A DNA stretch of 56,558 nt from Nitrospirota bacterium (lineage in GTDB: Bacteria; Nitrospirota; Nitrospiria; SBBL01; JAADHI01), in contig JAJDBU010000024.1 of assembly GCA_029261195.1 (NCBI GenBank), positions 1-56,558 on the forward strand. The letters are read 5' to 3'. Under the pieces are notes generated by a model. The model was not told where the DNA came from and made no database searches. It saw only the letters and a program-made list of their open reading frames with translations. A program made the position numbers and the translations under genes. This document shows positions 1-56,558 of this stretch, piece after piece; the first letter of the stretch is position 1, and each line of letters starts with the position of its first letter.

Positions 1-483
1 CGGGTTACTTTTTCGATACATGGAGGCTCCTGGTGCACGCTTTTTAGGGGCTAAAGGTCTTTTTCTTTGCACTTGGAGCAGGATACTACAGATTAAAACC
101 TTTTAAAATCAAAAACTTATTGTTTTTTCAGCAAGCCCTAACTTAGGAAAACCTGATCTTTAGTCACTACGTCTCTCCGTATTTTTCTAAATAAATTAAA
201 GAGCAGCTAATAGTTTTGGAGCATTGATGGGATTATATCCCTATTTATATTTATTTACTAAATGAGAGAAGGGAAGAAGTAAACATATGAGACAGAATTA
301 CTCATTCTGTCTCAAGGAGTGATCTATTCTCCAGACATAACGACTGGTTAGCGTCGTAATTGGCCCGAAAAAGCCAAAAATCGCCCCAAAAGAAACAATA
401 ATAAAATCAACTACTTAAAAATGTGTTTCTTGAGAGGTGCAATTTACTCACCATAGTCAATATGTACATCCCCAGGAAACGGT
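1..483. other. left-edge non-coding stretch
   Basis: I see no convincing gene in this AT-rich stretch of about 480 bases. It holds one perfect short hairpin (289-313) and leads into the truncated transposase-helper remnant. It looks like decayed accessory DNA, and any gene to the left lies outside the window. Confidence 0.5.
289..313. repeat. perfect 10-bp inverted repeat (hairpin)
   Basis: The arms GAGACAGAAT and ATTCTGTCTC pair perfectly around a 5-base loop. No T-run follows on either side, so it is not a clear rho-independent terminator. It may be part of an insertion-sequence end or a protein-binding palindrome. Confidence 0.45.
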
Positions 484-519
484 TTGCCCGTGACAGGCTC
501 AATTGTATCTTTAAGGCTC

Positions 520-1080
520 ACCAGAAATACAGCCCATTTCGAGGATGTCGATTATCCGCACGCCCAGGCCCTGGACAAGTCGACGATGATGGCGCTCTCC
601 TCCTTAAAATGGATCTGGGAGTATCACAGTGTTTTAATCGAAGGCACGACCGGTGTCGGAAAAACATACATCGCCTGCGCCTTGGCTTACAAGGCCTGTC
701 TTTAAGGCTATACGGCGATCTACACTCGGCTGCCAAGACTCCTCGGCGAGATCACCGTCGCCAGAGCGGGCGGACAGTATGGCAAAATAATGAAAGCCTT
801 TGCAAAGAAAGACCTGATTCTCCTGGATGATCTGGGGCTGATGTCGCTAACCACAGAAAACCGACGGGACCTGATTGAAATTTTAGAAGACAGAAACGGC
901 TTGCGTTCTACAATTGTCACGAGCCAGTTGCCTGTGAGCAAGGGGTATGATGCCATCGGGGATCCTACCCTTGCCAATGCTATCCTCGACAGACTCGCTC
1001 ACAACGCTTACAAGATTATTTTGAAGGGAGAATCGATGAGAAAAACCCGATCGAAGTTGACGAAACCGACAGATACATAG
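520..1080 (+). pseudogene. istB: IS21-family IstB ATPase remnant (5' truncated, nonsense)
   Basis: IstB is the AAA+ helper ATPase that works with transposase IstA in IS21-family elements. The reading frame shows the usual FEDVDY-like start of the conserved core, Walker A (TTGVGKT), a Walker B-like segment (LILLDDLG) and the late TSQLPVSKGY and DAILDRLAHNAY-type motifs. A TAA at 703-705 interrupts this one frame just after the KAC motif. Reading continues in the same frame on both sides, so a single GAA/GAG-to-TAA change is the likely lesion. The N-terminal part of IstB and all of istA are missing, so the element is dead. Downstream, around 1110-1165, palindromic sequence may be the decayed element end. 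Confidence 0.85.
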
Positions 1081-1238
1081 AAGATGAAAAAACCAGCGTC
1101 GCTTCGCTCCGACACCCTGTCCGGCTTCGACTGAAATCCGTATCGGTCACTATTGTTGATACGGAACGCCCTTTCAGTTTGTTTCTAAGTGTAGGTTTAT
1201 TAAAGTGTCTACAGCATTATTTTTCACCTCAATTGACC

Positions 1239-1497
1239 CATCTTGTTTTGTACAGTCCATTACTCCTGAATCAATACGAAGATATAAAAGTAGGAGGCAG
1301 CCATAAGAATAAATTGAATTTGGGTGATTTGCCACGCCTAATGATTCCGGTCGCAGCCCTAGCCAAATAACTCCGCATCGTCGCCAAAGTCGATGAACTC
1401 ATGGTCCTATGCGACGCCCTGAAAACCCGCCTCAACGATGCCCAAACCACTCAAGTCCCAACTGGCCGATGCCATCGTCGAGCGGGCGGTGGGATAA
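1239..1497 (+). pseudogene. hsdS: type I restriction specificity subunit (HsdS) 3'-end remnant
   Basis: The translation matches the C-terminal end of HsdS: a KLNLGDL motif, a proline-type loop (MIPVAALA), then the conserved helix RIVAKVDELM followed by the coiled-coil tail ending QLADAIVERAVG. The family normally reads PLAEQHRIVAKVDELM. Here the Q codon is a TAA (1368-1370), and an extra base near 1457 shifts the frame before the last 12 residues. The target-recognition domains are absent and no hsdM or hsdR lies nearby. This is a fossil of a type I restriction-modification locus. The next gene (DUF3024) may have been cargo of the same locus. Confidence 0.8.
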
Positions 1498-1571
1498 ATG
1501 CGTCTCAAATCAGACGCGATCACGCAATATGAAAATCTCAAGGATTTCACCCTAAGCTTCGGAGGTAAAAA

Positions 1572-1919
1572 ATGTCACTCAGTGAATTTGAAATAAAGAG
1601 ATGTGAAAAAGCTCTCAAAAAATTCATGGCGCAACATAGGCCACCGGCACATATTAGAAATGAACTTGATCTTGATGCGCGAATAAACGATCAGAGTGTT
1701 GAGCTTTTTGAAATACGACCCCGGTGGGATGAGCCCGCGGAAAAAATTGAAATGCCCGTCGCCAAAGCCACCTATATTAAAAGACAGGAACTGTGGAAGG
1801 TTTATTGGCAAAGAGCGGATCTTAAGTGGCATGCTTATGATCCCCTTCCCACAGTAAAAACATTGGAAGAATTCCTGGATGCAGTGGGGGAAGATCACCA
1901 TCATTGTTTTTTTGGTTAA
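1572..1919 (+). CDS. DUF3024 domain protein
   Basis: The 115-residue protein fits the DUF3024 family throughout: an N-terminal helix (EIKRCEKALKKFM), the LFEIRPRWDEP segment, PVAKATYIK, the aromatic core LWKVYWQRADLKWHAYDP and a C-terminal HHHCFFG. A good ribosome site (GGAGG, 1560-1564) sits seven bases before the ATG. No function is established for the family. Here the gene lies between two degenerate copies of the hsdS 3' end, which suggests it travelled with a restriction-modification island. It is the only intact gene in the left-edge accessory patch. Confidence 0.75.
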   Translation: MSLSEFEIKRCEKALKKFMAQHRPPAHIRNELDLDARINDQSVELFEIRPRWDEPAEKIEMPVAKATYIKRQELWKVYWQRADLKWHAYDPLPTVKTLEEFLDAVGEDHHHCFFG

Positions 1920-1961
1920 ACACATCATAGCCGAATCAATTGCTCTGATTAGAACTGCCTT

Positions 1962-2033
1962 AGATTCCCTGAAAACGCGACCTCAACGAAGCCTAAACCA
2001 CTCAAACCCATCGTCGAACAGGCACTCGTATGA
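1962..2033 (+). pseudogene. second degenerate copy of the hsdS 3' end
   Basis: This stretch can be aligned by eye with 1423-1497, inside the hsdS remnant. Both read CCCTGAAAAC, then CCTCAACGA, GCC, AAACCACTCAA, a deletion of about ten bases here, then CATCGTCGA and a stop. Frame breaks make it non-coding. It is a direct, degenerate duplicate that flanks the DUF3024 gene on its other side. Confidence 0.6.
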
Positions 2034-2052
2034 ACCTTTGCTTGTGCATCCC

Positions 2053-2208
2053 TTAGAATTCCGAAGGAAGAACCCCTACCCTGAAATCTCTTCGAGTTAA
2101 CTTTTGAGGGTCAGGCTCCTCCTTTTGAGAGGAGAAGTCTGAGACAATTTGATTGATCCTGGCGGCAGGCAGGAATGCGATTGCAAACATTAAAAATAGT
2201 ATTTTCAT
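2053..2208 (-). CDS. possible 51-residue exported peptide
   Basis: A short open frame starts at ATG 2208 with an AGGGG element about eight bases upstream. It encodes a hydrophobic start (MKILFLMFAIAFLPAA) that looks like a signal peptide, followed by a charged 35-residue tail. It lies 76 bases downstream of the lipoprotein gene on the same strand and could share its transcript. I recognise no family. It could also be the stump of a longer decayed gene. Confidence 0.35.
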   Translation of the reverse strand: MKILFLMFAIAFLPAARINQIVSDFSSQKEEPDPQKLTRRDFRVGVLPSEF

Positions 2209-2284
2209 AATGACGTCCCCTAAGTGCTTCTGTGGAAAAAAGTCAAAAATCAGGATTGTTTAACAAGGCCTTCAAGCCTAAGCT

Positions 2285-2599
2285 TCAGGCCTCACGGCCT
2301 CCGCGATTTCTTCCACGACCATGTTCTTCAGTAAGGGGAATAATTTCCTCAGGATTGAGTTCAAGAAATTTCATGCCAACAAACCGGCAATCTGTCTCCC
2401 AGCCATTTACCTCATCACAAAGATCCATTTTAAGATTCGACTGTATGACAGAAGGAGTAGCAGTATTTCCATCAACAGAGCCGGCGATTGATGGCGATTG
2501 TCCTCCACCACCGGAACAAGCCGTAGCAACAGTCAATAGTGTAAAAAGAAGTGCGCCTTTAAGAATCTTCGTGGCTTGAATTTTTTTATTGTTTTTCAT
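2285..2599 (-). CDS. small putative lipoprotein
   Basis: This is a 104-residue protein with a lipoprotein-type leader: a basic N-terminus (MKNNKK), a hydrophobic stretch (GALLFTLLTVATA), and a cysteine followed by a glycine run (CSGGGG). After lipidation the mature part would be about 80 residues, with two more cysteines (LCDEV, TDCRF) that could form a disulfide, and a basic Arg/Gly tail. I chose the second ATG (2599) because GGAG lies six bases before it. The upstream ATG at 2611 overlaps that site. A strong sigma-70-type promoter precedes it. Function unknown. Confidence 0.6.
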   Translation of the reverse strand: MKNNKKIQATKILKGALLFTLLTVATACSGGGGQSPSIAGSVDGNTATPSVIQSNLKMDLCDEVNGWETDCRFVGMKFLELNPEEIIPLTEEHGRGRNRGGREA

Positions 2600-2639
2600 T
2601 GTTATCTCCATTTAAGTTGCAATTAAGTAAGTTGATATA

Positions 2640-2667
2640 ATCATACCACGATTTTGTATAATGGCAA
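2640..2667 (-). promoter_or_regulatory. sigma-70-type promoter of the lipoprotein gene
   Basis: On the minus strand a -35 TTGCCA is followed after 16 bases by TATGAT, with a TG one base upstream (extended -10). Transcription would start near 2633 and give a leader of about 34 bases to the ATG at 2599. Confidence 0.6.
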
Positions 2668-2731
2668 GTATTACTGTAAAATAGTTTGGTTTTATTTTTT
2701 TAGAGTGCTTTAAGGCAGGTGATGGAGCAAG

Positions 2732-2780
2732 CCAAAAACAAATAATCCCCGTAGCTTGCTGCGGGGATTATTTGTTTTGG
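2732..2780 (-). terminator. rho-independent terminator after tRNA-Ala
   Basis: A near-perfect 19-bp inverted repeat with a GC-rich centre (CCCCG/CGGGG) closes a loop of about ten bases. On the minus strand an A-rich 5' arm leads to a T-rich tract (ATTTGTTTTT). It lies downstream of the tRNA on the same strand and should end that transcript. Its symmetry could make it work in both directions. Confidence 0.65.
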
Positions 2781-2894
2781 TTCAAAATGAGATGCCCTCA
2801 GCTCGAAGGGGTGAGGTTAACGCTGGGTGCCAGCGATGCGAAAGATCGTTTAAGTTTAGAGTAGAGAAAAAATGTCGCAACACATTGATTTGAT

Positions 2895-2970
2895 TGGTGG
2901 AGCTGGAGGGAATCGAACCCACGACCTCCTGATTGCGAACCAGGCGCTCTCCCAACTGAGCTACAGCCCC
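2895..2970 (-). tRNA. tRNA-Ala (anticodon CGC)
   Basis: The minus strand folds into a full 76-nt cloverleaf including an encoded CCA. The acceptor stem GGGGCTG pairs with CAGCTCC. The D-arm is GCTC..GAGC, the anticodon loop is TTCGCAA (CGC, reading GCG), and the T-loop is TTCGATT. The acceptor contains the G3:U70 pair that marks alanine tRNAs. One U-U mismatch lies in the T stem. Confidence 0.95.
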
Positions 2971-2998
2971 ATGTATCTGTTTCGAACGAAACGAGGCG

Positions 2999-3028
2999 AT
3001 ACTAAAGCATTCGTGATTTAAGTGTCAA
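2999..3028 (-). promoter_or_regulatory. tRNA-Ala promoter
   Basis: On the minus strand a consensus -35 TTGACA (3023-3028) is followed after 18 bases by TAGTAT (2999-3004), about 28 bases before the tRNA 5' end. It begins ten bases after the stop of the large flavoprotein gene, so the tRNA has its own promoter. Confidence 0.6.
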
Positions 3029-3037
3029 TCTACAAAA

Positions 3038-6000
3038 TCAGACCCGCATGATGTTTTTTTGCTTCATCAAAAGATCCAACATACGATTGCTCATTTTTTC
3101 CATGATGGAGTTTTGTTTCAGACGGTCTCGGAGATTCTGAAAGTCAACGCAGTCAAGTTTTTGATCCTGATTGAAGCAGGAAAAAACCGGGTCGACCTCT
3201 TCCCCTGTTTCGGGGTCAACGTGCTTTTGCAGGCATTGGCCGCAGATTTCTTTCATCATGCACTGCATCGGAGAGTTGATGCTGCCAATGCCGACGTGGT
3301 CCGGGTTCAGGTAAGGGGCCAGGCTGTTGTGACGTGCATTTTTGACGGCTTCCATCATCCGGTCGGAGCCGATGGCAATGATGCGATCGACTTTTTTGAG
3401 TGAAATCGGCGTCTCTCCCAGCTCTCCTTTTGCATAGCTGAGCATGGCTTCAACGATGTTGCCGACAAAGCTAAGGTCCTGAGGACGTCCCGGAGAAATC
3501 GGCGTCCCCGCATCGACACTCCAGACGATCTGATCTGAGGCGGCCTCAATCTCTTCCACCTTGTAAACATCTTCCGGCTTTTTATAAGCGGCAAAATAGA
3601 TGACCTTGTTGCCCTTTGCGCGCATGGCCTTTCCGATTGAAAAAAGGACGGCATTGCCGAGGCCTCCGCCCGCAAGCAACACTGTTTCGCCTGTGAGAAT
3701 TTCTGTCGGCTCTCCGGTGGGCCCCATGACAACAACCGGATCTCCCGGTTTCAGTGCAGCGCAGAGACGGGAACTGACACCCATTTCCAAGGTGATGAGG
3801 GAAAGCAGGCCCTGCTCCTTATCCACCCAGGCACCGGTTAAGGCGATGCCTTCCGTACTCATGGAGATGCCGTCAATGACTTCTGCGCCGACTTCATAAT
3901 TTTGTAAACGATAGAACTGGCCCGGTTTGAACTGCTGCGCTTGTATCGGGGCCTTGACGATGACTTCAATAATCGTTGGCGTGAGACGGACGACATCGAC
4001 CACGGTGGGCAGAAGTATGTCATCCAGTCCGGTCGTAAAGGACTTAAATTCAGCATCCCGCGCCACTTGGCCTTCCGAGCTGTTTTGAGCGAGTTCCTTT
4101 TGGAAAAGCCGGGTGATATAGGAAAAACCCTCTCTTGCCGAAGCCATTGCCCTGACGACGTTTCCGGCATAAACCGGATGGTTGTCTCCGTAGAAGGTGA
4201 TGTACTTCCCCTCTTTGCTGTAGGAGGTAAAGACGGCAGGCGCGGTCCAGTCATCCGAGGCTTTAAACATCGGGATTTCAGGTGTTTCAGAGGCTTCGTC
4301 CCAGCTCGGCTGGAAGCGTTTAAAAAACTTCTTTCGCCCATCCATCTCAAAGGTGCCGGGATGTTCTTTTTCGTAGATAATATTCGGGCTGGTTCCAGCA
4401 GCCACAAGAACGGCTTTGGCGGGGTGTTCTACAAATTCGCCTGAACCGCGCAACTTGCCCCCGGTCAAGACCTGTTTTTCAAACTTGACGGCCTTGGCGG
4501 CACCGTATTGGTCGGGAATGATTTCGGTGGGGCTTTGCAACTCGACGTAATAAATCCCCTCTTCCAGGGATTTAATGATTTCTTCATGGTTGAGCCGGTA
4601 AGCCGGAGAGTTGAGAACATCTCTTCGATAGATAAGGGAAATACCTCCCCAGGAACGCAGCAGAGGAATAAAGTCGGGATCTTCCTCCTCCCGCGCTGCA
4701 CGTTCACGTTCTGCACGAATGCACCTGCCATGCTCCAGAAACTCCTGAAGAATCTCTTTTTCTTCCTCATCGTACATCGACAGGATAGACGCTTCGCCCT
4801 TTTCAGCCGAGAGCTTTTCATAATAATCCAGGGTCTTTTCAACCTGAACGGGATAGTAGGCCATGGCTTCCGTCGCGGTATCAATTGCGGTTAAGCCCCC
4901 GCCAATGACAATCGCCGGAAGACGCAGTTGAAGATTAGCCATGGAAGATTTTTTAGAAGCGCCGGTCAATTGCAGGGCCATCAGAAAATCAGAAGCCTTG
5001 CGAACACCGCGGATCAGGTTGTTTTTCATCCAGAGAATGGTCGGTTTACCGGCACCGGCCGCAATGGCGATATGGTCGAAGCCGAGGTCCCAGGCCTTTT
5101 CAACGGTAATCGTTCCACCAAAGCGTGTTCCGCCGAAAATCTCAAGGCGGTCTCGTCGGGCGAGGGTCAAATGAATGAGGTCTAAAAAGTTTTTATCCCA
5201 ACGGACCGTGATGCCGTATTCGGCCACGCCACCAAAGCCGGCCAGAATCCGCTCATCCAGTTCATGATAAAGGCTCGTGACATCTCGTACCGGCTCGGGA
5301 GCATTTTTCTCATTTCCGACCAGTCGCTCCGGAAGCGGTTCGATTTTCAAACCATCGACGCCGACGACGCCAAAACCTTCGTTGAGTAAAAACTGGGCCA
5401 GGGTAAAACCAGCCGGGCCCATGCCAACGACCAGGACCTTTTTACCATTATAAGGCAGGGCGTAGGGACGCTTCCGGTTGAGCGGGTTCCAACGGGTTAA
5501 GAGGCTGTAGATTTCGAATCCATAAGGGAGATCCAGGACGTCCGTCAGAATACGGGTTTCGATCTGAGGAATATTCACAGGATCTTTTTTCTGATAGATG
5601 CAACCCTTCATGCAGTCATTGCAAATCCGATGGCCCGTGGCCGGGGCCATCGGATTGTCGATGATGATCACGGCAAGGGCGGCAATGGCATCTCCTTCAC
5701 CCTGAAGCACATTCATTTCTGAAATGCGTTCATCCAGTGGGCAGCCGGTGAGTTCGATCCCGAGCGGATTTTTATCCAGCTCTTCCGATTTTTTCTTTCG
5801 AAGACCGGTACGGCAACTGTCTTTTTCGCGAGGATGACAGATAACACAGTAGTCGATTTCGCTTAAGGCTTGTTTCTCGGAGAAACGTCCATCCGTCAAT
5901 TTAAAACCGTCCCGTCTGCGATAGCGCTCCTCCGGGCCGATGATCAACTCGGGAGCTTCGGGATTCGGACGGACTATTTCAACGAGATTTGAAAAATCGA

Positions 6001-6826
6001 TTTTGTGGACCTTGGTAAAGGCATCCCACTTTTTAACAGAGTCGCCTCCTTCCGGGAGGTGCATGGCTGCGAAGGTCCATTTCTCTACGAGTGTCAACAG
6101 TTGCTGAACAAACTCAAGGAGTTCGGCCTCTTGCGACTCGTCAAAGGGTCCGCCGACCAACTCAGGATAAAGCGCTTCGACTTCGAGGTCCTCCTCTTCG
6201 GGATCACTCGATTCTGGAGGACTTTGATTTTGCTGGATGCTGGAGAGCGATTGAAGGATGGCTTCAGGAATGGGTTCATTGCGGCCGATTTTATCGCTTA
6301 GAGATTTTTCAGCATCAAGCAGTCGACAGGTGACTTCTGCGAAAACCTCTTCTCGATCCCGCTCGGCCGGAATTTCTCCTAACATCATTTCAATCAAAAG
6401 CCGGACTTTATCGTTCAGTGTTTCATAGTCTAGAGAAACGAGATCCTCCGTGGTGTATTTCTTTAAGACCCGCTTCTGCACAAACATTTTCTTATAACGG
6501 AAGATGGGTTTGATCGACTGAACCTTTTCGATCAAGGCCTCCCGTTCATTCCCAATATTGAACAGTTTTGAGATAAATTCACTTAAGTGAACACCGACTT
6601 GAACCAGGAGTTCCGATTCTTCAGGGGGACTCAGGCGCTGTTCCGGGTTGTTTTGATAAGCGTGGAAGGATGAAAAAAGCGCGGGATCTTTCTCTTGTAT
6701 CACTTGCGCAAAGACCTCGTTCAAGGCCTTCAGGCGTTCCGGGGAATAAAGATCGGCGTAAGCGAAGCCATCAATCCCGAGTGTTAAAAGATCCGTGTTT
6801 GCCGGAGAAACGCCTGTCCTATCCAT
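3038..6826 (-). CDS. fused iron-sulfur flavoprotein oxidoreductase (NfnB/GltD-like plus NfnA/PyrK-like)
   Basis: The 1262-residue protein has three parts. Residues 1-300 are helical, acidic and match no domain I know. Residues 320-870 resemble the NfnB/glutamate-synthase-small-subunit family: cysteines C327, C330, C338, C362 and C402, C405, C409 can hold Fe-S clusters, GMGPAG (468-473) is an FAD-type Rossmann loop, and IGGGLTA (641-647) is the NAD(P) site. Residues 937-1262 resemble the FNR-like NfnA/PyrK subunit, with a GGGLGNA nucleotide loop (1053-1059) and cysteines C1189, C1195, C1198 and C1217 for a [2Fe-2S] cluster. In Nfn the two halves are separate subunits that bifurcate electrons between NADPH, NAD+ and ferredoxin. 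Here they are one chain in B-A order. The ATG has AAGGAG seven bases upstream. Whether it bifurcates is inference. The gene stands alone. Confidence 0.85.
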   Translation of the reverse strand: MDRTGVSPANTDLLTLGIDGFAYADLYSPERLKALNEVFAQVIQEKDPALFSSFHAYQNNPEQRLSPPEESELLVQVGVHLSEFISKLFNIGNEREALIEKVQSIKPIFRYKKMFVQKRVLKKYTTEDLVSLDYETLNDKVRLLIEMMLGEIPAERDREEVFAEVTCRLLDAEKSLSDKIGRNEPIPEAILQSLSSIQQNQSPPESSDPEEEDLEVEALYPELVGGPFDESQEAELLEFVQQLLTLVEKWTFAAMHLPEGGDSVKKWDAFTKVHKIDFSNLVEIVRPNPEAPELIIGPEERYRRRDGFKLTDGRFSEKQALSEIDYCVICHPREKDSCRTGLRKKKSEELDKNPLGIELTGCPLDERISEMNVLQGEGDAIAALAVIIIDNPMAPATGHRICNDCMKGCIYQKKDPVNIPQIETRILTDVLDLPYGFEIYSLLTRWNPLNRKRPYALPYNGKKVLVVGMGPAGFTLAQFLLNEGFGVVGVDGLKIEPLPERLVGNEKNAPEPVRDVTSLYHELDERILAGFGGVAEYGITVRWDKNFLDLIHLTLARRDRLEIFGGTRFGGTITVEKAWDLGFDHIAIAAGAGKPTILWMKNNLIRGVRKASDFLMALQLTGASKKSSMANLQLRLPAIVIGGGLTAIDTATEAMAYYPVQVEKTLDYYEKLSAEKGEASILSMYDEEEKEILQEFLEHGRCIRAERERAAREEEDPDFIPLLRSWGGISLIYRRDVLNSPAYRLNHEEIIKSLEEGIYYVELQSPTEIIPDQYGAAKAVKFEKQVLTGGKLRGSGEFVEHPAKAVLVAAGTSPNIIYEKEHPGTFEMDGRKKFFKRFQPSWDEASETPEIPMFKASDDWTAPAVFTSYSKEGKYITFYGDNHPVYAGNVVRAMASAREGFSYITRLFQKELAQNSSEGQVARDAEFKSFTTGLDDILLPTVVDVVRLTPTIIEVIVKAPIQAQQFKPGQFYRLQNYEVGAEVIDGISMSTEGIALTGAWVDKEQGLLSLITLEMGVSSRLCAALKPGDPVVVMGPTGEPTEILTGETVLLAGGGLGNAVLFSIGKAMRAKGNKVIYFAAYKKPEDVYKVEEIEAASDQIVWSVDAGTPISPGRPQDLSFVGNIVEAMLSYAKGELGETPISLKKVDRIIAIGSDRMMEAVKNARHNSLAPYLNPDHVGIGSINSPMQCMMKEICGQCLQKHVDPETGEEVDPVFSCFNQDQKLDCVDFQNLRDRLKQNSIMEKMSNRMLDLLMKQKNIMRV

Positions 6827-7099
6827 TATTCACTCCTTAAATATTCATGAACACTTGTGATAATGTGAGTCTTTCGATCCATTTATGCAGAGCGACTCAT
6901 CTAAGAATTTTACAGCCGACAAGATAGCAAACTTAAAGTGCTGAGAACAAGACCAAGCAAGAGGCGTTTTGGAGGAGATCAACAGGGTAAAAAATAATTT
7001 CAGGCAATATCGTGGGGTCTGGAAAAGAGAAGGTGCGTGTACAAGCAATGGGCGGTCAAGAGACGATAAACACTAAAAGTTACTCTTTTCCTCACACCC

Positions 7100-7513
7100 T
7101 TATGGTCCTTTGATTGTTTCCAAGCGATCACCTGTGATGTAACGGACAACATCTGCAACATCAATCATCAGCGAAACCGCATTTAGAATCATCACGGCCC
7201 GTAGCCATACTCCGAAAAAATTATCCGCTGGAATCCTGCCCAGTCTAGCCCAAAAAAAATAGATCATTGGAAACCAAAAAATGTGGCCCAGGCCCAAGAG
7301 ACGGGTGAATCCGAAAAAATGGGTCAGGGCGGTCATGAGCATCATGCTGACCATCATGGTTCCTAAGGCGACTTGAGCTTCCAAGCGACCCAGAAAAAAA
7401 ACAGGCCAAATCATGTTTGCACCAACTAATAACATGAGCCATATCCGCCATTGCGAGGGCATTAGCATAAGGCCTTTGTTGAATTTAATGAATGCATTCA
7501 TCCCGGTTCCCAT
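7100..7513 (-). CDS. small four-helix membrane protein
   Basis: This 137-residue, strongly hydrophobic protein has about four membrane segments (around residues 22-42, 47-70, 75-90 and 105-122) and few charged residues. It has no motif I recognise. The ribosome site is weak for both the first ATG (7513) and the alternative ATG at 7501. It may share a transcript with the zinc-ribbon gene just upstream on the same strand. It is probably a genuine gene because composition and hydrophobic periodicity hold over the whole length. Confidence 0.6.
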   Translation of the reverse strand: MGTGMNAFIKFNKGLMLMPSQWRIWLMLLVGANMIWPVFFLGRLEAQVALGTMMVSMMLMTALTHFFGFTRLLGLGHIFWFPMIYFFWARLGRIPADNFFGVWLRAVMILNAVSLMIDVADVVRYITGDRLETIKGP

Positions 7514-7549
7514 TCTTTCTCTTTTTATTATTTTTTTCTATTTACGCTG

Positions 7550-7717
7550 TTATACCAAGGCCGGTTCGAGTCTTTGGCGATGCTTTAAAATCTTGGAATC
7601 CAGAATTTCTCCACAAACCAGGCAGCGATAACCTTTAAATTCAAGCCTATTCATGTCGTCCAAAAAATCATTAAAACGCTCTCGAACCATTAAACCACCA
7701 CACCTCAGACATTCCAT
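7550..7717 (-). CDS. 55-residue zinc-ribbon protein
   Basis: I chose the internal ATG at 7717 because a perfect AGGAGG lies six bases before it. The longer frame (to 7822) has no such site. The protein starts MECLRCGG and later has YRCLVCGE. Two CxxC knuckles about 27 residues apart are typical of a structural zinc ribbon. The end is basic (KHRQR). It has no catalytic motif, and a small nucleic-acid or protein adaptor is the usual guess for such proteins. Confidence 0.65.
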   Translation of the reverse strand: MECLRCGGLMVRERFNDFLDDMNRLEFKGYRCLVCGEILDSKILKHRQRLEPALV

Positions 7718-7878
7718 GCTACACCTCCTTTGTGCCGAAAAATTTCGAGCAATCGCAGGCTCTTTTATGATGTAGTTTAAGCGGGAAGGCCGTTCCATTC
7801 TGTAGCGCTGCATACTTTTCACTTGATTTTTAGGACACTCATATAGCCTATTCAGTGACCTTGACTGCGTTATAAGCT

Positions 7879-7913
7879 ATAAAAATCAGTTGGGCGCAGC
7901 TCAGACGTGCAAG
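7879..7913 (+). repeat. 35-bp dispersed repeat, copy A
   Basis: This 35-base sequence recurs in inverse orientation at 18812-18846 with two mismatches. Here it lies in the gap between the dinG-type gene end and the zinc-ribbon gene. It includes the segment CAGTTGGGCGCAGCTCAGAC. Confidence 0.6.
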
Positions 7914-7972
7914 TCGTGGACTTCTGTGTTCTAAGTGATTTTGATAGGATCAACAAATGCCCAGCACAACGC

Positions 7973-9952
7973 TCATCTAAAAAAAGAAACCACTTCTTCA
8001 AAATCATCGCTCATGGGTGCTTTGGGTAAACTATGCAAAAACTTTTTACCATAGCCTTTGCTTGTGAGACGTCGATCAAGGATGGCTATGATGCCTCGGT
8101 CCTTGCTGTTTCGGATCAGTCTTCCGATACCCTGGCGCAGTGACAGAATGGCAAGTGGGATTTGATAGGCTGAAAACGGCGCCTTCCCCTGCATTGCAAG
8201 GGCATCAATCCTGGCACTCGTTAGGGGGTCGGAAGGAGAGGCGAAGGGTAATTTGTCGATAATGACGCAGGAAAGGGCCTCGCCTTCAACATCGACTCCC
8301 TGCCAGAAACTGCTTGTCCCAAAAAGAACAGATGAAATATCTTCTTTGAATTGGTCGATCAGCATTTGTTTTGGCTGGTCCCCTTGTTTCAACAGTTGAT
8401 AAGGCAGACGACCCGCAATATTTTGATACACGGCTTCGAGGTTCCTCCAAGAGGTGAAAAGGAGGAAGGCGCGTCCACCACTTGCTTCTAAAATTCGGAT
8501 GATTTCATCCGAGATCTCAGCAGAAAATTGTAGACTGGAGGGCTCCGGCAGGTGCTTTGGAAGATAGAAAAGACTTTGTTTTTCATAGTCAAAAACAGTG
8601 TCGAGCATCAGTTCTTCTGCTTGCTTGATTCCGAGTCGTTCTTTAATGAAGTCGAACTTGCCTCCGGCAGAGAGGGTGGCCGATGTCAAAATCATCGGGG
8701 TCTCTCCTTTAAAAAGCGCCTCTTCCAATATTGTCGAGACATCCAGGGGAGAGGTGTGAAGAAAAATGGTGTTTCTCCGCTGTTCCGCCCAATAAATGTA
8801 ACGGTCTTCTTCCCTGTTATCTTTCAGAAAACAAGCTAGATCAACAAGCAGGCCCTCTATGCGTTCCGAAAGGTGGGCGACTGCGTCACTTTTTAAGCGG
8901 TGCTTTTCGATGAGACGGTCAAGCTGCTCCAGCGCCTGCTTAAGATCAGCCCCGGATGCAAGTGCTTGCGCTGAAAAATCTCGAGGCTGCAGTCGGAAGC
9001 GATCACCTTCTCGCTTAAAATGTCGAAAAAAAATCTTCGAATAGAGCAGAATTGTAAGGCATTGTTCCTTGTAATCGCTTTCTTTGATGCGGCTGTAGCG
9101 GAATTCCCTTTCCGCATCCCGAATAAAGTCTTCAATGCGATAACTACTGAAGTTTTTACCAAAATATTGGGTGGCGACTTCCTCTAGAAGGTGGGCCTCG
9201 TCAAAAACAACAGCCTTGTATCGCGGCAGAACTTCGCCGTAGCCTTGTTCTTTCAGTGCAAGGTCGGCAAAAAACAAATGGTGGTTGACGACGACAATGT
9301 CAGCTGCGGCCGCGTCCTGTTTCATCCGGGTCAGGTAACAACGGTCGTAATCCGGGCATTGGCCTCCAAGGCAGGCATCGCCTTTTACCGAAACCTCCTG
9401 CCAGGCCAAAGCGCTTTCTGGAATATCTGAAATTTCGGCACGATCTCCCGATTTTGTTCTCTCTGCCCACTTCCGAATCACTTGAAGGTGCTTCGAGCTT
9501 TCAAGATAAGCGGAGTGGCCGACACCCCCCATGCCGTCGAAACTTGATTGCTGAAAGGCTTGTGAAAAGCGGTGCAGGCAGAGGTAGTTTGACTTGCCTT
9601 TCATCATAGAATACTTGAAGGACAGCGGAAGAGATTTTGCCAGGAAGGGCAGATCTTTGGAAAAAAGCTGGTCCTGAAGTGTGAGGGTCCCGGTAGAAAT
9701 GACGATCTTTCGCCGACTGAGAATAGCAGGAATCAGATAGGCCCAGGTTTTTCCCGTTCCCGTCGCGGCTTCGACTAAGAGTGTGGATGTTTGTGCAAGG
9801 GCTTCATCGACTGCCTTCGCCATCGTGAGCTGTGCCGGACGATATTCATAGTGGGTGAGGATCTCTGAAAAGAGTCCGCCCGGCATGAACAGCTTTTGAC
9901 AAGTATCGCCTTGTCCGATATCTTTTAAATTATGCTCTGAATCAGGAGGCAA
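7973..9952 (-). CDS. dinG: DinG/YoaA-type ATP-dependent DNA helicase
   Basis: This superfamily 2 helicase belongs to the XPD/DinG class, which unwinds DNA 5' to 3' in repair and R-loop removal. Visible motifs are Walker A EAATGTGKT (61-69), four cysteines C125, C194, C199 and C205 in the usual [4Fe-4S] arrangement, DEAH (251-254), the SATLS motif, and late motifs (LFTSW, FGTSSFWQGVDVEG, RQGIGRLIR). The length (659) is normal. The N-terminal start is uncertain. The codon at 9952 is TTG without a clear ribosome site and abuts the divergent gene at 9955. An internal ATG at 9886 would free space for promoters. No N-terminal exonuclease domain is present. Confidence 0.88.
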   Translation of the reverse strand: MPPDSEHNLKDIGQGDTCQKLFMPGGLFSEILTHYEYRPAQLTMAKAVDEALAQTSTLLVEAATGTGKTWAYLIPAILSRRKIVISTGTLTLQDQLFSKDLPFLAKSLPLSFKYSMMKGKSNYLCLHRFSQAFQQSSFDGMGGVGHSAYLESSKHLQVIRKWAERTKSGDRAEISDIPESALAWQEVSVKGDACLGGQCPDYDRCYLTRMKQDAAAADIVVVNHHLFFADLALKEQGYGEVLPRYKAVVFDEAHLLEEVATQYFGKNFSSYRIEDFIRDAEREFRYSRIKESDYKEQCLTILLYSKIFFRHFKREGDRFRLQPRDFSAQALASGADLKQALEQLDRLIEKHRLKSDAVAHLSERIEGLLVDLACFLKDNREEDRYIYWAEQRRNTIFLHTSPLDVSTILEEALFKGETPMILTSATLSAGGKFDFIKERLGIKQAEELMLDTVFDYEKQSLFYLPKHLPEPSSLQFSAEISDEIIRILEASGGRAFLLFTSWRNLEAVYQNIAGRLPYQLLKQGDQPKQMLIDQFKEDISSVLFGTSSFWQGVDVEGEALSCVIIDKLPFASPSDPLTSARIDALAMQGKAPFSAYQIPLAILSLRQGIGRLIRNSKDRGIIAILDRRLTSKGYGKKFLHSLPKAPMSDDFEEVVSFFR

Positions 9953-9954
9953 GG

Positions 9955-10239
9955 ATGTCAGGTAAACAGCTGGAAGGCATAGGACTTAAAGCTTTCGCAA
10001 ATGATGTTGCCGATGGGTTCAAGTTCATCAATCCCCTGGTCTTGAAAAGTTTCGAGCTTGTAAACTACAAAGATATTTATAAATGCCTCACAAAAATACA
10101 GAGGGAAATACGCTCAGAACCCTTTCCGACCAACGACACCCCAAAAATCCGCAGAAGAAACATCCGCCTCCAACGCCTCAACAATGCGATGATGGTTTTA
10201 CAGCACAGCGCAAAAGTCAAGAAAGTACTCCTTTTTTAA
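9955..10239 (+). CDS. conserved-looking 94-residue basic protein, divergent from dinG
   Basis: The ATG is preceded by a perfect AGGAGG five bases away, which is strong evidence that it is translated. The protein begins MSGKQLEGIGLKAFAND and has a helical, charged middle (KIQREIRSEPFPTND) and a basic tail rich in R, Q and K. I recall similar short proteins in environmental bacterial genomes but no function. It is the only plus-strand gene in the minus-strand block between 3 and 23 kb. Its ribosome site lies inside the first codons of the longest dinG reading frame. Confidence 0.6.
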   Translation: MSGKQLEGIGLKAFANDVADGFKFINPLVLKSFELVNYKDIYKCLTKIQREIRSEPFPTNDTPKIRRRNIRLQRLNNAMMVLQHSAKVKKVLLF

Positions 10240-10266
10240 CTTTCCCTGTTTTTATTTCCCTATCCC

Positions 10267-11127
10267 CTACTTCGGGACAATAAAATAAGCGATTCGGTCA
10301 GATGACTTGATTTGTTCGGCGACGACCTTTGCATCTGCACGGCTTCGAAATGTGCCGACACGTACACGGAAGAGCTTGTCGCTGACAGCCAAAATGTAGG
10401 CGTCATATCCATTCTTTGTGAGGCGTTCGGACAGGGCGCTTGCCGAGCTTTCTTTTCCAAAGGCCCCTAACTGAATTGTAAACGACGAAACCGCTGCAGG
10501 CACAGCTTTCTTGTTTTGAACTCTGACTTTGGGTAAGGGCGTGATTGTAGGCGCTGTTTTCACAGCAGGTTTTTGTTCGGGTAAGGCCGGAGCTTTTTTC
10601 GTCTGCCCGGAAAGTTGATTGTCCTGTTCGGGTGAAGTTGGCCGATTTTCTCTGTTTTTTTTCAAGGCTTCAAAAAAGGCGAGTTCCTTCTCTGGAATAG
10701 AGACGGAAGGGGTCTCATCTGGTGTGCTGGTTTCAATGACGCCATCTTTGGATTGGATCAAAATCCCTCCAGCCGACGGCTCTTCCGAGGTTTGTTCCGA
10801 AAGTTGTTCCGAAGGTTGCTCAACAACTGCGCCCTCAAAAGCCTCTTCGCTTGGCAGGGGAATCTCAGTCAAGTTCTCTTCTACGGAAGTTGTGATACTT
10901 GGACCTTCAGCAACTTGAAGGGAGGTTTTTTTTTCTCCTCTGAAAAGCATGAGGAGAGCGAAAAAAACGACAAGACTCAGTATTACGATGAGGGCTTTGT
11001 TGGGTGTTTTTTTGTCAGACGGAAGTCCCTCTTCGTCTTCGTCCTCAACATCTCTCACCGCTTCATCTTTCACCTCTTTATTTTTCACCTCCTCCAGGGC
11101 TTCGTTTTCTTCATCTTCAAGTGCCAT
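10267..11127 (-). CDS. SPOR-domain inner-membrane protein
   Basis: This 286-residue protein has three parts. Residues 1-44 are an acidic cytoplasmic part, and residues 45-62 are a single membrane helix (ALIVILSLVVFFALLMLF). Then comes a long low-complexity periplasmic linker rich in E, P, S and K. The C-terminal SPOR domain (about 212-286) has the typical FTIQLGAF start, FRVRVG strand and ADAKVVAEQIK helix. SPOR domains bind denuded peptidoglycan at division septa. The start has AGGAGG seven bases upstream (11135-11140 in plus coordinates). This is a DedD/FtsN-like architecture, but without distinguishing motifs I give no gene name. Confidence 0.85.
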   Translation of the reverse strand: MALEDEENEALEEVKNKEVKDEAVRDVEDEDEEGLPSDKKTPNKALIVILSLVVFFALLMLFRGEKKTSLQVAEGPSITTSVEENLTEIPLPSEEAFEGAVVEQPSEQLSEQTSEEPSAGGILIQSKDGVIETSTPDETPSVSIPEKELAFFEALKKNRENRPTSPEQDNQLSGQTKKAPALPEQKPAVKTAPTITPLPKVRVQNKKAVPAAVSSFTIQLGAFGKESSASALSERLTKNGYDAYILAVSDKLFRVRVGTFRSRADAKVVAEQIKSSDRIAYFIVPK

Positions 11128-11249
11128 AAGTCTTCCTCCTATCTGAGCTATGTGTCGTATTGAGAAGTAAAATTCAAGTCAGCCGAACATTGACTCTATT
11201 CATCGCTTTATAGATAGCATTTTTCAAAATAAAAATACAGACGGCTGAA

Positions 11250-12374
11250 TCAGACAATCAGCATCGCATCACCATAACTGTAAAAACGATAGCGATGTTC
11301 TATCGCTTCCTGGTATATTTTTTTCACAGCCGCTTCCCCGGTGAAAGCTGAGATCATGACAAGCAGGGTTGATTTTGGCAGATGAAAGTTGGTAATCAGC
11401 GCATCGATGCCCTTAAAAACATAACCGGGCGTGATAAAGAGATCGGTCACCCCGGCTTTTTCCACTATCTCTCCGGAGTTACCGGCAGTACAGTGAGCGG
11501 CACTTTCCAGTGCCCGCGTAGAGGTGGTCCCGACCGCAACAACACGGCCACCACGCTGACGTGTTGCATTGATCGCTGCTGCCGTCTTTTTTGAAACCTC
11601 AAACCATTCCTTGTGCATCTTATGCTCAGCGAGTGATTCCGAGCGAATCGGCTGAAAGGTGTCTAGGCCAATGTGCAAGGTGCTTGCAGCGATTTGAATT
11701 CCCTGCATTTTGATCTGCGCCATCAATGCTTTTGAAAAGTGGAGCCCGGCGGTCGGCGCTGCGGCAGAGCCCCGGTGTTTGGCGTAAAGCGTTTGGTAAC
11801 GACTATGATCTTTTACTTCAAGATGAGGTTTTTCGAGCTTTCGACGTTTGAGTATGTAGGGCGGCAAAGGGACTTCGCCCCAGGCTTCGAGGTAGTCATA
11901 AATGTCGTCATAGCGATCACCCGGTAAATCAAGATGTAATTCTCTGCGTCCATCTTCAAGGTCGCGGACAATGGTTCCACGGACTTCTCCAGGGAAAGCG
12001 AGATCGACAGGAGCCTTCCTCTTCCCCTTAGCCAGTACCTCCCATTTAATTGAGGGAGTTCCCTTTGTCTCATGATTTTCGGGGAGGGGGCGGAGCAGCA
12101 AGAGTTCAATTTCTTTTCCAGCATTATTTAAAGCACGAAGACGGGCCGGAAAAACGCGGGTATCGTTGACAACAAGAAGGTCCGAGGGATTCAGATAGTC
12201 AGTGAGCTGATCAAAGCGGCGATGTTCGATCACTTGCGTTTTGCGATCATAGATGAGCAAACGTGATTGGTCTCGATCGGCCAAAGGTTCAGTTGCGATC
12301 AATGTAGGATCAAGGTCGTAGTCGAAGTGAGACAGGTCTGTCCCACCGGACTTTATCGGTCGTTCAATCGACAT
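11250..12374 (-). CDS. queA: S-adenosylmethionine:tRNA ribosyltransferase-isomerase QueA
   Basis: QueA transfers the ribosyl part of S-adenosylmethionine to preQ1 in tRNA to make epoxyqueuosine. The family signatures are present: HFDYDLDPTLIATEPLADRD at the start, LLVVNDTRVFPARL, the SAAAPTAGLHF motif, HIGLDTF, and the TNFHLPKSTLL segment near the end. The length (374) is slightly above the usual 340-360 because of about ten extra residues before the conserved FDYDL. No strong ribosome site precedes the ATG. It lies 90 bases downstream of nadA on the same strand. No other queuosine genes are in the window. Confidence 0.95.
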   Translation of the reverse strand: MSIERPIKSGGTDLSHFDYDLDPTLIATEPLADRDQSRLLIYDRKTQVIEHRRFDQLTDYLNPSDLLVVNDTRVFPARLRALNNAGKEIELLLLRPLPENHETKGTPSIKWEVLAKGKRKAPVDLAFPGEVRGTIVRDLEDGRRELHLDLPGDRYDDIYDYLEAWGEVPLPPYILKRRKLEKPHLEVKDHSRYQTLYAKHRGSAAAPTAGLHFSKALMAQIKMQGIQIAASTLHIGLDTFQPIRSESLAEHKMHKEWFEVSKKTAAAINATRQRGGRVVAVGTTSTRALESAAHCTAGNSGEIVEKAGVTDLFITPGYVFKGIDALITNFHLPKSTLLVMISAFTGEAAVKKIYQEAIEHRYRFYSYGDAMLIV

Positions 12375-12464
12375 AAACGGAATGAACTCAGGATCATACA
12401 GATCACTCGGGTGATTTTGGCCTTGGTCATTGCGTGGAAAATCGGATAGCGGCTTGCGATGGTC

Positions 12465-13427
12465 TCACCTCCCGATTTCCAGCATACGGTCAATCGCGCC
12501 TAAGGCCCGGAGTCGGATGGACTCCTCCACCACGACCGGATGCTGCATTTCTTCAAGTGACCAGAGCAGCTTTTCCAGGGTGTTGACTTTCATGTGAGAA
12601 CAGTCACACCAGCGGCAGGCAGGGATAAATTCTTTTTCAGGGTTTTCTTTTTTGAGACGGTGTAACATGCCGGTTTCTGTCGCAACGATAACCTCTGTTT
12701 TATTTGTTTTTTGAGAGGCCATACAGATACCACTTGTGGAGAGGACCTCGTCGGCGAGCGCACTGACTTCCGGGGTACATTCAGGGTGAGCAAGAACAAG
12801 CGCATCGGGGTGGGCCATTTTGCTTGCTTCCATATCGGAAGTCATGATGCGGAAGTGAGTGGGGCAATACCCATTGAACAGGATGAGCTTCCGTCCGGTC
12901 AAGCGTGTCACATAGTCCCCAAGATACTGATCGGGAATGAAAATAACCTCCCGATCTTCCGGGATAGACCGCACAACATTCGCCGCATTGGATGAGGTGC
13001 AGCAGATATCCGATTCGGCTTTGACTTCAGCGCTTGAATTGACATAACAAACGACAATCGCATCCGGGTGTGCCTCTTTCAGTTCGCGAACATCTTCAGG
13101 CGTAATCATATCCGACATGCCGCAGCCCGCCGCTAGATCGGGGAGCAAAACTGTTTGCGAGGGACAGAGGATGGCAGCTGTTTCCGCCATAAAATGGACA
13201 CCGCAAAAAACAATGACTTTTGCGTCGGTTTGCGCCGCCTTTTGAGATAGCTCCAGAGAATCGCCTAAAAAGTCGGCGACATCCTGAATCTCGCCAACTT
13301 GATAGTTGTGTGCAAGAATAATGGCCTGTCGCGACGCCTTCAGCTTCTGAATACGCGCAACGAGTCGTTCTTCTGTTCTTAATGCCGGCACGATATTTCC
13401 TTGAAAATCAGTGGGGAATACTAGCAT
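12465..13427 (-). CDS. nadA: quinolinate synthase NadA
   Basis: NadA condenses iminoaspartate with dihydroxyacetone phosphate to quinolinate, the first ring of NAD. The 320-residue protein shows HNYQ (40-43), GDSLELS (55-61), the cluster cysteine in AGCGMSD (C102), HPEC (C217) and the CRWCDC motif (C271, C274, C276). These supply the three ligands of the [4Fe-4S] cluster. nadB and nadC are not in the window. The start lacks an obvious ribosome site, but the N-terminus matches the family length. It is followed by queA. Confidence 0.95.
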   Translation of the reverse strand: MLVFPTDFQGNIVPALRTEERLVARIQKLKASRQAIILAHNYQVGEIQDVADFLGDSLELSQKAAQTDAKVIVFCGVHFMAETAAILCPSQTVLLPDLAAGCGMSDMITPEDVRELKEAHPDAIVVCYVNSSAEVKAESDICCTSSNAANVVRSIPEDREVIFIPDQYLGDYVTRLTGRKLILFNGYCPTHFRIMTSDMEASKMAHPDALVLAHPECTPEVSALADEVLSTSGICMASQKTNKTEVIVATETGMLHRLKKENPEKEFIPACRWCDCSHMKVNTLEKLLWSLEEMQHPVVVEESIRLRALGAIDRMLEIGR

Positions 13428-13569
13428 AGCGAAAAGCGTCTATCAAGATTTTCGCTCAGATTTTCGGTCAAGATTCTCGACAGTGAAAATGATCCTTAAT
13501 GCCGGATATGGGGTGCTTAAGGGGCAGATGCTCACACAGCATCCCAGTGCTGCATCCGGAACAAAGGAT

Positions 13570-14265
13570 TCACCTTTTGGCCTTTTTGGGTGGATGAAAC
13601 CCTTCCACAACCACAACAATTTCTCCCTTGACCGCCTTTTTTTCCAAGTGGGTAATCACCTCGGAAACGGGCCCTCGAATGATTTCCTCGAAGACCTTGG
13701 TCATTTCTCTGCCAACAACCACGCGGCGCTCACCAAAAATCTGCCCAATGGCCTTTAAGAGTGCGACAATGCGATGAGGTGACTCGTAAACAAGCAGAGT
13801 CCGGCTCTCCTCTTTGAGGGCCGCCAGTTGATTCCCTCGTTTCCCTTTTTTCTTTGCCAGAAAACCTTCAAAGGCAAAACGGTTGGTCGGCAGCCCCGAA
13901 ACAGAAAGCGCCGCCACAAAGGCGCTTGGGCCAGGAATCGGAGAGATCACGATGCCCGCATCAATGGCCTTGGTGATCAGGTAATATCCGGGGTCGGATA
14001 CCGTGGGCGTGCCTGCATCTGAGACCAAGGCAAAGGATTTCCCTTCTTTGAGACGCGCAATCAGGAGGTCGGTTTTTTCTTCTTTATTAAAATCGTGATA
14101 AGAGGTGAGCGGGGTGTCGATTTGATAGTGGGAAAGGAGCTTCCGGGTATGGCGGGTATCTTCAGCGGCAATCGTCGCCACTTCTTTTAAGATTCGGATG
14201 GCGCGAAAGGTGATGTCTTCTAAATTACCAATTGGAGTGCTAACAACGTACAGAATACCAGACAT
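13570..14265 (-). CDS. rsmI: 16S rRNA (cytidine1402-2'-O)-methyltransferase RsmI
   Basis: RsmI methylates the ribose of C1402 in the decoding centre. The family motifs are clear: STPIGNLEDIT, AEDTRHTRKLL, LVSDAGTPTVSDPG, PGPSAFVAALSVSG and YESPHR. At 231 residues it lacks most of the small C-terminal domain found in many homologues of about 280 residues, and ends soon after the GEIVVVVEG strand. Its ATG directly abuts the purF stop, so the two are almost certainly co-transcribed. Confidence 0.93.
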   Translation of the reverse strand: MSGILYVVSTPIGNLEDITFRAIRILKEVATIAAEDTRHTRKLLSHYQIDTPLTSYHDFNKEEKTDLLIARLKEGKSFALVSDAGTPTVSDPGYYLITKAIDAGIVISPIPGPSAFVAALSVSGLPTNRFAFEGFLAKKKGKRGNQLAALKEESRTLLVYESPHRIVALLKAIGQIFGERRVVVGREMTKVFEEIIRGPVSEVITHLEKKAVKGEIVVVVEGFHPPKKAKR

Positions 14266-15720
14266 TCAATTGGGGAGGGCTTGATCTTCGAAAAGGCCCA
14301 ACTGGACTCGCTCTTCGCCGGTGAAGGGAATGGGGTAGTCTTCAGAAAAACAGGCAGTACAGAAATGCTTGTTTTCATATTCGGAACTATTGTTGTAAAC
14401 GGCCCGAAACATTCCCTCGGTTGAAAGGTAGGCCAGACTGTCGGCCGTAATATATTTTCTGATTTCTTCGACGTTGTGGGTTGAGGCAACCAGCTCGTTG
14501 CGGGTTGGGGTGTCGATGCCGTAAAAACAGGGGGAGACGATGGGCGGGGAAGAGATGCGAACGTGGATTTCTTTTGCTCCCGCCGTCCGAATCATCTTGA
14601 CGATTTTTCGAGCGGTTGTTCCCCGCACGAGGGAGTCATCAACCACAATCACCCGCTTGCCTTCGATCAATTCACGAATAGCGTTCAACTTGATTTTAAC
14701 GCCGAAGTGGCGAATCGATTGCTGCGGTTCAATAAAGGTTCGGCCAACGTAATGATTTCTAATCAGGGCGGTGTCATAGGGAATCAGTGAAGCCTCTGCA
14801 TACCCCAGGGCTGCCGGAACACCTGAATCGGGTACCGGGATGACCATATCGGCCTCAACCTGTGACTCTTTCAAAAGTTCACGTCCCATGCGTTTTCTGA
14901 CCGCATAGACGTTTTTTCCAAAGAGATTACTGTCGGGTCTTGAGAAATAGACGTATTCAAAAACACATTGAGCCGGTGCAACCTTTGGAAAGGGTTTGAA
15001 AGAAGAGACCCCTTTTTCGTCGATCTGAACAATCTCGCCCGGTTCAATGTCACGAACAAACTCGGCCTCGATCAGGTCGAAGGTGCAGGTTTCAGAGGCC
15101 AGCACATAGCCCCCGCCTTTTATTTTTCCCAGAGAGAGCGGTCTCACCCCGTAAGGGTCCCGTGCCCCGATGAGGCCTTCTTCCGTCAAAAAGAGCAGAC
15201 AATAGGCGCCTCGTATGCGCCCCAGGCTTTCGATGACACGCTCAGCGACATGTCTCCGCTTTGAATGGGCGATGAGATGAACGATCACTTCGCTGTCCAT
15301 TGAAGACTGAAAAATCGCGCCGTAGGCCTCCAGTTCATCTCTGAGAAAATTGCCGTTGATCAGGTTGCCGTTGTGAACCATGCCCAGGGTACCCAGGGCG
15401 TAGTTCACGACAATCGGTTGCACATTTTCGAGTTTGTTTCCGCCGGTTGTGGAATAGCGATTGTGCCCGATCGCTGCGTGGCCCTTGAGTCTGTTTAAAC
15501 AGCTTTCCGAAAAAATATCGGCGACGCGTCCGCGATTTCGTTCATGATGGAAGGCTTTTCCATCATAGGTCAGAATACCGCTTGCCTCCTGACCGCGGTG
15601 CTGGAGGGCGTAGAGGCCCAAGTAGGTGAGATTGGCAGCTTCAGGATGTCCGTAGACACCGAAAACCCCGCACTCTTCGCTCATCGTGTCTATCGCATGA
15701 AGGGGGTCATTGTCTGTCAT
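14266..15720 (-). CDS. purF: amidophosphoribosyltransferase PurF (Fe-S type)
   Basis: This enzyme makes phosphoribosylamine from PRPP and glutamine, the committed step of purine synthesis. A 16-residue propeptide precedes the catalytic Cys17 (EECGVFG), which becomes N-terminal after processing. The glutaminase half has RYSTTG and NGNL, and the PRPP loop is VIVVDDSLVRGTT. Cysteines in QCVFEYVYF, SPCFYG and HFCTACFSED match the four ligands of the Bacillus-type [4Fe-4S] cluster. The start overlaps the purL stop by one base (TGATG), which suggests translational coupling. Confidence 0.96.
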   Translation of the reverse strand: MTDNDPLHAIDTMSEECGVFGVYGHPEAANLTYLGLYALQHRGQEASGILTYDGKAFHHERNRGRVADIFSESCLNRLKGHAAIGHNRYSTTGGNKLENVQPIVVNYALGTLGMVHNGNLINGNFLRDELEAYGAIFQSSMDSEVIVHLIAHSKRRHVAERVIESLGRIRGAYCLLFLTEEGLIGARDPYGVRPLSLGKIKGGGYVLASETCTFDLIEAEFVRDIEPGEIVQIDEKGVSSFKPFPKVAPAQCVFEYVYFSRPDSNLFGKNVYAVRKRMGRELLKESQVEADMVIPVPDSGVPAALGYAEASLIPYDTALIRNHYVGRTFIEPQQSIRHFGVKIKLNAIRELIEGKRVIVVDDSLVRGTTARKIVKMIRTAGAKEIHVRISSPPIVSPCFYGIDTPTRNELVASTHNVEEIRKYITADSLAYLSTEGMFRAVYNNSSEYENKHFCTACFSEDYPIPFTGEERVQLGLFEDQALPN

Positions 15721-17957
15721 CAGGCTGACGAATCACTTTTTTCAAAATAGTTTTTTAAACCACCCGAGTGGGCCACCCTCATCTTTGAAATCGGGACCTG
15801 AATAATGGTCTTATTTTGCGTTTCCAAGTCAATCTTCAGTTGGTTTCCTCCGGTGACACCGAGTTGGGTGTGCGGCACAGATCCTTCTTCTATCAGAGTA
15901 AATAGGGCGGGTAGCTGTTCTTCTTTGACTGTCACCACTATTCTGGATTGTGATTCGCTAAACAAGGTGCCGTCCATTCGGATCGTTTGAGGCTGCAACT
16001 TAATGATAGCACCCACTCCCGCCTCGGACAAGAGACAGCAGTCGGCCAGCGCCAGGGCCAAACCGCCTTCGGAACAATCGTGGGCCGCTGTCAAAATCCC
16101 GGCCTCTGCGGCTTTCAGAACGACATCCTGCACCCGTTTTTCCTTTCCAAAGTCGAGTACAGGGGGATAACCCCGCTCCTGAGAATGAATCTCCTTTAAA
16201 TAGACCGTACCGCCAAACTCCTCCCGTGTCTCTCCAATGAGAATGATATGCTCTCCCGCTTCTTTAAATCCGGGCGTCAGGGGTGTTTCGAGTGATTTAA
16301 TCAGACCCACCATACCGATGACGGGCGTCGGGTAGATGCCTTGATCCAAGGCTTCGTTATAAAAGCTGACATTACCGCTCACGACCGGGATGCTAAAACG
16401 TTCGCAGGCATCCACCATGCCTTCGATGCAGGCGGAGAAATGCCACATGGTTTCAGGTTTTTCCGGATTCGCGAAGTTGAGGCAATCACTCAAGGCAATG
16501 GGCAAGGCACCGACACAAACCAGGTTTCGTGCGGCTTCGGCGACCGTGATCGCGCCGCCATAATAAGGATTAAGCAGGCAATAGGTGCTGTTGCCATCGA
16601 CGGTCATTGCCAGGGCGCGCTTGCTGCCTTTTAAGCGGATGACGGCGGCATCGGCTCCCGGACCCGTGACTGTATTGGTTTGAACCATGTGGTCATATTG
16701 CCGATAAACCCACTCCTTGCTCGCAAGCGTCGGGGAGGCAAGCAGTGTGAGCAGGGTCTCTGAATAGGAACTCGGCTCCTGGAGCAGATCGACATTTAAG
16801 GATTGGATGATCTCCTGAAACTTGGGTGGCTTGATCGGTCGTTCGTAAACAGGGGCTTCCGAGGTGAGGGCGTAAACAGGGATTTCAGCAACAATTGTAT
16901 CTCCCTCTCTTACCCTCAACATTTGATCATCCGTAACAACGCCGATCACAGAAAAGTCCAGATCCCATTTGTGAAAGATTTTTTCGACCTCTGCTTCACG
17001 TCCTTTTTTAGCAACGATCAGCATGCGCTCCTGCGATTCGGAGATCATCAGTTCTTCAGGGATCATGCCCTCTTCACGCCTGGGCACCTTGAGCAGGTCG
17101 ATGTCGAGACCGGTCTTGCCGCGATCCGCCATTTCAGAGGAAGAAGAGGTGAGGCCGGCAGCGCCCATATCCTGAATGCCGACGATGGCATCCGACTTAA
17201 ACAATTCAAGACAGGCCTCGAGTAGGCGCTTTTCTGTAAAAGGGTCACCCACCTGAACCGTGTGGCGTTTTTCGGCCGCCTCGGTCAATTCGGCGCTGGC
17301 CATCGTTGCGCCGTGAATACCGTCCCGGCCTGTCTTCGAGCCAACATAGATGACCGGATTACCTACCCCGCCCGCCTTTGCCGTAACGATCTCGCTTCGC
17401 TTCGCAATGCCTAAACAGAAAACATTCACGAGCGGATTTTTTGAATAGACCTCATGAAAATAGATCTCCCCACCGATGGTGGGTACGCCCATGCAGTTTC
17501 CGTATGCGGCAATGCCCTCGACAACATGCTCAAGCAAGTAACGGTTTTTTGGCACATCCAGCGGCCCGAAACGGAGGGAATTGAGCAGGGCAACCGGTCT
17601 TGCGCCCATCGTGAAGATATCCCGCAAAATGCCGCCGACGCCTGTTGCTGCGCCCTGATAGGGTTCGATGTAGGAGGGGTGGTTGTGGCTTTCAATCTTA
17701 AAAACGGCCACCATGCCTTCGCCGATATCCACGACACCCGCATTTTCTCCCGGCCCTTCGATGACATGTTCGCCTTCGGTCGGGAAACGCTTCAAGTGAA
17801 TACGGGAGCTTTTATAACTGCAATGTTCACTCCACATCGCCGAAAAAATCGCCAGTTCACAACTATTCGGCTTGCGGTCGAGCAGGGTGCAGATTTTTTT
17901 GTATTCGTCCGGGGAGAGGGGGTGTTTTGCGATATCTTCTGCTGTCGGGTCGGACAT
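15720..17957 (-). CDS. purL: phosphoribosylformylglycinamidine synthase subunit PurL (small form)
   Basis: PurL is the ATP-dependent synthase subunit that converts FGAR to FGAM. At 745 residues it is the small type that works with separate PurQ and PurS rather than the large single-chain enzyme. Visible motifs are SEHCSYKSS near the start, [60 protein letters not shown] and HDCSEGGLA. It follows purQ by 15 bases and overlaps purF by one base. No purS reading frame was found beside it. Confidence 0.96.
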
Positions 17958-17972
17958 GGTTTCCTGCGTCTT

Positions 17973-18650
17973 TTATAAGAGGGATTGAAAGAGGGCGATG
18001 CCGTCAGTTAAGCCTAAAATCGGGTCGGCGACTCGCTCCGGGTGGGGCATCATGCCGAGCACATTTCCCTGTGCATTGCAGATCCCGGCGATATTCTCAA
18101 GCGAGCCATTAGGGTTGGCTATATCTGAAATCTCACCATTTTCAGATGCGTAACGAAAAAGAATCTGCTGCTTTTCTTCCAGGTCCGCCAGACCGTCTGC
18201 ATCAATATAATAATTACCTTCGGCATGGGCGATGGGCAGAGAGATGACCTGATTTGACCGGTAGTTGCGGGTAAAGCGGTTTTGATTACTTTCAACACGG
18301 ATAAAGACGGATTCACAGATAAACTTCGTCGAGCGATTCCTCAGCAGAACACCGGGCAGAAGGCCCGCCTCCAGCAGAATCTGAAAACCGTTGCAGATGC
18401 CGATGACAAGGCCGCCGCGATTGGCAAAATCAATGACCGCATCCATGATGGGGGAAAAGCGGGCAATCGCGCCGACGCGCAGGTAATCGCCATAGGAGAA
18501 GCCACCGGGAATGATGAGGACATCACAATCCGGAAGCCGAGTCTCCTGATGCCAGATCATCGTTGTCGGTACACCCAGGATGCGATCACAGACATCATAA
18601 CAATCGTGGTCACAGTTTGATCCCGGAAAAACAACAACACCAACACGCAT
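17973..18650 (-). CDS. purQ: phosphoribosylformylglycinamidine synthase glutaminase PurQ
   Basis: PurQ is a class I glutamine amidotransferase that delivers ammonia to PurL. The nucleophile is C86 in GICNGFQ, and the catalytic pair is H203/E205 in MPHPER. The protein starts with the usual VVVFPGSNCD. Its ATG directly follows the stop (TAAATG) of a short open frame in the leader, with AAGGA as likely ribosome site. A sigma-70-type promoter lies about 105 bases upstream. It heads the purQ-purL-purF-rsmI run. Confidence 0.96.
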   Translation of the reverse strand: MRVGVVVFPGSNCDHDCYDVCDRILGVPTTMIWHQETRLPDCDVLIIPGGFSYGDYLRVGAIARFSPIMDAVIDFANRGGLVIGICNGFQILLEAGLLPGVLLRNRSTKFICESVFIRVESNQNRFTRNYRSNQVISLPIAHAEGNYYIDADGLADLEEKQQILFRYASENGEISDIANPNGSLENIAGICNAQGNVLGMMPHPERVADPILGLTDGIALFQSLL

Positions 18651-18762
18651 TTATTTCGGTCCTTGATTTAGCATGTCCTGAATCATAATCAGTGGCTGGA
18701 TTGGGTCTTTCGCAGAGAGCATCTGTCTCTTGAACAAAGTCAGTTTCCTTAAAGGCGGGCGG

Positions 18763-18792
18763 AGTATAACATAGCGATTTTTCGCGGAGCAA
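18763..18792 (-). promoter_or_regulatory. promoter of the purQ-purL-purF-rsmI operon
   Basis: On the minus strand TTGCTC (18787-18792) is followed after 18 bases by TATACT (18763-18768). The leader to purQ would be about 105 bases. I did not recognise a purine riboswitch or a PurR operator in it. Confidence 0.45.
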
Positions 18793-18811
18793 GGAAGATT
18801 TTGAGCCCGCC

Positions 18812-18846
18812 CTTGCACGTCTAAGCTGCGCACAACTGATTTTTAT
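18812..18846 (-). repeat. 35-bp dispersed repeat, copy B
   Basis: On the minus strand this repeats the 35 bases at 7879-7913 with two mismatches. It begins three bases after the ychF stop codon in the direction of transcription. Confidence 0.6.
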
Positions 18847-18849
18847 CGC

Positions 18850-19944
18850 TTAAACATTAAAGCGAAAATAAACACAATCTCCGTCCTGAACGAGGTAGTC
18901 TTTTCCTTCCAACCGGAGCAAACCTTTCTCTTTTATTGCTTTGTCATTGCCCTGTTCAACGAGATCCTGATAGCAAAAGATCTCCGCTCGGATAAAACCT
19001 CGTGCGATGTCGGAATGGATCTTTCCGGCTGCTTCTACTGCGGGTGTCTCTTTTAGGATTGTCCAGCCTTTCACTTCATCTGCCCCGACCGTAAAAAAAG
19101 TGAGCAGCCCAAGCATTTTATAGGAGGCGTGGATGAGACGCGCCAGGCCGGTTTCCGTAAGGCCAAGTTCTTCCAAAAAAACAGCCCCGTCTTCGGGAGA
19201 AAGTGAGGCGATTTCCGCTTCGATTTTTCCACTGATGATGAGACATTCCGCTCCCTCTTCTTTGGCAACTTGCATTAATGCATCTGAAAAGGCATTGCCC
19301 TTTTCAATATCATCCTCCGGTACGTTTCCTACATAAAGAATCGGTTTTTGAGTCAGCAGAGTCAGTTCGTTCAGGATGGCGATTTCCTCATCCGCTACGC
19401 TGACCGTTCGTGCAGAGTGACCTTCTGATAGGGCTGTTTTTAAACGGCTTAGCAAGTTTGCTTCTAAAATGGCCTCTTTGTCTCCGGAGCGGGCCTTTTT
19501 TTCCGTTTTGTGAAGCCGTTTATCGAGCGTCTCAAGATCCCTCAAGATCAGCTCTGTTGTGATCAGTTCGACATCGCTTTTCGGATCGACCGTCCCATTG
19601 ACATGGATGATTTCAGGATCATCAAAACAACGCACGACATGCACCAGGGCATCGACTTCCCGAATATGACTGAGGAACTGGTTGCCCAGTCCTTCTCCCT
19701 GGCTGGCTCCTGCAACTAAGCCGGCAATATCGACAAAAACCATGTGGCTTGGAGAAATTTTTTTGGGTTGGTATAGATCGCAGAGGAAATCGATGCGCTT
19801 GTCCGGGACTGTAACAATGCCCGTATTCGGATCGACAGTGCAGAAGGGGTAATTCGCGATCGCCGCGTCTGAGCGCGTGAGTGCGTTAAAAATCGTCGAT
19901 TTTCCGACGTTTGGAAGTCCGATGATGCCGCAATTGATTGCCAT
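18850..19944 (-). CDS. ychF: redox-regulated ATPase/GTPase YchF
   Basis: YchF is an Obg-family P-loop protein that prefers ATP and binds ribosomes. It opens with [14 protein letters not shown] (P-loop). It also has the [11 protein letters not shown] switch, [33 protein letters not shown], and the C-terminal TGS-like domain ([17 protein letters not shown] to [18 protein letters not shown]). The 364-residue length is typical. It lies at the end of the rplI-prs-rplY-pth-ychF series, an order common in bacteria. Confidence 0.96.
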
Positions 19945-19980
19945 GTTGATTCCTGTAATTATTTAAAGTGGGTAAAAAAT

Positions 19981-20562
19981 CTAAGGGGTTACAGATGCAT
20001 TAAACCGGTTCATTGCTTCATCCATCCGGTTCTCGATGAGCAGCGGCAATAAGTCTACAGCGCGCTCAATCGCTTGTTGGATGACTACCTGCTTTTCCCC
20101 ATAGAAGGGGGCAAGGACGTAGTCCGCGGCATTTATACGCGGGTCTTTTTCAATGCCGATTTTAATACGGATAAACTGATCCGTTCCTATTTCCTGAATG
20201 ACCGATGCAACGCCACGATGCCCCCCGGCTCCTCCCTGTTTTTTAAGGCGGATACGGCCGAGTGCCAGGTCAAGATCGTCGTAGATGAGCATTAAGTCGG
20301 AGGGGGAGATTTTATAATAGCTGAGCAGGCTTCGTACTGAATGGCCGCTGAGGTTCATGTAGGTCTGGGGTTTGACCAGTAGAAAATCGATCATTTCCTC
20401 GGACGCCAACCACTGCCCCCGGCTCGTCAGGGCTTTCCCCTGCCCCTTTGAAAAAGAGAGCTGGTGCTTGAGCGCAAAGACCTCAAGCACCCGGAAACCA
20501 ACGTTGTGCTTCGTTTTTTCATACCTTGCTCCGGGGTTCCCGAGGCCGACAATCAGCTTCAC
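19981..20562 (-). CDS. pth: peptidyl-tRNA hydrolase Pth
   Basis: Pth releases peptides from prematurely dropped peptidyl-tRNA. The 193-residue protein shows the whole family pattern: LIVGLGNPGARYEKTKHNVGF with catalytic H19, KPQTYMNLSG, IYDDLDLALGRIR, and GAGGHRGVASV. It follows rplY by about 42 bases on the same strand, the usual partnership of L25 and Pth genes. Confidence 0.96.
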   Translation of the reverse strand: MKLIVGLGNPGARYEKTKHNVGFRVLEVFALKHQLSFSKGQGKALTSRGQWLASEEMIDFLLVKPQTYMNLSGHSVRSLLSYYKISPSDLMLIYDDLDLALGRIRLKKQGGAGGHRGVASVIQEIGTDQFIRIKIGIEKDPRINAADYVLAPFYGEKQVVIQQAIERAVDLLPLLIENRMDEAMNRFNASVTP

Positions 20563-20604
20563 AGCTCATTCTCCCGAAGCAAGTACTTGTAAACCAGGGT
20601 TCTC

Positions 20605-21276
20605 TTACTTTCCTTCGTCAGGCTTCTTTTCAGTTGTGACTTCCGGTGTCGCTGCTTCTTCCGGAGTTGTGGAGGAAAGCATCTCTTCGAGTTTTTCTTC
20701 AGAGATCGTCGTTGTCACCGAGAGCACGGCAAGGCCTCCGTCATCAAGAGCGGTCACCCCTGTTGGCAAGGCAATATCACTGACATGAATGGTTTGACCC
20801 ACGCCCAGGTCAGACGCATCGACATCAAGATGGTCTGGGATATCGCTAGGCAGGCAACGAATTTCAAGTTCCCGAAGCTGGTGTCTGAGGGAGCCTTTGT
20901 CTCTCTTGACACCGATCGGAGTGTCACCGGTAATCTCAATCATGACCTTCACGTCAATCATATCAGCCATTGAGATTTCGAAGAGATCGGCATGGAGGAT
21001 TGCTCCTGTAAGCGGGTCTCTTTGGAGGTCTTTCAGAATCGCGGTATGTGATCCGACCACGCTCTGATCTTCCCCCAGAATCTGGAGGCTCATGACGGCA
21101 TTTTCTCCGGCGCTCGAATGTCGTGCCTCATTGAGCTCTTTTGGATTGAGTACCAGCGCTTGAGATGTGCCTTTACTGTAGATGACCGCCGGAATCTTAG
21201 CCTGGCGTCTTAATGACCTCGCAATGCCTTTGCCCGATTTATTCCGATATTCCCCATGAATTTCTATTGTTTCCAT
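20605..21276 (-). CDS. rplY: 50S ribosomal protein L25, CTC/TL5 form
   Basis: The 223-residue protein is the long (general stress CTC) form of L25. The N-terminal L25 domain binds 5S rRNA (about 1-95, including GKGIARSLRRQAKIPAVIYSKG), a TL5 beta domain follows, and the C-terminal tail is acidic and low in complexity (EEMLSSTTPEEAATPEV). Its position between prs and pth is a widespread bacterial arrangement. Confidence 0.95.
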   Translation of the reverse strand: METIEIHGEYRNKSGKGIARSLRRQAKIPAVIYSKGTSQALVLNPKELNEARHSSAGENAVMSLQILGEDQSVVGSHTAILKDLQRDPLTGAILHADLFEISMADMIDVKVMIEITGDTPIGVKRDKGSLRHQLRELEIRCLPSDIPDHLDVDASDLGVGQTIHVSDIALPTGVTALDDGGLAVLSVTTTISEEKLEEMLSSTTPEEAATPEVTTEKKPDEGK

Positions 21277-21318
21277 CGAAGTTCTCCCTAATATACTTTA
21301 TGTTTGAAATGCCAATAA

Positions 21319-22257
21319 TCAGACAAAGAGTGAGCTGACCGATAATTCTTCGTTAATGCGTTTGATAGCCTCCCCGAATAAGGGGGCGACAGAAAGCACT
21401 GTAATCTTATCGCAGGCACGTCCCTTTTCCGTCAGCGGAATTGTATTACTCACGACAACCTCATCAATGGGGGCGTCATTCAGTCGTTCGATCGCAGGAC
21501 CGGAAAAAACGGGATGCGTACAGCCCACCAGAATTCTTCTCGCACCTTTTTTCTTAATGGCCGTTGCCGCCTGTGAGATAGTGCCGGCGGTGTCGATCAT
21601 ATCATCTAAAATCAGGATGTCCCGATTTTTCACTTCTCCGATAATGTTCATGATTTTCGTCTGGTTCGGCCCCTCCCGGCGCTTGTCGATGATGGCCAAA
21701 CCCACATTCATGCGCTTGGCAAAGGCGCGTGCCCGTTCAACACCTCCGGCATCGGGTGAAACGACGACGAGATCGTCAAAACTCTTTTTTTTGAAATAAT
21801 CGAGTAAAACAGGACTGGCATAGAGGTGATCAACCGGTACATTAAAGAAACCCTGAATCTGTCCTGTATGGAGGTCAACCGTGAGGACCCGGTGTGCCCC
21901 GGCGGTTCCGACTAAATCAGCAACCAGTTTGGCCGTAATCGGTACGCGTGGCTGATCTTTTCTATCTTGACGGGCATAGCCGTAATAGGGGATCACCGCT
22001 GTAATTTCTTTTGCCGAAGCCCGCTTTAGCGCATCAATCAAGATGAGCAGTTCCATCAGGTTTGTATTGACCGGAGAGGAAAAGGATTGGATGACGAAGA
22101 CCTGATTGCCACGGACATTTTCGGAAATTTTGACATAGATTTCGCCGTCGCTAAAAGTTGTGACAATGGCCTGTCCGACAGGAATGCCTAGGGAATCACA
22201 GATTTCCTTCGCAAGAATCGGATTTGAATTACCTGAAAAAACCTTTAACTTCTTCAT
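21319..22257 (-). CDS. prs: ribose-phosphate pyrophosphokinase Prs
   Basis: Prs makes PRPP from ribose-5-phosphate and ATP, the substrate of PurF in the same window. It is a 312-residue class I enzyme. Motifs seen are FSDGEIYVKISENVRG, YYGYARQDRKDQPRVPITAK, VLTVDLHTGQIQGFF, VVSPDAGGVERARAFA and the PRPP loop ILILDDMIDTAGT. It lies between rplI and rplY. Confidence 0.97.
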   Translation of the reverse strand: MKKLKVFSGNSNPILAKEICDSLGIPVGQAIVTTFSDGEIYVKISENVRGNQVFVIQSFSSPVNTNLMELLILIDALKRASAKEITAVIPYYGYARQDRKDQPRVPITAKLVADLVGTAGAHRVLTVDLHTGQIQGFFNVPVDHLYASPVLLDYFKKKSFDDLVVVSPDAGGVERARAFAKRMNVGLAIIDKRREGPNQTKIMNIIGEVKNRDILILDDMIDTAGTISQAATAIKKKGARRILVGCTHPVFSGPAIERLNDAPIDEVVVSNTIPLTEKGRACDKITVLSVAPLFGEAIKRINEELSVSSLFV

Positions 22258-22368
22258 TGATGACCACCCTTGGTTTTAAAAGCGCTGTTAGGGAGTATGA
22301 GACGATTTTTAAAAACATCGGATTAAATTGAAGGATTTGGTGAAGATCAGGCCTGGGCAGGCCTCCGC

Positions 22369-22893
22369 TTATTCTGATTCCTTTTCCGCCTTGCTTGTTT
22401 GAGTCTCGGAGCTTTCATTGGATGCGGCCGCTTCAGTCGTTTCAGACGATGATTCCGGCACAACTTCAACTTTAACCTGGCCGCTTACATCGTGACGGAC
22501 TTTAACGGGAACGTGAAAGGTCCCCGCTTCTTTAATTGGCTTATCCAGCAGAATCAGGCGCTTATCCACCACAAGGCCTTCGGCAGCCATCGCTTCTGCG
22601 ATGTCTTTATTGGTGACCGATCCAAAAAGTTTTCCCTCTTCTCCGACCTTGACGGAAATGGTAATCGATAGGGCACTGATCTTCTTCGCCTCTTCTTCGG
22701 CAGCAAATTTTTCCTTCCGAATACGATCACCGATGACCCTTTTTTCATGTTCCAGTGACTTGACATTCTTGAGCGTCGCAATCGCCGCCATTTTTCTAGG
22801 GAGGAGATAGTTGCGAGCGTAACCGTCTGCCACTTCAACAAGGTCTCCCATGAGGCCCAAGCGTTCCACATCTGCTGCAAGAATTATCTTCAT
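22369..22893 (-). CDS. rplI: 50S ribosomal protein L9 with acidic tail
   Basis: The ATG at 22893 is chosen because the L9 fold starts at MKIILAADVERLGLMGD and AAGGG lies about ten bases upstream. The longer frame to 22971 runs through the promoter. The GDLVEVADGYARNYLLPRKMA signature and the C-terminal domain are normal. After about residue 148 comes a 25-residue Ser/Glu/Thr-rich acidic tail that standard L9 lacks. rpsF and rpsR, the usual partners, are absent here. Confidence 0.94.
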   Translation of the reverse strand: MKIILAADVERLGLMGDLVEVADGYARNYLLPRKMAAIATLKNVKSLEHEKRVIGDRIRKEKFAAEEEAKKISALSITISVKVGEEGKLFGSVTNKDIAEAMAAEGLVVDKRLILLDKPIKEAGTFHVPVKVRHDVSGQVKVEVVPESSSETTEAAASNESSETQTSKAEKESE

Positions 22894-22942
22894 CCGATCA
22901 ATCCCTTTCTCATATTTTATAAGCGCCAGCGCAAAAGAGCCT

Positions 22943-22971
22943 ATTTTATTGAAGGGCCACCGCCTTGTCAA
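22943..22971 (-). promoter_or_regulatory. strong sigma-70 promoter of rplI and downstream genes
   Basis: On the minus strand TTGACA (22966-22971) is followed after exactly 17 bases by TAAAAT (22943-22948). The transcript would start near 22936 with a leader of about 43 bases to the L9 ATG, and may continue through prs, rplY, pth and ychF. Confidence 0.7.
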
Positions 22972-23082
22972 TCTTAATGGTCATTTTTCGCTCCGGTAGT
23001 TTTTTCCTATCACTCGGTAAAAAGGTCGGATCTGGATCGGCAGTCCATTAAAAAACCACTGTAAAAACAATCTTCTTCATTC

Positions 23083-23097
23083 TGGCATCTTGTTTGC
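23083..23097 (+). promoter_or_regulatory. sigma-54 promoter upstream of fliK
   Basis: TGGCATCTTGTTTGC matches the -24/-12 consensus TGGCAYRNNNNTTGC with the strict ten bases between GG and GC. It lies 48 bases before the fliK ATG. RpoN control of hook and export genes is known in many polar flagellates. Confidence 0.75.
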
Positions 23098-23144
23098 CTA
23101 TATGAGCTAAAACGATAAGGAACTCAATTTGAGGGAAATCTAGA

Positions 23145-25139
23145 ATGAGTTTATTACCAACAATGACTGCTTTAGTGTCGACCTCTTCGTCTTCGAGTGC
23201 GGAGAAAGTTGCGACCGGAAATAATAAAGTGACAGATTCAGAATCATTTGCCCTGGCCCTGGAAGTCCTTAAACAACTTGATCAAGGGAAATCTGAGAAA
23301 AATGTGCCAGTATCTCAGGAGATGCCTCAGGATGTCATGCAGCAAGAGCTTGAGCAGTCCGGAGTCGATGCGGACAAAAAGGCAAAGGCTTTGGACCTCA
23401 GTGGTCGGAGTAAAGCCGAGCTAAATATTGAGGCGGGCATTGCAAAGGAAATAGCCGACATGCCCCTTCTGAACCTATTTCAGATTTCCAGTGGTGTAAG
23501 GGATGATCCGGAGACACCCTCTTTAGTAAGTAATAAAGACGTGGGAGTCGCAGTTGCAGAGGGGCTTGAAGAGACCGAAGTGGGTCTTGAAATGAAATAC
23601 TTGCTCAACTCTGGATCCCATGGTGAGAAAGTCTTAGAAAAACAGGGATCGACTGCGAATGTGCGGGAGGTCAATAGAGTGGATGCCCCCCAGGATCATT
23701 CCGGAAAGAGGCTTTTTTCGGAAGTGGGCGAGGGAGATCATCCTCTTGACCCACTCGCTGAGAGCTTGGGCTTCGCTCAAGCGATTGGATCTAAAACCGT
23801 CGAGCATTCAAAAACTGAGCTATCTGATGAAGCATCTGTAGAGACGCTTAAGATTGGCCGAAATGAGAATGAAGGGCATACCAAAGCAATTGATGATTTT
23901 TTCGTGCAATCTGCGGGCAGGGCTGAGATTTACGATACGGGGCAGGAATCCTCACCTTTACAAGGATCCTTACCTTTAATGGACGACAAAATCATCAGTA
24001 GTAAGGGTAGCGGGATTACTGTTACGAATAAAAGCGTGCCTGAAAGGACTGAAATCGATTTTGAAGGGAAGAACATGCTCTCTCACTTGCCAAAGTCTGG
24101 ACCTCAATTTGAGGAAGGGCTTGTGGAACAGCTTGCTTCTGTAGGCCTGACGGAATCCAAGAAGATGAATGTTCCCCCTGTTTATGCCGGGGAAACGCTA
24201 AGCCAGAGAGAAAGTGCAAAGGATCTTCCTGTTAATCCGGTCTCTGAGGTCTCTGAGGTCTCTGAGGTCTTGAGTGCTTCTGAAGTCCCCACAGCTAAAA
24301 ACCCTGCATCCTCAAATATTGAAACTTCCTCTGAGCAGTCTAAAGTCGGGACAGGTAAAACCGGGGCACTTCAAACTGAAGCACTCGAAATCCCCGAAGT
24401 AGCCGAAGGACCCAATATCGAGGCGATCAAAATTGCCCAAAACGAAAATAGACAAAATGCAGACTCGGCAGGGGTGAGTAAAACGAGGGATGAAATTCTT
24501 GTGAAGCCTCCGACCGAGGCTGGAATTTATGATACGACTCAAGAATCACTTGCGGCTGACTCTCAAGCAGGTGAATTCCAGGAGGGTCAGGAAAGCTTGG
24601 AGGGAGTGCAGGATCGTTCTCTGTTCCATGACGACCTGCTAAAAGTCTCATCACCGGCTCAGAGTCCAAACCTGGAAGCCGAAGCTTCGGTAGCGGATAG
24701 GGAACGTCCAGCACTCGGAATATCTGAAAAAACAGCTGTCCTCTCACAACTCGCAGAGCAATTCAGGGCCTTGCAGCCGGGGAAGCTTGAACAGCTTCGA
24801 CTGAGGCTTCATCCTGAATCCCTTGGCGCACTTCAGGTCGAAATCACCCTTCAGAAAGGAGCTGTCCTCGCCCACATCATCACGAGCGATCATCTCGTGA
24901 AGGACTTATTGGAGGGGAATCGAGCCCTCTTGAGCCAGTCTCTTGCGGAACAGGGTTTTGAAATTGATGGATTTTCAGTGGACGTCGGAGATCCCGAGGA
25001 CGGCTTCAAAGACAGGCAGACAGAACCTCCTTTTTTTGAGAACCGTCGCTTTAATCCGAAAAACAATGGTAGCCCCTTAGAAGAAGTGGGCTCCGTATTT
25101 AATCCGGGCGGAGCGGGACGTATCAGTCTTTATGTATAG
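23145..25139 (+). CDS. fliK: flagellar hook-length control protein FliK
   Basis: FliK is the exported ruler that measures hook length and switches FlhB specificity. The 664-residue protein has a long disordered Ser/Glu-rich region (1-530) and a C-terminal Flg_hook domain (about 540-618) with LRLRLHPESLGALQVEI and ALLSQSLAEQGF. Two degenerate internal repeats are visible at 231-269 and 424-468 (both carry an NEN motif then IYDT.QES), plus a VSEVSEVSEV tract near 367-376. GAGGG precedes the ATG. The sequence fits position and domain; the ruler region is poorly conserved in all species. It starts the sigma-54 fliK-flgD-flgE operon. Confidence 0.88.
   Translation: MSLLPTMTALVSTSSSSSAEKVATGNNKVTDSESFALALEVLKQLDQGKSEKNVPVSQEMPQDVMQQELEQSGVDADKKAKALDLSGRSKAELNIEAGIAKEIADMPLLNLFQISSGVRDDPETPSLVSNKDVGVAVAEGLEETEVGLEMKYLLNSGSHGEKVLEKQGSTANVREVNRVDAPQDHSGKRLFSEVGEGDHPLDPLAESLGFAQAIGSKTVEHSKTELSDEASVETLKIGRNENEGHTKAIDDFFVQSAGRAEIYDTGQESSPLQGSLPLMDDKIISSKGSGITVTNKSVPERTEIDFEGKNMLSHLPKSGPQFEEGLVEQLASVGLTESKKMNVPPVYAGETLSQRESAKDLPVNPVSEVSEVSEVLSASEVPTAKNPASSNIETSSEQSKVGTGKTGALQTEALEIPEVAEGPNIEAIKIAQNENRQNADSAGVSKTRDEILVKPPTEAGIYDTTQESLAADSQAGEFQEGQESLEGVQDRSLFHDDLLKVSSPAQSPNLEAEASVADRERPALGISEKTAVLSQLAEQFRALQPGKLEQLRLRLHPESLGALQVEITLQKGAVLAHIITSDHLVKDLLEGNRALLSQSLAEQGFEIDGFSVDVGDPEDGFKDRQTEPPFFENRRFNPKNNGSPLEEVGSVFNPGGAGRISLYV
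24240..24269 (+). repeat. 9-bp tandem repeat inside fliK
   Basis: Three and a third copies of GTCTCTGAG encode Val-Ser-Glu repeats in the FliK ruler region. The copies are exact, so slippage could change the ruler length by steps of three residues without breaking the frame. Confidence 0.7.
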
Positions 25140-25147
25140 GAGAAAAG

Positions 25148-25762
25148 ATGGAAACTTTAAACAATAATATCATCGGGAAAGATGTTTTTTTAAGGCTTTT
25201 GACGACGCAGTTGCAGCATCAGGATCCGCTGGCTCCCACCGGAAGTACCGAGTTTGTGGCGCAGTTGGCGCAATTTACGCAACTGGAGCAGACGGCAAAT
25301 ACGAACGAAACCCTGACGAGCCTTCTTCAGTCAAATAGCTCTTTGAACAATTACGGCGCTGCCGGCCTCATTGGTAAAGAAGTCCAGGTTGAAGGAGGGA
25401 ACGTTGCACTTTTAGAAGGGGAGGCAGCTGAGCTGTCCTACAGTCTGGAAGGGAATGCAAATCGAGTGACCACACAGATCATCAATGCTCAGGGGAATAT
25501 CGTCAAAACCATTGAGTCCGGCGCTCAGAAAAATGGCGCGCAACGTCTTGTGTGGGATGGGCGGGATAGAGATGGCAATCTACTTCCAACAGGGGATTAC
25601 CGCTTTGATGTTTCAGCAACAAATCTGGAAGGCGCCCCGATTAGAACTGAGACATTCAGTGCAGGTTTGGTGACAGGGGTCGTATACGAAAATAGTCAAC
25701 CCTACCTGATTGTAGGCGGGAACAAAGTACCCGCATCAGCAGTGAGGGCAATCAATAACTAA
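25148..25762 (+). CDS. flgD: flagellar hook-capping protein FlgD
   Basis: FlgD forms the scaffold cap under which hook subunits polymerise. The 204-residue protein has the FLRLLTTQLQHQDPLAP signature and the QLAQFTQLEQ segment near the N-terminus, then a FlgD Ig-like/Tudor region containing LVWDGRDRDGNLLPTGDYRF. AGGAGA lies upstream of the ATG, eight bases after fliK. It is exported by the flagellar type III system and has no signal peptide. Confidence 0.95.
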   Translation: METLNNNIIGKDVFLRLLTTQLQHQDPLAPTGSTEFVAQLAQFTQLEQTANTNETLTSLLQSNSSLNNYGAAGLIGKEVQVEGGNVALLEGEAAELSYSLEGNANRVTTQIINAQGNIVKTIESGAQKNGAQRLVWDGRDRDGNLLPTGDYRFDVSATNLEGAPIRTETFSAGLVTGVVYENSQPYLIVGGNKVPASAVRAINN

Positions 25763-25835
25763 AAAAATGGTCACAGTTTTCAGTTCACGCTTATTAAACT
25801 GGGAACCATCACTTTTTTAAATAGGAGGATCAATC

Positions 25836-27140
25836 ATGGCAGTTTTATCGTCTCTCTTTTCAGGAATCAGCGGACTCAATGCCTTCGGTCAGGGGCTTTC
25901 AGTGGTCAGTAATAATATCGCCAATATGAATACCGTTGGCTTCAAAGACAGCAGCGTGTCCTTTGCCGACATGATTTCTGAAACCGTCGGAACGGCCAAT
26001 GGCGGGCAGGTGGGCCGGGGTGTTTTTGTCGACAGCATCCGGACAGAATTTTCTCAGGGCTCTTTTCAAACCAGCGGAAATGTGCTCGACCTTGCCCTCG
26101 AAGGTGAGGGGTTTTTCGTTGTGAAAAATCCGGCAGGCTCAGAACTTTATTCGCGTGCCGGGCGCTTCAGTCTGGATAAAAACGGTTTTGTTAAAAATCC
26201 CTCCGGTCTGCGCTTACAAGGAGAGCAGTTCACTTCAGCCGGCATCGCGACAGGGCAGATAGGAGATATCAACCTCGGGGCAACGAATATCCCGGCGGTC
26301 TCGACAACGACAGTCGATATTATCGCAAATCTGGATTCCCGTGCGACCACTCCGGCAGCTTTTAATGTGGCCACTCCGGTAAAGACATCCAATTTTTCAA
26401 CCAGTATCAGCCTCTTCGATTCCCTGGGAACAGGTCATCAGGTCTCCGTGTATTTCAGAAAAGCCGCAGCCGGGAGTTGGGAGTACAATGCTGTTGTTGA
26501 TGCTGCCAATGCTGCTCCAATCGCTCCGGCAACAGCCGGCGTTGAGACTATCATGGCGAGTGGAACGCTGAGCTTCGGTACTGACGGTACATTACAGGCT
26601 GAGAGTGCCGTCACCTTTCCTCTGGGAGGCTTTGACTTTGCTGGCGGGGCCAACCAAAACCAGACAATTACATTTGATTTTGGAACGAATGTGACGACAG
26701 AGAATGGTACGGGTCTTGACGGCGTCACACAATTCGGTTCTCCCTCGGCGGTGCTGAATCAGACCCAGGACGGATCTCCTTCTGGAGATCTTCAAAATAT
26801 TTCAGTCAACCAGGATGGGATTATCACCGGAATTTTTACGAATGGCAGAAGTCGAACCATGGCGCGACTTCAGGTCGCTCGTTTTAATAATGAACAGGGC
26901 TTATCAAAGATAGGAGGTAACTTGTTTACAACCTCTGCCGAATCCGGTGAAGCCATTGCCGGAAATGCTAATGAATCCGGGCGGGGCAGAGTGCTTTCGA
27001 ACTCCCTGGAGTTGTCGAATGTCGATCTTGCCGAGCAGTTTGTCAAAATGATCGAGTTTCAGCGGGGATTTCAAGCCAATTCCCGGGTCATCACAACCAC
27101 TGATGATATCCTGCAGGAGTTGGTTAATCTGAGAAGGTAG
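25836..27140 (+). CDS. flgE: flagellar hook protein FlgE
   Basis: FlgE is the structural subunit of the hook. The N-terminal rod signature (FSGISGLNAFGQGLSVVSNN, INANMNTVGFK-like) and the C-terminal signature (SNVDLAEQFVKMIEFQRGFQANSRVIT) are both clear and would form the D0 coiled coil. The middle contains the D1/D2 beta domains, with alanine-rich insertions. AGGAGG lies seven bases before the ATG. The next gene is separated by 260 bases with a palindrome and a second sigma-54 site. Confidence 0.96.
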   Translation: MAVLSSLFSGISGLNAFGQGLSVVSNNIANMNTVGFKDSSVSFADMISETVGTANGGQVGRGVFVDSIRTEFSQGSFQTSGNVLDLALEGEGFFVVKNPAGSELYSRAGRFSLDKNGFVKNPSGLRLQGEQFTSAGIATGQIGDINLGATNIPAVSTTTVDIIANLDSRATTPAAFNVATPVKTSNFSTSISLFDSLGTGHQVSVYFRKAAAGSWEYNAVVDAANAAPIAPATAGVETIMASGTLSFGTDGTLQAESAVTFPLGGFDFAGGANQNQTITFDFGTNVTTENGTGLDGVTQFGSPSAVLNQTQDGSPSGDLQNISVNQDGIITGIFTNGRSRTMARLQVARFNNEQGLSKIGGNLFTTSAESGEAIAGNANESGRGRVLSNSLELSNVDLAEQFVKMIEFQRGFQANSRVITTTDDILQELVNLRR

Positions 27141-27158
27141 GCGATATGGTTTGACCCC

Positions 27159-27186
27159 GTAGGGGCACGGCATGCCGTGCCCCTAC
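27159..27186. repeat. 28-bp perfect palindrome, GTAGGGGC family
   Basis: GTAGGGGCACGGCA joins directly to its exact reverse complement. Sequences with the same ends occur at 32752, 50553 and 56467. It sits just after flgE and could act as a terminator-like hairpin or be a mobile palindromic element. Confidence 0.75.
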
Positions 27187-27322
27187 CCACCTGTTCGCAC
27201 CGAACGATCTTCTGCTTTTTCTGTCTTCCCGCCTCCTCCCCTTTTCGTCAATCTTCTGACGTTTTCAGCTCCGGTTTGACGTTCTTTTTTGATCACCCCC
27301 CTCCTGACGACCTGATATTAAG

Positions 27323-27338
27323 CGGCATGGCGCTTGCT
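27323..27338 (+). promoter_or_regulatory. probable sigma-54 promoter upstream of fliL
   Basis: CGGCATGGCGCTTGCT fits the -24/-12 pattern, with GGCAT, ten bases between GG and GC, and TTGCT. Only the first T of TGGC is changed. It lies 63 bases before the fliL ATG and would start the fliL-M-N transcript. Confidence 0.6.
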
Positions 27339-27401
27339 ATTTCCTCGCTGTGATGAGGCCGTGGTCGTAAGGCTTCGTGCCCGAGAAAAAGGAGAAGCAG
27401 C

Positions 27402-27947
27402 ATGGCTGACAAAGGAAAAGAAGAAAAAGAAGAAAAGCCGGAAAAAAAAGGCTTACCCATCAAAACGATTGCAATCGGTCTGGTCATCGGCTTACTGGCG
27501 GGAGGCGGAGCAGTCTTCTTTTTAAAAGGCGGAGAACCTCAAAAACAAGAATCCGGAGCAGAAGCATCGGCCGCTGTGGAAGAAGAGAAGTCCGAGGAAG
27601 AAGCAAAAACCGAAGCGCCCGCTCCGGTCAAGCCGGAATCAGTGGAAAGCGTGATTTATGACCTGGAGCCATTCATCGTCAATCTAGCCGATACGCCCGA
27701 TCTTCGATATCTGAAGCTGACCCTTAAGCTGGACTTGTTGAGACTTGAAGATACCGACGAGGTCGCAAAAAAGGTTCCGCAGATTCGTAACGCCCTGCTG
27801 ATTCTCTTGAGCAGCAAGGACTCCGAAAGCATTCGCTCGATTGAGGGGAAGATGGAGCTGCGTAGTGAAATCCTTGAGCGGATCAATGGTGTTTTTGAGG
27901 TAAGCCGGGTCAGAACGGCCTATTTCACCGATTTTGTGACACAGTAA
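27402..27947 (+). CDS. fliL: flagellar basal-body protein FliL
   Basis: FliL is a single-pass membrane protein that surrounds the stator and affects torque. The 181-residue protein has a lysine/glutamate-rich cytoplasmic start, one membrane helix (about 26-46, AIGLVIGLLAGGGAVFFL), an acidic linker and the periplasmic FliL domain (YDLEPFIVNLAD, LRYLKLTLKLDL, IRNALLILLSSK, LRSEILERIN). AAGGAG precedes the ATG. fliM follows 18 bases later. Confidence 0.93.
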   Translation: MADKGKEEKEEKPEKKGLPIKTIAIGLVIGLLAGGGAVFFLKGGEPQKQESGAEASAAVEEEKSEEEAKTEAPAPVKPESVESVIYDLEPFIVNLADTPDLRYLKLTLKLDLLRLEDTDEVAKKVPQIRNALLILLSSKDSESIRSIEGKMELRSEILERINGVFEVSRVRTAYFTDFVTQ

Positions 27948-27965
27948 TTTTTTTTAGGGAGCATC

Positions 27966-28964
27966 ATGGCTGAAAAGATCCTGTCACAAGATGAAGTCGA
28001 GGCCCTGTTACAGGGCGTCACCGGTGGAGACATTGAAACCGATCAGGATGCAGGAGCGGATGAAGGAGGCGCGCATAATTATGACCTCGGGAATCAGGAA
28101 CGCATTATTCGCGGGCGGATGCCCAGCCTTGAAATCATCAACGAACGCTTCTCCCGTTTTTTTCAGGTGACGATCTCTTCTTTCTTAAAAAGGGAGGTCG
28201 ACATGGTGCCTGTATCCATCGAGGTGCCGAAGTTCGGGGAATTCATGAGAAAAATCCCCCTGCCCAGTAGCATCAACATCCTCAAAATGGAGCCGCTTCG
28301 TGGTTTTGTCCTGCTCGTTATCGACGCAAAATTTATCTACCGCCTGGTTGATCTTTATTTCGGAGGCAGTGGCCAAACCTATGTGAAAATTGAAGGGAGA
28401 GATTTTACAACGATTGAGACCCGCATTATTCAAAACCTTCTCGGGCTCATCATGAGTGACCTACAACGGTCGTGGAAATCCATCTATCCGGTTGAAATTT
28501 CTCACGTCCGCTCTGAAATCAATCCGCAATTTGCTGCCGTGGTTTCACCCTCTGAAGTCGTTGTTTCGACCGCTTTTAAGGCCGAAATCGATGGTGAGGG
28601 CGGTGACATTTTTATTGGTCTGCCCTACCCGACCATCGAACCGATCCGTGAAAAACTGTATGGCGGTTTTCAGAGTGACCAGTTGGATGAAAACAGCAAG
28701 TGGGCTGAACGCTTTGCAGAGCAACTGCACGAGTGCGGCACGACTGTAATCGCAGAAATCGGTCGAGCCAATTTGACGATCGGAGAGGTCAGCAATCTTT
28801 CAGTGGGCGATGTCATCATTTTAAACAAGAGTGCAAAAGAGGACCTGGAAATTAAGGTCGAGGGACGGACGATTTTTCATGCACAGCCCGGCGTGAGCCT
28901 GGGGAATGTTGCCGTTCAGATTACCTCAATTGCAAAGGGACGTAAGGAGGAAGACAGTGAGTGA
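27966..28964 (+). CDS. fliM: flagellar switch protein FliM
   Basis: FliM is the middle C-ring protein that receives phospho-CheY. The N-terminal peptide EKILSQDEVEALLQGV matches the CheY-binding motif. After an acidic linker come the CheC-like middle domain (FMRKIPLPSSINIL, LVIDAKFIYRLVDLYFGG) and the C-terminal SpoA domain (about 255-325). The length (332) is normal. AGGGAG precedes the ATG. Its last codons overlap the start of fliN by eight bases. Confidence 0.96.
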   Translation: MAEKILSQDEVEALLQGVTGGDIETDQDAGADEGGAHNYDLGNQERIIRGRMPSLEIINERFSRFFQVTISSFLKREVDMVPVSIEVPKFGEFMRKIPLPSSINILKMEPLRGFVLLVIDAKFIYRLVDLYFGGSGQTYVKIEGRDFTTIETRIIQNLLGLIMSDLQRSWKSIYPVEISHVRSEINPQFAAVVSPSEVVVSTAFKAEIDGEGGDIFIGLPYPTIEPIREKLYGGFQSDQLDENSKWAERFAEQLHECGTTVIAEIGRANLTIGEVSNLSVGDVIILNKSAKEDLEIKVEGRTIFHAQPGVSLGNVAVQITSIAKGRKEEDSE

Positions 28965-29346
28965 GCAGGCACAAGAAAACGTAGAAGAGGAAGAGGCCGC
29001 CATGCTTGGAGAAGGTGATGTTCAGGCGATGGCTGAAGATGTGTCCATGTCTCAACTTGATCCGGAAGAACCGGATGCCCCCCTGGGGAAACTCGATTTT
29101 ATTCTCGACGTGCCTTTACAGATTACCGTCAATCTCGGCACGACCAAGATGCTGATTAAAGAATTGCTGCAACTTGGACAGGGTTCTGTCGTCGAACTCG
29201 AAAAAATGGCCGGAGAGCCGATGGATGTACTCATCGGAGATCGCTTGATTGCTCGCGGTGAGGTCGTGGTGGTAAACGAAAAATTCGGCATTCGCCTCAC
29301 CGACATCGTCAGCGCGGTGGAACGGGTTGGCCACTTGGGGGGGTAG
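28957..29346 (+). CDS. fliN: flagellar switch protein FliN
   Basis: FliN forms the bottom of the C ring. I take GTG 28957 as start because a perfect AGGAGG lies six bases before it and the sequence then reads VSEQAQENVEEEEAA. The frame is open further upstream but that part is fliM in another frame. The 129 residues comprise an acidic N-terminus and the SpoA fold (LDFILDVPLQITVNLGTTKM, LDGVDV-type GEPMDVLIGDRLIARGEVVVV, FGIRLTDIVS). The overlap with fliM suggests coupled translation. Confidence 0.94.
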   Translation: MSEQAQENVEEEEAAMLGEGDVQAMAEDVSMSQLDPEEPDAPLGKLDFILDVPLQITVNLGTTKMLIKELLQLGQGSVVELEKMAGEPMDVLIGDRLIARGEVVVVNEKFGIRLTDIVSAVERVGHLGG

Positions 29347-29370
29347 AAGCAGGGTAAAGGAAAAAGAAAA

Positions 29371-29475
29371 TACCCCCCTTACTTAAGGGGGGCCAGGGGG
29401 GATCCAAAAGAGGAAATCCAGGTGTCAAAGCCTCCTTAAGACAAATCCCCCTTAATCCCCCTTAAATAAGGGGGA
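29371..29475. repeat. imperfect inverted repeat with CCCCCTTAATAAGGGGG-type ends
   Basis: Between fliN and fliO a C-rich/G-rich segment (CCCCCCTTACTTAAGGGGGG) faces an inverted, partly duplicated copy (AATCCCCCTTAAATAAGGGGG). The whole 105-bp unit can fold into a long hairpin and resembles small non-autonomous palindromic elements common in environmental genomes. Confidence 0.6.
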
Positions 29476-29509
29476 AACTTTAAATCGCAGTTAACTTGGA
29501 GTTTTTTAC

Positions 29510-29824
29510 ATGTTCGATCCTTTATCCAGCCTGGTTAAAATGATTTCTTCCTTGTTAATCGTTCTGGCTCTGATTCTCCTCATCGCCTACCTGGTGAGGC
29601 GATTTTTAAATGCACGTCCCGGCCGCTGGCGTTCAGCGCCCATGATTCAGCTACTATCGACGACCTACCTGGGTGCGAAACGACAAATCTCCGTCATTGA
29701 GGTCGGGCAGGAATACCTTGTTGTGGGCGTCACCCCGAATCAGATTTCTTTGATTACAAAACTAGAACAGTCTCCTTTCCCCCCTGAAACCGCAGTAGAA
29801 AGCGAGGAATTTGTCTCGTCGTGA
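29510..29824 (+). CDS. fliO: flagellar export apparatus protein FliO
   Basis: FliO helps FliP assemble in the export gate. The 104-residue protein has one membrane helix (about 10-30, LLIVLALILLIAYLVRRF) followed by a small cytoplasmic beta domain with the typical STTYLGAKRQISVIEVGQEYLVVGVT. GGAG lies upstream of the ATG. The stop overlaps the fliP start (TGATG). Confidence 0.9.
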   Translation: MFDPLSSLVKMISSLLIVLALILLIAYLVRRFLNARPGRWRSAPMIQLLSTTYLGAKRQISVIEVGQEYLVVGVTPNQISLITKLEQSPFPPETAVESEEFVSS

Positions 29825-30621
29825 TGATGTCTTGTCCCAAAAAAAAGAATGGCTCAGCATTCACACTTCTCTTCGTTATTGCATTGATTCTGTTTGCCAT
29901 TTTTCCGGGGCTGGCCTTGGCGCAAGAAGCAGCAGCCTCCGCGCCTTCGGCCTCTCCGTCTTTTTCCTTTAATTTAGGAGAAGGCTCTCCCGACAAATTC
30001 TCGACCAGCATTCAGATTTTGATGCTGCTGACCGTGCTTTCTCTTGCGCCCGCCATCTTCATTATGATGACGGCTTTTACCCGGATTGTCGTTGTGCTCT
30101 CTTTTATGCGGCAGGCCTTCGGCACCCAGCAGGCCCCGCCCAACCAGATTTTAATCGGACTGGCCCTTTTTCTCACCTTTCTGGTCATGGCCCCGGTTTG
30201 GCAACGCGTCAATTCGGAGGCGCTGCAACCCTATCTGGATGAAAAAATCACTCAGCAGGATGCCCTGTCGAAGGCCGTTGATCCCTTCAGGCAATTTATG
30301 TTGAGGCAGGTTCGGGAAAAAGACCTTTCTCTTTTTGTGAGTATTGCCAAGCTCCCTCAGCCGAAAAATCCGGATGACATTCCCACCTATGCCGTCATTC
30401 CCGCTTTCATGATCAGTGAATTACGCATGGCTTTCCAGATCGGTTTTCTCGTCTACCTCCCTTTTATTGTGATTGATATCGTCGTCGCGAGTGTTTTGAT
30501 GTCGATGGGCATGATGATGCTTCCGCCCGTAATGATCTCAATTCCATTTAAATTAATTTTATTTGTATTGGCGGACGGCTGGTTTTTAATCGTCGGGTCG
30601 CTGGTGAAAGGCTTCGCATGA
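29824..30621 (+). CDS. fliP: flagellar export gate protein FliP
   Basis: FliP forms the core ring of the export gate. It begins with a cleavable-type signal peptide (AFTLLFVIALILFAIFPGLALAQ). The family segments follow: PAIFIMMTAFTRIVVVLSFMRQAFGTQQAPPNQIL, LALFLTF, and the last helices MSMGMMMLPPVMISIPFKLILFVLADGW. I choose the ATG that overlaps the fliO stop; a GTG three bases upstream is also possible. About 265 residues, normal. Confidence 0.95.
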   Translation: MMSCPKKKNGSAFTLLFVIALILFAIFPGLALAQEAAASAPSASPSFSFNLGEGSPDKFSTSIQILMLLTVLSLAPAIFIMMTAFTRIVVVLSFMRQAFGTQQAPPNQILIGLALFLTFLVMAPVWQRVNSEALQPYLDEKITQQDALSKAVDPFRQFMLRQVREKDLSLFVSIAKLPQPKNPDDIPTYAVIPAFMISELRMAFQIGFLVYLPFIVIDIVVASVLMSMGMMMLPPVMISIPFKLILFVLADGWFLIVGSLVKGFA

Positions 30622-30887
30622 CGCCGGAATTTGTGACAGAGATGATTCAGCGCACGATAGAAGTTGCGATTCTTCTGGCTGCGCCGGTGCTCTTGGCGAG
30701 TCTTGCGATTGGACTGGTGGTTTCCCTTTTTCAGGCGGTGACACAAATTAATGAGGCAACACTGACTTTCCTGCCCAAAATCCTGGCAGCAGGTCTGGCC
30801 CTGGCCTTTTTCCTGCCCTGGATGGTTTCACTCCTGACGGGCTTCGCGAGCAGAATTTTAATTAATTTGCCGGAATATATCGGTTAA
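30618..30887 (+). CDS. fliQ: flagellar export gate protein FliQ
   Basis: The 89-residue protein has two membrane helices and the FliQ pattern: LLAAPVLLASLAIGLVVSLFQAVTQINEATLTFLPKI. It packs around FliP in the export gate. It overlaps the fliP stop by four bases (ATGA). Confidence 0.95.
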   Translation: MTPEFVTEMIQRTIEVAILLAAPVLLASLAIGLVVSLFQAVTQINEATLTFLPKILAAGLALAFFLPWMVSLLTGFASRILINLPEYIG

Positions 30888-30891
30888 ATCT

Positions 30892-31671
30892 ATGGAAATC
30901 ATCGACTCTATTTTAAAAAATCAGGCAGCCTTCCTTTTCATTTTGATCCGGGTAGCGGCCTTTCTCTTTGCCTTTCCGCTTGTCGGAGGGCCGGGCGTGC
31001 CGAATATCGTGAAGGTGATGATTGTCTTGTCCCTGGCCTTTGTCCTGTTCCAAACCGTGCCGATTCAAGTGCAACCGAAGTTGACCCTCGTCACACTCAC
31101 AATCGGCATGCTTGGAGAGGTTCTCATCGGACTGGTCATGAGTTTAGGCGTCCGAATGATTTTTGGTGCCGTAGAAGTCGGCGCAACGATTATCGGCATT
31201 CAAATGGGTTTTGGTGCGGCCATGCTTTTTGACCCGGTTTCAAACCAGCAGGTTTCCCTCATCGCCCGGTTTGAAGGATTGATTGCTTTGCTGATTTTTT
31301 TGTCAGTGAATGGTCACTTTATTCTGATCCGGGCAATGATACAGAGTTTTACCCTGGTCCAGACAATTGGGTTTTATCCTTCGGCGCCGCTCATCGGCCT
31401 GCTGATGCAACTGGCAGCGAAGATGTTTCTGCTGGGCGTCAAGATCAGCATCCCCGTCATCCTTTCCCTCTTGATGGCGAATCTTACGATCGGGATCTTC
31501 GGTCGAGTCATTCCACAGTTGAATGTGCTGCTTTTCAGCTTTCCGATTACGATCATGCTCGGCCTCATCGTTCTGGGTATTTCTCTTCCCTATTTCGTGG
31601 CTTTGCTGAGGCAGGAAATCACCGGGATGGGTCCTGTGTTTAACAATCTGCTGTTAGGGATGAAGGGCTAG
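30892..31671 (+). CDS. fliR: flagellar export gate protein FliR
   Basis: FliR is the strongly hydrophobic third gate component. The 259-residue sequence has six or so membrane segments, the FPLVGGPGVPNIVKVMI start and the GFGAAMLFDPVSNQQVS segment typical of the family. It sits four bases after fliQ and two bases before flhB, so the export genes form one tight unit. Confidence 0.95.
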   Translation: MEIIDSILKNQAAFLFILIRVAAFLFAFPLVGGPGVPNIVKVMIVLSLAFVLFQTVPIQVQPKLTLVTLTIGMLGEVLIGLVMSLGVRMIFGAVEVGATIIGIQMGFGAAMLFDPVSNQQVSLIARFEGLIALLIFLSVNGHFILIRAMIQSFTLVQTIGFYPSAPLIGLLMQLAAKMFLLGVKISIPVILSLLMANLTIGIFGRVIPQLNVLLFSFPITIMLGLIVLGISLPYFVALLRQEITGMGPVFNNLLLGMKG

Positions 31672-31673
31672 CG

Positions 31674-32750
31674 ATGCCGGGCGACGACCAGGAAAAAACT
31701 GAACAGGCGTCGCCTAAAAAACAGGCGGACGCCAGGCAAAAGGGACAGGTTCCCTCTAGTCGAGACGTTTCTTCGGCCGTGCTCATTTTAGTGGTCGTGC
31801 TTGTTTTTAAAAGCTTGGGGCCATCATTTTTTGCGAACATCAAGGACATCATGGTTCAAACCTTCTCCTCACTTTCAAGGGCTCCGATGACGGCGAATGC
31901 TTTTACCAGCCTGATGCAACAAGGCATGGTCAGTGTCCTTTACATCGTCGGGCCGATTGTCGGCCTCATGGCCCTGGTGGGCGGACTCTCTGTCATTCTC
32001 CAACATGGCGTGCTCTGGACAACAGATCCGATCATGCCTCAATTTTCCAGAATTGATCCGCTTGCAGGTTTTAAACGCATTTTTTCTGCCACGGCCATTG
32101 CCAACCTCACCAAGACGGTTTTGAAATTTCTAGTCATCGGTTTTGTGGCTTACAAGATATTCAGAGATGAACTGCCCACTGTCGTAACGATGACTCAGTT
32201 GAGCCTGCCTGAGATCGTGGAGATCAGCGGGTCCGTACTTGGGCGGCTCGTACTCAAGCTGGGTTTGGTCGTCGCGGTCATCGGAGCAGCCGACTTAGGG
32301 TTTCAACGATGGGACCATGCTCAGAAACTGAAAATGAGCAAGCAGGAAGTCAAAGACGAGACGAAGCAGGCGGAGGGAACGCCGCTCGTAAAGTCGCGCA
32401 TTCGAAATTTGCAACGTGAAATGGCAAAGAAACGAATGATGGCGGACGTGCCGACAGCCGACGTGATTGTGACCAACCCAACCCATTTGGCAGTAGCCCT
32501 TCGGTATAAAGCAAACGACATGGGCGCGCCCAGGGTGGTTGCAAAAGGGGCGGGCTTTATTGCCGAAAGGATCAAGGCGATTGCTGCAGAGCATAAAATT
32601 CCCGTCATTGAGAACAAGCCGGTTGCACGCAGCCTGTTTAAAAACGTCGATATCGGTAAAGAAATTCCTTCCGACATCTACAGGGCCGTCGCAGAGATTC
32701 TGGCCTATGTTTACAAATTACGCGGGAAGGGGATGAATGGACAGAATTAA
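31674..32750 (+). CDS. flhB: flagellar export switch protein FlhB
   Basis: FlhB regulates the change from hook to filament export. It starts with the usual acidic/basic cytoplasmic segment (EKTEQASPKKQADARQKGQVPSSRD), has four membrane helices, and a cytoplasmic domain containing the self-cleavage motif NPTH (within VIVTNPTHLAVALRY). The length (358) is normal. The gene is followed by a 182-bp inverted-repeat element before flhA. Confidence 0.96.
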   Translation: MPGDDQEKTEQASPKKQADARQKGQVPSSRDVSSAVLILVVVLVFKSLGPSFFANIKDIMVQTFSSLSRAPMTANAFTSLMQQGMVSVLYIVGPIVGLMALVGGLSVILQHGVLWTTDPIMPQFSRIDPLAGFKRIFSATAIANLTKTVLKFLVIGFVAYKIFRDELPTVVTMTQLSLPEIVEISGSVLGRLVLKLGLVVAVIGAADLGFQRWDHAQKLKMSKQEVKDETKQAEGTPLVKSRIRNLQREMAKKRMMADVPTADVIVTNPTHLAVALRYKANDMGAPRVVAKGAGFIAERIKAIAAEHKIPVIENKPVARSLFKNVDIGKEIPSDIYRAVAEILAYVYKLRGKGMNGQN

Positions 32751-32751
32751 T

Positions 32752-32933
32752 GTAGGGGCGGACCTGCGTGTCCGCCCTGTCTTAGAAGGGGCAAACATGG
32801 GTCGAAATTGGATGGAAACCCGGAGGACACGCAGGGCGGACACGTAAACAGGACAGACAGGCCAAAACAGGGCGGACAGGCAAACAGAGGGCGGACAGGC
32901 CAAAACAGGGCGGACACACAGGTCCGCCCCTAC
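32752..32933. repeat. 182-bp composite element with 26-bp inverted ends and internal tandem units
   Basis: The ends GTAGGGGCGGACCTGCGTGT (continuing to 32777) and 32908-32933 are reverse complements with one mismatch. The interior carries several near-copies of GGGCGGACAGGCCAAAACA. It fills most of the flhB-flhA gap and shares the GTAGGGGC end with the palindromes at 27159 and 50553. Confidence 0.75.
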
Positions 32934-32995
32934 CATGACGGAAACACGACAAAAACCACGGACAAAACCATGACAAAAGAAGGATGGAATAATTA

Positions 32996-35101
32996 ATGGC
33001 ACAAACCGTCACACAATCAGCAACAATAGACCGCGCCGGACAACAGGGAGACGCCCTGATGGGCATCGGTGTCGTCGGCACCCTGCTTTTGATGATTCTT
33101 CCGGTGCCGACTTTCCTGCTCGACCTCTTGCTGGCCTTCAGTATCAGTGCGGCACTGGTGATTCTTTTTGTTGCGATGCACACGGTTCGTCCGGTCGATT
33201 TTTCCGCTTTTCCCTCAATCCTCCTCATCATTACCCTGTTTCGCCTTTCACTCAATATCGCAACCACCCGTGCCATCCTTTTGAATGGCAATGAAGGGAT
33301 CTCTGCTGCTGGGGAAGTCATTAAAACCTTCGGCAATCTCGTCATCGGGGGAAACTATGCCGTCGGTCTGGTTGTTTTTGTCATTTTGGTGGTCATCAAC
33401 TTTGTAGTGATTACCAAGGGGGCGGGGCGCATTGCAGAGGTCGCCGCCCGTTTTATGTTGGATGCGATGCCCGGAAAACAGATGAGCATCGACGCCGATC
33501 TGAATGCCGGAATGATTGATGAAAAAGAGGCTCGAATACGACGGGATGCCATCACAAAAGAGGCCGATTTTTACGGGGCGATGGACGGGGCCAGCAAGTT
33601 TGTCCGGGGGGATGCCATCGCGGCCATCCTGATTATTCTGGTCAACATCGTCGGGGGCTTGTTCATCGGCGTACTCCAGCAGGGGATGGATGTGGCGAGC
33701 GCCGCCCAGAATTACACCCTGCTGAGTATCGGCGATGGGCTTGTGGGCCAGATCCCCGGGCTCATCATCTCAACCGCCGCAGGTATCGTCGTCTCGCGTG
33801 CCGCCTCCGACGCAAATCTGGGCCGCGATGTCACACGGCAGCTTGCCATTCATCCTCGTGCCCTGATGGGGGCGGGCGTTGTTGTCTTTCTCTTTGCCCT
33901 CATCCCCGGCATGCCTCATGTCGCTTTTGCAATCCTGGCAGGCGGCATCGGATTTGTCGGATACACGGCGGCGAAAACGAAAGAGCAGAAAGAAGCGGAT
34001 GCGCTGGCTCCGGCCCCGGTTGAGGAGGCGCCAGCTCAAAGCGATGACGACTGGCTGACGCCGCTGGATCTCATGGAATTGAATGTCGGTTACGGCCTGA
34101 TTCCCCTTGTGGATGAAAGCCAGGGCGGAGAGCTTTTAAAACGGATCTCTGCGATTCGGAAGCAGCTTGCCCTCGAACTGGGTTTTGTCGTGCCTCCCAT
34201 TCATATCCGGGACAACCTTCAGATCAAACCTAATGAATACCTCATCGTCGTCAAGGGGATTGAGATCAGCCGGGGAGAAGTCCTTCCCGGCCACCACCTT
34301 GCGATGAATCCGACGGGAAATGAAAAGACAGGCATCGAAGGTATTCCAACCCAGGAGCCTTGTTTCGGTCTGAAGGCTATCTGGATTACCGAAAAAGACA
34401 AAGACAGGGCGCAGATCGAAGGCTTTACCGTGGTGGATGTGCCCTCCGTAGTCGCGACGCATTTGACCGAAACCATCCGGAATCATGCCCACGAATTACT
34501 CGGTCGCCAGGAAGCCCAGCAGATCATCAATCGCTTTTCAAAAGAGAGTCCGAAGGTCGTTGAAGAGTTGATTCCCAGTCTGATGACTCTGGGTGCGGTG
34601 GTCAAAGTCATGGGCAATCTCTTAAGGGAACGGGTGCCGATCCGTGACATCCGAACCATCCTCGAAACGCTTGCCGATTCGGCCGTGATGACAAAAGAGA
34701 CCGATCACTTAACCGGCTATTGTCGAGAAGCCCTTGCCCGGACCATTACAAAACAGTACCAGAATGCAAAGGGTGAGCTCATGGTGATCAGTATCGATCC
34801 ACGCCTCGACCAGATGATTGCCGAAGCCGTCCATCCGGTAGAGCAAGGGGCCTCTGTCCTTCCATTAGATCCGATGGTCTCACAAAAAATCGTCCTGCAG
34901 ATTCGCCGTGCCTCTGAGCAGGTCGCAGGCAAGGGGCATCATCCGGTTGTGCTCTGCTCACCCATGATTCGCTTCCATCTCCGGCGAATGGCGGAACGCT
35001 TCATTCCGAACCTGGTTGTGCTTTCATCGAATGAAATTTCGAATCAGGTCAAATTACAATCGATCGAAACAGTCCGCCTTGATCAAAACAGGGAGACTTG
35101 A
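32996..35101 (+). CDS. flhA: flagellar export protein FlhA
   Basis: FlhA is the nonameric export gate receptor and proton channel. The 701-residue protein has eight membrane helices in the first about 320 residues. It carries the FHIPEP-family sequence (RFMLDAMPGKQMSIDADLNAGMID) and a large cytoplasmic domain that starts after the linker PAPVEEAPAQSDDDW and ends near residue 690. Motifs VYPIRDIRTILE-like and RMAERFIPNLVVLSSNEI are present. It overlaps nothing, but its stop is two bases from the flhF start. Confidence 0.97.
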   Translation: MAQTVTQSATIDRAGQQGDALMGIGVVGTLLLMILPVPTFLLDLLLAFSISAALVILFVAMHTVRPVDFSAFPSILLIITLFRLSLNIATTRAILLNGNEGISAAGEVIKTFGNLVIGGNYAVGLVVFVILVVINFVVITKGAGRIAEVAARFMLDAMPGKQMSIDADLNAGMIDEKEARIRRDAITKEADFYGAMDGASKFVRGDAIAAILIILVNIVGGLFIGVLQQGMDVASAAQNYTLLSIGDGLVGQIPGLIISTAAGIVVSRAASDANLGRDVTRQLAIHPRALMGAGVVVFLFALIPGMPHVAFAILAGGIGFVGYTAAKTKEQKEADALAPAPVEEAPAQSDDDWLTPLDLMELNVGYGLIPLVDESQGGELLKRISAIRKQLALELGFVVPPIHIRDNLQIKPNEYLIVVKGIEISRGEVLPGHHLAMNPTGNEKTGIEGIPTQEPCFGLKAIWITEKDKDRAQIEGFTVVDVPSVVATHLTETIRNHAHELLGRQEAQQIINRFSKESPKVVEELIPSLMTLGAVVKVMGNLLRERVPIRDIRTILETLADSAVMTKETDHLTGYCREALARTITKQYQNAKGELMVISIDPRLDQMIAEAVHPVEQGASVLPLDPMVSQKIVLQIRRASEQVAGKGHHPVVLCSPMIRFHLRRMAERFIPNLVVLSSNEISNQVKLQSIETVRLDQNRET

Positions 35102-35103
35102 AG

Positions 35104-36423
35104 ATGCAAATTAAAAAATTTAAAGGCAATCAGATGGCGGAGATTCTCAGAAGGATTCAGAGAGAACTCGGTCCGGAATCAGTGATCCTCGACACGCAGG
35201 AACAATTGCTCGGCAAAAAAGGTCGATCAATGGGGAAAATGATTGAAGTCACAGCAGCAATCGACCTGAGTCCACCGCTTAATTTGAATCCTAATCCTAA
35301 ACCCAAGCCCAAGCCTACAACACGCCCTTTTGATCTGAAGCCGCTTGAGGCGACTCCCGAGCAACAGCCTCAAAAAGAACACATTGCGCAAATCTCTGAA
35401 GCCTTTGATACGGCATTGGAAAGTGCCGTGCAGTCCGATATCTATAAAGAATTGCAGACCATCACGGGCCGTCTCTCCGAATTGAAGCCGGTAGAGGCCA
35501 AACCGGAGCCCCTTACGCCTTCGCCAAAACTCCATGAAACCTGGCTTGAGATGAAGGTGATGTTGAAGGCCCTTACCGATGCGCGGCAGGAAGACCCGCT
35601 GTTTGCCAGCAATGAAATCTTCGTCAAACTGTTTCAGAATCTGATTGCCTGCGGCATTGATCCTGAAACAGCCAAACATCTCTGTAAAGGCGTGAAAACC
35701 CACCTCTCACCGGAGGAGTTGTGGGAAGCGGTGAGTGTACAACAGTCGCTTTGGGAGATTGTGGAGGGCCTTGTCCAAGTGACTGGAGGCATTGGAGGGG
35801 AGGATCTTTCCCCCTTCTCAGACGGCCCGATTGGAAACCTGCCGACAGTCATTGCCCTGGTTGGCCCGACCGGCGTTGGGAAAACAAGCACCATCGCCAA
35901 ACTCGGTGCGGACTTCATCAAAAAGGGTAAGCGCGTTACCGTGCTGGCATTGAATGACGCGGGCGAAATGGATGGCGGTCGCTTGATGCGCTATGCCGAT
36001 CACTTAGGCATTCCGGCCTTCAAGGTCGCATCCTATGAGGGCCTACGCTCCTTTGTTTCTCAGAGGAAAGCCGATGAAACGGTTCTGGTTGATACGGCAG
36101 GCCGGAGCCATCTTAGGCAGGAAGAAGTGGCCGATTTAAAGGGCTTGAGCACAGCGGTCCGGTCGATTCAGACCCATCTGGTTTTGTCAGCCAATACCAG
36201 GGGAAGCGATATGAATGACATGATTGATCGCTTTTCGGTGATTCCGATTGACTCCCTTCTGTTTACTAAAATCGACGAAACAGAACGCTATGGGGCGCTT
36301 TTTTCTGCGATGGGCCGCAAGCGAAAGCCGGTTTCCTATCTCACGACCGGACGGAGGGTACCGGAGAATATTGAAGTGGCCACCGCAAAACGATTTACAG
36401 CTTTGGTACTAAAAAGTGCCTGA
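35104..36423 (+). CDS. flhF: flagellar biosynthesis GTPase FlhF
   Basis: FlhF is an SRP-type GTPase that sets the pole for flagellar assembly. The 439-residue protein has an N-terminal variable part with a proline/lysine linker (PNPKPKPKPTT) and an NG domain with VALVGPTGVGKTSTIAKLG (G1), LNDAGEMDGGR, VDTAGRSH (G3) and FTKIDETE (G4). I start at ATG 35104 because GGGAG lies a suitable distance upstream; a TTG at 35098 is the other choice. The pairing with flhG suggests polar flagella. Confidence 0.94.
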   Translation: MQIKKFKGNQMAEILRRIQRELGPESVILDTQEQLLGKKGRSMGKMIEVTAAIDLSPPLNLNPNPKPKPKPTTRPFDLKPLEATPEQQPQKEHIAQISEAFDTALESAVQSDIYKELQTITGRLSELKPVEAKPEPLTPSPKLHETWLEMKVMLKALTDARQEDPLFASNEIFVKLFQNLIACGIDPETAKHLCKGVKTHLSPEELWEAVSVQQSLWEIVEGLVQVTGGIGGEDLSPFSDGPIGNLPTVIALVGPTGVGKTSTIAKLGADFIKKGKRVTVLALNDAGEMDGGRLMRYADHLGIPAFKVASYEGLRSFVSQRKADETVLVDTAGRSHLRQEEVADLKGLSTAVRSIQTHLVLSANTRGSDMNDMIDRFSVIPIDSLLFTKIDETERYGALFSAMGRKRKPVSYLTTGRRVPENIEVATAKRFTALVLKSA

Positions 36424-36459
36424 ACACTTACGTAAACAGAAAGTAGAGAGGTCAATGTG

Positions 36460-37317
36460 ATGAGTCAGATACAGAGCTTGGAAGAGGGTATTACTGAAGA
36501 CCGGGGAGGCGCAGTTCGCATTCCAAAAGTCATCGCCGTGACGAGTGGCAAGGGGGGCGTCGGAAAGACAAACATTGTGGCCAACCTGGCCGTTTCACTT
36601 GCAGGCAGGGGAAAGAAGGTGGTGATTCTGGATGCCGATTTAGGTCTCGGAAACCTGGATGTGCTTTTCGGAGTCATCCCGAAATATACCCTTGAGCATG
36701 TTTTTCTGGGGGAAAAAAAATTGACTGAAATCATGGTTCAGGGGCCGCGCGGCATACAGATTCTTCCAACCAGTTCCGGTTCTGAAGACATGGCTCAGCT
36801 CTCTGCCGAACACAAACTCATTCTGCTCACAGAACTTGACCATCTTGAAAAAGAAGTGGATGTCTTTTTAATCGACACTGCTGCCGGGATTTCATCAAAC
36901 GTCCTCTATTTTAATACGGTCGCTCAGGAAATCGTCGTGATTGTGACGCCCGAGCCGACCTCTGTGAGCGACGCCTACGCCATCATGAAGGTTTTGTCTC
37001 AGCGGCATGGCGAAAAGCGCTTCAAGCTCTTGGTCAACATGGCGAGAAGTACGCGTGAGGCAATGAACGTTTATCGGAAGCTCAGCCTCGTTTCAGACCA
37101 GTTTCTGGATATTGCCATCGACTATATCGGTTTTGTTCCTCAAGACGATTATCTCCGTATGGCGGTTTTTGAGCAAAGGGCTGTTGTTGAACTTTATCCG
37201 ATGGCGAAGTCAACACAAGTTTTCGGAGAACTGGCAGAAAAGGTGATGGCTTGGCCTATCGATCCGGTGCCAAAAGGCAATGTCCAGTTTTTATGGAAAC
37301 GCATGTTGGAAGGTTGA
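36460..37317 (+). CDS. flhG: flagellar number regulator FlhG (MinD-like ATPase)
   Basis: FlhG limits flagellar number by stimulating FlhF GTPase activity. The 285-residue protein has the deviant Walker A SGKGGVGKTN, LDADLGLGNLDVLFG, and FLIDTAAGIS motifs of the MinD/ParA superfamily. The N-terminal part (MSQIQSLEEG) is a typical activating peptide. The ATG at 36460 has GAGAGG eight bases upstream; GTG 36457 is an alternative. It follows flhF by 36 bases. Confidence 0.94.
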   Translation: MSQIQSLEEGITEDRGGAVRIPKVIAVTSGKGGVGKTNIVANLAVSLAGRGKKVVILDADLGLGNLDVLFGVIPKYTLEHVFLGEKKLTEIMVQGPRGIQILPTSSGSEDMAQLSAEHKLILLTELDHLEKEVDVFLIDTAAGISSNVLYFNTVAQEIVVIVTPEPTSVSDAYAIMKVLSQRHGEKRFKLLVNMARSTREAMNVYRKLSLVSDQFLDIAIDYIGFVPQDDYLRMAVFEQRAVVELYPMAKSTQVFGELAEKVMAWPIDPVPKGNVQFLWKRMLEG

Positions 37318-37350
37318 AACGAATTAGTTTCGGAAGGCTTAGACTTAAAT

Positions 37351-37443
37351 GTCATTCCCGAATGCTTCTGTCGGGAATCCAGTCGTTGCGGGAATCCAGT
37401 AGCTGAATGATATGGATTCCGACTGAAAGCATACCGGAATGAC
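37351..37443. repeat. GTCATTCC inverted-repeat element
   Basis: GTCATTCCCGAATGCTTCTG at 37351 and its inverted partner ending CCGGAATGAC at 37443 bound a 93-bp unit with internal GGGAATCCAG repeats. This style is common in many bacterial genomes. It separates flhG and fliA. Confidence 0.7.
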
Positions 37444-37465
37444 GATTCGATGTATGTAGATCTGC

Positions 37466-38194
37466 ATGGCAAAGATGATGAAAACGGCAACGCTCGACAC
37501 AACAAAAACCGATGAAATCCTGAAACAATTCGCCCCGATGATTCGTCTGATCGCGCAGCGCCTCTCCTTTCGACTCCCGCCGTCTCTTGATGTTGATGAT
37601 CTGACGCATGCCGGTGTGATCGGCTTTCTGGATGCGCTTGATCGTTATGATCCCTCTCGTAAGGCCCGTTTTAAAACCTATGCCGAGTTCCGGATTCGCG
37701 GGGCCATGCTGGATGAGATTCGCTCGCTCGACTGGGTACCACGATCGATACACGATAAAACAAGTCGGCTACGAAAGGTTTGTGATGCCTTTGTTAAAGA
37801 ACATCAGCGCCCGCCGACCGAGCTGGAATTGATTGAAGCGCTTGAAATGACGCAGGACGAATTCGATGTTTTTCTCTTGAAGGCCAGCGGCACGACCCTA
37901 CTGAGCCTCGAAGATCTTGGCGTCAAGGAGGGTAGCGAGGGGGAATACATCGAAGCGATGGCCGATCCGAAAAGTGAGGATCCATTGAAAGTCCTCATGT
38001 CTCACAGCAACAGAGAGCGCTTGATTGCCGCAATTGAAAATCTGCCGGAAAAAGAGCGCCTCGTTGTGTCGCTTTATTACCATGAAGAACTGACCATGAA
38101 GGAAATCGGTCGGGTCATGACCTTGACCGAATCGCGTATTTGCCAACTTCACGCCAGGGCGATTCTAAAGTTGAAGGGGGTTTTGGGTCAGTAG
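37466..38194 (+). CDS. fliA: flagellar sigma factor FliA (sigma-28)
   Basis: FliA directs late flagellar and chemotaxis genes. The 242-residue protein has sigma region 2 (DVDDLTHAGVIGFLDALDRYDPSRKARFKTYAEFRIRGA split across about 48-87), region 3 (PPTELELIEALEMTQDEF) and region 4 (LPEKERLVVSLYYHEELTMKEIGRVM then TESRICQLHARAI). It has no flgM partner in the window. The start ATG lies in a small gap after the palindromic element. Confidence 0.96.
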   Translation: MAKMMKTATLDTTKTDEILKQFAPMIRLIAQRLSFRLPPSLDVDDLTHAGVIGFLDALDRYDPSRKARFKTYAEFRIRGAMLDEIRSLDWVPRSIHDKTSRLRKVCDAFVKEHQRPPTELELIEALEMTQDEFDVFLLKASGTTLLSLEDLGVKEGSEGEYIEAMADPKSEDPLKVLMSHSNRERLIAAIENLPEKERLVVSLYYHEELTMKEIGRVMTLTESRICQLHARAILKLKGVLGQ

Positions 38195-38196
38195 TT

Positions 38197-38308
38197 GAGG
38201 GGGTCCCTTGTGGACCACATGGCCCTGTCAACAGGGGGAGCCTAACTCTGTGGAGGCAACTCCTCCCCTAGCAAGGGGAGGTGGCCCGAAGGGCCGGAGG
38301 GGTCGCAG
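38197..38308. repeat. CTCCTCCCCT/AGGGGAGG palindromic element
   Basis: A 110-bp stretch between fliA and the chemotaxis genes has nested palindromes: GTCCCTTGTGGAC, CCCTGTCAACAGGG, CTCCCCTAGCAAGGGGAG and GGCCCGAAGGGCC. No open frame uses it. It resembles dispersed intergenic elements. Confidence 0.6.
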
Positions 38309-38435
38309 TGATTAGCAAGAAATGTAGTAAATAATCTATGAGTTTACCGAAACAGACAGACCTCGGGTAAATTTAAAGTGTGTATCTCAGCAGGGCGCTG
38401 AGCGATGAACACTGAACTTAAACGAATTGATCGGG

Positions 38436-38894
38436 ATGGACATGCCGGATGCAGTATCAAACTTTTATGAAGAATGTAAGGGGATTCGAGGCGACCTGAG
38501 CCAGATTCAAGGGCTGTTACATGACGCGATTGGAAAGCTCACCGAGCATTTTCAGTCCCTCGAGTCGGATTCAGTCCGGCAACTTCAGTTGATTGAAGCT
38601 TTGACGAGGGGGATGAGAGGCCCGGACGAACCCGTTTTTGCGGATATCGATACCATTTCCAGTATCAACAAGGACATCTCTTCTCATGTAGGCAGCGCAG
38701 TGACCGTTTTACAGTTTGAAGACCTGTGTCAGCAGTTGATCGCCAAGCTTATGTTGCGGATGAATCAGATGGAGAAGACCATTTCTATTTTTGAAGGGCA
38801 AGACTCAGATGAAGTGATACCACAGCCAAAAGCGGTCCGCATCCCTTGTATCGCGCAAAAGGATATGGCTGCGGGTAGTGTTGAGCTGTTTTAA
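38436..38894 (+). CDS. CheZ-like chemotaxis phosphatase (short form)
   Basis: This 152-residue helical protein carries LQFEDLCQQL. The Asp and the Gln four residues later match the catalytic Asp/Gln pair of CheZ (E. coli D143/Q147). The flanking helices fit a four-helix bundle. It lacks the C-terminal CheY-binding peptide of classical CheZ and ends in a short variable tail. I choose ATG 38436; TTG 38427 and ATG 38442 are alternatives and none has a strong ribosome site. It immediately precedes cheY and cheA. The phosphatase role is inferred from the motif and context. Confidence 0.6.
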   Translation: MDMPDAVSNFYEECKGIRGDLSQIQGLLHDAIGKLTEHFQSLESDSVRQLQLIEALTRGMRGPDEPVFADIDTISSINKDISSHVGSAVTVLQFEDLCQQLIAKLMLRMNQMEKTISIFEGQDSDEVIPQPKAVRIPCIAQKDMAAGSVELF

Positions 38895-38906
38895 AAAGGA
38901 GAGCTT

Positions 38907-39272
38907 ATGGCAAAAACGATACTGGCGGTTGACGATTCCCGGTCGATGAGACAAATGGTTTCGTTCACATTAAAAGGAGCCGGTTACGATGTGATTGAGG
39001 CCGTGGATGGCGAGGACGGATTTGAAAAGTCGAAGTCGAGCACGGTTCATCTCGTTCTGACCGATCAGAACATGCCCAATATGGATGGCTTGACTCTGAT
39101 CAAGTCTTTGCGCGGTTTGCCTCAACACAAAATAACCCCGATTCTGATGCTGACAACAGAATCCAGTGATGAGATGAAGTCAGCGGGGAAGGCCGCCGGA
39201 GCAACGGGTTGGCTGGTGAAACCCTTTGATCCCGCAAAGCTCTTGATGGTTGTGAAAAAGGTGATCGGGTGA
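38907..39272 (+). CDS. cheY: CheY-type response regulator (CheA-adjacent)
   Basis: This is a stand-alone 121-residue receiver. The acidic pair is at D9/D10, the phosphoacceptor D53 lies in LVLTDQNMPNMDG, the TTES motif supplies the switch Thr, and the Lys is in LVKPFDP. AGGAG precedes the ATG. It lies 12 bases after the CheZ-like gene and 51 before cheA. The sequence is the Frz/CheYIII-like kind seen beside CheA in many bacteria, and less like E. coli CheY than the copy at 49305. Confidence 0.93.
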   Translation: MAKTILAVDDSRSMRQMVSFTLKGAGYDVIEAVDGEDGFEKSKSSTVHLVLTDQNMPNMDGLTLIKSLRGLPQHKITPILMLTTESSDEMKSAGKAAGATGWLVKPFDPAKLLMVVKKVIG

Positions 39273-39323
39273 AGGCCCTTCTTTATTCACAATGTTCAGT
39301 TCAGGAAAATTTCGGAGGGCAAC

Positions 39324-41270
39324 ATGAGCTTTGATAAAAGCCAGTTTTTCCAGGTCTTTTATGAGGAAACGGCTGAGCATCTCGGAACAATGGAGGAATT
39401 GCTGCTTGGCCTGGATATCGGCTCACCCGATCAGGAAGACCTGAACGCCATTTTTCGTGCAGTCCACTCGATTAAAGGCGGTGCCGGGACTTTCGGATTT
39501 ATGGAAATGACGGATGTCGCTCATATCTTTGAATCGGTATTGGATCGGGTTCGCAAGGGCACCCTTAAAACAACAAAGGACATGGTCGATCTCTTTTTGG
39601 AGACGGGTGACGTGCTCAATACAGTGCTTGCCTCTTATAAGGCGGAAGAGCCGGTCAATTCGGAGCTTGGTTCAGAGGTTTGTAAACAGCTCAATGTTGT
39701 CCTGAACACTGAAGCGGAAGCGGAATTACCGAAACCTGTTTTAGTCGAAGAAGCCCTGGCAGAAACCTTGGAAGAAGATCCGGGTTTTGGTTTTTTTGAC
39801 GATGTGCCTGAGCCAGAAATCCAAACTCGGCCTGAAGAAGTTGTGCAGGCCATTGTCCAGGAACAGGAAAAAGACAAAGCAGACGAGAAGGAACAAGAGC
39901 AGGCGCAAGAGAACAGAAAACAGCGCTATGGTTTTTCCGGGCCGATCCATGCGACGGATCAAAAGGGACGGCGAGAGACGGATCGGATGGATCTGTCATT
40001 AGATGCCTCAGGGGAGCCGCTTGAGGTTCAGGCAGGTCGTCGCGACGCTGACAGGATCAGCATTTCTAAAAAGACAGCGCGTGTTGAAGCGGCTTCCTCG
40101 CTTCGCATTGATATCAAAAAAGTGGATCAGCTTTTTAATCAGGTGGGCGAAGTGGTCATTACCCAGGCGATGTTGGCGCTGATGGCCTCAAAGCTCGACC
40201 CTGTGCTTCATGAAAATATCCATAGCGGTCTGGCCGAATTGGAGCGCAACACTCGCGAGCTGCAGGAAAGTGTGATGTCCATTCGCATGGTGCCCTGCCG
40301 GAATGTCTTCAGCCGTTTCCCCCGACTCATTCGTGACATGCAGAAAAAATTCAACAAAGAGGTTGCGCTGGTTCTTCTCGGAGAAGAGACGGAGGTGGAT
40401 AAAGGTTTTGTCGAAAAACTGGTCGATCCCCTGACCCACCTCGTTCGTAACAGCTTTGACCACGGGATTGAGTCGGCAGAGGACAGGCTTAAATCCGGCA
40501 AGGTCGAAAAAGCCACGATCACCCTGCGTGCATCGCATCAGGGCGGGAATGTCGTGATCGAGGTCAGCGATGACGGCAAGGGCTTAAATCGAGAGAAAAT
40601 ACTGCACAAGGCGAGAGAAAAAGGCATTGCCTCCAGTGAATCGATGACAGATCAAGAGGTCTGGCAATTGATTTTTGCCCCCGGACTCTCGACCACAGAG
40701 AAAGTCAGTGACTTAAGCGGGCGCGGTGTCGGTATGGATGTCGTGAAAAAAAATGTTCAGACCATGGGCGGGGTGGTGGATATCGAGTCTGTGACCGGTC
40801 AAGGCAGCCGGATCATCATAAGGCTTCCGCTGACCCTTGCCATCATTGAAGGCATGGTCATCCGCATCGGTGTAGAAACCTACATCCTGCCCCTCATTTC
40901 AATTGTCGAATCTATCCGGCCTGGTCGTGCTGATCTCAGCAAAATCCTGGAAAAAGGCGAGTTGGTGAATCTTCGTGGCGAATATGTGCCCGTCATCCGG
41001 CTTTCGGAAATTCTGGGCATTTCTGGCGAGGAAAATGACATCAGTCAGTCTGTTTTGGTGATTGTCGAATCAGAAGGCGGACGAGTTGCCATTGTGGTGG
41101 ATGAATTGATCGGACAACAACAGGTGGTCATTAAGAGTTTGGAGCAGAATTTTATGAAAGTACGAGGGATTGCGGGGGCGACGATCTTAGGCAATGGCCA
41201 TGTCGCATTCATTTTGGATGTCAGAGGGCTTCTAAAGTTTTCTCGCCGCAGGGAAGTCATCTTAGGTTAA
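39324..41270 (+). CDS. cheA: chemotaxis histidine kinase CheA (P2-less)
   Basis: The 648-residue kinase has an N-terminal Hpt domain with phospho-His48 (AVHSIKGG), then a Glu/Gln-rich linker (about 130-255) where the P2 CheY-docking domain would be. Two GRR.x.DR motifs occur in the linker (215-221, 238-244). The dimerisation domain starts near 258 (SLRIDIKKVDQLFNQVGE), the ATPase domain has HLVRNSFDHGIE (N box) and DDGKGL and SGRGVGMDVV (G boxes), and the CheW-like domain closes the protein (about 510-648). GGAGGG precedes the ATG. Confidence 0.96.
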   Translation: MSFDKSQFFQVFYEETAEHLGTMEELLLGLDIGSPDQEDLNAIFRAVHSIKGGAGTFGFMEMTDVAHIFESVLDRVRKGTLKTTKDMVDLFLETGDVLNTVLASYKAEEPVNSELGSEVCKQLNVVLNTEAEAELPKPVLVEEALAETLEEDPGFGFFDDVPEPEIQTRPEEVVQAIVQEQEKDKADEKEQEQAQENRKQRYGFSGPIHATDQKGRRETDRMDLSLDASGEPLEVQAGRRDADRISISKKTARVEAASSLRIDIKKVDQLFNQVGEVVITQAMLALMASKLDPVLHENIHSGLAELERNTRELQESVMSIRMVPCRNVFSRFPRLIRDMQKKFNKEVALVLLGEETEVDKGFVEKLVDPLTHLVRNSFDHGIESAEDRLKSGKVEKATITLRASHQGGNVVIEVSDDGKGLNREKILHKAREKGIASSESMTDQEVWQLIFAPGLSTTEKVSDLSGRGVGMDVVKKNVQTMGGVVDIESVTGQGSRIIIRLPLTLAIIEGMVIRIGVETYILPLISIVESIRPGRADLSKILEKGELVNLRGEYVPVIRLSEILGISGEENDISQSVLVIVESEGGRVAIVVDELIGQQQVVIKSLEQNFMKVRGIAGATILGNGHVAFILDVRGLLKFSRRREVILG

Positions 41271-41292
41271 GGAATTCAAGAAAGGAGGCCGA

Positions 41293-41826
41293 ATGTCTAT
41301 GACATCAGAAACAAGCATAGAGGAAATTTCAGCACAGATTAATCAACAGATGGGTTTTGCCTCGGATGGCCGCCAGTATCTGACCTTTACTCTGGGTGAC
41401 GAGCAATATGGTGTCGAAATCCTCCGGGTTCAGGAGATCAAGGGCTATACCGGCGTGACGCGGATTCCGAATATCCCGAGCCATTTCAAGGGGGTCTTGA
41501 ACCTTCGGGGAACCATTGTCCCGATTATCGATCTTCGTATGAAATTCGGCATGGCAGCGCGGGCCTACGACAAGATGACGGTCATTATCGTTGTCGAAGT
41601 CAATGAGGAAATCAAGGGGAAAATCATGGGAGTGATTGTCGATACCGTCTCCGATGTGATGAATATTCCCCCTGAAGACATCCAGCCCGCCCCTGAATTC
41701 GGCGGCACGGTGGATACGGGTTTTATCAGCGGCATCGGCAATTATGGAGACAAACTGGTCACCTTTCTAGACATCGACCGGATCTTGTCCGTCGAAGAGT
41801 TAGAGGAACTGTCCGCCGCATCGTAG
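41293..41826 (+). CDS. cheW: chemotaxis coupling protein CheW
   Basis: CheW links receptors to CheA. The 177-residue protein has a short extension, then the CheW SH3-like fold: YLTFTLGDEQYGVEILRVQEIKG, TRIPNIPSHFKGVLNLRGTIVPIIDLR and ISGIG near the end. AAGGAGG precedes the ATG, 22 bases after cheA. Confidence 0.96.
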   Translation: MSMTSETSIEEISAQINQQMGFASDGRQYLTFTLGDEQYGVEILRVQEIKGYTGVTRIPNIPSHFKGVLNLRGTIVPIIDLRMKFGMAARAYDKMTVIIVVEVNEEIKGKIMGVIVDTVSDVMNIPPEDIQPAPEFGGTVDTGFISGIGNYGDKLVTFLDIDRILSVEELEELSAAS

Positions 41827-41883
41827 GGCGAGGATTAGGAAAGATGATTCACCGGACCAATTGACATTTGGAGACTTCATTTT

Positions 41884-44271
41884 ATGAAAATCGGAACAAA
41901 ATTAGGGGGAGGCTTTCTCCTCATGGCCCTGCTTGTGGGCATTGCAGGGGGATCGGGTATTTACGGCATCAGCCAGTTGGCAAAGGCCTTGACCTTTATC
42001 TCCGGTCCGGCATGGGATGCTGCGGATGGCGCCATGGAAGGCAACATCGGCATCGAAAAACAGATGATTGCCCTTGAAAGAATGATGGCGGACGGGAGCA
42101 TCAAGAACAAAGAGGAATCCTTTTCTTCGCACCGGCGGATGCTTGATGAGGGTGAGCGGATGACGAAAGAGGCCTTCGGACGCATGAGGGCGAGCGGCTT
42201 GATTCCCGAAGATCGACTGAAGGCGCTGGATGAAAAATTGAGCGCCTTCGTTGCCGCATGCGAAGCCCTGCTTGAGTCCAATGGAGACCGGGAGCGCTAT
42301 TTAAACTACAGCCGGATCGCAGATGTCCTTCTCCTGGAGGTCACCCGGCTTGAAGAGGTGGGCGATGTTGAGGTGGAAAAACATGCAGAAGGGATGAAGG
42401 CTCTGATCTATGGAGAATACAAGACCCTCGGCATTGTCATCGTTCTCGCTATTTTTATCACTTTTTTGGCCGGATATTTTACAAGACGTTTTATAGTCAA
42501 TCCCATCAATCAGGCTGTTGACTATACAAAACAGGTTGCCGAAGGAAATCTGAAAGAGGAACTCCAGATCAGCGCTAAGGATGAGTTGGGACGGCTTGCC
42601 AAGTCGCTTCAGGTCATGGTGGGGGGCTTGAGAAAGGCCGATGCGGACAAAGTGCGTATGGTGCAGATCTCCACGATGGTGGAACAGGCCGGCATCAACA
42701 TGCTGCTCTGCGACAGCGACTTTAAACTGGTCTTTTTGAATGCGGCTTCAAGGAAGGCGCTGAAAGCCCTTGAACATCTTCTCCCTTGCCGTGTGGATGA
42801 GATCGTGGGGCAATCCATCGACATTTTCCAAAAAGACTCCAGGAAGATACGACGGGTTTTGAGCGACCCCGCTAACCTTCCTCATTCGGCTGAGTTCACC
42901 ATCGGCGACTTGACGCTGGAATTCACCGCTGAGGCGGTCATGAGTGAGGAGAGTGAGTACATCGGCGTTTCTGTGACATGGGCGAATATTACAGATCAGA
43001 AAAATGCGCAGAAGGCGGTTGAGCGGATGATTGCCTTGGCGGCGAAAGGGAGGCTCTGCGAGCGGATCAATGCCGAGTCCTTTGAAGGATTTTACAAGAC
43101 CTTTGCGCTCGGAATGAACCGGATGCTTGACGCAATCCAGGCGCCGCTTAATGAGGCGAAGACCGTATTGAATTCTCTGGCGGAGGGCGATCTCCGCTGC
43201 GAAATGACCGGCGATTATCAGGGCACCTTCGGAAATATCAAGGAGAATCTAAACGGCATGATCGGGAAGCTGAGCCAAACGCTTTCGGCGGTTCGGACAG
43301 CGACAGAGACGGTCACGATGGGTGTGACTGAGATCAGTTCCGGAAATGACGACTTCGCTCAAAGGACATCGGAACAGGCGAGCGCCCTCCAGGAGACCTC
43401 TGCCTCAATGGAACAGATCGCTTCCACCGTGAAGCAGAATGCAGACAACGCGCAACAGGCCAGTCACTTAGCGATTGCCGCACACGGGATTGCGGAAAAA
43501 GGGGGACAGGTCACTGCACAGACGATTGCGGCGATGGTCGAGGTGAATAAGAGCAGTAAAAAAATCGTCGATATTATTTCGGTGATTGATGAGATTGCCT
43601 TTCAGACCAACCTCCTGGCCTTAAACGCTGCAGTCGAGGCGGCCCGTGCGGGAGAGCACGGCCGGGGCTTTGCGGTTGTTGCGGCAGAAGTGAGAAACCT
43701 GGCTCAGCGTTCCGGGTTAGCGGCAAAGGAAATCAAGTCCCTGATCCATGAATCGGTTCATCAAGTTACCGAAAGCAGCGCCTTGGTGAACGAATCGGGC
43801 CAAACCCTGAAAGAGATTGTTCAATCCGTGAAGCGGGTCACTGAGGTGATGACTGAAATCAGTACTGCATCTCAAGAGCAGAGCATCGGCATCAGTGAGG
43901 TGAACAAGGCGATCATTGAGATGGATGAGACCACCCAGCAGAATGCGGCCCTGGTTGAAGAAGCGGCATCAAGCAGCCACGGAATCAACGCGCAGGGAGA
44001 GAAACTGCTTCGGCAGGTCTCTTTTTTCACCTTCGATCAAGTTGCGGACGAGATTGAAAAAAATACACAGCGGGCTCAGAAGGGGAATCATCCAAAACAC
44101 GCACAGCTCGCAAAACACGCACAGGCCGGCGCGAAAACGGCACCGGTCGTCAGTCCTGAAACTTTGCATCCGCTGCCATCCATCATTGACTGGCCCGAAA
44201 ACGGCAGTGGGCGTGACAAGGCTTACAAGCCCGGGCACAAGCCTGTGATGGATGATTTCGACGAGTTTTAA
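41884..44271 (+). CDS. methyl-accepting chemotaxis protein with PAS domain and double HAMP
   Basis: This 795-residue receptor has membrane helix 1 (about 8-30), a periplasmic four-helix-type sensor (31-180), membrane helix 2 (181-201) and a HAMP domain (202-254). A PAS-like domain follows (about 258-375, [18 protein letters not shown]), then a second HAMP-like segment (about 410-465) and the signalling domain (465-710) with the hairpin tip [20 protein letters not shown] (570-589). The last five residues (DFDEF) resemble the aromatic CheR/CheB docking pentapeptide, though without the usual Trp. GGAGAC precedes the ATG. It is the only receptor in the window, between cheW and cheR. Confidence 0.94.
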
Positions 44272-44285
44272 ATAAGGCCCCTTTT

Positions 44286-45152
44286 ATGATTGAAACCGAA
44301 CAGCTTGCCTACCCCATTAGCGATTCAGAGTTTTTAAAGCTGAAGACCTTACTTTACGAAGTGAGTGGTATCGCACTGAGCGATCATAAAAAAAGCATGG
44401 TGGTGTCCCGTTTATCCAGACGCTTGCGGATATTAGAGATGAGCAGCTTTGCGGCATATCTCGACTATATCGATAAGACTTCCGGGGAAAGCGGGGAAAA
44501 AGACGAGCTTGTGCAGATGCTTGATCTGCTCTCAACAAACAAGACCGATTTCTTTAGAGAACAGCATCATTTTGATTTTTTATCGGAGCGTATTCTGAAA
44601 GACCGCAGGGCTTCACAGCCGATTCGGATCTGGTCCGCTGCCTGTTCCAGCGGTGAGGAGCCTTACAGCATTGCAATGACCGTTTACGATGCCTTCTCAT
44701 CTCAACAAAGGCCCGATATTTTGTCTCCATCCTGCAAAATTCTTGCGTCCGACTTGTCCACCCGGGTTCTGGATCAGGCCGCTTCCGGTATCTATAAAAT
44801 GGAAGGCGTTCGTAATCTGGAACTGCCTCAGCTGAAACGACATTTTTTAAAAGGTTCCGGAGTACAAGAGGGATGCGTAAAAGTGAAAAAACATCTTTCG
44901 ACTTTGGTGAGTTTTAAACGCATCAATTTGATGGATGACTGCTTCCCGATTAAAACGCCGCTCGATGTCATTTTTTGCCGCAATGTCATGATCTATTTCG
45001 ACCGGCCCACACAGGAATGTCTCATTGGGAAGTTCCATCACGTCCTTAAACCGGGCGGTGTTCTTTTTATCGGCCATTCCGAAAGTCTGAACTGGATACA
45101 ACATCAATTCAAAATGCTTGAACCCACCATATATCAAAAGGAAATTGACTAG
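44286..45152 (+). CDS. cheR: chemotaxis methyltransferase CheR
   Basis: CheR methylates receptor glutamates using S-adenosylmethionine. The 288-residue protein has the helical N-terminal domain and the methyltransferase domain with IRIWSAACSSGEEPYSIAMT (SAM loop), LDVIFCRNVMIYFD and GGVLFIGHSESL. TNKTDFFRE is the typical start of the core. It lies 14 bases after the MCP gene and two before cheD. Confidence 0.96.
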   Translation: MIETEQLAYPISDSEFLKLKTLLYEVSGIALSDHKKSMVVSRLSRRLRILEMSSFAAYLDYIDKTSGESGEKDELVQMLDLLSTNKTDFFREQHHFDFLSERILKDRRASQPIRIWSAACSSGEEPYSIAMTVYDAFSSQQRPDILSPSCKILASDLSTRVLDQAASGIYKMEGVRNLELPQLKRHFLKGSGVQEGCVKVKKHLSTLVSFKRINLMDDCFPIKTPLDVIFCRNVMIYFDRPTQECLIGKFHHVLKPGGVLFIGHSESLNWIQHQFKMLEPTIYQKEID

Positions 45153-45154
45153 GC

Positions 45155-45775
45155 ATGGGAGCGGACCACGAATCTTTTACGCATATACGGCATTTTTTTG
45201 ACGGACGCTTTCCCCACGAAATTGCCCAGATTCTGCCCGGAGAATTTTATGTCAGCAATGTTCCGAGGGTCGTTTGCACGGTACTGGGTTCCTGTATCTC
45301 CGCCTGTGTCATTGATCCGGTATTAGGGATAGGCGGCATGAATCACTTCATGCTGCCTGAACCTAAGGGAGAGGCCAGTGATGATTCCTGGGGAGCATCG
45401 GCGCGTTACGGCAGTTATGCGATGGAACTCTTAATCAATGAAATCATGAAGCGAGGCGGTTCAAGGAAGCGTCTTGAGGTAAAGCTCTTCGGCGGAGCGA
45501 TGTTCAAGGGCGCTGTCAGTCAGGTCGGAAAAAAAAATGCGGCCTGGGCCAAATCGTATCTCGAAATAGAAGGTCTCAAATTGGTGTCATGCGATGTCGG
45601 AGATATCTACCCGAGAAAAGTCTATTACTTTACAGACACAGGACGGGTTCTGATGAAGAAGATCACGAAGCAGATGAACGCAACCATTACAGATCGTGAG
45701 CGGGCCTATCGAAGACGGATCAATCGGGACAAGAGGGTTCATGAAAAAGAAACGGAAGATGTCGTTTTGTTTTAA
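45155..45775 (+). CDS. cheD: chemoreceptor glutamine deamidase CheD
   Basis: CheD deamidates receptor glutamines and in some species binds CheC. The 206-residue protein shows TVLGSCISACV with the catalytic Cys, and GIGGMNHFMLPE with the catalytic His. The KLFGGAMF segment completes the fold. It starts two bases after cheR. Confidence 0.95.
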   Translation: MGADHESFTHIRHFFDGRFPHEIAQILPGEFYVSNVPRVVCTVLGSCISACVIDPVLGIGGMNHFMLPEPKGEASDDSWGASARYGSYAMELLINEIMKRGGSRKRLEVKLFGGAMFKGAVSQVGKKNAAWAKSYLEIEGLKLVSCDVGDIYPRKVYYFTDTGRVLMKKITKQMNATITDRERAYRRRINRDKRVHEKETEDVVLF

Positions 45776-45795
45776 AGAAGGGGTACAAGCAAATG

Positions 45796-45826
45796 GTCAT
45801 TCCGGCTTCAGGCATGTCGGAATGAC
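45796..45826. repeat. short GTCATTCCG inverted repeat
   Basis: GTCATTCCG and CGGAATGAC face each other across 13 bases between cheD and cheB. The ends resemble the larger element at 37351-37443. Confidence 0.6.
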
Positions 45827-45846
45827 GCGTTGTAGAGGAGGGAATA

Positions 45847-46926
45847 ATGCTTTCTGGAAACGGCGTATCAGCTTCCAATAGAAAAATAAGGGTTTTGATT
45901 GTGGATGACTCGGCCTTGATGAGACAGGTCCTCACGACGCTTTTGTCGAGCGATGAACAGATTGAGGTGGTCGGGACGGCGCCCGATCCCTATGTTGCAC
46001 GTGACAAAATCAAGGCCTTAAATCCCGATGTCCTGACGCTTGACGTCGAGATGCCCAGGATGGATGGCTTGACTTTTCTGGAAAAATTGATGGTCGGTCA
46101 CCCGATGCCGGTTGTGATGGTCAGTTCCCTGACCGAGGTGGGATGCGATACGACGATACGTGCCCTTGAACTGGGTGCAATCGATTTTTTCACGAAACCC
46201 AAGTTCGACATGGCGCAGGGCATGGAACTTCAGTCAAGAGAATTGTGCGAAAAAGTGAAGGTTGCTGCCCATGCGAGGATCTCAGGACGGGTTAATAATG
46301 GGGCCGGGGTCATCAGCGCGGTGCAAGCCGTTAGCAGCTCCTCCATGCTGAAGACAAGCGAAACGATTATTGCCGTTGGGGCTTCGACAGGAGGACCGGA
46401 GGCGATTCTTAAATTTTTGACCGCCCTGCCACCGAATACGCCGCCAATCGTCATTACTCAGCACATGCCGGAAAAATTCACCAAAAGTTTTGCGGATCGC
46501 CTGAATGCGCTTTGCAAAATTACAGTCAAGGAAGCAGAAGAGGGCGACCGGGTCATGACCGGGCAGGCATTGATCGCCCCTGGCAGTCATCACATGACGC
46601 TAATGAGAAGTGGCGCCCGCTATCTGGTTCGACTCAATCTGAATGATCGGGTCAACCGGCACCGGCCCTCAGTCGATGTATTGTTTCGATCGGTCGCCAG
46701 GGCGGCAGGGAAAAATGCGATCGGGATTATGATGACCGGGATGGGGAGGGATGGGGCGGATGGCATGAAAGAGATGAAGGATGCCGGGGCATATAATATT
46801 TCACAGGACGAGGCGACATCGGTTGTTTTCGGAATGCCGAAAGAGGCAATAGCTGCTGGGGGGGTTGATGAAATCTGCGCCCTGCCGAATATCGCCCATC
46901 GGCTTTTTAAGCGTTTAGCCGCATAG
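45847..46926 (+). CDS. cheB: chemotaxis methylesterase CheB
   Basis: CheB removes receptor methyl groups. The 359-residue protein has a receiver domain (VDDSALMRQVL, phospho-Asp in LTLDVEMPRMDG) and a methylesterase domain with catalytic Ser in GASTGGPEAI, His in ITQHMPEKF and Asp in GMGRDGADGM. GAGGAGGG precedes the ATG. It ends the core che run. Confidence 0.96.
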   Translation: MLSGNGVSASNRKIRVLIVDDSALMRQVLTTLLSSDEQIEVVGTAPDPYVARDKIKALNPDVLTLDVEMPRMDGLTFLEKLMVGHPMPVVMVSSLTEVGCDTTIRALELGAIDFFTKPKFDMAQGMELQSRELCEKVKVAAHARISGRVNNGAGVISAVQAVSSSSMLKTSETIIAVGASTGGPEAILKFLTALPPNTPPIVITQHMPEKFTKSFADRLNALCKITVKEAEEGDRVMTGQALIAPGSHHMTLMRSGARYLVRLNLNDRVNRHRPSVDVLFRSVARAAGKNAIGIMMTGMGRDGADGMKEMKDAGAYNISQDEATSVVFGMPKEAIAAGGVDEICALPNIAHRLFKRLAA

Positions 46927-46964
46927 CATACATGTCGCTGTCAGAAGATAAGGAGGTTTAAAAA

Positions 46965-47276
46965 ATGGCGCTTAACATCAAAGTCAGAAACAAAAAAGGA
47001 CGGGTGAGGTTGGCCTTGAAAGGCCGATTTGATTTCCATTCAAATGCGGATTTTAGACGTGTTTATGAAGAAGAGCTTCAGGGGGACGGCAGTCAAGGCA
47101 TCGAGGTCGATTTCAGAGGTGTGGATTACATGGATAGCTCTGCCCTCGGCATGTTGCTTCTACTCAAATCACGGGCAGGCGATGTGAATCGAGAAATTTC
47201 TCTGGTGAACTGCACCGGAACGATCCGTCAGATTCTGGACGTCGTTAATTTTGGCAAGATGTTTGCGATCACCTAG
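46965..47276 (+). CDS. STAS-domain anti-sigma-factor antagonist (HsbA-like)
   Basis: The 103-residue single STAS domain has the strand-helix order of the family and the phosphorylation motif MDSSALGML, in which one Ser is the expected target. Such proteins act in partner switching. In Pseudomonas the homologous HsbA is controlled by the HsbR phosphatase/kinase and touches flagellar control. AAGGAGG precedes the ATG. It sits next to the HsbR-like gene, with only a repeat element between. Confidence 0.85.
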   Translation: MALNIKVRNKKGRVRLALKGRFDFHSNADFRRVYEEELQGDGSQGIEVDFRGVDYMDSSALGMLLLLKSRAGDVNREISLVNCTGTIRQILDVVNFGKMFAIT

Positions 47277-47380
47277 GGGCAGAATCTGTCATTTCGGCAG
47301 AATCTGTCATTTCGAACGAAGAGAGAAATCTTAAGATCTCTCCCTTATGGTCGAGATGACAATTTAAGGCTGAGCCCCTA
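47274..47380. repeat. TGTCATTTCG element with direct and inverted repeats
   Basis: GGCAGAATCTGTCATTTC occurs twice in tandem (47278-47295, 47296-47313). TGTCATTTCGAACGAAG faces CGAGATGACA, and outer ends TAGGGGC/GCCCCTA close the unit. It fills the gap between the STAS gene and the next gene. Confidence 0.65.
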
Positions 47381-47401
47381 CAAAGGTTTAACAGGAAAAC
47401 C

Positions 47402-49108
47402 ATGAAAATTCTGATTGCGACCGAGACGCCCGCCAAACTGAAGAGATTAGAAGCCGATTGTATCCAACAAGGTTATCGCGTCGTGAGCGCTGGAAACGGT
47501 TCAGAGGCGGTCGAAAAATTTTCTGATGCATCGCCCGATCTTGTGTTGATGGATGCCATGATGCCCGTAATGGGAGGCTATGAAGCAACGACCCGGATCA
47601 AGGCGCTAAGCAGCAAAAAGTGGACGCCGGTGATTCTGATGACGAAACAGACTTCTAACGATTCCTGCCAGATACAGGGGATTGAAGCAGGTGCGGACGA
47701 TTACCTCACAACACCGGTCAACCTGGTTTTGTTAAAAGAAAAACTGAAGGTGATGCAGCGAATGATCCGCATGCAGGATGCATTGCACTGCAAGATGAAT
47801 GAGCTGGACGATTACGAAGAGCACACGAAGGAAGAACTTGTTTTAGCGCGTCATGTGATGGAGCGCATTGTCCGGAAAATCGACATTGATGAAACACTCC
47901 TGCGTCGGTGGATTCTCCCGGCAGAGGGTTTTTCTGCGGATGTGATCGCAGCCGCAGCGACCACAGGAAACAGGCTTCATGTCATTCTGGCCGACGGCAC
48001 GGGCCATGGCCTTGCCGCAGCGCTCTGCGTGATGCCGGTGACGGAAACCTTTTATGCCATGACGGGGCGCGGTTTTCCCATCACCAGCATTGTTCAGGAG
48101 TTGAACCAGAAGATCAAACACTTAACACCGATCGAGCGCTTTGTCGCGGCAACCCTTGTCTCAATCGACTGGTCGGGAAGGACGATCGAGGTCTGGAACG
48201 GCGGAGGACCTGCAACGCGATTTATCAGCGAAGACGGGCGTCTGCTTCATAGTTGGGAATCAAAATATCTGCCTCTGGGCATATTAGGGAACGACCAAAT
48301 TGAAACGAAGACAGAAATCTACCGATGGGATGAAGCGGGACAGCTCTTTCTCTTTTCCGATGGTCTGTGCGATGCGAGGAATGAATCGGGAGGTATGTTT
48401 GGAGAAGAGCGGATATTGAAAGTCCTCGCAAAGCACCCGCCGCAGGAACGCTTTGAGCAATTAAAACGCTCAGTTACGCAGCATTTAGCCGGAGATGCCG
48501 GAGATGATGATATCTCATTGATGAGTATTGAATGCCCGCTTTATCTTGAAAAGTCGATACTCGGGAAAATCGGACCGGAAAGGGGTAAATCTTTTGCGCC
48601 GGGGCATTGGAAGATTGATGTCTCTCTTGATGCTGAAGAAGTCAAAAAAGAAAACATCCTCCCCGTTTTATTGACCTGGCTCAGGCAGATCGGGGTTAGC
48701 GAAAAACACAGTCAACGGCTCTTTCTCATTCTGTCGGAGCTTTACAACAATGCCGTTGACCATGGCCTCCTGAAACTCGACTCAAGTTTGAAAACATTAT
48801 CAGAAGGATTTGAAGCCTATTTAAAGGAGCGTTCAAGACGTCTCTCGGCCCTGGATGCGGGTGCAATCAATATCCACATTGAACGGATTGCGGAAGTTGA
48901 TGGAGGCAGGCTTTGTCTGAAAATCAAAGACAGCGGTGAAGGTTTTGATTTTCTTAAGATTCTAAAACAAGACCCCGGCGATATCGTCGGGTTGTCAGGG
49001 AGAGGCCTCGGACTAGTCAAGGGCTTGACAAAAGAAATGATCTACAAGAATGCAGGCAATGAGGTTCACGTGGTCTATGAACTGAAGTCAGCCGCTGTAG
49101 CAGTGTAA
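47402..49108 (+). CDS. receiver-PP2C phosphatase-HATPase protein (HsbR-like)
   Basis: The 568-residue protein has three parts. An N-terminal receiver contains phospho-Asp51 (LVLMDAMMPVMGG). A PP2C/SpoIIE-type phosphatase domain (about 175-380) carries LADGTGHGLAAALCVMP and SDGLCDAR. A C-terminal GHKL ATPase of the anti-sigma type (about 425-565) has ELYNNAVDHG and GRGLGLVKGL. This is the HsbR architecture: phosphorylation of the receiver toggles phosphatase and kinase action on the STAS partner just upstream. AGGAAAA precedes the ATG. Its cognate kinase may be CheA or an unseen Hpt; that is inference. Confidence 0.85.
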   Translation: MKILIATETPAKLKRLEADCIQQGYRVVSAGNGSEAVEKFSDASPDLVLMDAMMPVMGGYEATTRIKALSSKKWTPVILMTKQTSNDSCQIQGIEAGADDYLTTPVNLVLLKEKLKVMQRMIRMQDALHCKMNELDDYEEHTKEELVLARHVMERIVRKIDIDETLLRRWILPAEGFSADVIAAAATTGNRLHVILADGTGHGLAAALCVMPVTETFYAMTGRGFPITSIVQELNQKIKHLTPIERFVAATLVSIDWSGRTIEVWNGGGPATRFISEDGRLLHSWESKYLPLGILGNDQIETKTEIYRWDEAGQLFLFSDGLCDARNESGGMFGEERILKVLAKHPPQERFEQLKRSVTQHLAGDAGDDDISLMSIECPLYLEKSILGKIGPERGKSFAPGHWKIDVSLDAEEVKKENILPVLLTWLRQIGVSEKHSQRLFLILSELYNNAVDHGLLKLDSSLKTLSEGFEAYLKERSRRLSALDAGAINIHIERIAEVDGGRLCLKIKDSGEGFDFLKILKQDPGDIVGLSGRGLGLVKGLTKEMIYKNAGNEVHVVYELKSAAVAV

Positions 49109-49304
49109 GTTGTGGATATGCTTCAGGAGTGTATTGGAATACGCCCGAACGGCCTGCATGATCTGAAAAAGAAGCTATAATTGTATTGATAGTAAAGATG
49201 TTTCAGGACAAGAAAGATATTGCGTAACAAGAGGACTCACGTCGGGCGAACAAGGGCAGTAATTATAAAATGGCGGGTTAAAAAAAAGGGAGGAAATACA
49301 AAAG

Positions 49305-49688
49305 ATGCCGGATCCAAAAATGAAAATCCTGATTGTGGACGATATGTCGACGATGAGACGGATTATGAAAAATGCCCTGAGGCAGTTGGGATATAACAAT
49401 ATTGAAGAGGCAGAAGATGGACAAGTCGCCTTTGCAAAATTAGGTCAATGGCCGGTCGATCTGGTGGTGACGGATTGGAATATGCCAAATATGGATGGTC
49501 TTGAATTGCTGAAGGCGGTCCGTGCAGATCCAACCCTTCGGGCACTTCCGGTTTTGTTGGTGACTGCACAGGCTGAACAGAAACATGTGCTTGAAGCTAT
49601 TCGGGCCGGTGCCAGCAACTATATTGTGAAGCCCTTTACGGCCGACACACTCAAGACGAAAATCGACAAGATCTTTGCAGGTAAATAA
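49305..49688 (+). CDS. cheY: CheY response regulator (classical flagellar type)
   Basis: The 127-residue receiver closely follows classical CheY: VDDMSTMRRI, phospho-Asp57 in TDWNMPNMDGLELL, VTAQAE and VKPF. It is paired with a canonical CheZ gene 17 bases downstream. A GGAGG lies somewhat far (about 12 bases) before the ATG. The 196-base gap upstream of it contains no recognisable promoter. Confidence 0.94.
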   Translation: MPDPKMKILIVDDMSTMRRIMKNALRQLGYNNIEEAEDGQVAFAKLGQWPVDLVVTDWNMPNMDGLELLKAVRADPTLRALPVLLVTAQAEQKHVLEAIRAGASNYIVKPFTADTLKTKIDKIFAGK

Positions 49689-49705
49689 AAAATGCCGGGG
49701 GAAGT

Positions 49706-50545
49706 ATGAAAACCTTAGAAGAAAATCAGCCAGAGGATGTTTCAGACGATTTCATCGAAGCGGCGATGAGGGCGGTGGAAAACGGTGCCGGAAGTGTGCC
49801 CGTATCCGTACCTGAACCAGAGGCCGAAGTAGAGCAAGTGGTGCCCGAGAAGAGCGTAGTAGAAGAGAGCGTAGTAGAGAAAAGTGTCGCAATGGACGAT
49901 GCAGTGGTGGCAGATGATGAAACGGAAAACTCAGAAGCGCTGAACTCTGATGCGTCTTTGAGCGGGGGAGACCTGTATGGAGAGGTTGGAGACCTGGCGA
50001 AGTACTTAAGTGGTGTCTGCTCAAAAATACAAACGGCTGAGGACTTTATGGATGATGCGTCTTCGGATATACCGATGGGGACGGATCAGTTGGCGGAAGT
50101 GGCCCAAAAACAGGAAGAAGCCACTCAGGAAATTTTGGACGACACCGATAAAATTATTGAAAATGATGACAAAATGGAAGAACGGCTTGCTTCATTAAGA
50201 GCGACCCTCTTCAGCGAAAATCTGAGTGCAAGGGATGAAATCAAGGAAGACGTCATGGCCTTGTGTCGCCTGGTTGAGGCCAACAAAAACGTCATGTTCA
50301 GCCTCACGGCAAAGCTTTCATTTCAGGATGCGACCGGGCAGCAGATTAAAAAAGTCGCAACAATGTTGACCACCCTGCAATCCCGTCTTTTGAAAATGGT
50401 GGTGACTTTCGGCAATAAGTTCGACCGGGAAAAGGCGAAAAAAGTGAGTGTGGATCGCGGAGATCAACTGCTTGAAAAGTTGAATAATAAAGACAAAATG
50501 GAACAAGGCCTGGTGGATAGCGTGCTGGCGGAATTCGGGTTTTGA
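49706..50545 (+). CDS. cheZ: CheY-P phosphatase CheZ
   Basis: CheZ speeds dephosphorylation of CheY. The 279-residue protein has an acidic, low-complexity start (about 1-85), a long helical hairpin, and the active-site SFQDATGQQIKK with D208 and Q212. The C-terminus LVDSVLAEFGF matches the CheY-binding peptide of the family. The N-terminal acidic extension makes it longer than E. coli CheZ (214). GGGGGAAG precedes the ATG. It directly follows the classical cheY. Confidence 0.92.
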   Translation: MKTLEENQPEDVSDDFIEAAMRAVENGAGSVPVSVPEPEAEVEQVVPEKSVVEESVVEKSVAMDDAVVADDETENSEALNSDASLSGGDLYGEVGDLAKYLSGVCSKIQTAEDFMDDASSDIPMGTDQLAEVAQKQEEATQEILDDTDKIIENDDKMEERLASLRATLFSENLSARDEIKEDVMALCRLVEANKNVMFSLTAKLSFQDATGQQIKKVATMLTTLQSRLLKMVVTFGNKFDREKAKKVSVDRGDQLLEKLNNKDKMEQGLVDSVLAEFGF

Positions 50546-50552
50546 TCGAAAA

Positions 50553-50580
50553 GTAGGGGCGCGGCGCGCCGTGCCCCTAC
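50553..50580. repeat. 28-bp GTAGGGGC-family palindrome
   Basis: The arms GTAGGGGCGCGGCG and CGCCGTGCCCCTAC pair with one G-T exception. It is nearly the same as the palindrome at 27159-27186 and lies right after the cheZ stop. Confidence 0.75.
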
Positions 50581-50598
50581 CTGACAAGGAGTAATGTG

Positions 50599-50985
50599 AT
50601 GACTGGAAAGGACAGCAGACGGTATACGCGAATTGTGATGGCCGTGGAGGCGGAGCTGGAGGAGGTCTCAAGCGGGGAGCTCCGTATCGGGAAAACGGAA
50701 TGCGTCAGCATGAAGGGGTTTTTCATCGACTGCGATCATGGGTTTCCATTGTATACCGACTGTAATGTGACGCTCTTTATCGGAGGGCGCGACAGTGGTC
50801 TTCGCGTTTCGGTGAAATGCCGGGTGACTTATGTCGATGGGACCGGTATGGGTCTGGAAATTTTCGGCCATCTCTTTATGGAAAGTTATGCTCACCTGCA
50901 CCGCCTTGTACTTTATAACGCCGCAGAATATGTAGATAGAGTGGAAGATGAAATTGAAACCCACATTCAGCACAAACAATATTAA
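50599..50985 (+). CDS. PilZ-domain protein
   Basis: The 128-residue protein is one PilZ domain. The N-terminal SRRYTR fits the RxxxR-type c-di-GMP binding loop, and VSMKGFF fits the second motif, although its leading D/N is a Cys here. The start is ATG 50599 with AAGGAG seven bases upstream; GTG 50596 is possible. Its place before the stator genes suggests a c-di-GMP brake or regulator, by analogy with YcgR. Confidence 0.75.
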   Translation: MTGKDSRRYTRIVMAVEAELEEVSSGELRIGKTECVSMKGFFIDCDHGFPLYTDCNVTLFIGGRDSGLRVSVKCRVTYVDGTGMGLEIFGHLFMESYAHLHRLVLYNAAEYVDRVEDEIETHIQHKQY

Positions 50986-51030
50986 GACCGTGATCAAGTC
51001 CTTAAGCCCTTCTAAACCTGGAGAATAAAG

Positions 51031-51798
51031 ATGGATCTGGCATCAATTATAGGCGTTGTGGTTGCATTTGGTCTTGTCCTTTTCGGGATCTTGAGTGGCG
51101 GCAGCCTTTTGATTTTTTGGGATGCTGCTTCCGCTGCGATCGTAATCGGCGGAACGATTGGAGTAGTGCTCATTAATTATCCGCTTGGCGACGTGCTGAG
51201 TGTCTTCAAGGTGGTTAAGAATGTTTTCCTCCATAAGATGCAATCAGCCAAAATCCTCATTACCGACCTGGTCGAAATGGCGACTGATGTTCGGAAAGGC
51301 GGCATTCTCTCCATCGAAGGAAAGGTTAAGGAGATTCAAGATCCTTTTTTTGCAAAAGGCCTCCAGATGCTGGTTGACGGCATTGAGGTCGGCTCGATCA
51401 AAGGGGTCCTGGAGAAAGAAATCGACTATGTTTCAGAACGGCACAGCCTCGGTGCGGAAATTTTTGCGACTTTAGCCACTTTTGCACCGGCAATGGGCAT
51501 GATTGGAACTTTGATCGGTTTGGTTCAAATGCTTCAGAGTCTGGACGATCCGAGCTCCATCGGTCCGGCAATGGCCATCGCCCTCATCACAACCTTCTAT
51601 GGCGCCATGTTAGCCAACATGGTTTTTATGCCGATGTCGGGGAAATTAAAAAAAAGAAACAAGGAAGAGATGTTGGTGATGGAGTTGATTCTGGAAGGAG
51701 TGATTTCGATTGCCGGTGGAGAGAACCCTAAAATCATGGAACAGAAACTCCAGGTCTTCCTGTCACCAAAAGATCGCGCAGCGGAAGAAGCGAAGTAG
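51031..51798 (+). CDS. motA: flagellar stator subunit MotA
   Basis: MotA forms the ring of the ion-driven stator. The 255-residue protein has four membrane helices (two near the N-terminus, two at about 150-200) and the MotA pattern (IGVVVAFGLVLFGILSGG, FATLATFAPAMGMIGTLIGLVQML). GGAGAA precedes the ATG. Two MotB-like genes follow. The sequence resembles the MotP/PomA branch, but I cannot tell proton from sodium use by eye. Confidence 0.94.
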   Translation: MDLASIIGVVVAFGLVLFGILSGGSLLIFWDAASAAIVIGGTIGVVLINYPLGDVLSVFKVVKNVFLHKMQSAKILITDLVEMATDVRKGGILSIEGKVKEIQDPFFAKGLQMLVDGIEVGSIKGVLEKEIDYVSERHSLGAEIFATLATFAPAMGMIGTLIGLVQMLQSLDDPSSIGPAMAIALITTFYGAMLANMVFMPMSGKLKKRNKEEMLVMELILEGVISIAGGENPKIMEQKLQVFLSPKDRAAEEAK

Positions 51799-51827
51799 GA
51801 CTGGAAGCTCAAAAGGAATAATCCACT

Positions 51828-52526
51828 ATGGCAAGGAAACCGGAACTAGAAGCCGTCGGCGATCCGATGGCGGTGATGATGGTCTCGCTAAACCTGATTC
51901 TACTGATCTTTTTTGTTTACCTTAATTCTATGGGTGTTCAAGATGAGGAAAGGGTTAAAAAGGCTTTGGGTTCTCTTGCGGGCCAATTCGGCATGCTTCC
52001 TTCCGGCCTTCAAATTACGGCAGGGGATAAACTATTGCTGCCCGGACCTTCAGTGGTCTCTCCGAAGGAAGTGAAAGTCGACTTCGGAAAGGAATTTAGA
52101 AAAATTATTGATTCGGGTCTTCTGTTGCCCGATGAGGTCAACGTAGTAAAAAATGGTCGAGAATTGATCATCAATTTGGCAGACAAGGTCCTTTTTTCGT
52201 CGGGTAAAGCCGAGCTGCTTCCCAGGGCGGAAAAGGTATTGGCCCACATTTCCAACAATATCCGCTTACAGGGTAAGCCGGTGACCATTGAAGGACATAC
52301 GGATGATATTCCAATTTCAACGGCCCGCTATCCTTCTAATTGGGAACTCTCAGCAGCAAGATCGACATCGGTATTAAGGTTTTTTGTTGAAAAAGGTAAA
52401 GTGAAGCCTGGACTGTTGACTGCAGTGGGGTATGCGGGGGAAAGACCACTTATTCCAAATCATGATCGGGTCAATCGGGCTAGAAATCGTCGTGTTCGCA
52501 TTGTGATCGATCTTGGAAGCAGATAA
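51828..52526 (+). CDS. MotB-like protein without the ion-binding aspartate
   Basis: The 232-residue protein has a short cytoplasmic start ending GDP, one membrane helix (about 15-33) and an OmpA-like peptidoglycan-binding domain (about 100-228, with IEGHTDDIPI and RARNRRVRI). MotB needs an Asp in the membrane helix to carry ions. Here that position aligns with Asn or Ser (MAVMMVSLNLILLIFFVYL), and the helix holds no acidic residue. It lies between motA and the normal motB, touching the latter (TAA then ATG). It may be a regulatory or mixed-stator subunit. This alignment is by eye. Confidence 0.75.
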   Translation: MARKPELEAVGDPMAVMMVSLNLILLIFFVYLNSMGVQDEERVKKALGSLAGQFGMLPSGLQITAGDKLLLPGPSVVSPKEVKVDFGKEFRKIIDSGLLLPDEVNVVKNGRELIINLADKVLFSSGKAELLPRAEKVLAHISNNIRLQGKPVTIEGHTDDIPISTARYPSNWELSAARSTSVLRFFVEKGKVKPGLLTAVGYAGERPLIPNHDRVNRARNRRVRIVIDLGSR

Positions 52527-53204
52527 ATGGGACGAAAAAAGCCTGAACCCGAAGGAGACCCTAATGCATGGATGGCGACATTCGCAGATCTCCTCAGTCT
52601 GCTGGTAACGTTTTTTGTGCTTCTTTTTTCTATGAATTCAATGGATAAGGGGAAAATTGAGGAAGCCCTGGGTTATTTCCGTCGTGGAGGACTCGGTGTG
52701 CTTTTGGAAGGTGGGCGGATGCCGATGATCCAAAGCGATCATCTGGACCTAAAGGATCCGGGCGCAAAGCCGATTTCTCCAGCCGATATTAACAAACTGC
52801 TTAAAAGAGAAAGCCTCAAGCATCGGGTTGGCGTCAGTTCGGAAGATCGAGGTGGTGTTTTGACGGTTTCCAGTGGTATTCCTTTCCACTCGGGGACAAA
52901 AATACGGGCAGAAGGTTTAGCGGTCCTGGAGAATGTGATCCCCATTGTACAGAAAGGGGATTACGGCATACAGGTGGTAGGCCATACCGACAATCGAGAA
53001 CTGCTTTCATCGAATTACGAAACACGCCGGGATCTTTCCATTGCACGGGCGGGATATATTGCCCGTTACCTGATTAACAAGGGCCATATTGCACCACAGC
53101 GGATTTCCGTGGTCGGCTTCGGCGATACAAGACCCTTGAAGCCTAACCTGACAGAAAAAAACAGATCAGAAAATAGAAGAGTAGAACTGGTATTGACGGA
53201 CTAA
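52527..53204 (+). CDS. motB: flagellar stator subunit MotB
   Basis: The 225-residue protein shares the GDP start with its neighbour, but its membrane helix has the required Asp (WMATFADLLSLLVTFFVLLF). A plug/linker follows and then the OmpA-like peptidoglycan-binding domain with VVGHTDNRELLSSNYE and RSENRRVEL. It begins directly after the upstream stop codon. It pairs with MotA as the working stator. Confidence 0.93.
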   Translation: MGRKKPEPEGDPNAWMATFADLLSLLVTFFVLLFSMNSMDKGKIEEALGYFRRGGLGVLLEGGRMPMIQSDHLDLKDPGAKPISPADINKLLKRESLKHRVGVSSEDRGGVLTVSSGIPFHSGTKIRAEGLAVLENVIPIVQKGDYGIQVVGHTDNRELLSSNYETRRDLSIARAGYIARYLINKGHIAPQRISVVGFGDTRPLKPNLTEKNRSENRRVELVLTD

Positions 53205-53206
53205 GG

Positions 53207-53281
53207 AGTGCAGTGGTTAGCGGTTAGCGGGAAGCAAGTTCAATTTTATTTTTTCCTAATCACTCAGCACTAACCACTGCT
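53207..53281. repeat. GCAGTGGTTAG inverted repeat
   Basis: GCAGTGGTTAG (53210-53220) and CTAACCACTGC (53270-53280) are exact inverted copies, with a tandem GGTTAGCGGTTAGCGG next to the left arm. It lies between motB and the first EAL-HDOD gene and resembles other small intergenic elements. Confidence 0.7.
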
Positions 53282-53302
53282 CCCTTCATTTTAGGAAACC
53301 CT

Positions 53303-54538
53303 ATGAATCAAGAAGAAATCTATCTCGGTCGTCAGCCGATCTTGGACCGACATAACACTATACTCGGCTATGAAATCCTGTTTCGTTCCGGTCACTCCCT
53401 CTGTGCCGATATCGACAATGTCAGTCAGGCTTCTATTTCTTCGATATTGAGTACCTTGAGTGATTTTGGATTGAAGAAAGTGGTTGGCAAGCGGCATACG
53501 GCGTTTTTTAATGTCAATGCGGAAATCTTACACAGTGAAATGGTCGAACTACTCCCGAAAGAACAGGTCGTGCTTGAACTACTTGAAACGATTAAAATTG
53601 ACGATGATCTTATCAATCGCTGTCGGGAACTCAAAACGTTGGGCTTCTCCCTTGCCCTGGATGATTTCATCTACAAACCTTCCTATGACCCCCTGCTCGA
53701 ATGGATTGATATTGTGAAGGTGGACTTATTGGTGATGACCCCGGCGCTTCTGGAGGAGACAATAGACAGCCTCCAAGGCTTCCCTTTGACCTTGCTAGCG
53801 GAAAAGGTTGAAGACCTTGATCAATTTGAACAGACACGTGCGCTCGGATTTAAAATGTTTCAGGGCTATTATTTCGCGCATCCCGTTGTGATTTCAGGGA
53901 AACGGGTCGATCCTGAATATATTACCGTGATGAAACTCATGAATCAGATCCTGCGCGATGCGGATCTCAAGGTGATTGAGCAGACCTTCAAAGAAAGTCC
54001 GTCTTTAATCTTTAACTTACTCCGCCTCCTTAATTCTGTTTCAAGCGGGATGAAACAAAAAATCAGTTCGGTAGGTCATGCCATCGTCCTTTTGGGTCGG
54101 AATCGCCTAAGCCGCTGGGCGCAGATTTTGTTGTTTACGCAGGGAAGCACACCGGGGCATCAAAACCCCCTGCTTGCGACCGCTGTGATGCGCGGACGCT
54201 TTATGGAACTCATGGTTGAGAAAGGGGCAATTGGCGGAACAAAATCAAGTGCGGATCTTGCCTTCATGACAGGCGTCTTTTCACTGATTGAGGCCCTTTT
54301 AATGCGACCCATTGCAGAAATCCTCAATCAATTGAGTCTGGTGGATGAGGTTTACCGGGCCTTGGTAGATGACCAGGGGGACTTGGCGGAACTCCTTCGT
54401 TTGGTCAAAAAAATAGAAAAATCAGATTACAGCGCCATCGATTTATTGGCAGATCGCTGTCAATTGAAGATGGGCAGCGTAATTGATGCAGAGCAGGAAG
54501 CAAGCGTCTGGGTACAAGGATTGATTCAGTCTTTGTAA
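53303..54538 (+). CDS. EAL-HDOD signalling protein 1 (YuxH-like)
   Basis: The 411-residue protein joins an EAL-like domain (1-200) and an HDOD domain (about 202-400). The EAL signature is EIL (E24), and LELLE (E92, E95), LALDDF (D120, D121), VKVDLL (K139), AEKVED and FQGYYF remain. Several metal/ligand positions survive, but the fold may be only partly active. The HDOD part lacks HD-hydrolase residues, as usual. It is a tandem paralogue of the next gene. Such proteins often regulate flagella or c-di-GMP responses. Confidence 0.88.
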   Translation: MNQEEIYLGRQPILDRHNTILGYEILFRSGHSLCADIDNVSQASISSILSTLSDFGLKKVVGKRHTAFFNVNAEILHSEMVELLPKEQVVLELLETIKIDDDLINRCRELKTLGFSLALDDFIYKPSYDPLLEWIDIVKVDLLVMTPALLEETIDSLQGFPLTLLAEKVEDLDQFEQTRALGFKMFQGYYFAHPVVISGKRVDPEYITVMKLMNQILRDADLKVIEQTFKESPSLIFNLLRLLNSVSSGMKQKISSVGHAIVLLGRNRLSRWAQILLFTQGSTPGHQNPLLATAVMRGRFMELMVEKGAIGGTKSSADLAFMTGVFSLIEALLMRPIAEILNQLSLVDEVYRALVDDQGDLAELLRLVKKIEKSDYSAIDLLADRCQLKMGSVIDAEQEASVWVQGLIQSL

Positions 54539-54557
54539 GAATAGAAAGGGTGAAACC

Positions 54558-55799
54558 GTGTCTGACACGACAGAGCGCATCTTTTTAGGGCGTCAACCGG
54601 TACTGGATCAAAACAGCCATATTGTCGGTTTTGAAATCCTGTTCCGTACCGAGCCTTCCCTGGAACCGACTCCGGGCGATGAGACTAGGGCTTCTGCCGG
54701 GGCCATCATGAACACTTTGAGCGATTTTGGTTTGAAGGAGGTCGTCGGAGAGCGGCATAAGGCTTTTTTTAAGGTCAATGCCGAAATCCTGATGAGTGAC
54801 ATGATTGAGTTATTGCCTCATGAACAGGTTGTGATTAATCTGAATGATGGCATTCTCATCGACAGCGCAATGGTCAATCGCTGTGAAGCGCTGAAAAAAA
54901 TCGGTTTTTCTCTGGCGCTTTCCGGCGCAGCTTGCAAGTCAGTCTATGAGCCGATTTTTGAAAGTATCGACATTGTTAAAATCGATCTGCAGGCCAATCA
55001 TCCTAATACCCTTAAGGCATCCGTTGCAGAGTTCAGGACTTTACCGATAAAATTACTGGCAGAAAAAGTGGAAAACATCTACCAGTTCGATCAGGCAAAA
55101 GCTCTGGGCATTGACATGTTTCAAGGGTATTATTTCGCTCAGCCTTCGGTGATCTCCGGTAAAAAAATCGATTCGGCAGGCATTACTGTGATGAAGCTGA
55201 TGAATCAGATGCTCGGGGATGTCGATCTGGCGGAGATTGAACAAACCTTTCGTCAAAGTCCTTCTCTAAGTTATAACTTGTTGAGACTCGTCAATTCAGT
55301 TTCAAGCGGGATGAGGGAGAAAATCACCTCCGTCCGTCATGCCATCGTTCTCCTGGGTCGGGCGCAATTGAAGCGTTGGGCTCAGGTACTCTTATTTACG
55401 CAGGATGGCACAGTTGCACATCAAAACCCTCTGCTGAACACTGCTGTCATGAGAGGTCGTTTTATGGAAGTTCTGGTCGAACGCGGGGCGCTTGACGGAT
55501 CGAAACAGCTTGCCGACTTAGCCTTTATGACGGGAATGCTCTCCTTAATTGATGTCTTGATGTTAAAACCCATGAAGGAAATACTTGAACAGCTCGGTCT
55601 GGCCAACAGGGTTTGCAAGGCGCTTTTGAGCCGTGAGGGGGATTTAGGAAAACTGCTTGCGATGACCGAGTTGTTGGAGCGAGGAGATTTTGTCGCGATT
55701 GCTCCTCTGGCAGAACACTGTCAGACCGATATGCTGCAAATCATGAACGCGGAACAGGACGCAACGGTCTGGACGAACAAACTGACCAAGGCATTTTAG
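54558..55799 (+). CDS. EAL-HDOD signalling protein 2, degenerate EAL
   Basis: This 413-residue paralogue of the gene before it shares the same domain order and many exact segments (GRQPVLDQ, STLSDFGLK-like, FQGYYFA, MKLMNQ, SVSSGM). The EAL half has lost more: LELLE became INLND and LALDDF became LALSGAA, so phosphodiesterase activity is unlikely. GTG is the start, with AAAGGG upstream. It is probably a c-di-GMP sensor or protein-interaction module. Confidence 0.87.
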   Translation: MSDTTERIFLGRQPVLDQNSHIVGFEILFRTEPSLEPTPGDETRASAGAIMNTLSDFGLKEVVGERHKAFFKVNAEILMSDMIELLPHEQVVINLNDGILIDSAMVNRCEALKKIGFSLALSGAACKSVYEPIFESIDIVKIDLQANHPNTLKASVAEFRTLPIKLLAEKVENIYQFDQAKALGIDMFQGYYFAQPSVISGKKIDSAGITVMKLMNQMLGDVDLAEIEQTFRQSPSLSYNLLRLVNSVSSGMREKITSVRHAIVLLGRAQLKRWAQVLLFTQDGTVAHQNPLLNTAVMRGRFMEVLVERGALDGSKQLADLAFMTGMLSLIDVLMLKPMKEILEQLGLANRVCKALLSREGDLGKLLAMTELLERGDFVAIAPLAEHCQTDMLQIMNAEQDATVWTNKLTKAF

Positions 55800-55822
55800 C
55801 ATCTCATCTTCCGGCCATACTT

Positions 55823-56464
55823 TCATCGCTGTGCTTTAATCACACCCTCCACAATTGGAAAGATTCTGTCGATCACAACTTCATAGCCCTCGGCCGTCGG
55901 GTGAATGCCGTCTCTCTGATTTAAGTCGGGGTTTGCAGCAACCCCGTCTAAAAAGAAGGGAATCAAGGGTATCTTGTAGCGTTCCGCCAGGGACATGAAG
56001 GTATTCTCGAATCCTCCTGCATAGTTTTTTCCGTAGTTGGGAGGGATTTTCATTCCGGCGAGAATAACTTTGATGCCTGACTTTTGAAATCGTTCAATCA
56101 TACGAGACAGATTTTTTTCCATTTGCTGAAGGTTCAAACCTCGAAGCCCGTCGTTTGCTCCGAGTTCCAGAATGACGATATCGGGTTGATGACGCCTCAG
56201 CACCCAGTCAAGTCGGCGCAATCCCCCCGCAGTGGTTTCTCCACTCACACCGGCATTGATAACCTCGTAGCGGAAACCTGCTTCTCGCAGCCTTTTCGCC
56301 AGGACTGCCGGGTAGGCCTGATCAACAGCAAGCCCTAAACCGGCCGTCAGGCTGTCACCAAAAGCAAGGATCACCCCTTCTTTTGACGGGGGCTCGGCAT
56401 GTCCGGCTCCGGGGAGCAGGAGAAAAAAGAGAAGGAACAGTCCGATGAGGGAACATGATCGGAT
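55823..56464 (-). CDS. secreted SGNH/GDSL-type lipase-esterase (TesA/arylesterase-like)
   Basis: The catalytic blocks are clear: AFGDSLTAG (Ser), VSGETTAGG (Gly), GANDGL (Asn) and DGIHPTAEGY (Asp/His). The first usual start codon, GTG 56374, would begin only just before the catalytic Ser. The same frame continues upstream and encodes a perfect-looking signal peptide (RSCSLIGLFLLFFLLLLPG then AGHA) to about 56464, where no ATG, GTG or TTG is available. The coding region therefore extends to the repeat at 56467, and the true start is unclear. It lies convergently to the second EAL-HDOD gene. Confidence 0.8.
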   Translation of the reverse strand: MRSCSLIGLFLLFFLLLPGAGHAEPPSKEGVILAFGDSLTAGLGLAVDQAYPAVLAKRLREAGFRYEVINAGVSGETTAGGLRRLDWVLRRHQPDIVILELGANDGLRGLNLQQMEKNLSRMIERFQKSGIKVILAGMKIPPNYGKNYAGGFENTFMSLAERYKIPLIPFFLDGVAANPDLNQRDGIHPTAEGYEVVIDRIFPIVEGVIKAQR

Positions 56465-56466
56465 TT

Positions 56467-56492
56467 GTAGGGGCGAACCAGTGTGTTCGACC
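56467..56492. repeat. GTAGGGGC-family repeat half
   Basis: GTAGGGGCGAACCAGTGTGT has the same eight-base end as the elements at 27159, 32752 and 50553. The matching second arm is not seen before the window edge, so it is a half copy or is cut by the window. Confidence 0.5.
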
Positions 56493-56558
56493 GTTATTGT
56501 ACGAACAAAATAATTGCGAAAACAAAGGTTAACCCCAACCCGCTCCCTGTAAAATCTA

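Follow-up and report, generated by a model that had tools for sequence, protein, structure and literature searches.

What does a MotB-type protein do in a flagellar stator locus if it lacks the residue that binds the ion? The question is raised by a Nitrospirota locus in the window (the whole analyzed stretch of 56,558 nucleotides), in which one MotA is encoded together with two MotB-like proteins. The MotB aspartate has been described as an ion-binding site of universal conservation (PMC7787011), and in present models two MotB aspartates must work in alternation (PMC9389320, PMC9175137). The first MotB of this locus, denoted here as MotB', has no such residue. By its sequence, it is an intact MotB paralogue minus the ion-binding Asp, inherited together with a MotA of its own and a MotB that has the Asp.

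Stator genes of the window

The initial annotation described one MotA and two MotB-like proteins. This description was borne out, as all three ORFs (Table 1) are in frame and carry Pfam domains. MotA matches Pfam MotA_ExbB (108 bits) as well as NCBIfam PomA, the latter at 288 bits, which is under the family cut-off of 341. It retains Arg88, Glu96, Pro153, Thr160, Thr187/Thr188 and Pro201. The second MotB scores well over the cut-offs of both MotB_plug (62 bits) and OmpA (53 bits). MotB' matches OmpA (59 bits, residues 122-221), with the GHTD and SNWELS..R motifs intact. Its match to MotB_plug (PF13677) is sub-threshold (19.5 bits, cut-off 24), partial, and starts past the Asp region; the same cut-off is passed by the acid-less relatives L101, L106, L119 and L112.

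Table 1. Stator genes of the window and the features mapped onto them
Feature	Coordinates	Strand	Evidence
motA (255 aa), PomA-type	51031..51798	+	Pfam and NCBIfam matches, alignment to solved MotA/PomA
motB', acid-less MotB paralogue (232 aa)	51828..52526	+	
MotB' transmembrane helix, residues 13-34; membrane core without acidic residue	51864..51929	+	AlphaFold model, charge check
MotB' Ser20 (TCG), at the ion-binding Asp position	51885..51887	+	Ungapped alignment
MotB' Asn22 (AAC), Asp position + 2 residues	51891..51893	+	Alignment
MotB' plug-like helix, residues 40-54	51945..51989	+	Model; PF13677 match to residues 24-54
MotB' OmpA-type peptidoglycan-binding domain, residues 104-228	52137..52511	+	Pfam, Foldseek, motif table
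motB (225 aa), partner with ion-binding Asp21	52527..53204	+	Pfam
MotB Asp21 (GAT), ion-binding residue	52587..52589	+	

The motB' gene lies directly downstream of motA, and MotB starts at the next base after the MotB' stop. The three genes stand last in an extended flagellar and chemotaxis cluster, which upstream of them codes for FlgD, FlgE, FliL, FliM, FliN, FliP, FliR, FlhB and FlhA. The cluster also encodes a flagellar-type sigma factor, followed by CheA, CheW, MCP, CheR, CheB, CheZ and PilZ; its SRP54-type GTPase and MinD-like ATPase are probably FlhF and FlhG, respectively. Immediately downstream of the stator genes are two tandem HDOD-EAL proteins (53303-55799). Several relatives have genes of matching length after the triad, and in L040 a similar protein follows.

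In the AlphaFold model of MotB' (mean pLDDT 70.7, 8 sequences, modest confidence for both helices), a single N-terminal helix (13-34) is followed by a second helix (40-54) at the expected place of the plug, a disordered linker and an OmpA fold. The top Foldseek match of this fold is B. subtilis MotS (9ljk, TMt 0.84).

The residue at the ion-binding position

In an ungapped alignment anchored by W and FF, MotB Asp21 pairs with MotB' Ser20, and Asn22 lies two residues on. The register with Ser20 at the Asp site was reproduced by the family profile aligned to a solved MotB (6ysf_A). Both anchors also agree in those divergent homologues that retain Trp, for example DWQTIFCSLSIILVAFF (L119), WQVVYSGFILIMLCFF (L106) and WMLTFCNLMLLMISFF (L109). 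Asp had initially been placed opposite Asn, or opposite Ser if no gap is used; the second option holds, and Asn is the less likely counterpart according to both the ungapped alignment and the 6ysf_A profile. At the position of Asn22, Asn is the commonest residue among Nitrospiria members.

The Asp site of 30 acid-less rows is occupied by a small neutral residue, which is Ser (15), Ala (10), Gly (4) or Asn (1). In the partner and ordinary MotBs it is Asp in 60 of 60 rows. The reported lack of an acidic residue in the first MotB helix extends to its homologues: counted from the site, neither Asp nor Glu occurs between offsets -3 and +15 in any of the 30 acid-less sequences. The Asp replacement goes beyond chance, being shared by 30 rows drawn from two phyla. 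One of the 30 rows, the G009 MotB' (L043:10366-11088), places a Lys within the core of its helix (AISLKLLVYF).

The aspartate, D(0), is not the only residue affected, as its loss is accompanied by that of T(-3) and T/S(+3). Thr(-3) and Thr/Ser(+3) are common to ordinary MotBs, and we take the flanking Thr to be ion ligands. Kept are L/F(+1), I/L(+4), L(+5), FF(+8,+9) and S(+14), and with them most hydrophobic packing positions.

Distribution of the MotA-MotB'-MotB triad

MotB' was found in 11 of 18 genomes in the order to which the window belongs, namely in each of the eight family members and in G014, G009 and G010. It is also present in G019, which belongs to another Nitrospiria family. The MotA-MotB' order was also found on L053, a contig filed as Deltaproteobacteria. 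Using a diverse MotB' profile, we searched 395 genomes sampled from the phylum of L053 and detected MotA-MotB'-MotB in about 22 of them; Desulfobacterota would fit as this second phylum. Most of the second-phylum matches outscore ordinary MotBs, and each was judged from its helix sequence. In the phylum scan, the divergent members G009 and G010 escaped a profile of the helix alone (A4, 60 aa), which hence undercounts, so full-length profiles (A1 and A7) were used. A full-length search with a single protein draws in all OmpA proteins, and its matches were judged by visual inspection of the helix. Both the gene order and the acid-less first MotB are shared by relatives in the order, by G019 and by members of the second phylum. 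An acid in the helix, as well as absence or frameshift of the gene in relatives, had been named as refuting outcomes; we looked for them and they did not occur.

A MotB ORF is located directly downstream of MotB' in every locus with a continuing contig, and such a downstream MotB was also seen at G413 and G689; the two genes are usually separated by at most about 35 bases, or overlap. In the second phylum, fliL usually comes next after the triad when the retrieved sequence is long enough to show it. In six genomes (G002, G004-G007 and G019, completeness 90-98%) we found no match to MotB_plug outside the triad. The window's own genome has a very divergent MotB-like/MotA-like pair (G000:C55:4483-6263, L046) in reversed order, outside the flagellar cluster. 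Having retained the Asp and being so divergent, this pair was set aside as a candidate second stator.

Some MotBs have unusual architectures. The Asp-bearing ones of the triads in G009 (L043:11051-12493) and G010 (L044:6020-7357) are 445-480 aa long, and their helix is flanked by two OmpA domains; by MotB topology the N-terminal one would be cytoplasmic, or else the topology would be unusual. G010 also codes for an 834-aa MotB (L044:8300-10804) with an insert of ~550 residues, rich in Ala/Glu/Lys/Gln, between the helix and the OmpA domain.

Descent and selection

To analyze descent, we built a tree of 93 MotB-type proteins using only the region after the helix. The 33 MotB' rows fall on it with two label changes. 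Holding MotB' as one clade improves the best tree found by 6 log units over the free one (p-AU 0.7). Because the one-clade tree scores better, a single origin of MotB' is favoured, although not proven. The MotAs of the triads are also set apart from canonical MotAs, the exception being a mislabelled row, the second MotA of G010.

The closest usable pair (G005/G007) yields an approximate dN/dS of 0.10 for MotB', with dS near saturation, and by this estimate the gene is under purifying selection. Within the window's family, the helix of MotB' is conserved at an identity of 0.87 and that of MotB at 0.89, and the corresponding values for the OmpA domain are 0.52 and 0.54. Wherever the contig permits, the MotB' frame is open over its full length. 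On the combined sequence record, the gene for the ion-blind MotB is ancient and has stayed intact in two or more bacterial lineages.

The initial annotation held that MotB' is not a pseudogene and that its OmpA domain is intact, and the full-length ORF, the OmpA score and the purifying selection agree with this. Decay of a duplicated gene commonly begins with loss of its catalytic residue, and MotB' might be a decaying or near-neutral duplicate. We regard this reading as hardly credible. It is refuted by the open, full-length frame, the dN/dS of about 0.1, the invariant helix and OmpA motifs and the age of the clade, which spans two phyla; the pseudogene reading was rejected likewise. A covalent read-through MotB'-MotB fold was also dropped, as the join would need to cross the membrane.

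MotB' copies that carry an aspartate

Two second-phylum MotB', those of G798 and G517, retain Asp. The G517 protein (L147:1438-2175) combines the periplasmic half of the acid-less clade with an Asp helix of the partner type, and is nested beside the acid-less L116. Its helix, WIVTYSDMVTLLLTFFV, resembles the one in the partner MotB of the same locus, WMVTYSDMVTLLLTFFV; 56 of the 78 bases match. This is likely to represent a natural helix swap between tandem genes, one that is too old for near-identity in DNA. In G798, MotB' (L127:1423-2214) still has Asp (TYCDLMTL), and its tree neighbour L109 has Asn at exactly that position. The G798 protein is possibly an intermediate, or else another regain.

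Peptidoglycan-binding motifs

The peptidoglycan-binding residues of MotB' are nearly invariant (D, R and N each in 32 of 33 rows). The partner MotBs are looser, with N in 25 of 31 and D in 29 of 31. Those of the L112/L116/L120/L144/L147 group have a shortened loop, and the window's own MotB has a degenerate one (52983-53060), with TRRDLS instead of SNWELS. These differences hint at a division of labour, in which MotB would handle the ion and MotB' would take on more of the anchoring.

A proposed one-site stator and its alternatives

We consider it on balance probable that MotB' is a dedicated ion-blind B subunit, which pairs with MotB in a MotA5-MotB-MotB' stator. The MotB' helix would lie beside the MotB helix inside the MotA pore and would be permanently neutral. 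Ion binding and release would be left to MotB alone, and the contribution of MotB' would be cell-wall anchoring. In the 5:2 model the two MotB sites alternate, hence the MotA ring moves by 36 degrees per ion (PMC9389320; PMC9175137). One neutral helix leaves one site and one ion per 72 degrees, so the ring would use about 5 ions per turn, not 10. We infer both the heterodimer and the halved ion stoichiometry. That there are natural asymmetric stators of this kind, with a MotA pentamer on a MotB-MotB' heterodimer, a single ion site and ~five ions per turn, is a tentative proposal, which we rate as a real possibility.

It might be argued that MotB' works outside the ion pore as a dedicated anchor or assembly factor, binding peptidoglycan and holding or recruiting MotA5-MotB2 around the motor. 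Its helix would then dock on the MotA exterior or on other motor parts, and its role would resemble that of MotX/MotY or periplasmic scaffold proteins. Such a role needs no ion site, and would agree with the near-perfect peptidoglycan-binding motif, looser in the partner MotBs, and with the second-phylum genes usually adjoining fliL, itself stator-associated. However, an external anchor has no need of a MotB-specific packing pattern, of a helix conserved at the level of MotB, or of the plug-like helix seen in the model. Nor would a mere membrane tether call for a helix as conserved as this. The G517 swap is difficult to account for with a helix docked at another site, and is expected if both helices fit the same pore. 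We therefore consider the anchor rather unlikely. The initial annotation left a choice between a mixed stator and an anchor or regulator; helix conservation, tight gene coupling, the lack of another MotB_plug in the six genomes and the G517 swap favour the mixed stator, a choice that we infer.

MotB' might also form a non-conducting MotA5-MotB'2, which would compete with MotA5-MotB2 for places at the motor as an inert spare, a brake or a torque-tuning stator. Having its own helix, predicted plug helix and peptidoglycan-binding domain, MotB' could form homodimers, and Asp-to-Asn MotB assembles at the B. burgdorferi motor as torque-less stators, although with lowered occupancy, about 7 of 16 (PMC6663468). 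Yet with the two motB genes coupled 1:1 and only one motA, working stators would be diluted constantly, and a pure inhibitor is difficult to reconcile with conservation across two phyla in genomes without another MotB locus. We find this reading improbable. The heterodimer itself faces several objections. Acid loss is not indispensable, as Asp is kept in the MotB' of G798 and G517. It must also be supposed that a stator with one site can work, Asp-to-Asn homodimers being non-motile. Finally, the two B subunits may form separate homodimers, and coupled genes need not yield a heterodimer.

Relation to known systems and significance

The triad resembles the canonical 5:2 stator (MotAB/PomAB) in its MotA residues, FADLL-motif MotB, plug and OmpA domains and place in a flagellar-chemotaxis cluster, but has an extra, conserved B subunit without the ion-binding residue. 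A single motA with two tandem motB genes is also found in the motA/motB1/motB2 operon of Aquifex aeolicus, which confirms the precedent cited for a two-MotB locus (PMC4525482). There, the MotB helices are 97% identical and the periplasmic parts 23% (Takekawa et al. 2015, PMC4525482), and either helix drives E. coli rotation in a chimera (PMC4525482). Thus, both Aquifex MotBs are ion-competent with near-identical helices, whereas the first MotB here has no ion site. The Myxococcus AglR-AglQ-AglS system likewise has one MotA homologue and two MotB-type partners, and heterodimers of AglQ/AglS are stated as unknown in a review (PMC9389320). Unlike in the triad, AglQ and AglS are both predicted to have the aspartate, and they belong to a gliding motor, not a flagellar stator. 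A neutral residue at the ion site is shared with Asp-to-Asn MotB homodimers (E. coli D32N and B. burgdorferi D24N), which are non-motile (PMC6663468), although the B. burgdorferi mutant still assembles into stators. Those are dead laboratory homodimers; here, a natural Asp-less subunit is kept beside an intact one. In the literature searched (open-licence papers), we found no description of a naturally conserved acid-less MotB paralogue. One MotA with two MotBs and Asp-less laboratory mutants are known; a natural, conserved Asp-less MotB beside an intact one appears, within that literature, to be new.

These results suggest that some flagellar motors use one ion site per stator, not two. A conserved natural Asp-less subunit makes it testable whether both MotB sites are needed for torque and whether the ion-per-turn stoichiometry is evolvable. 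In rotary ATPase rotors, duplicated c subunits minus a carboxylate alter the ion ratio. A one-site stator would parallel these rotors and, if true, would represent an evolved gear-ratio change in a 5:2 rotary motor.
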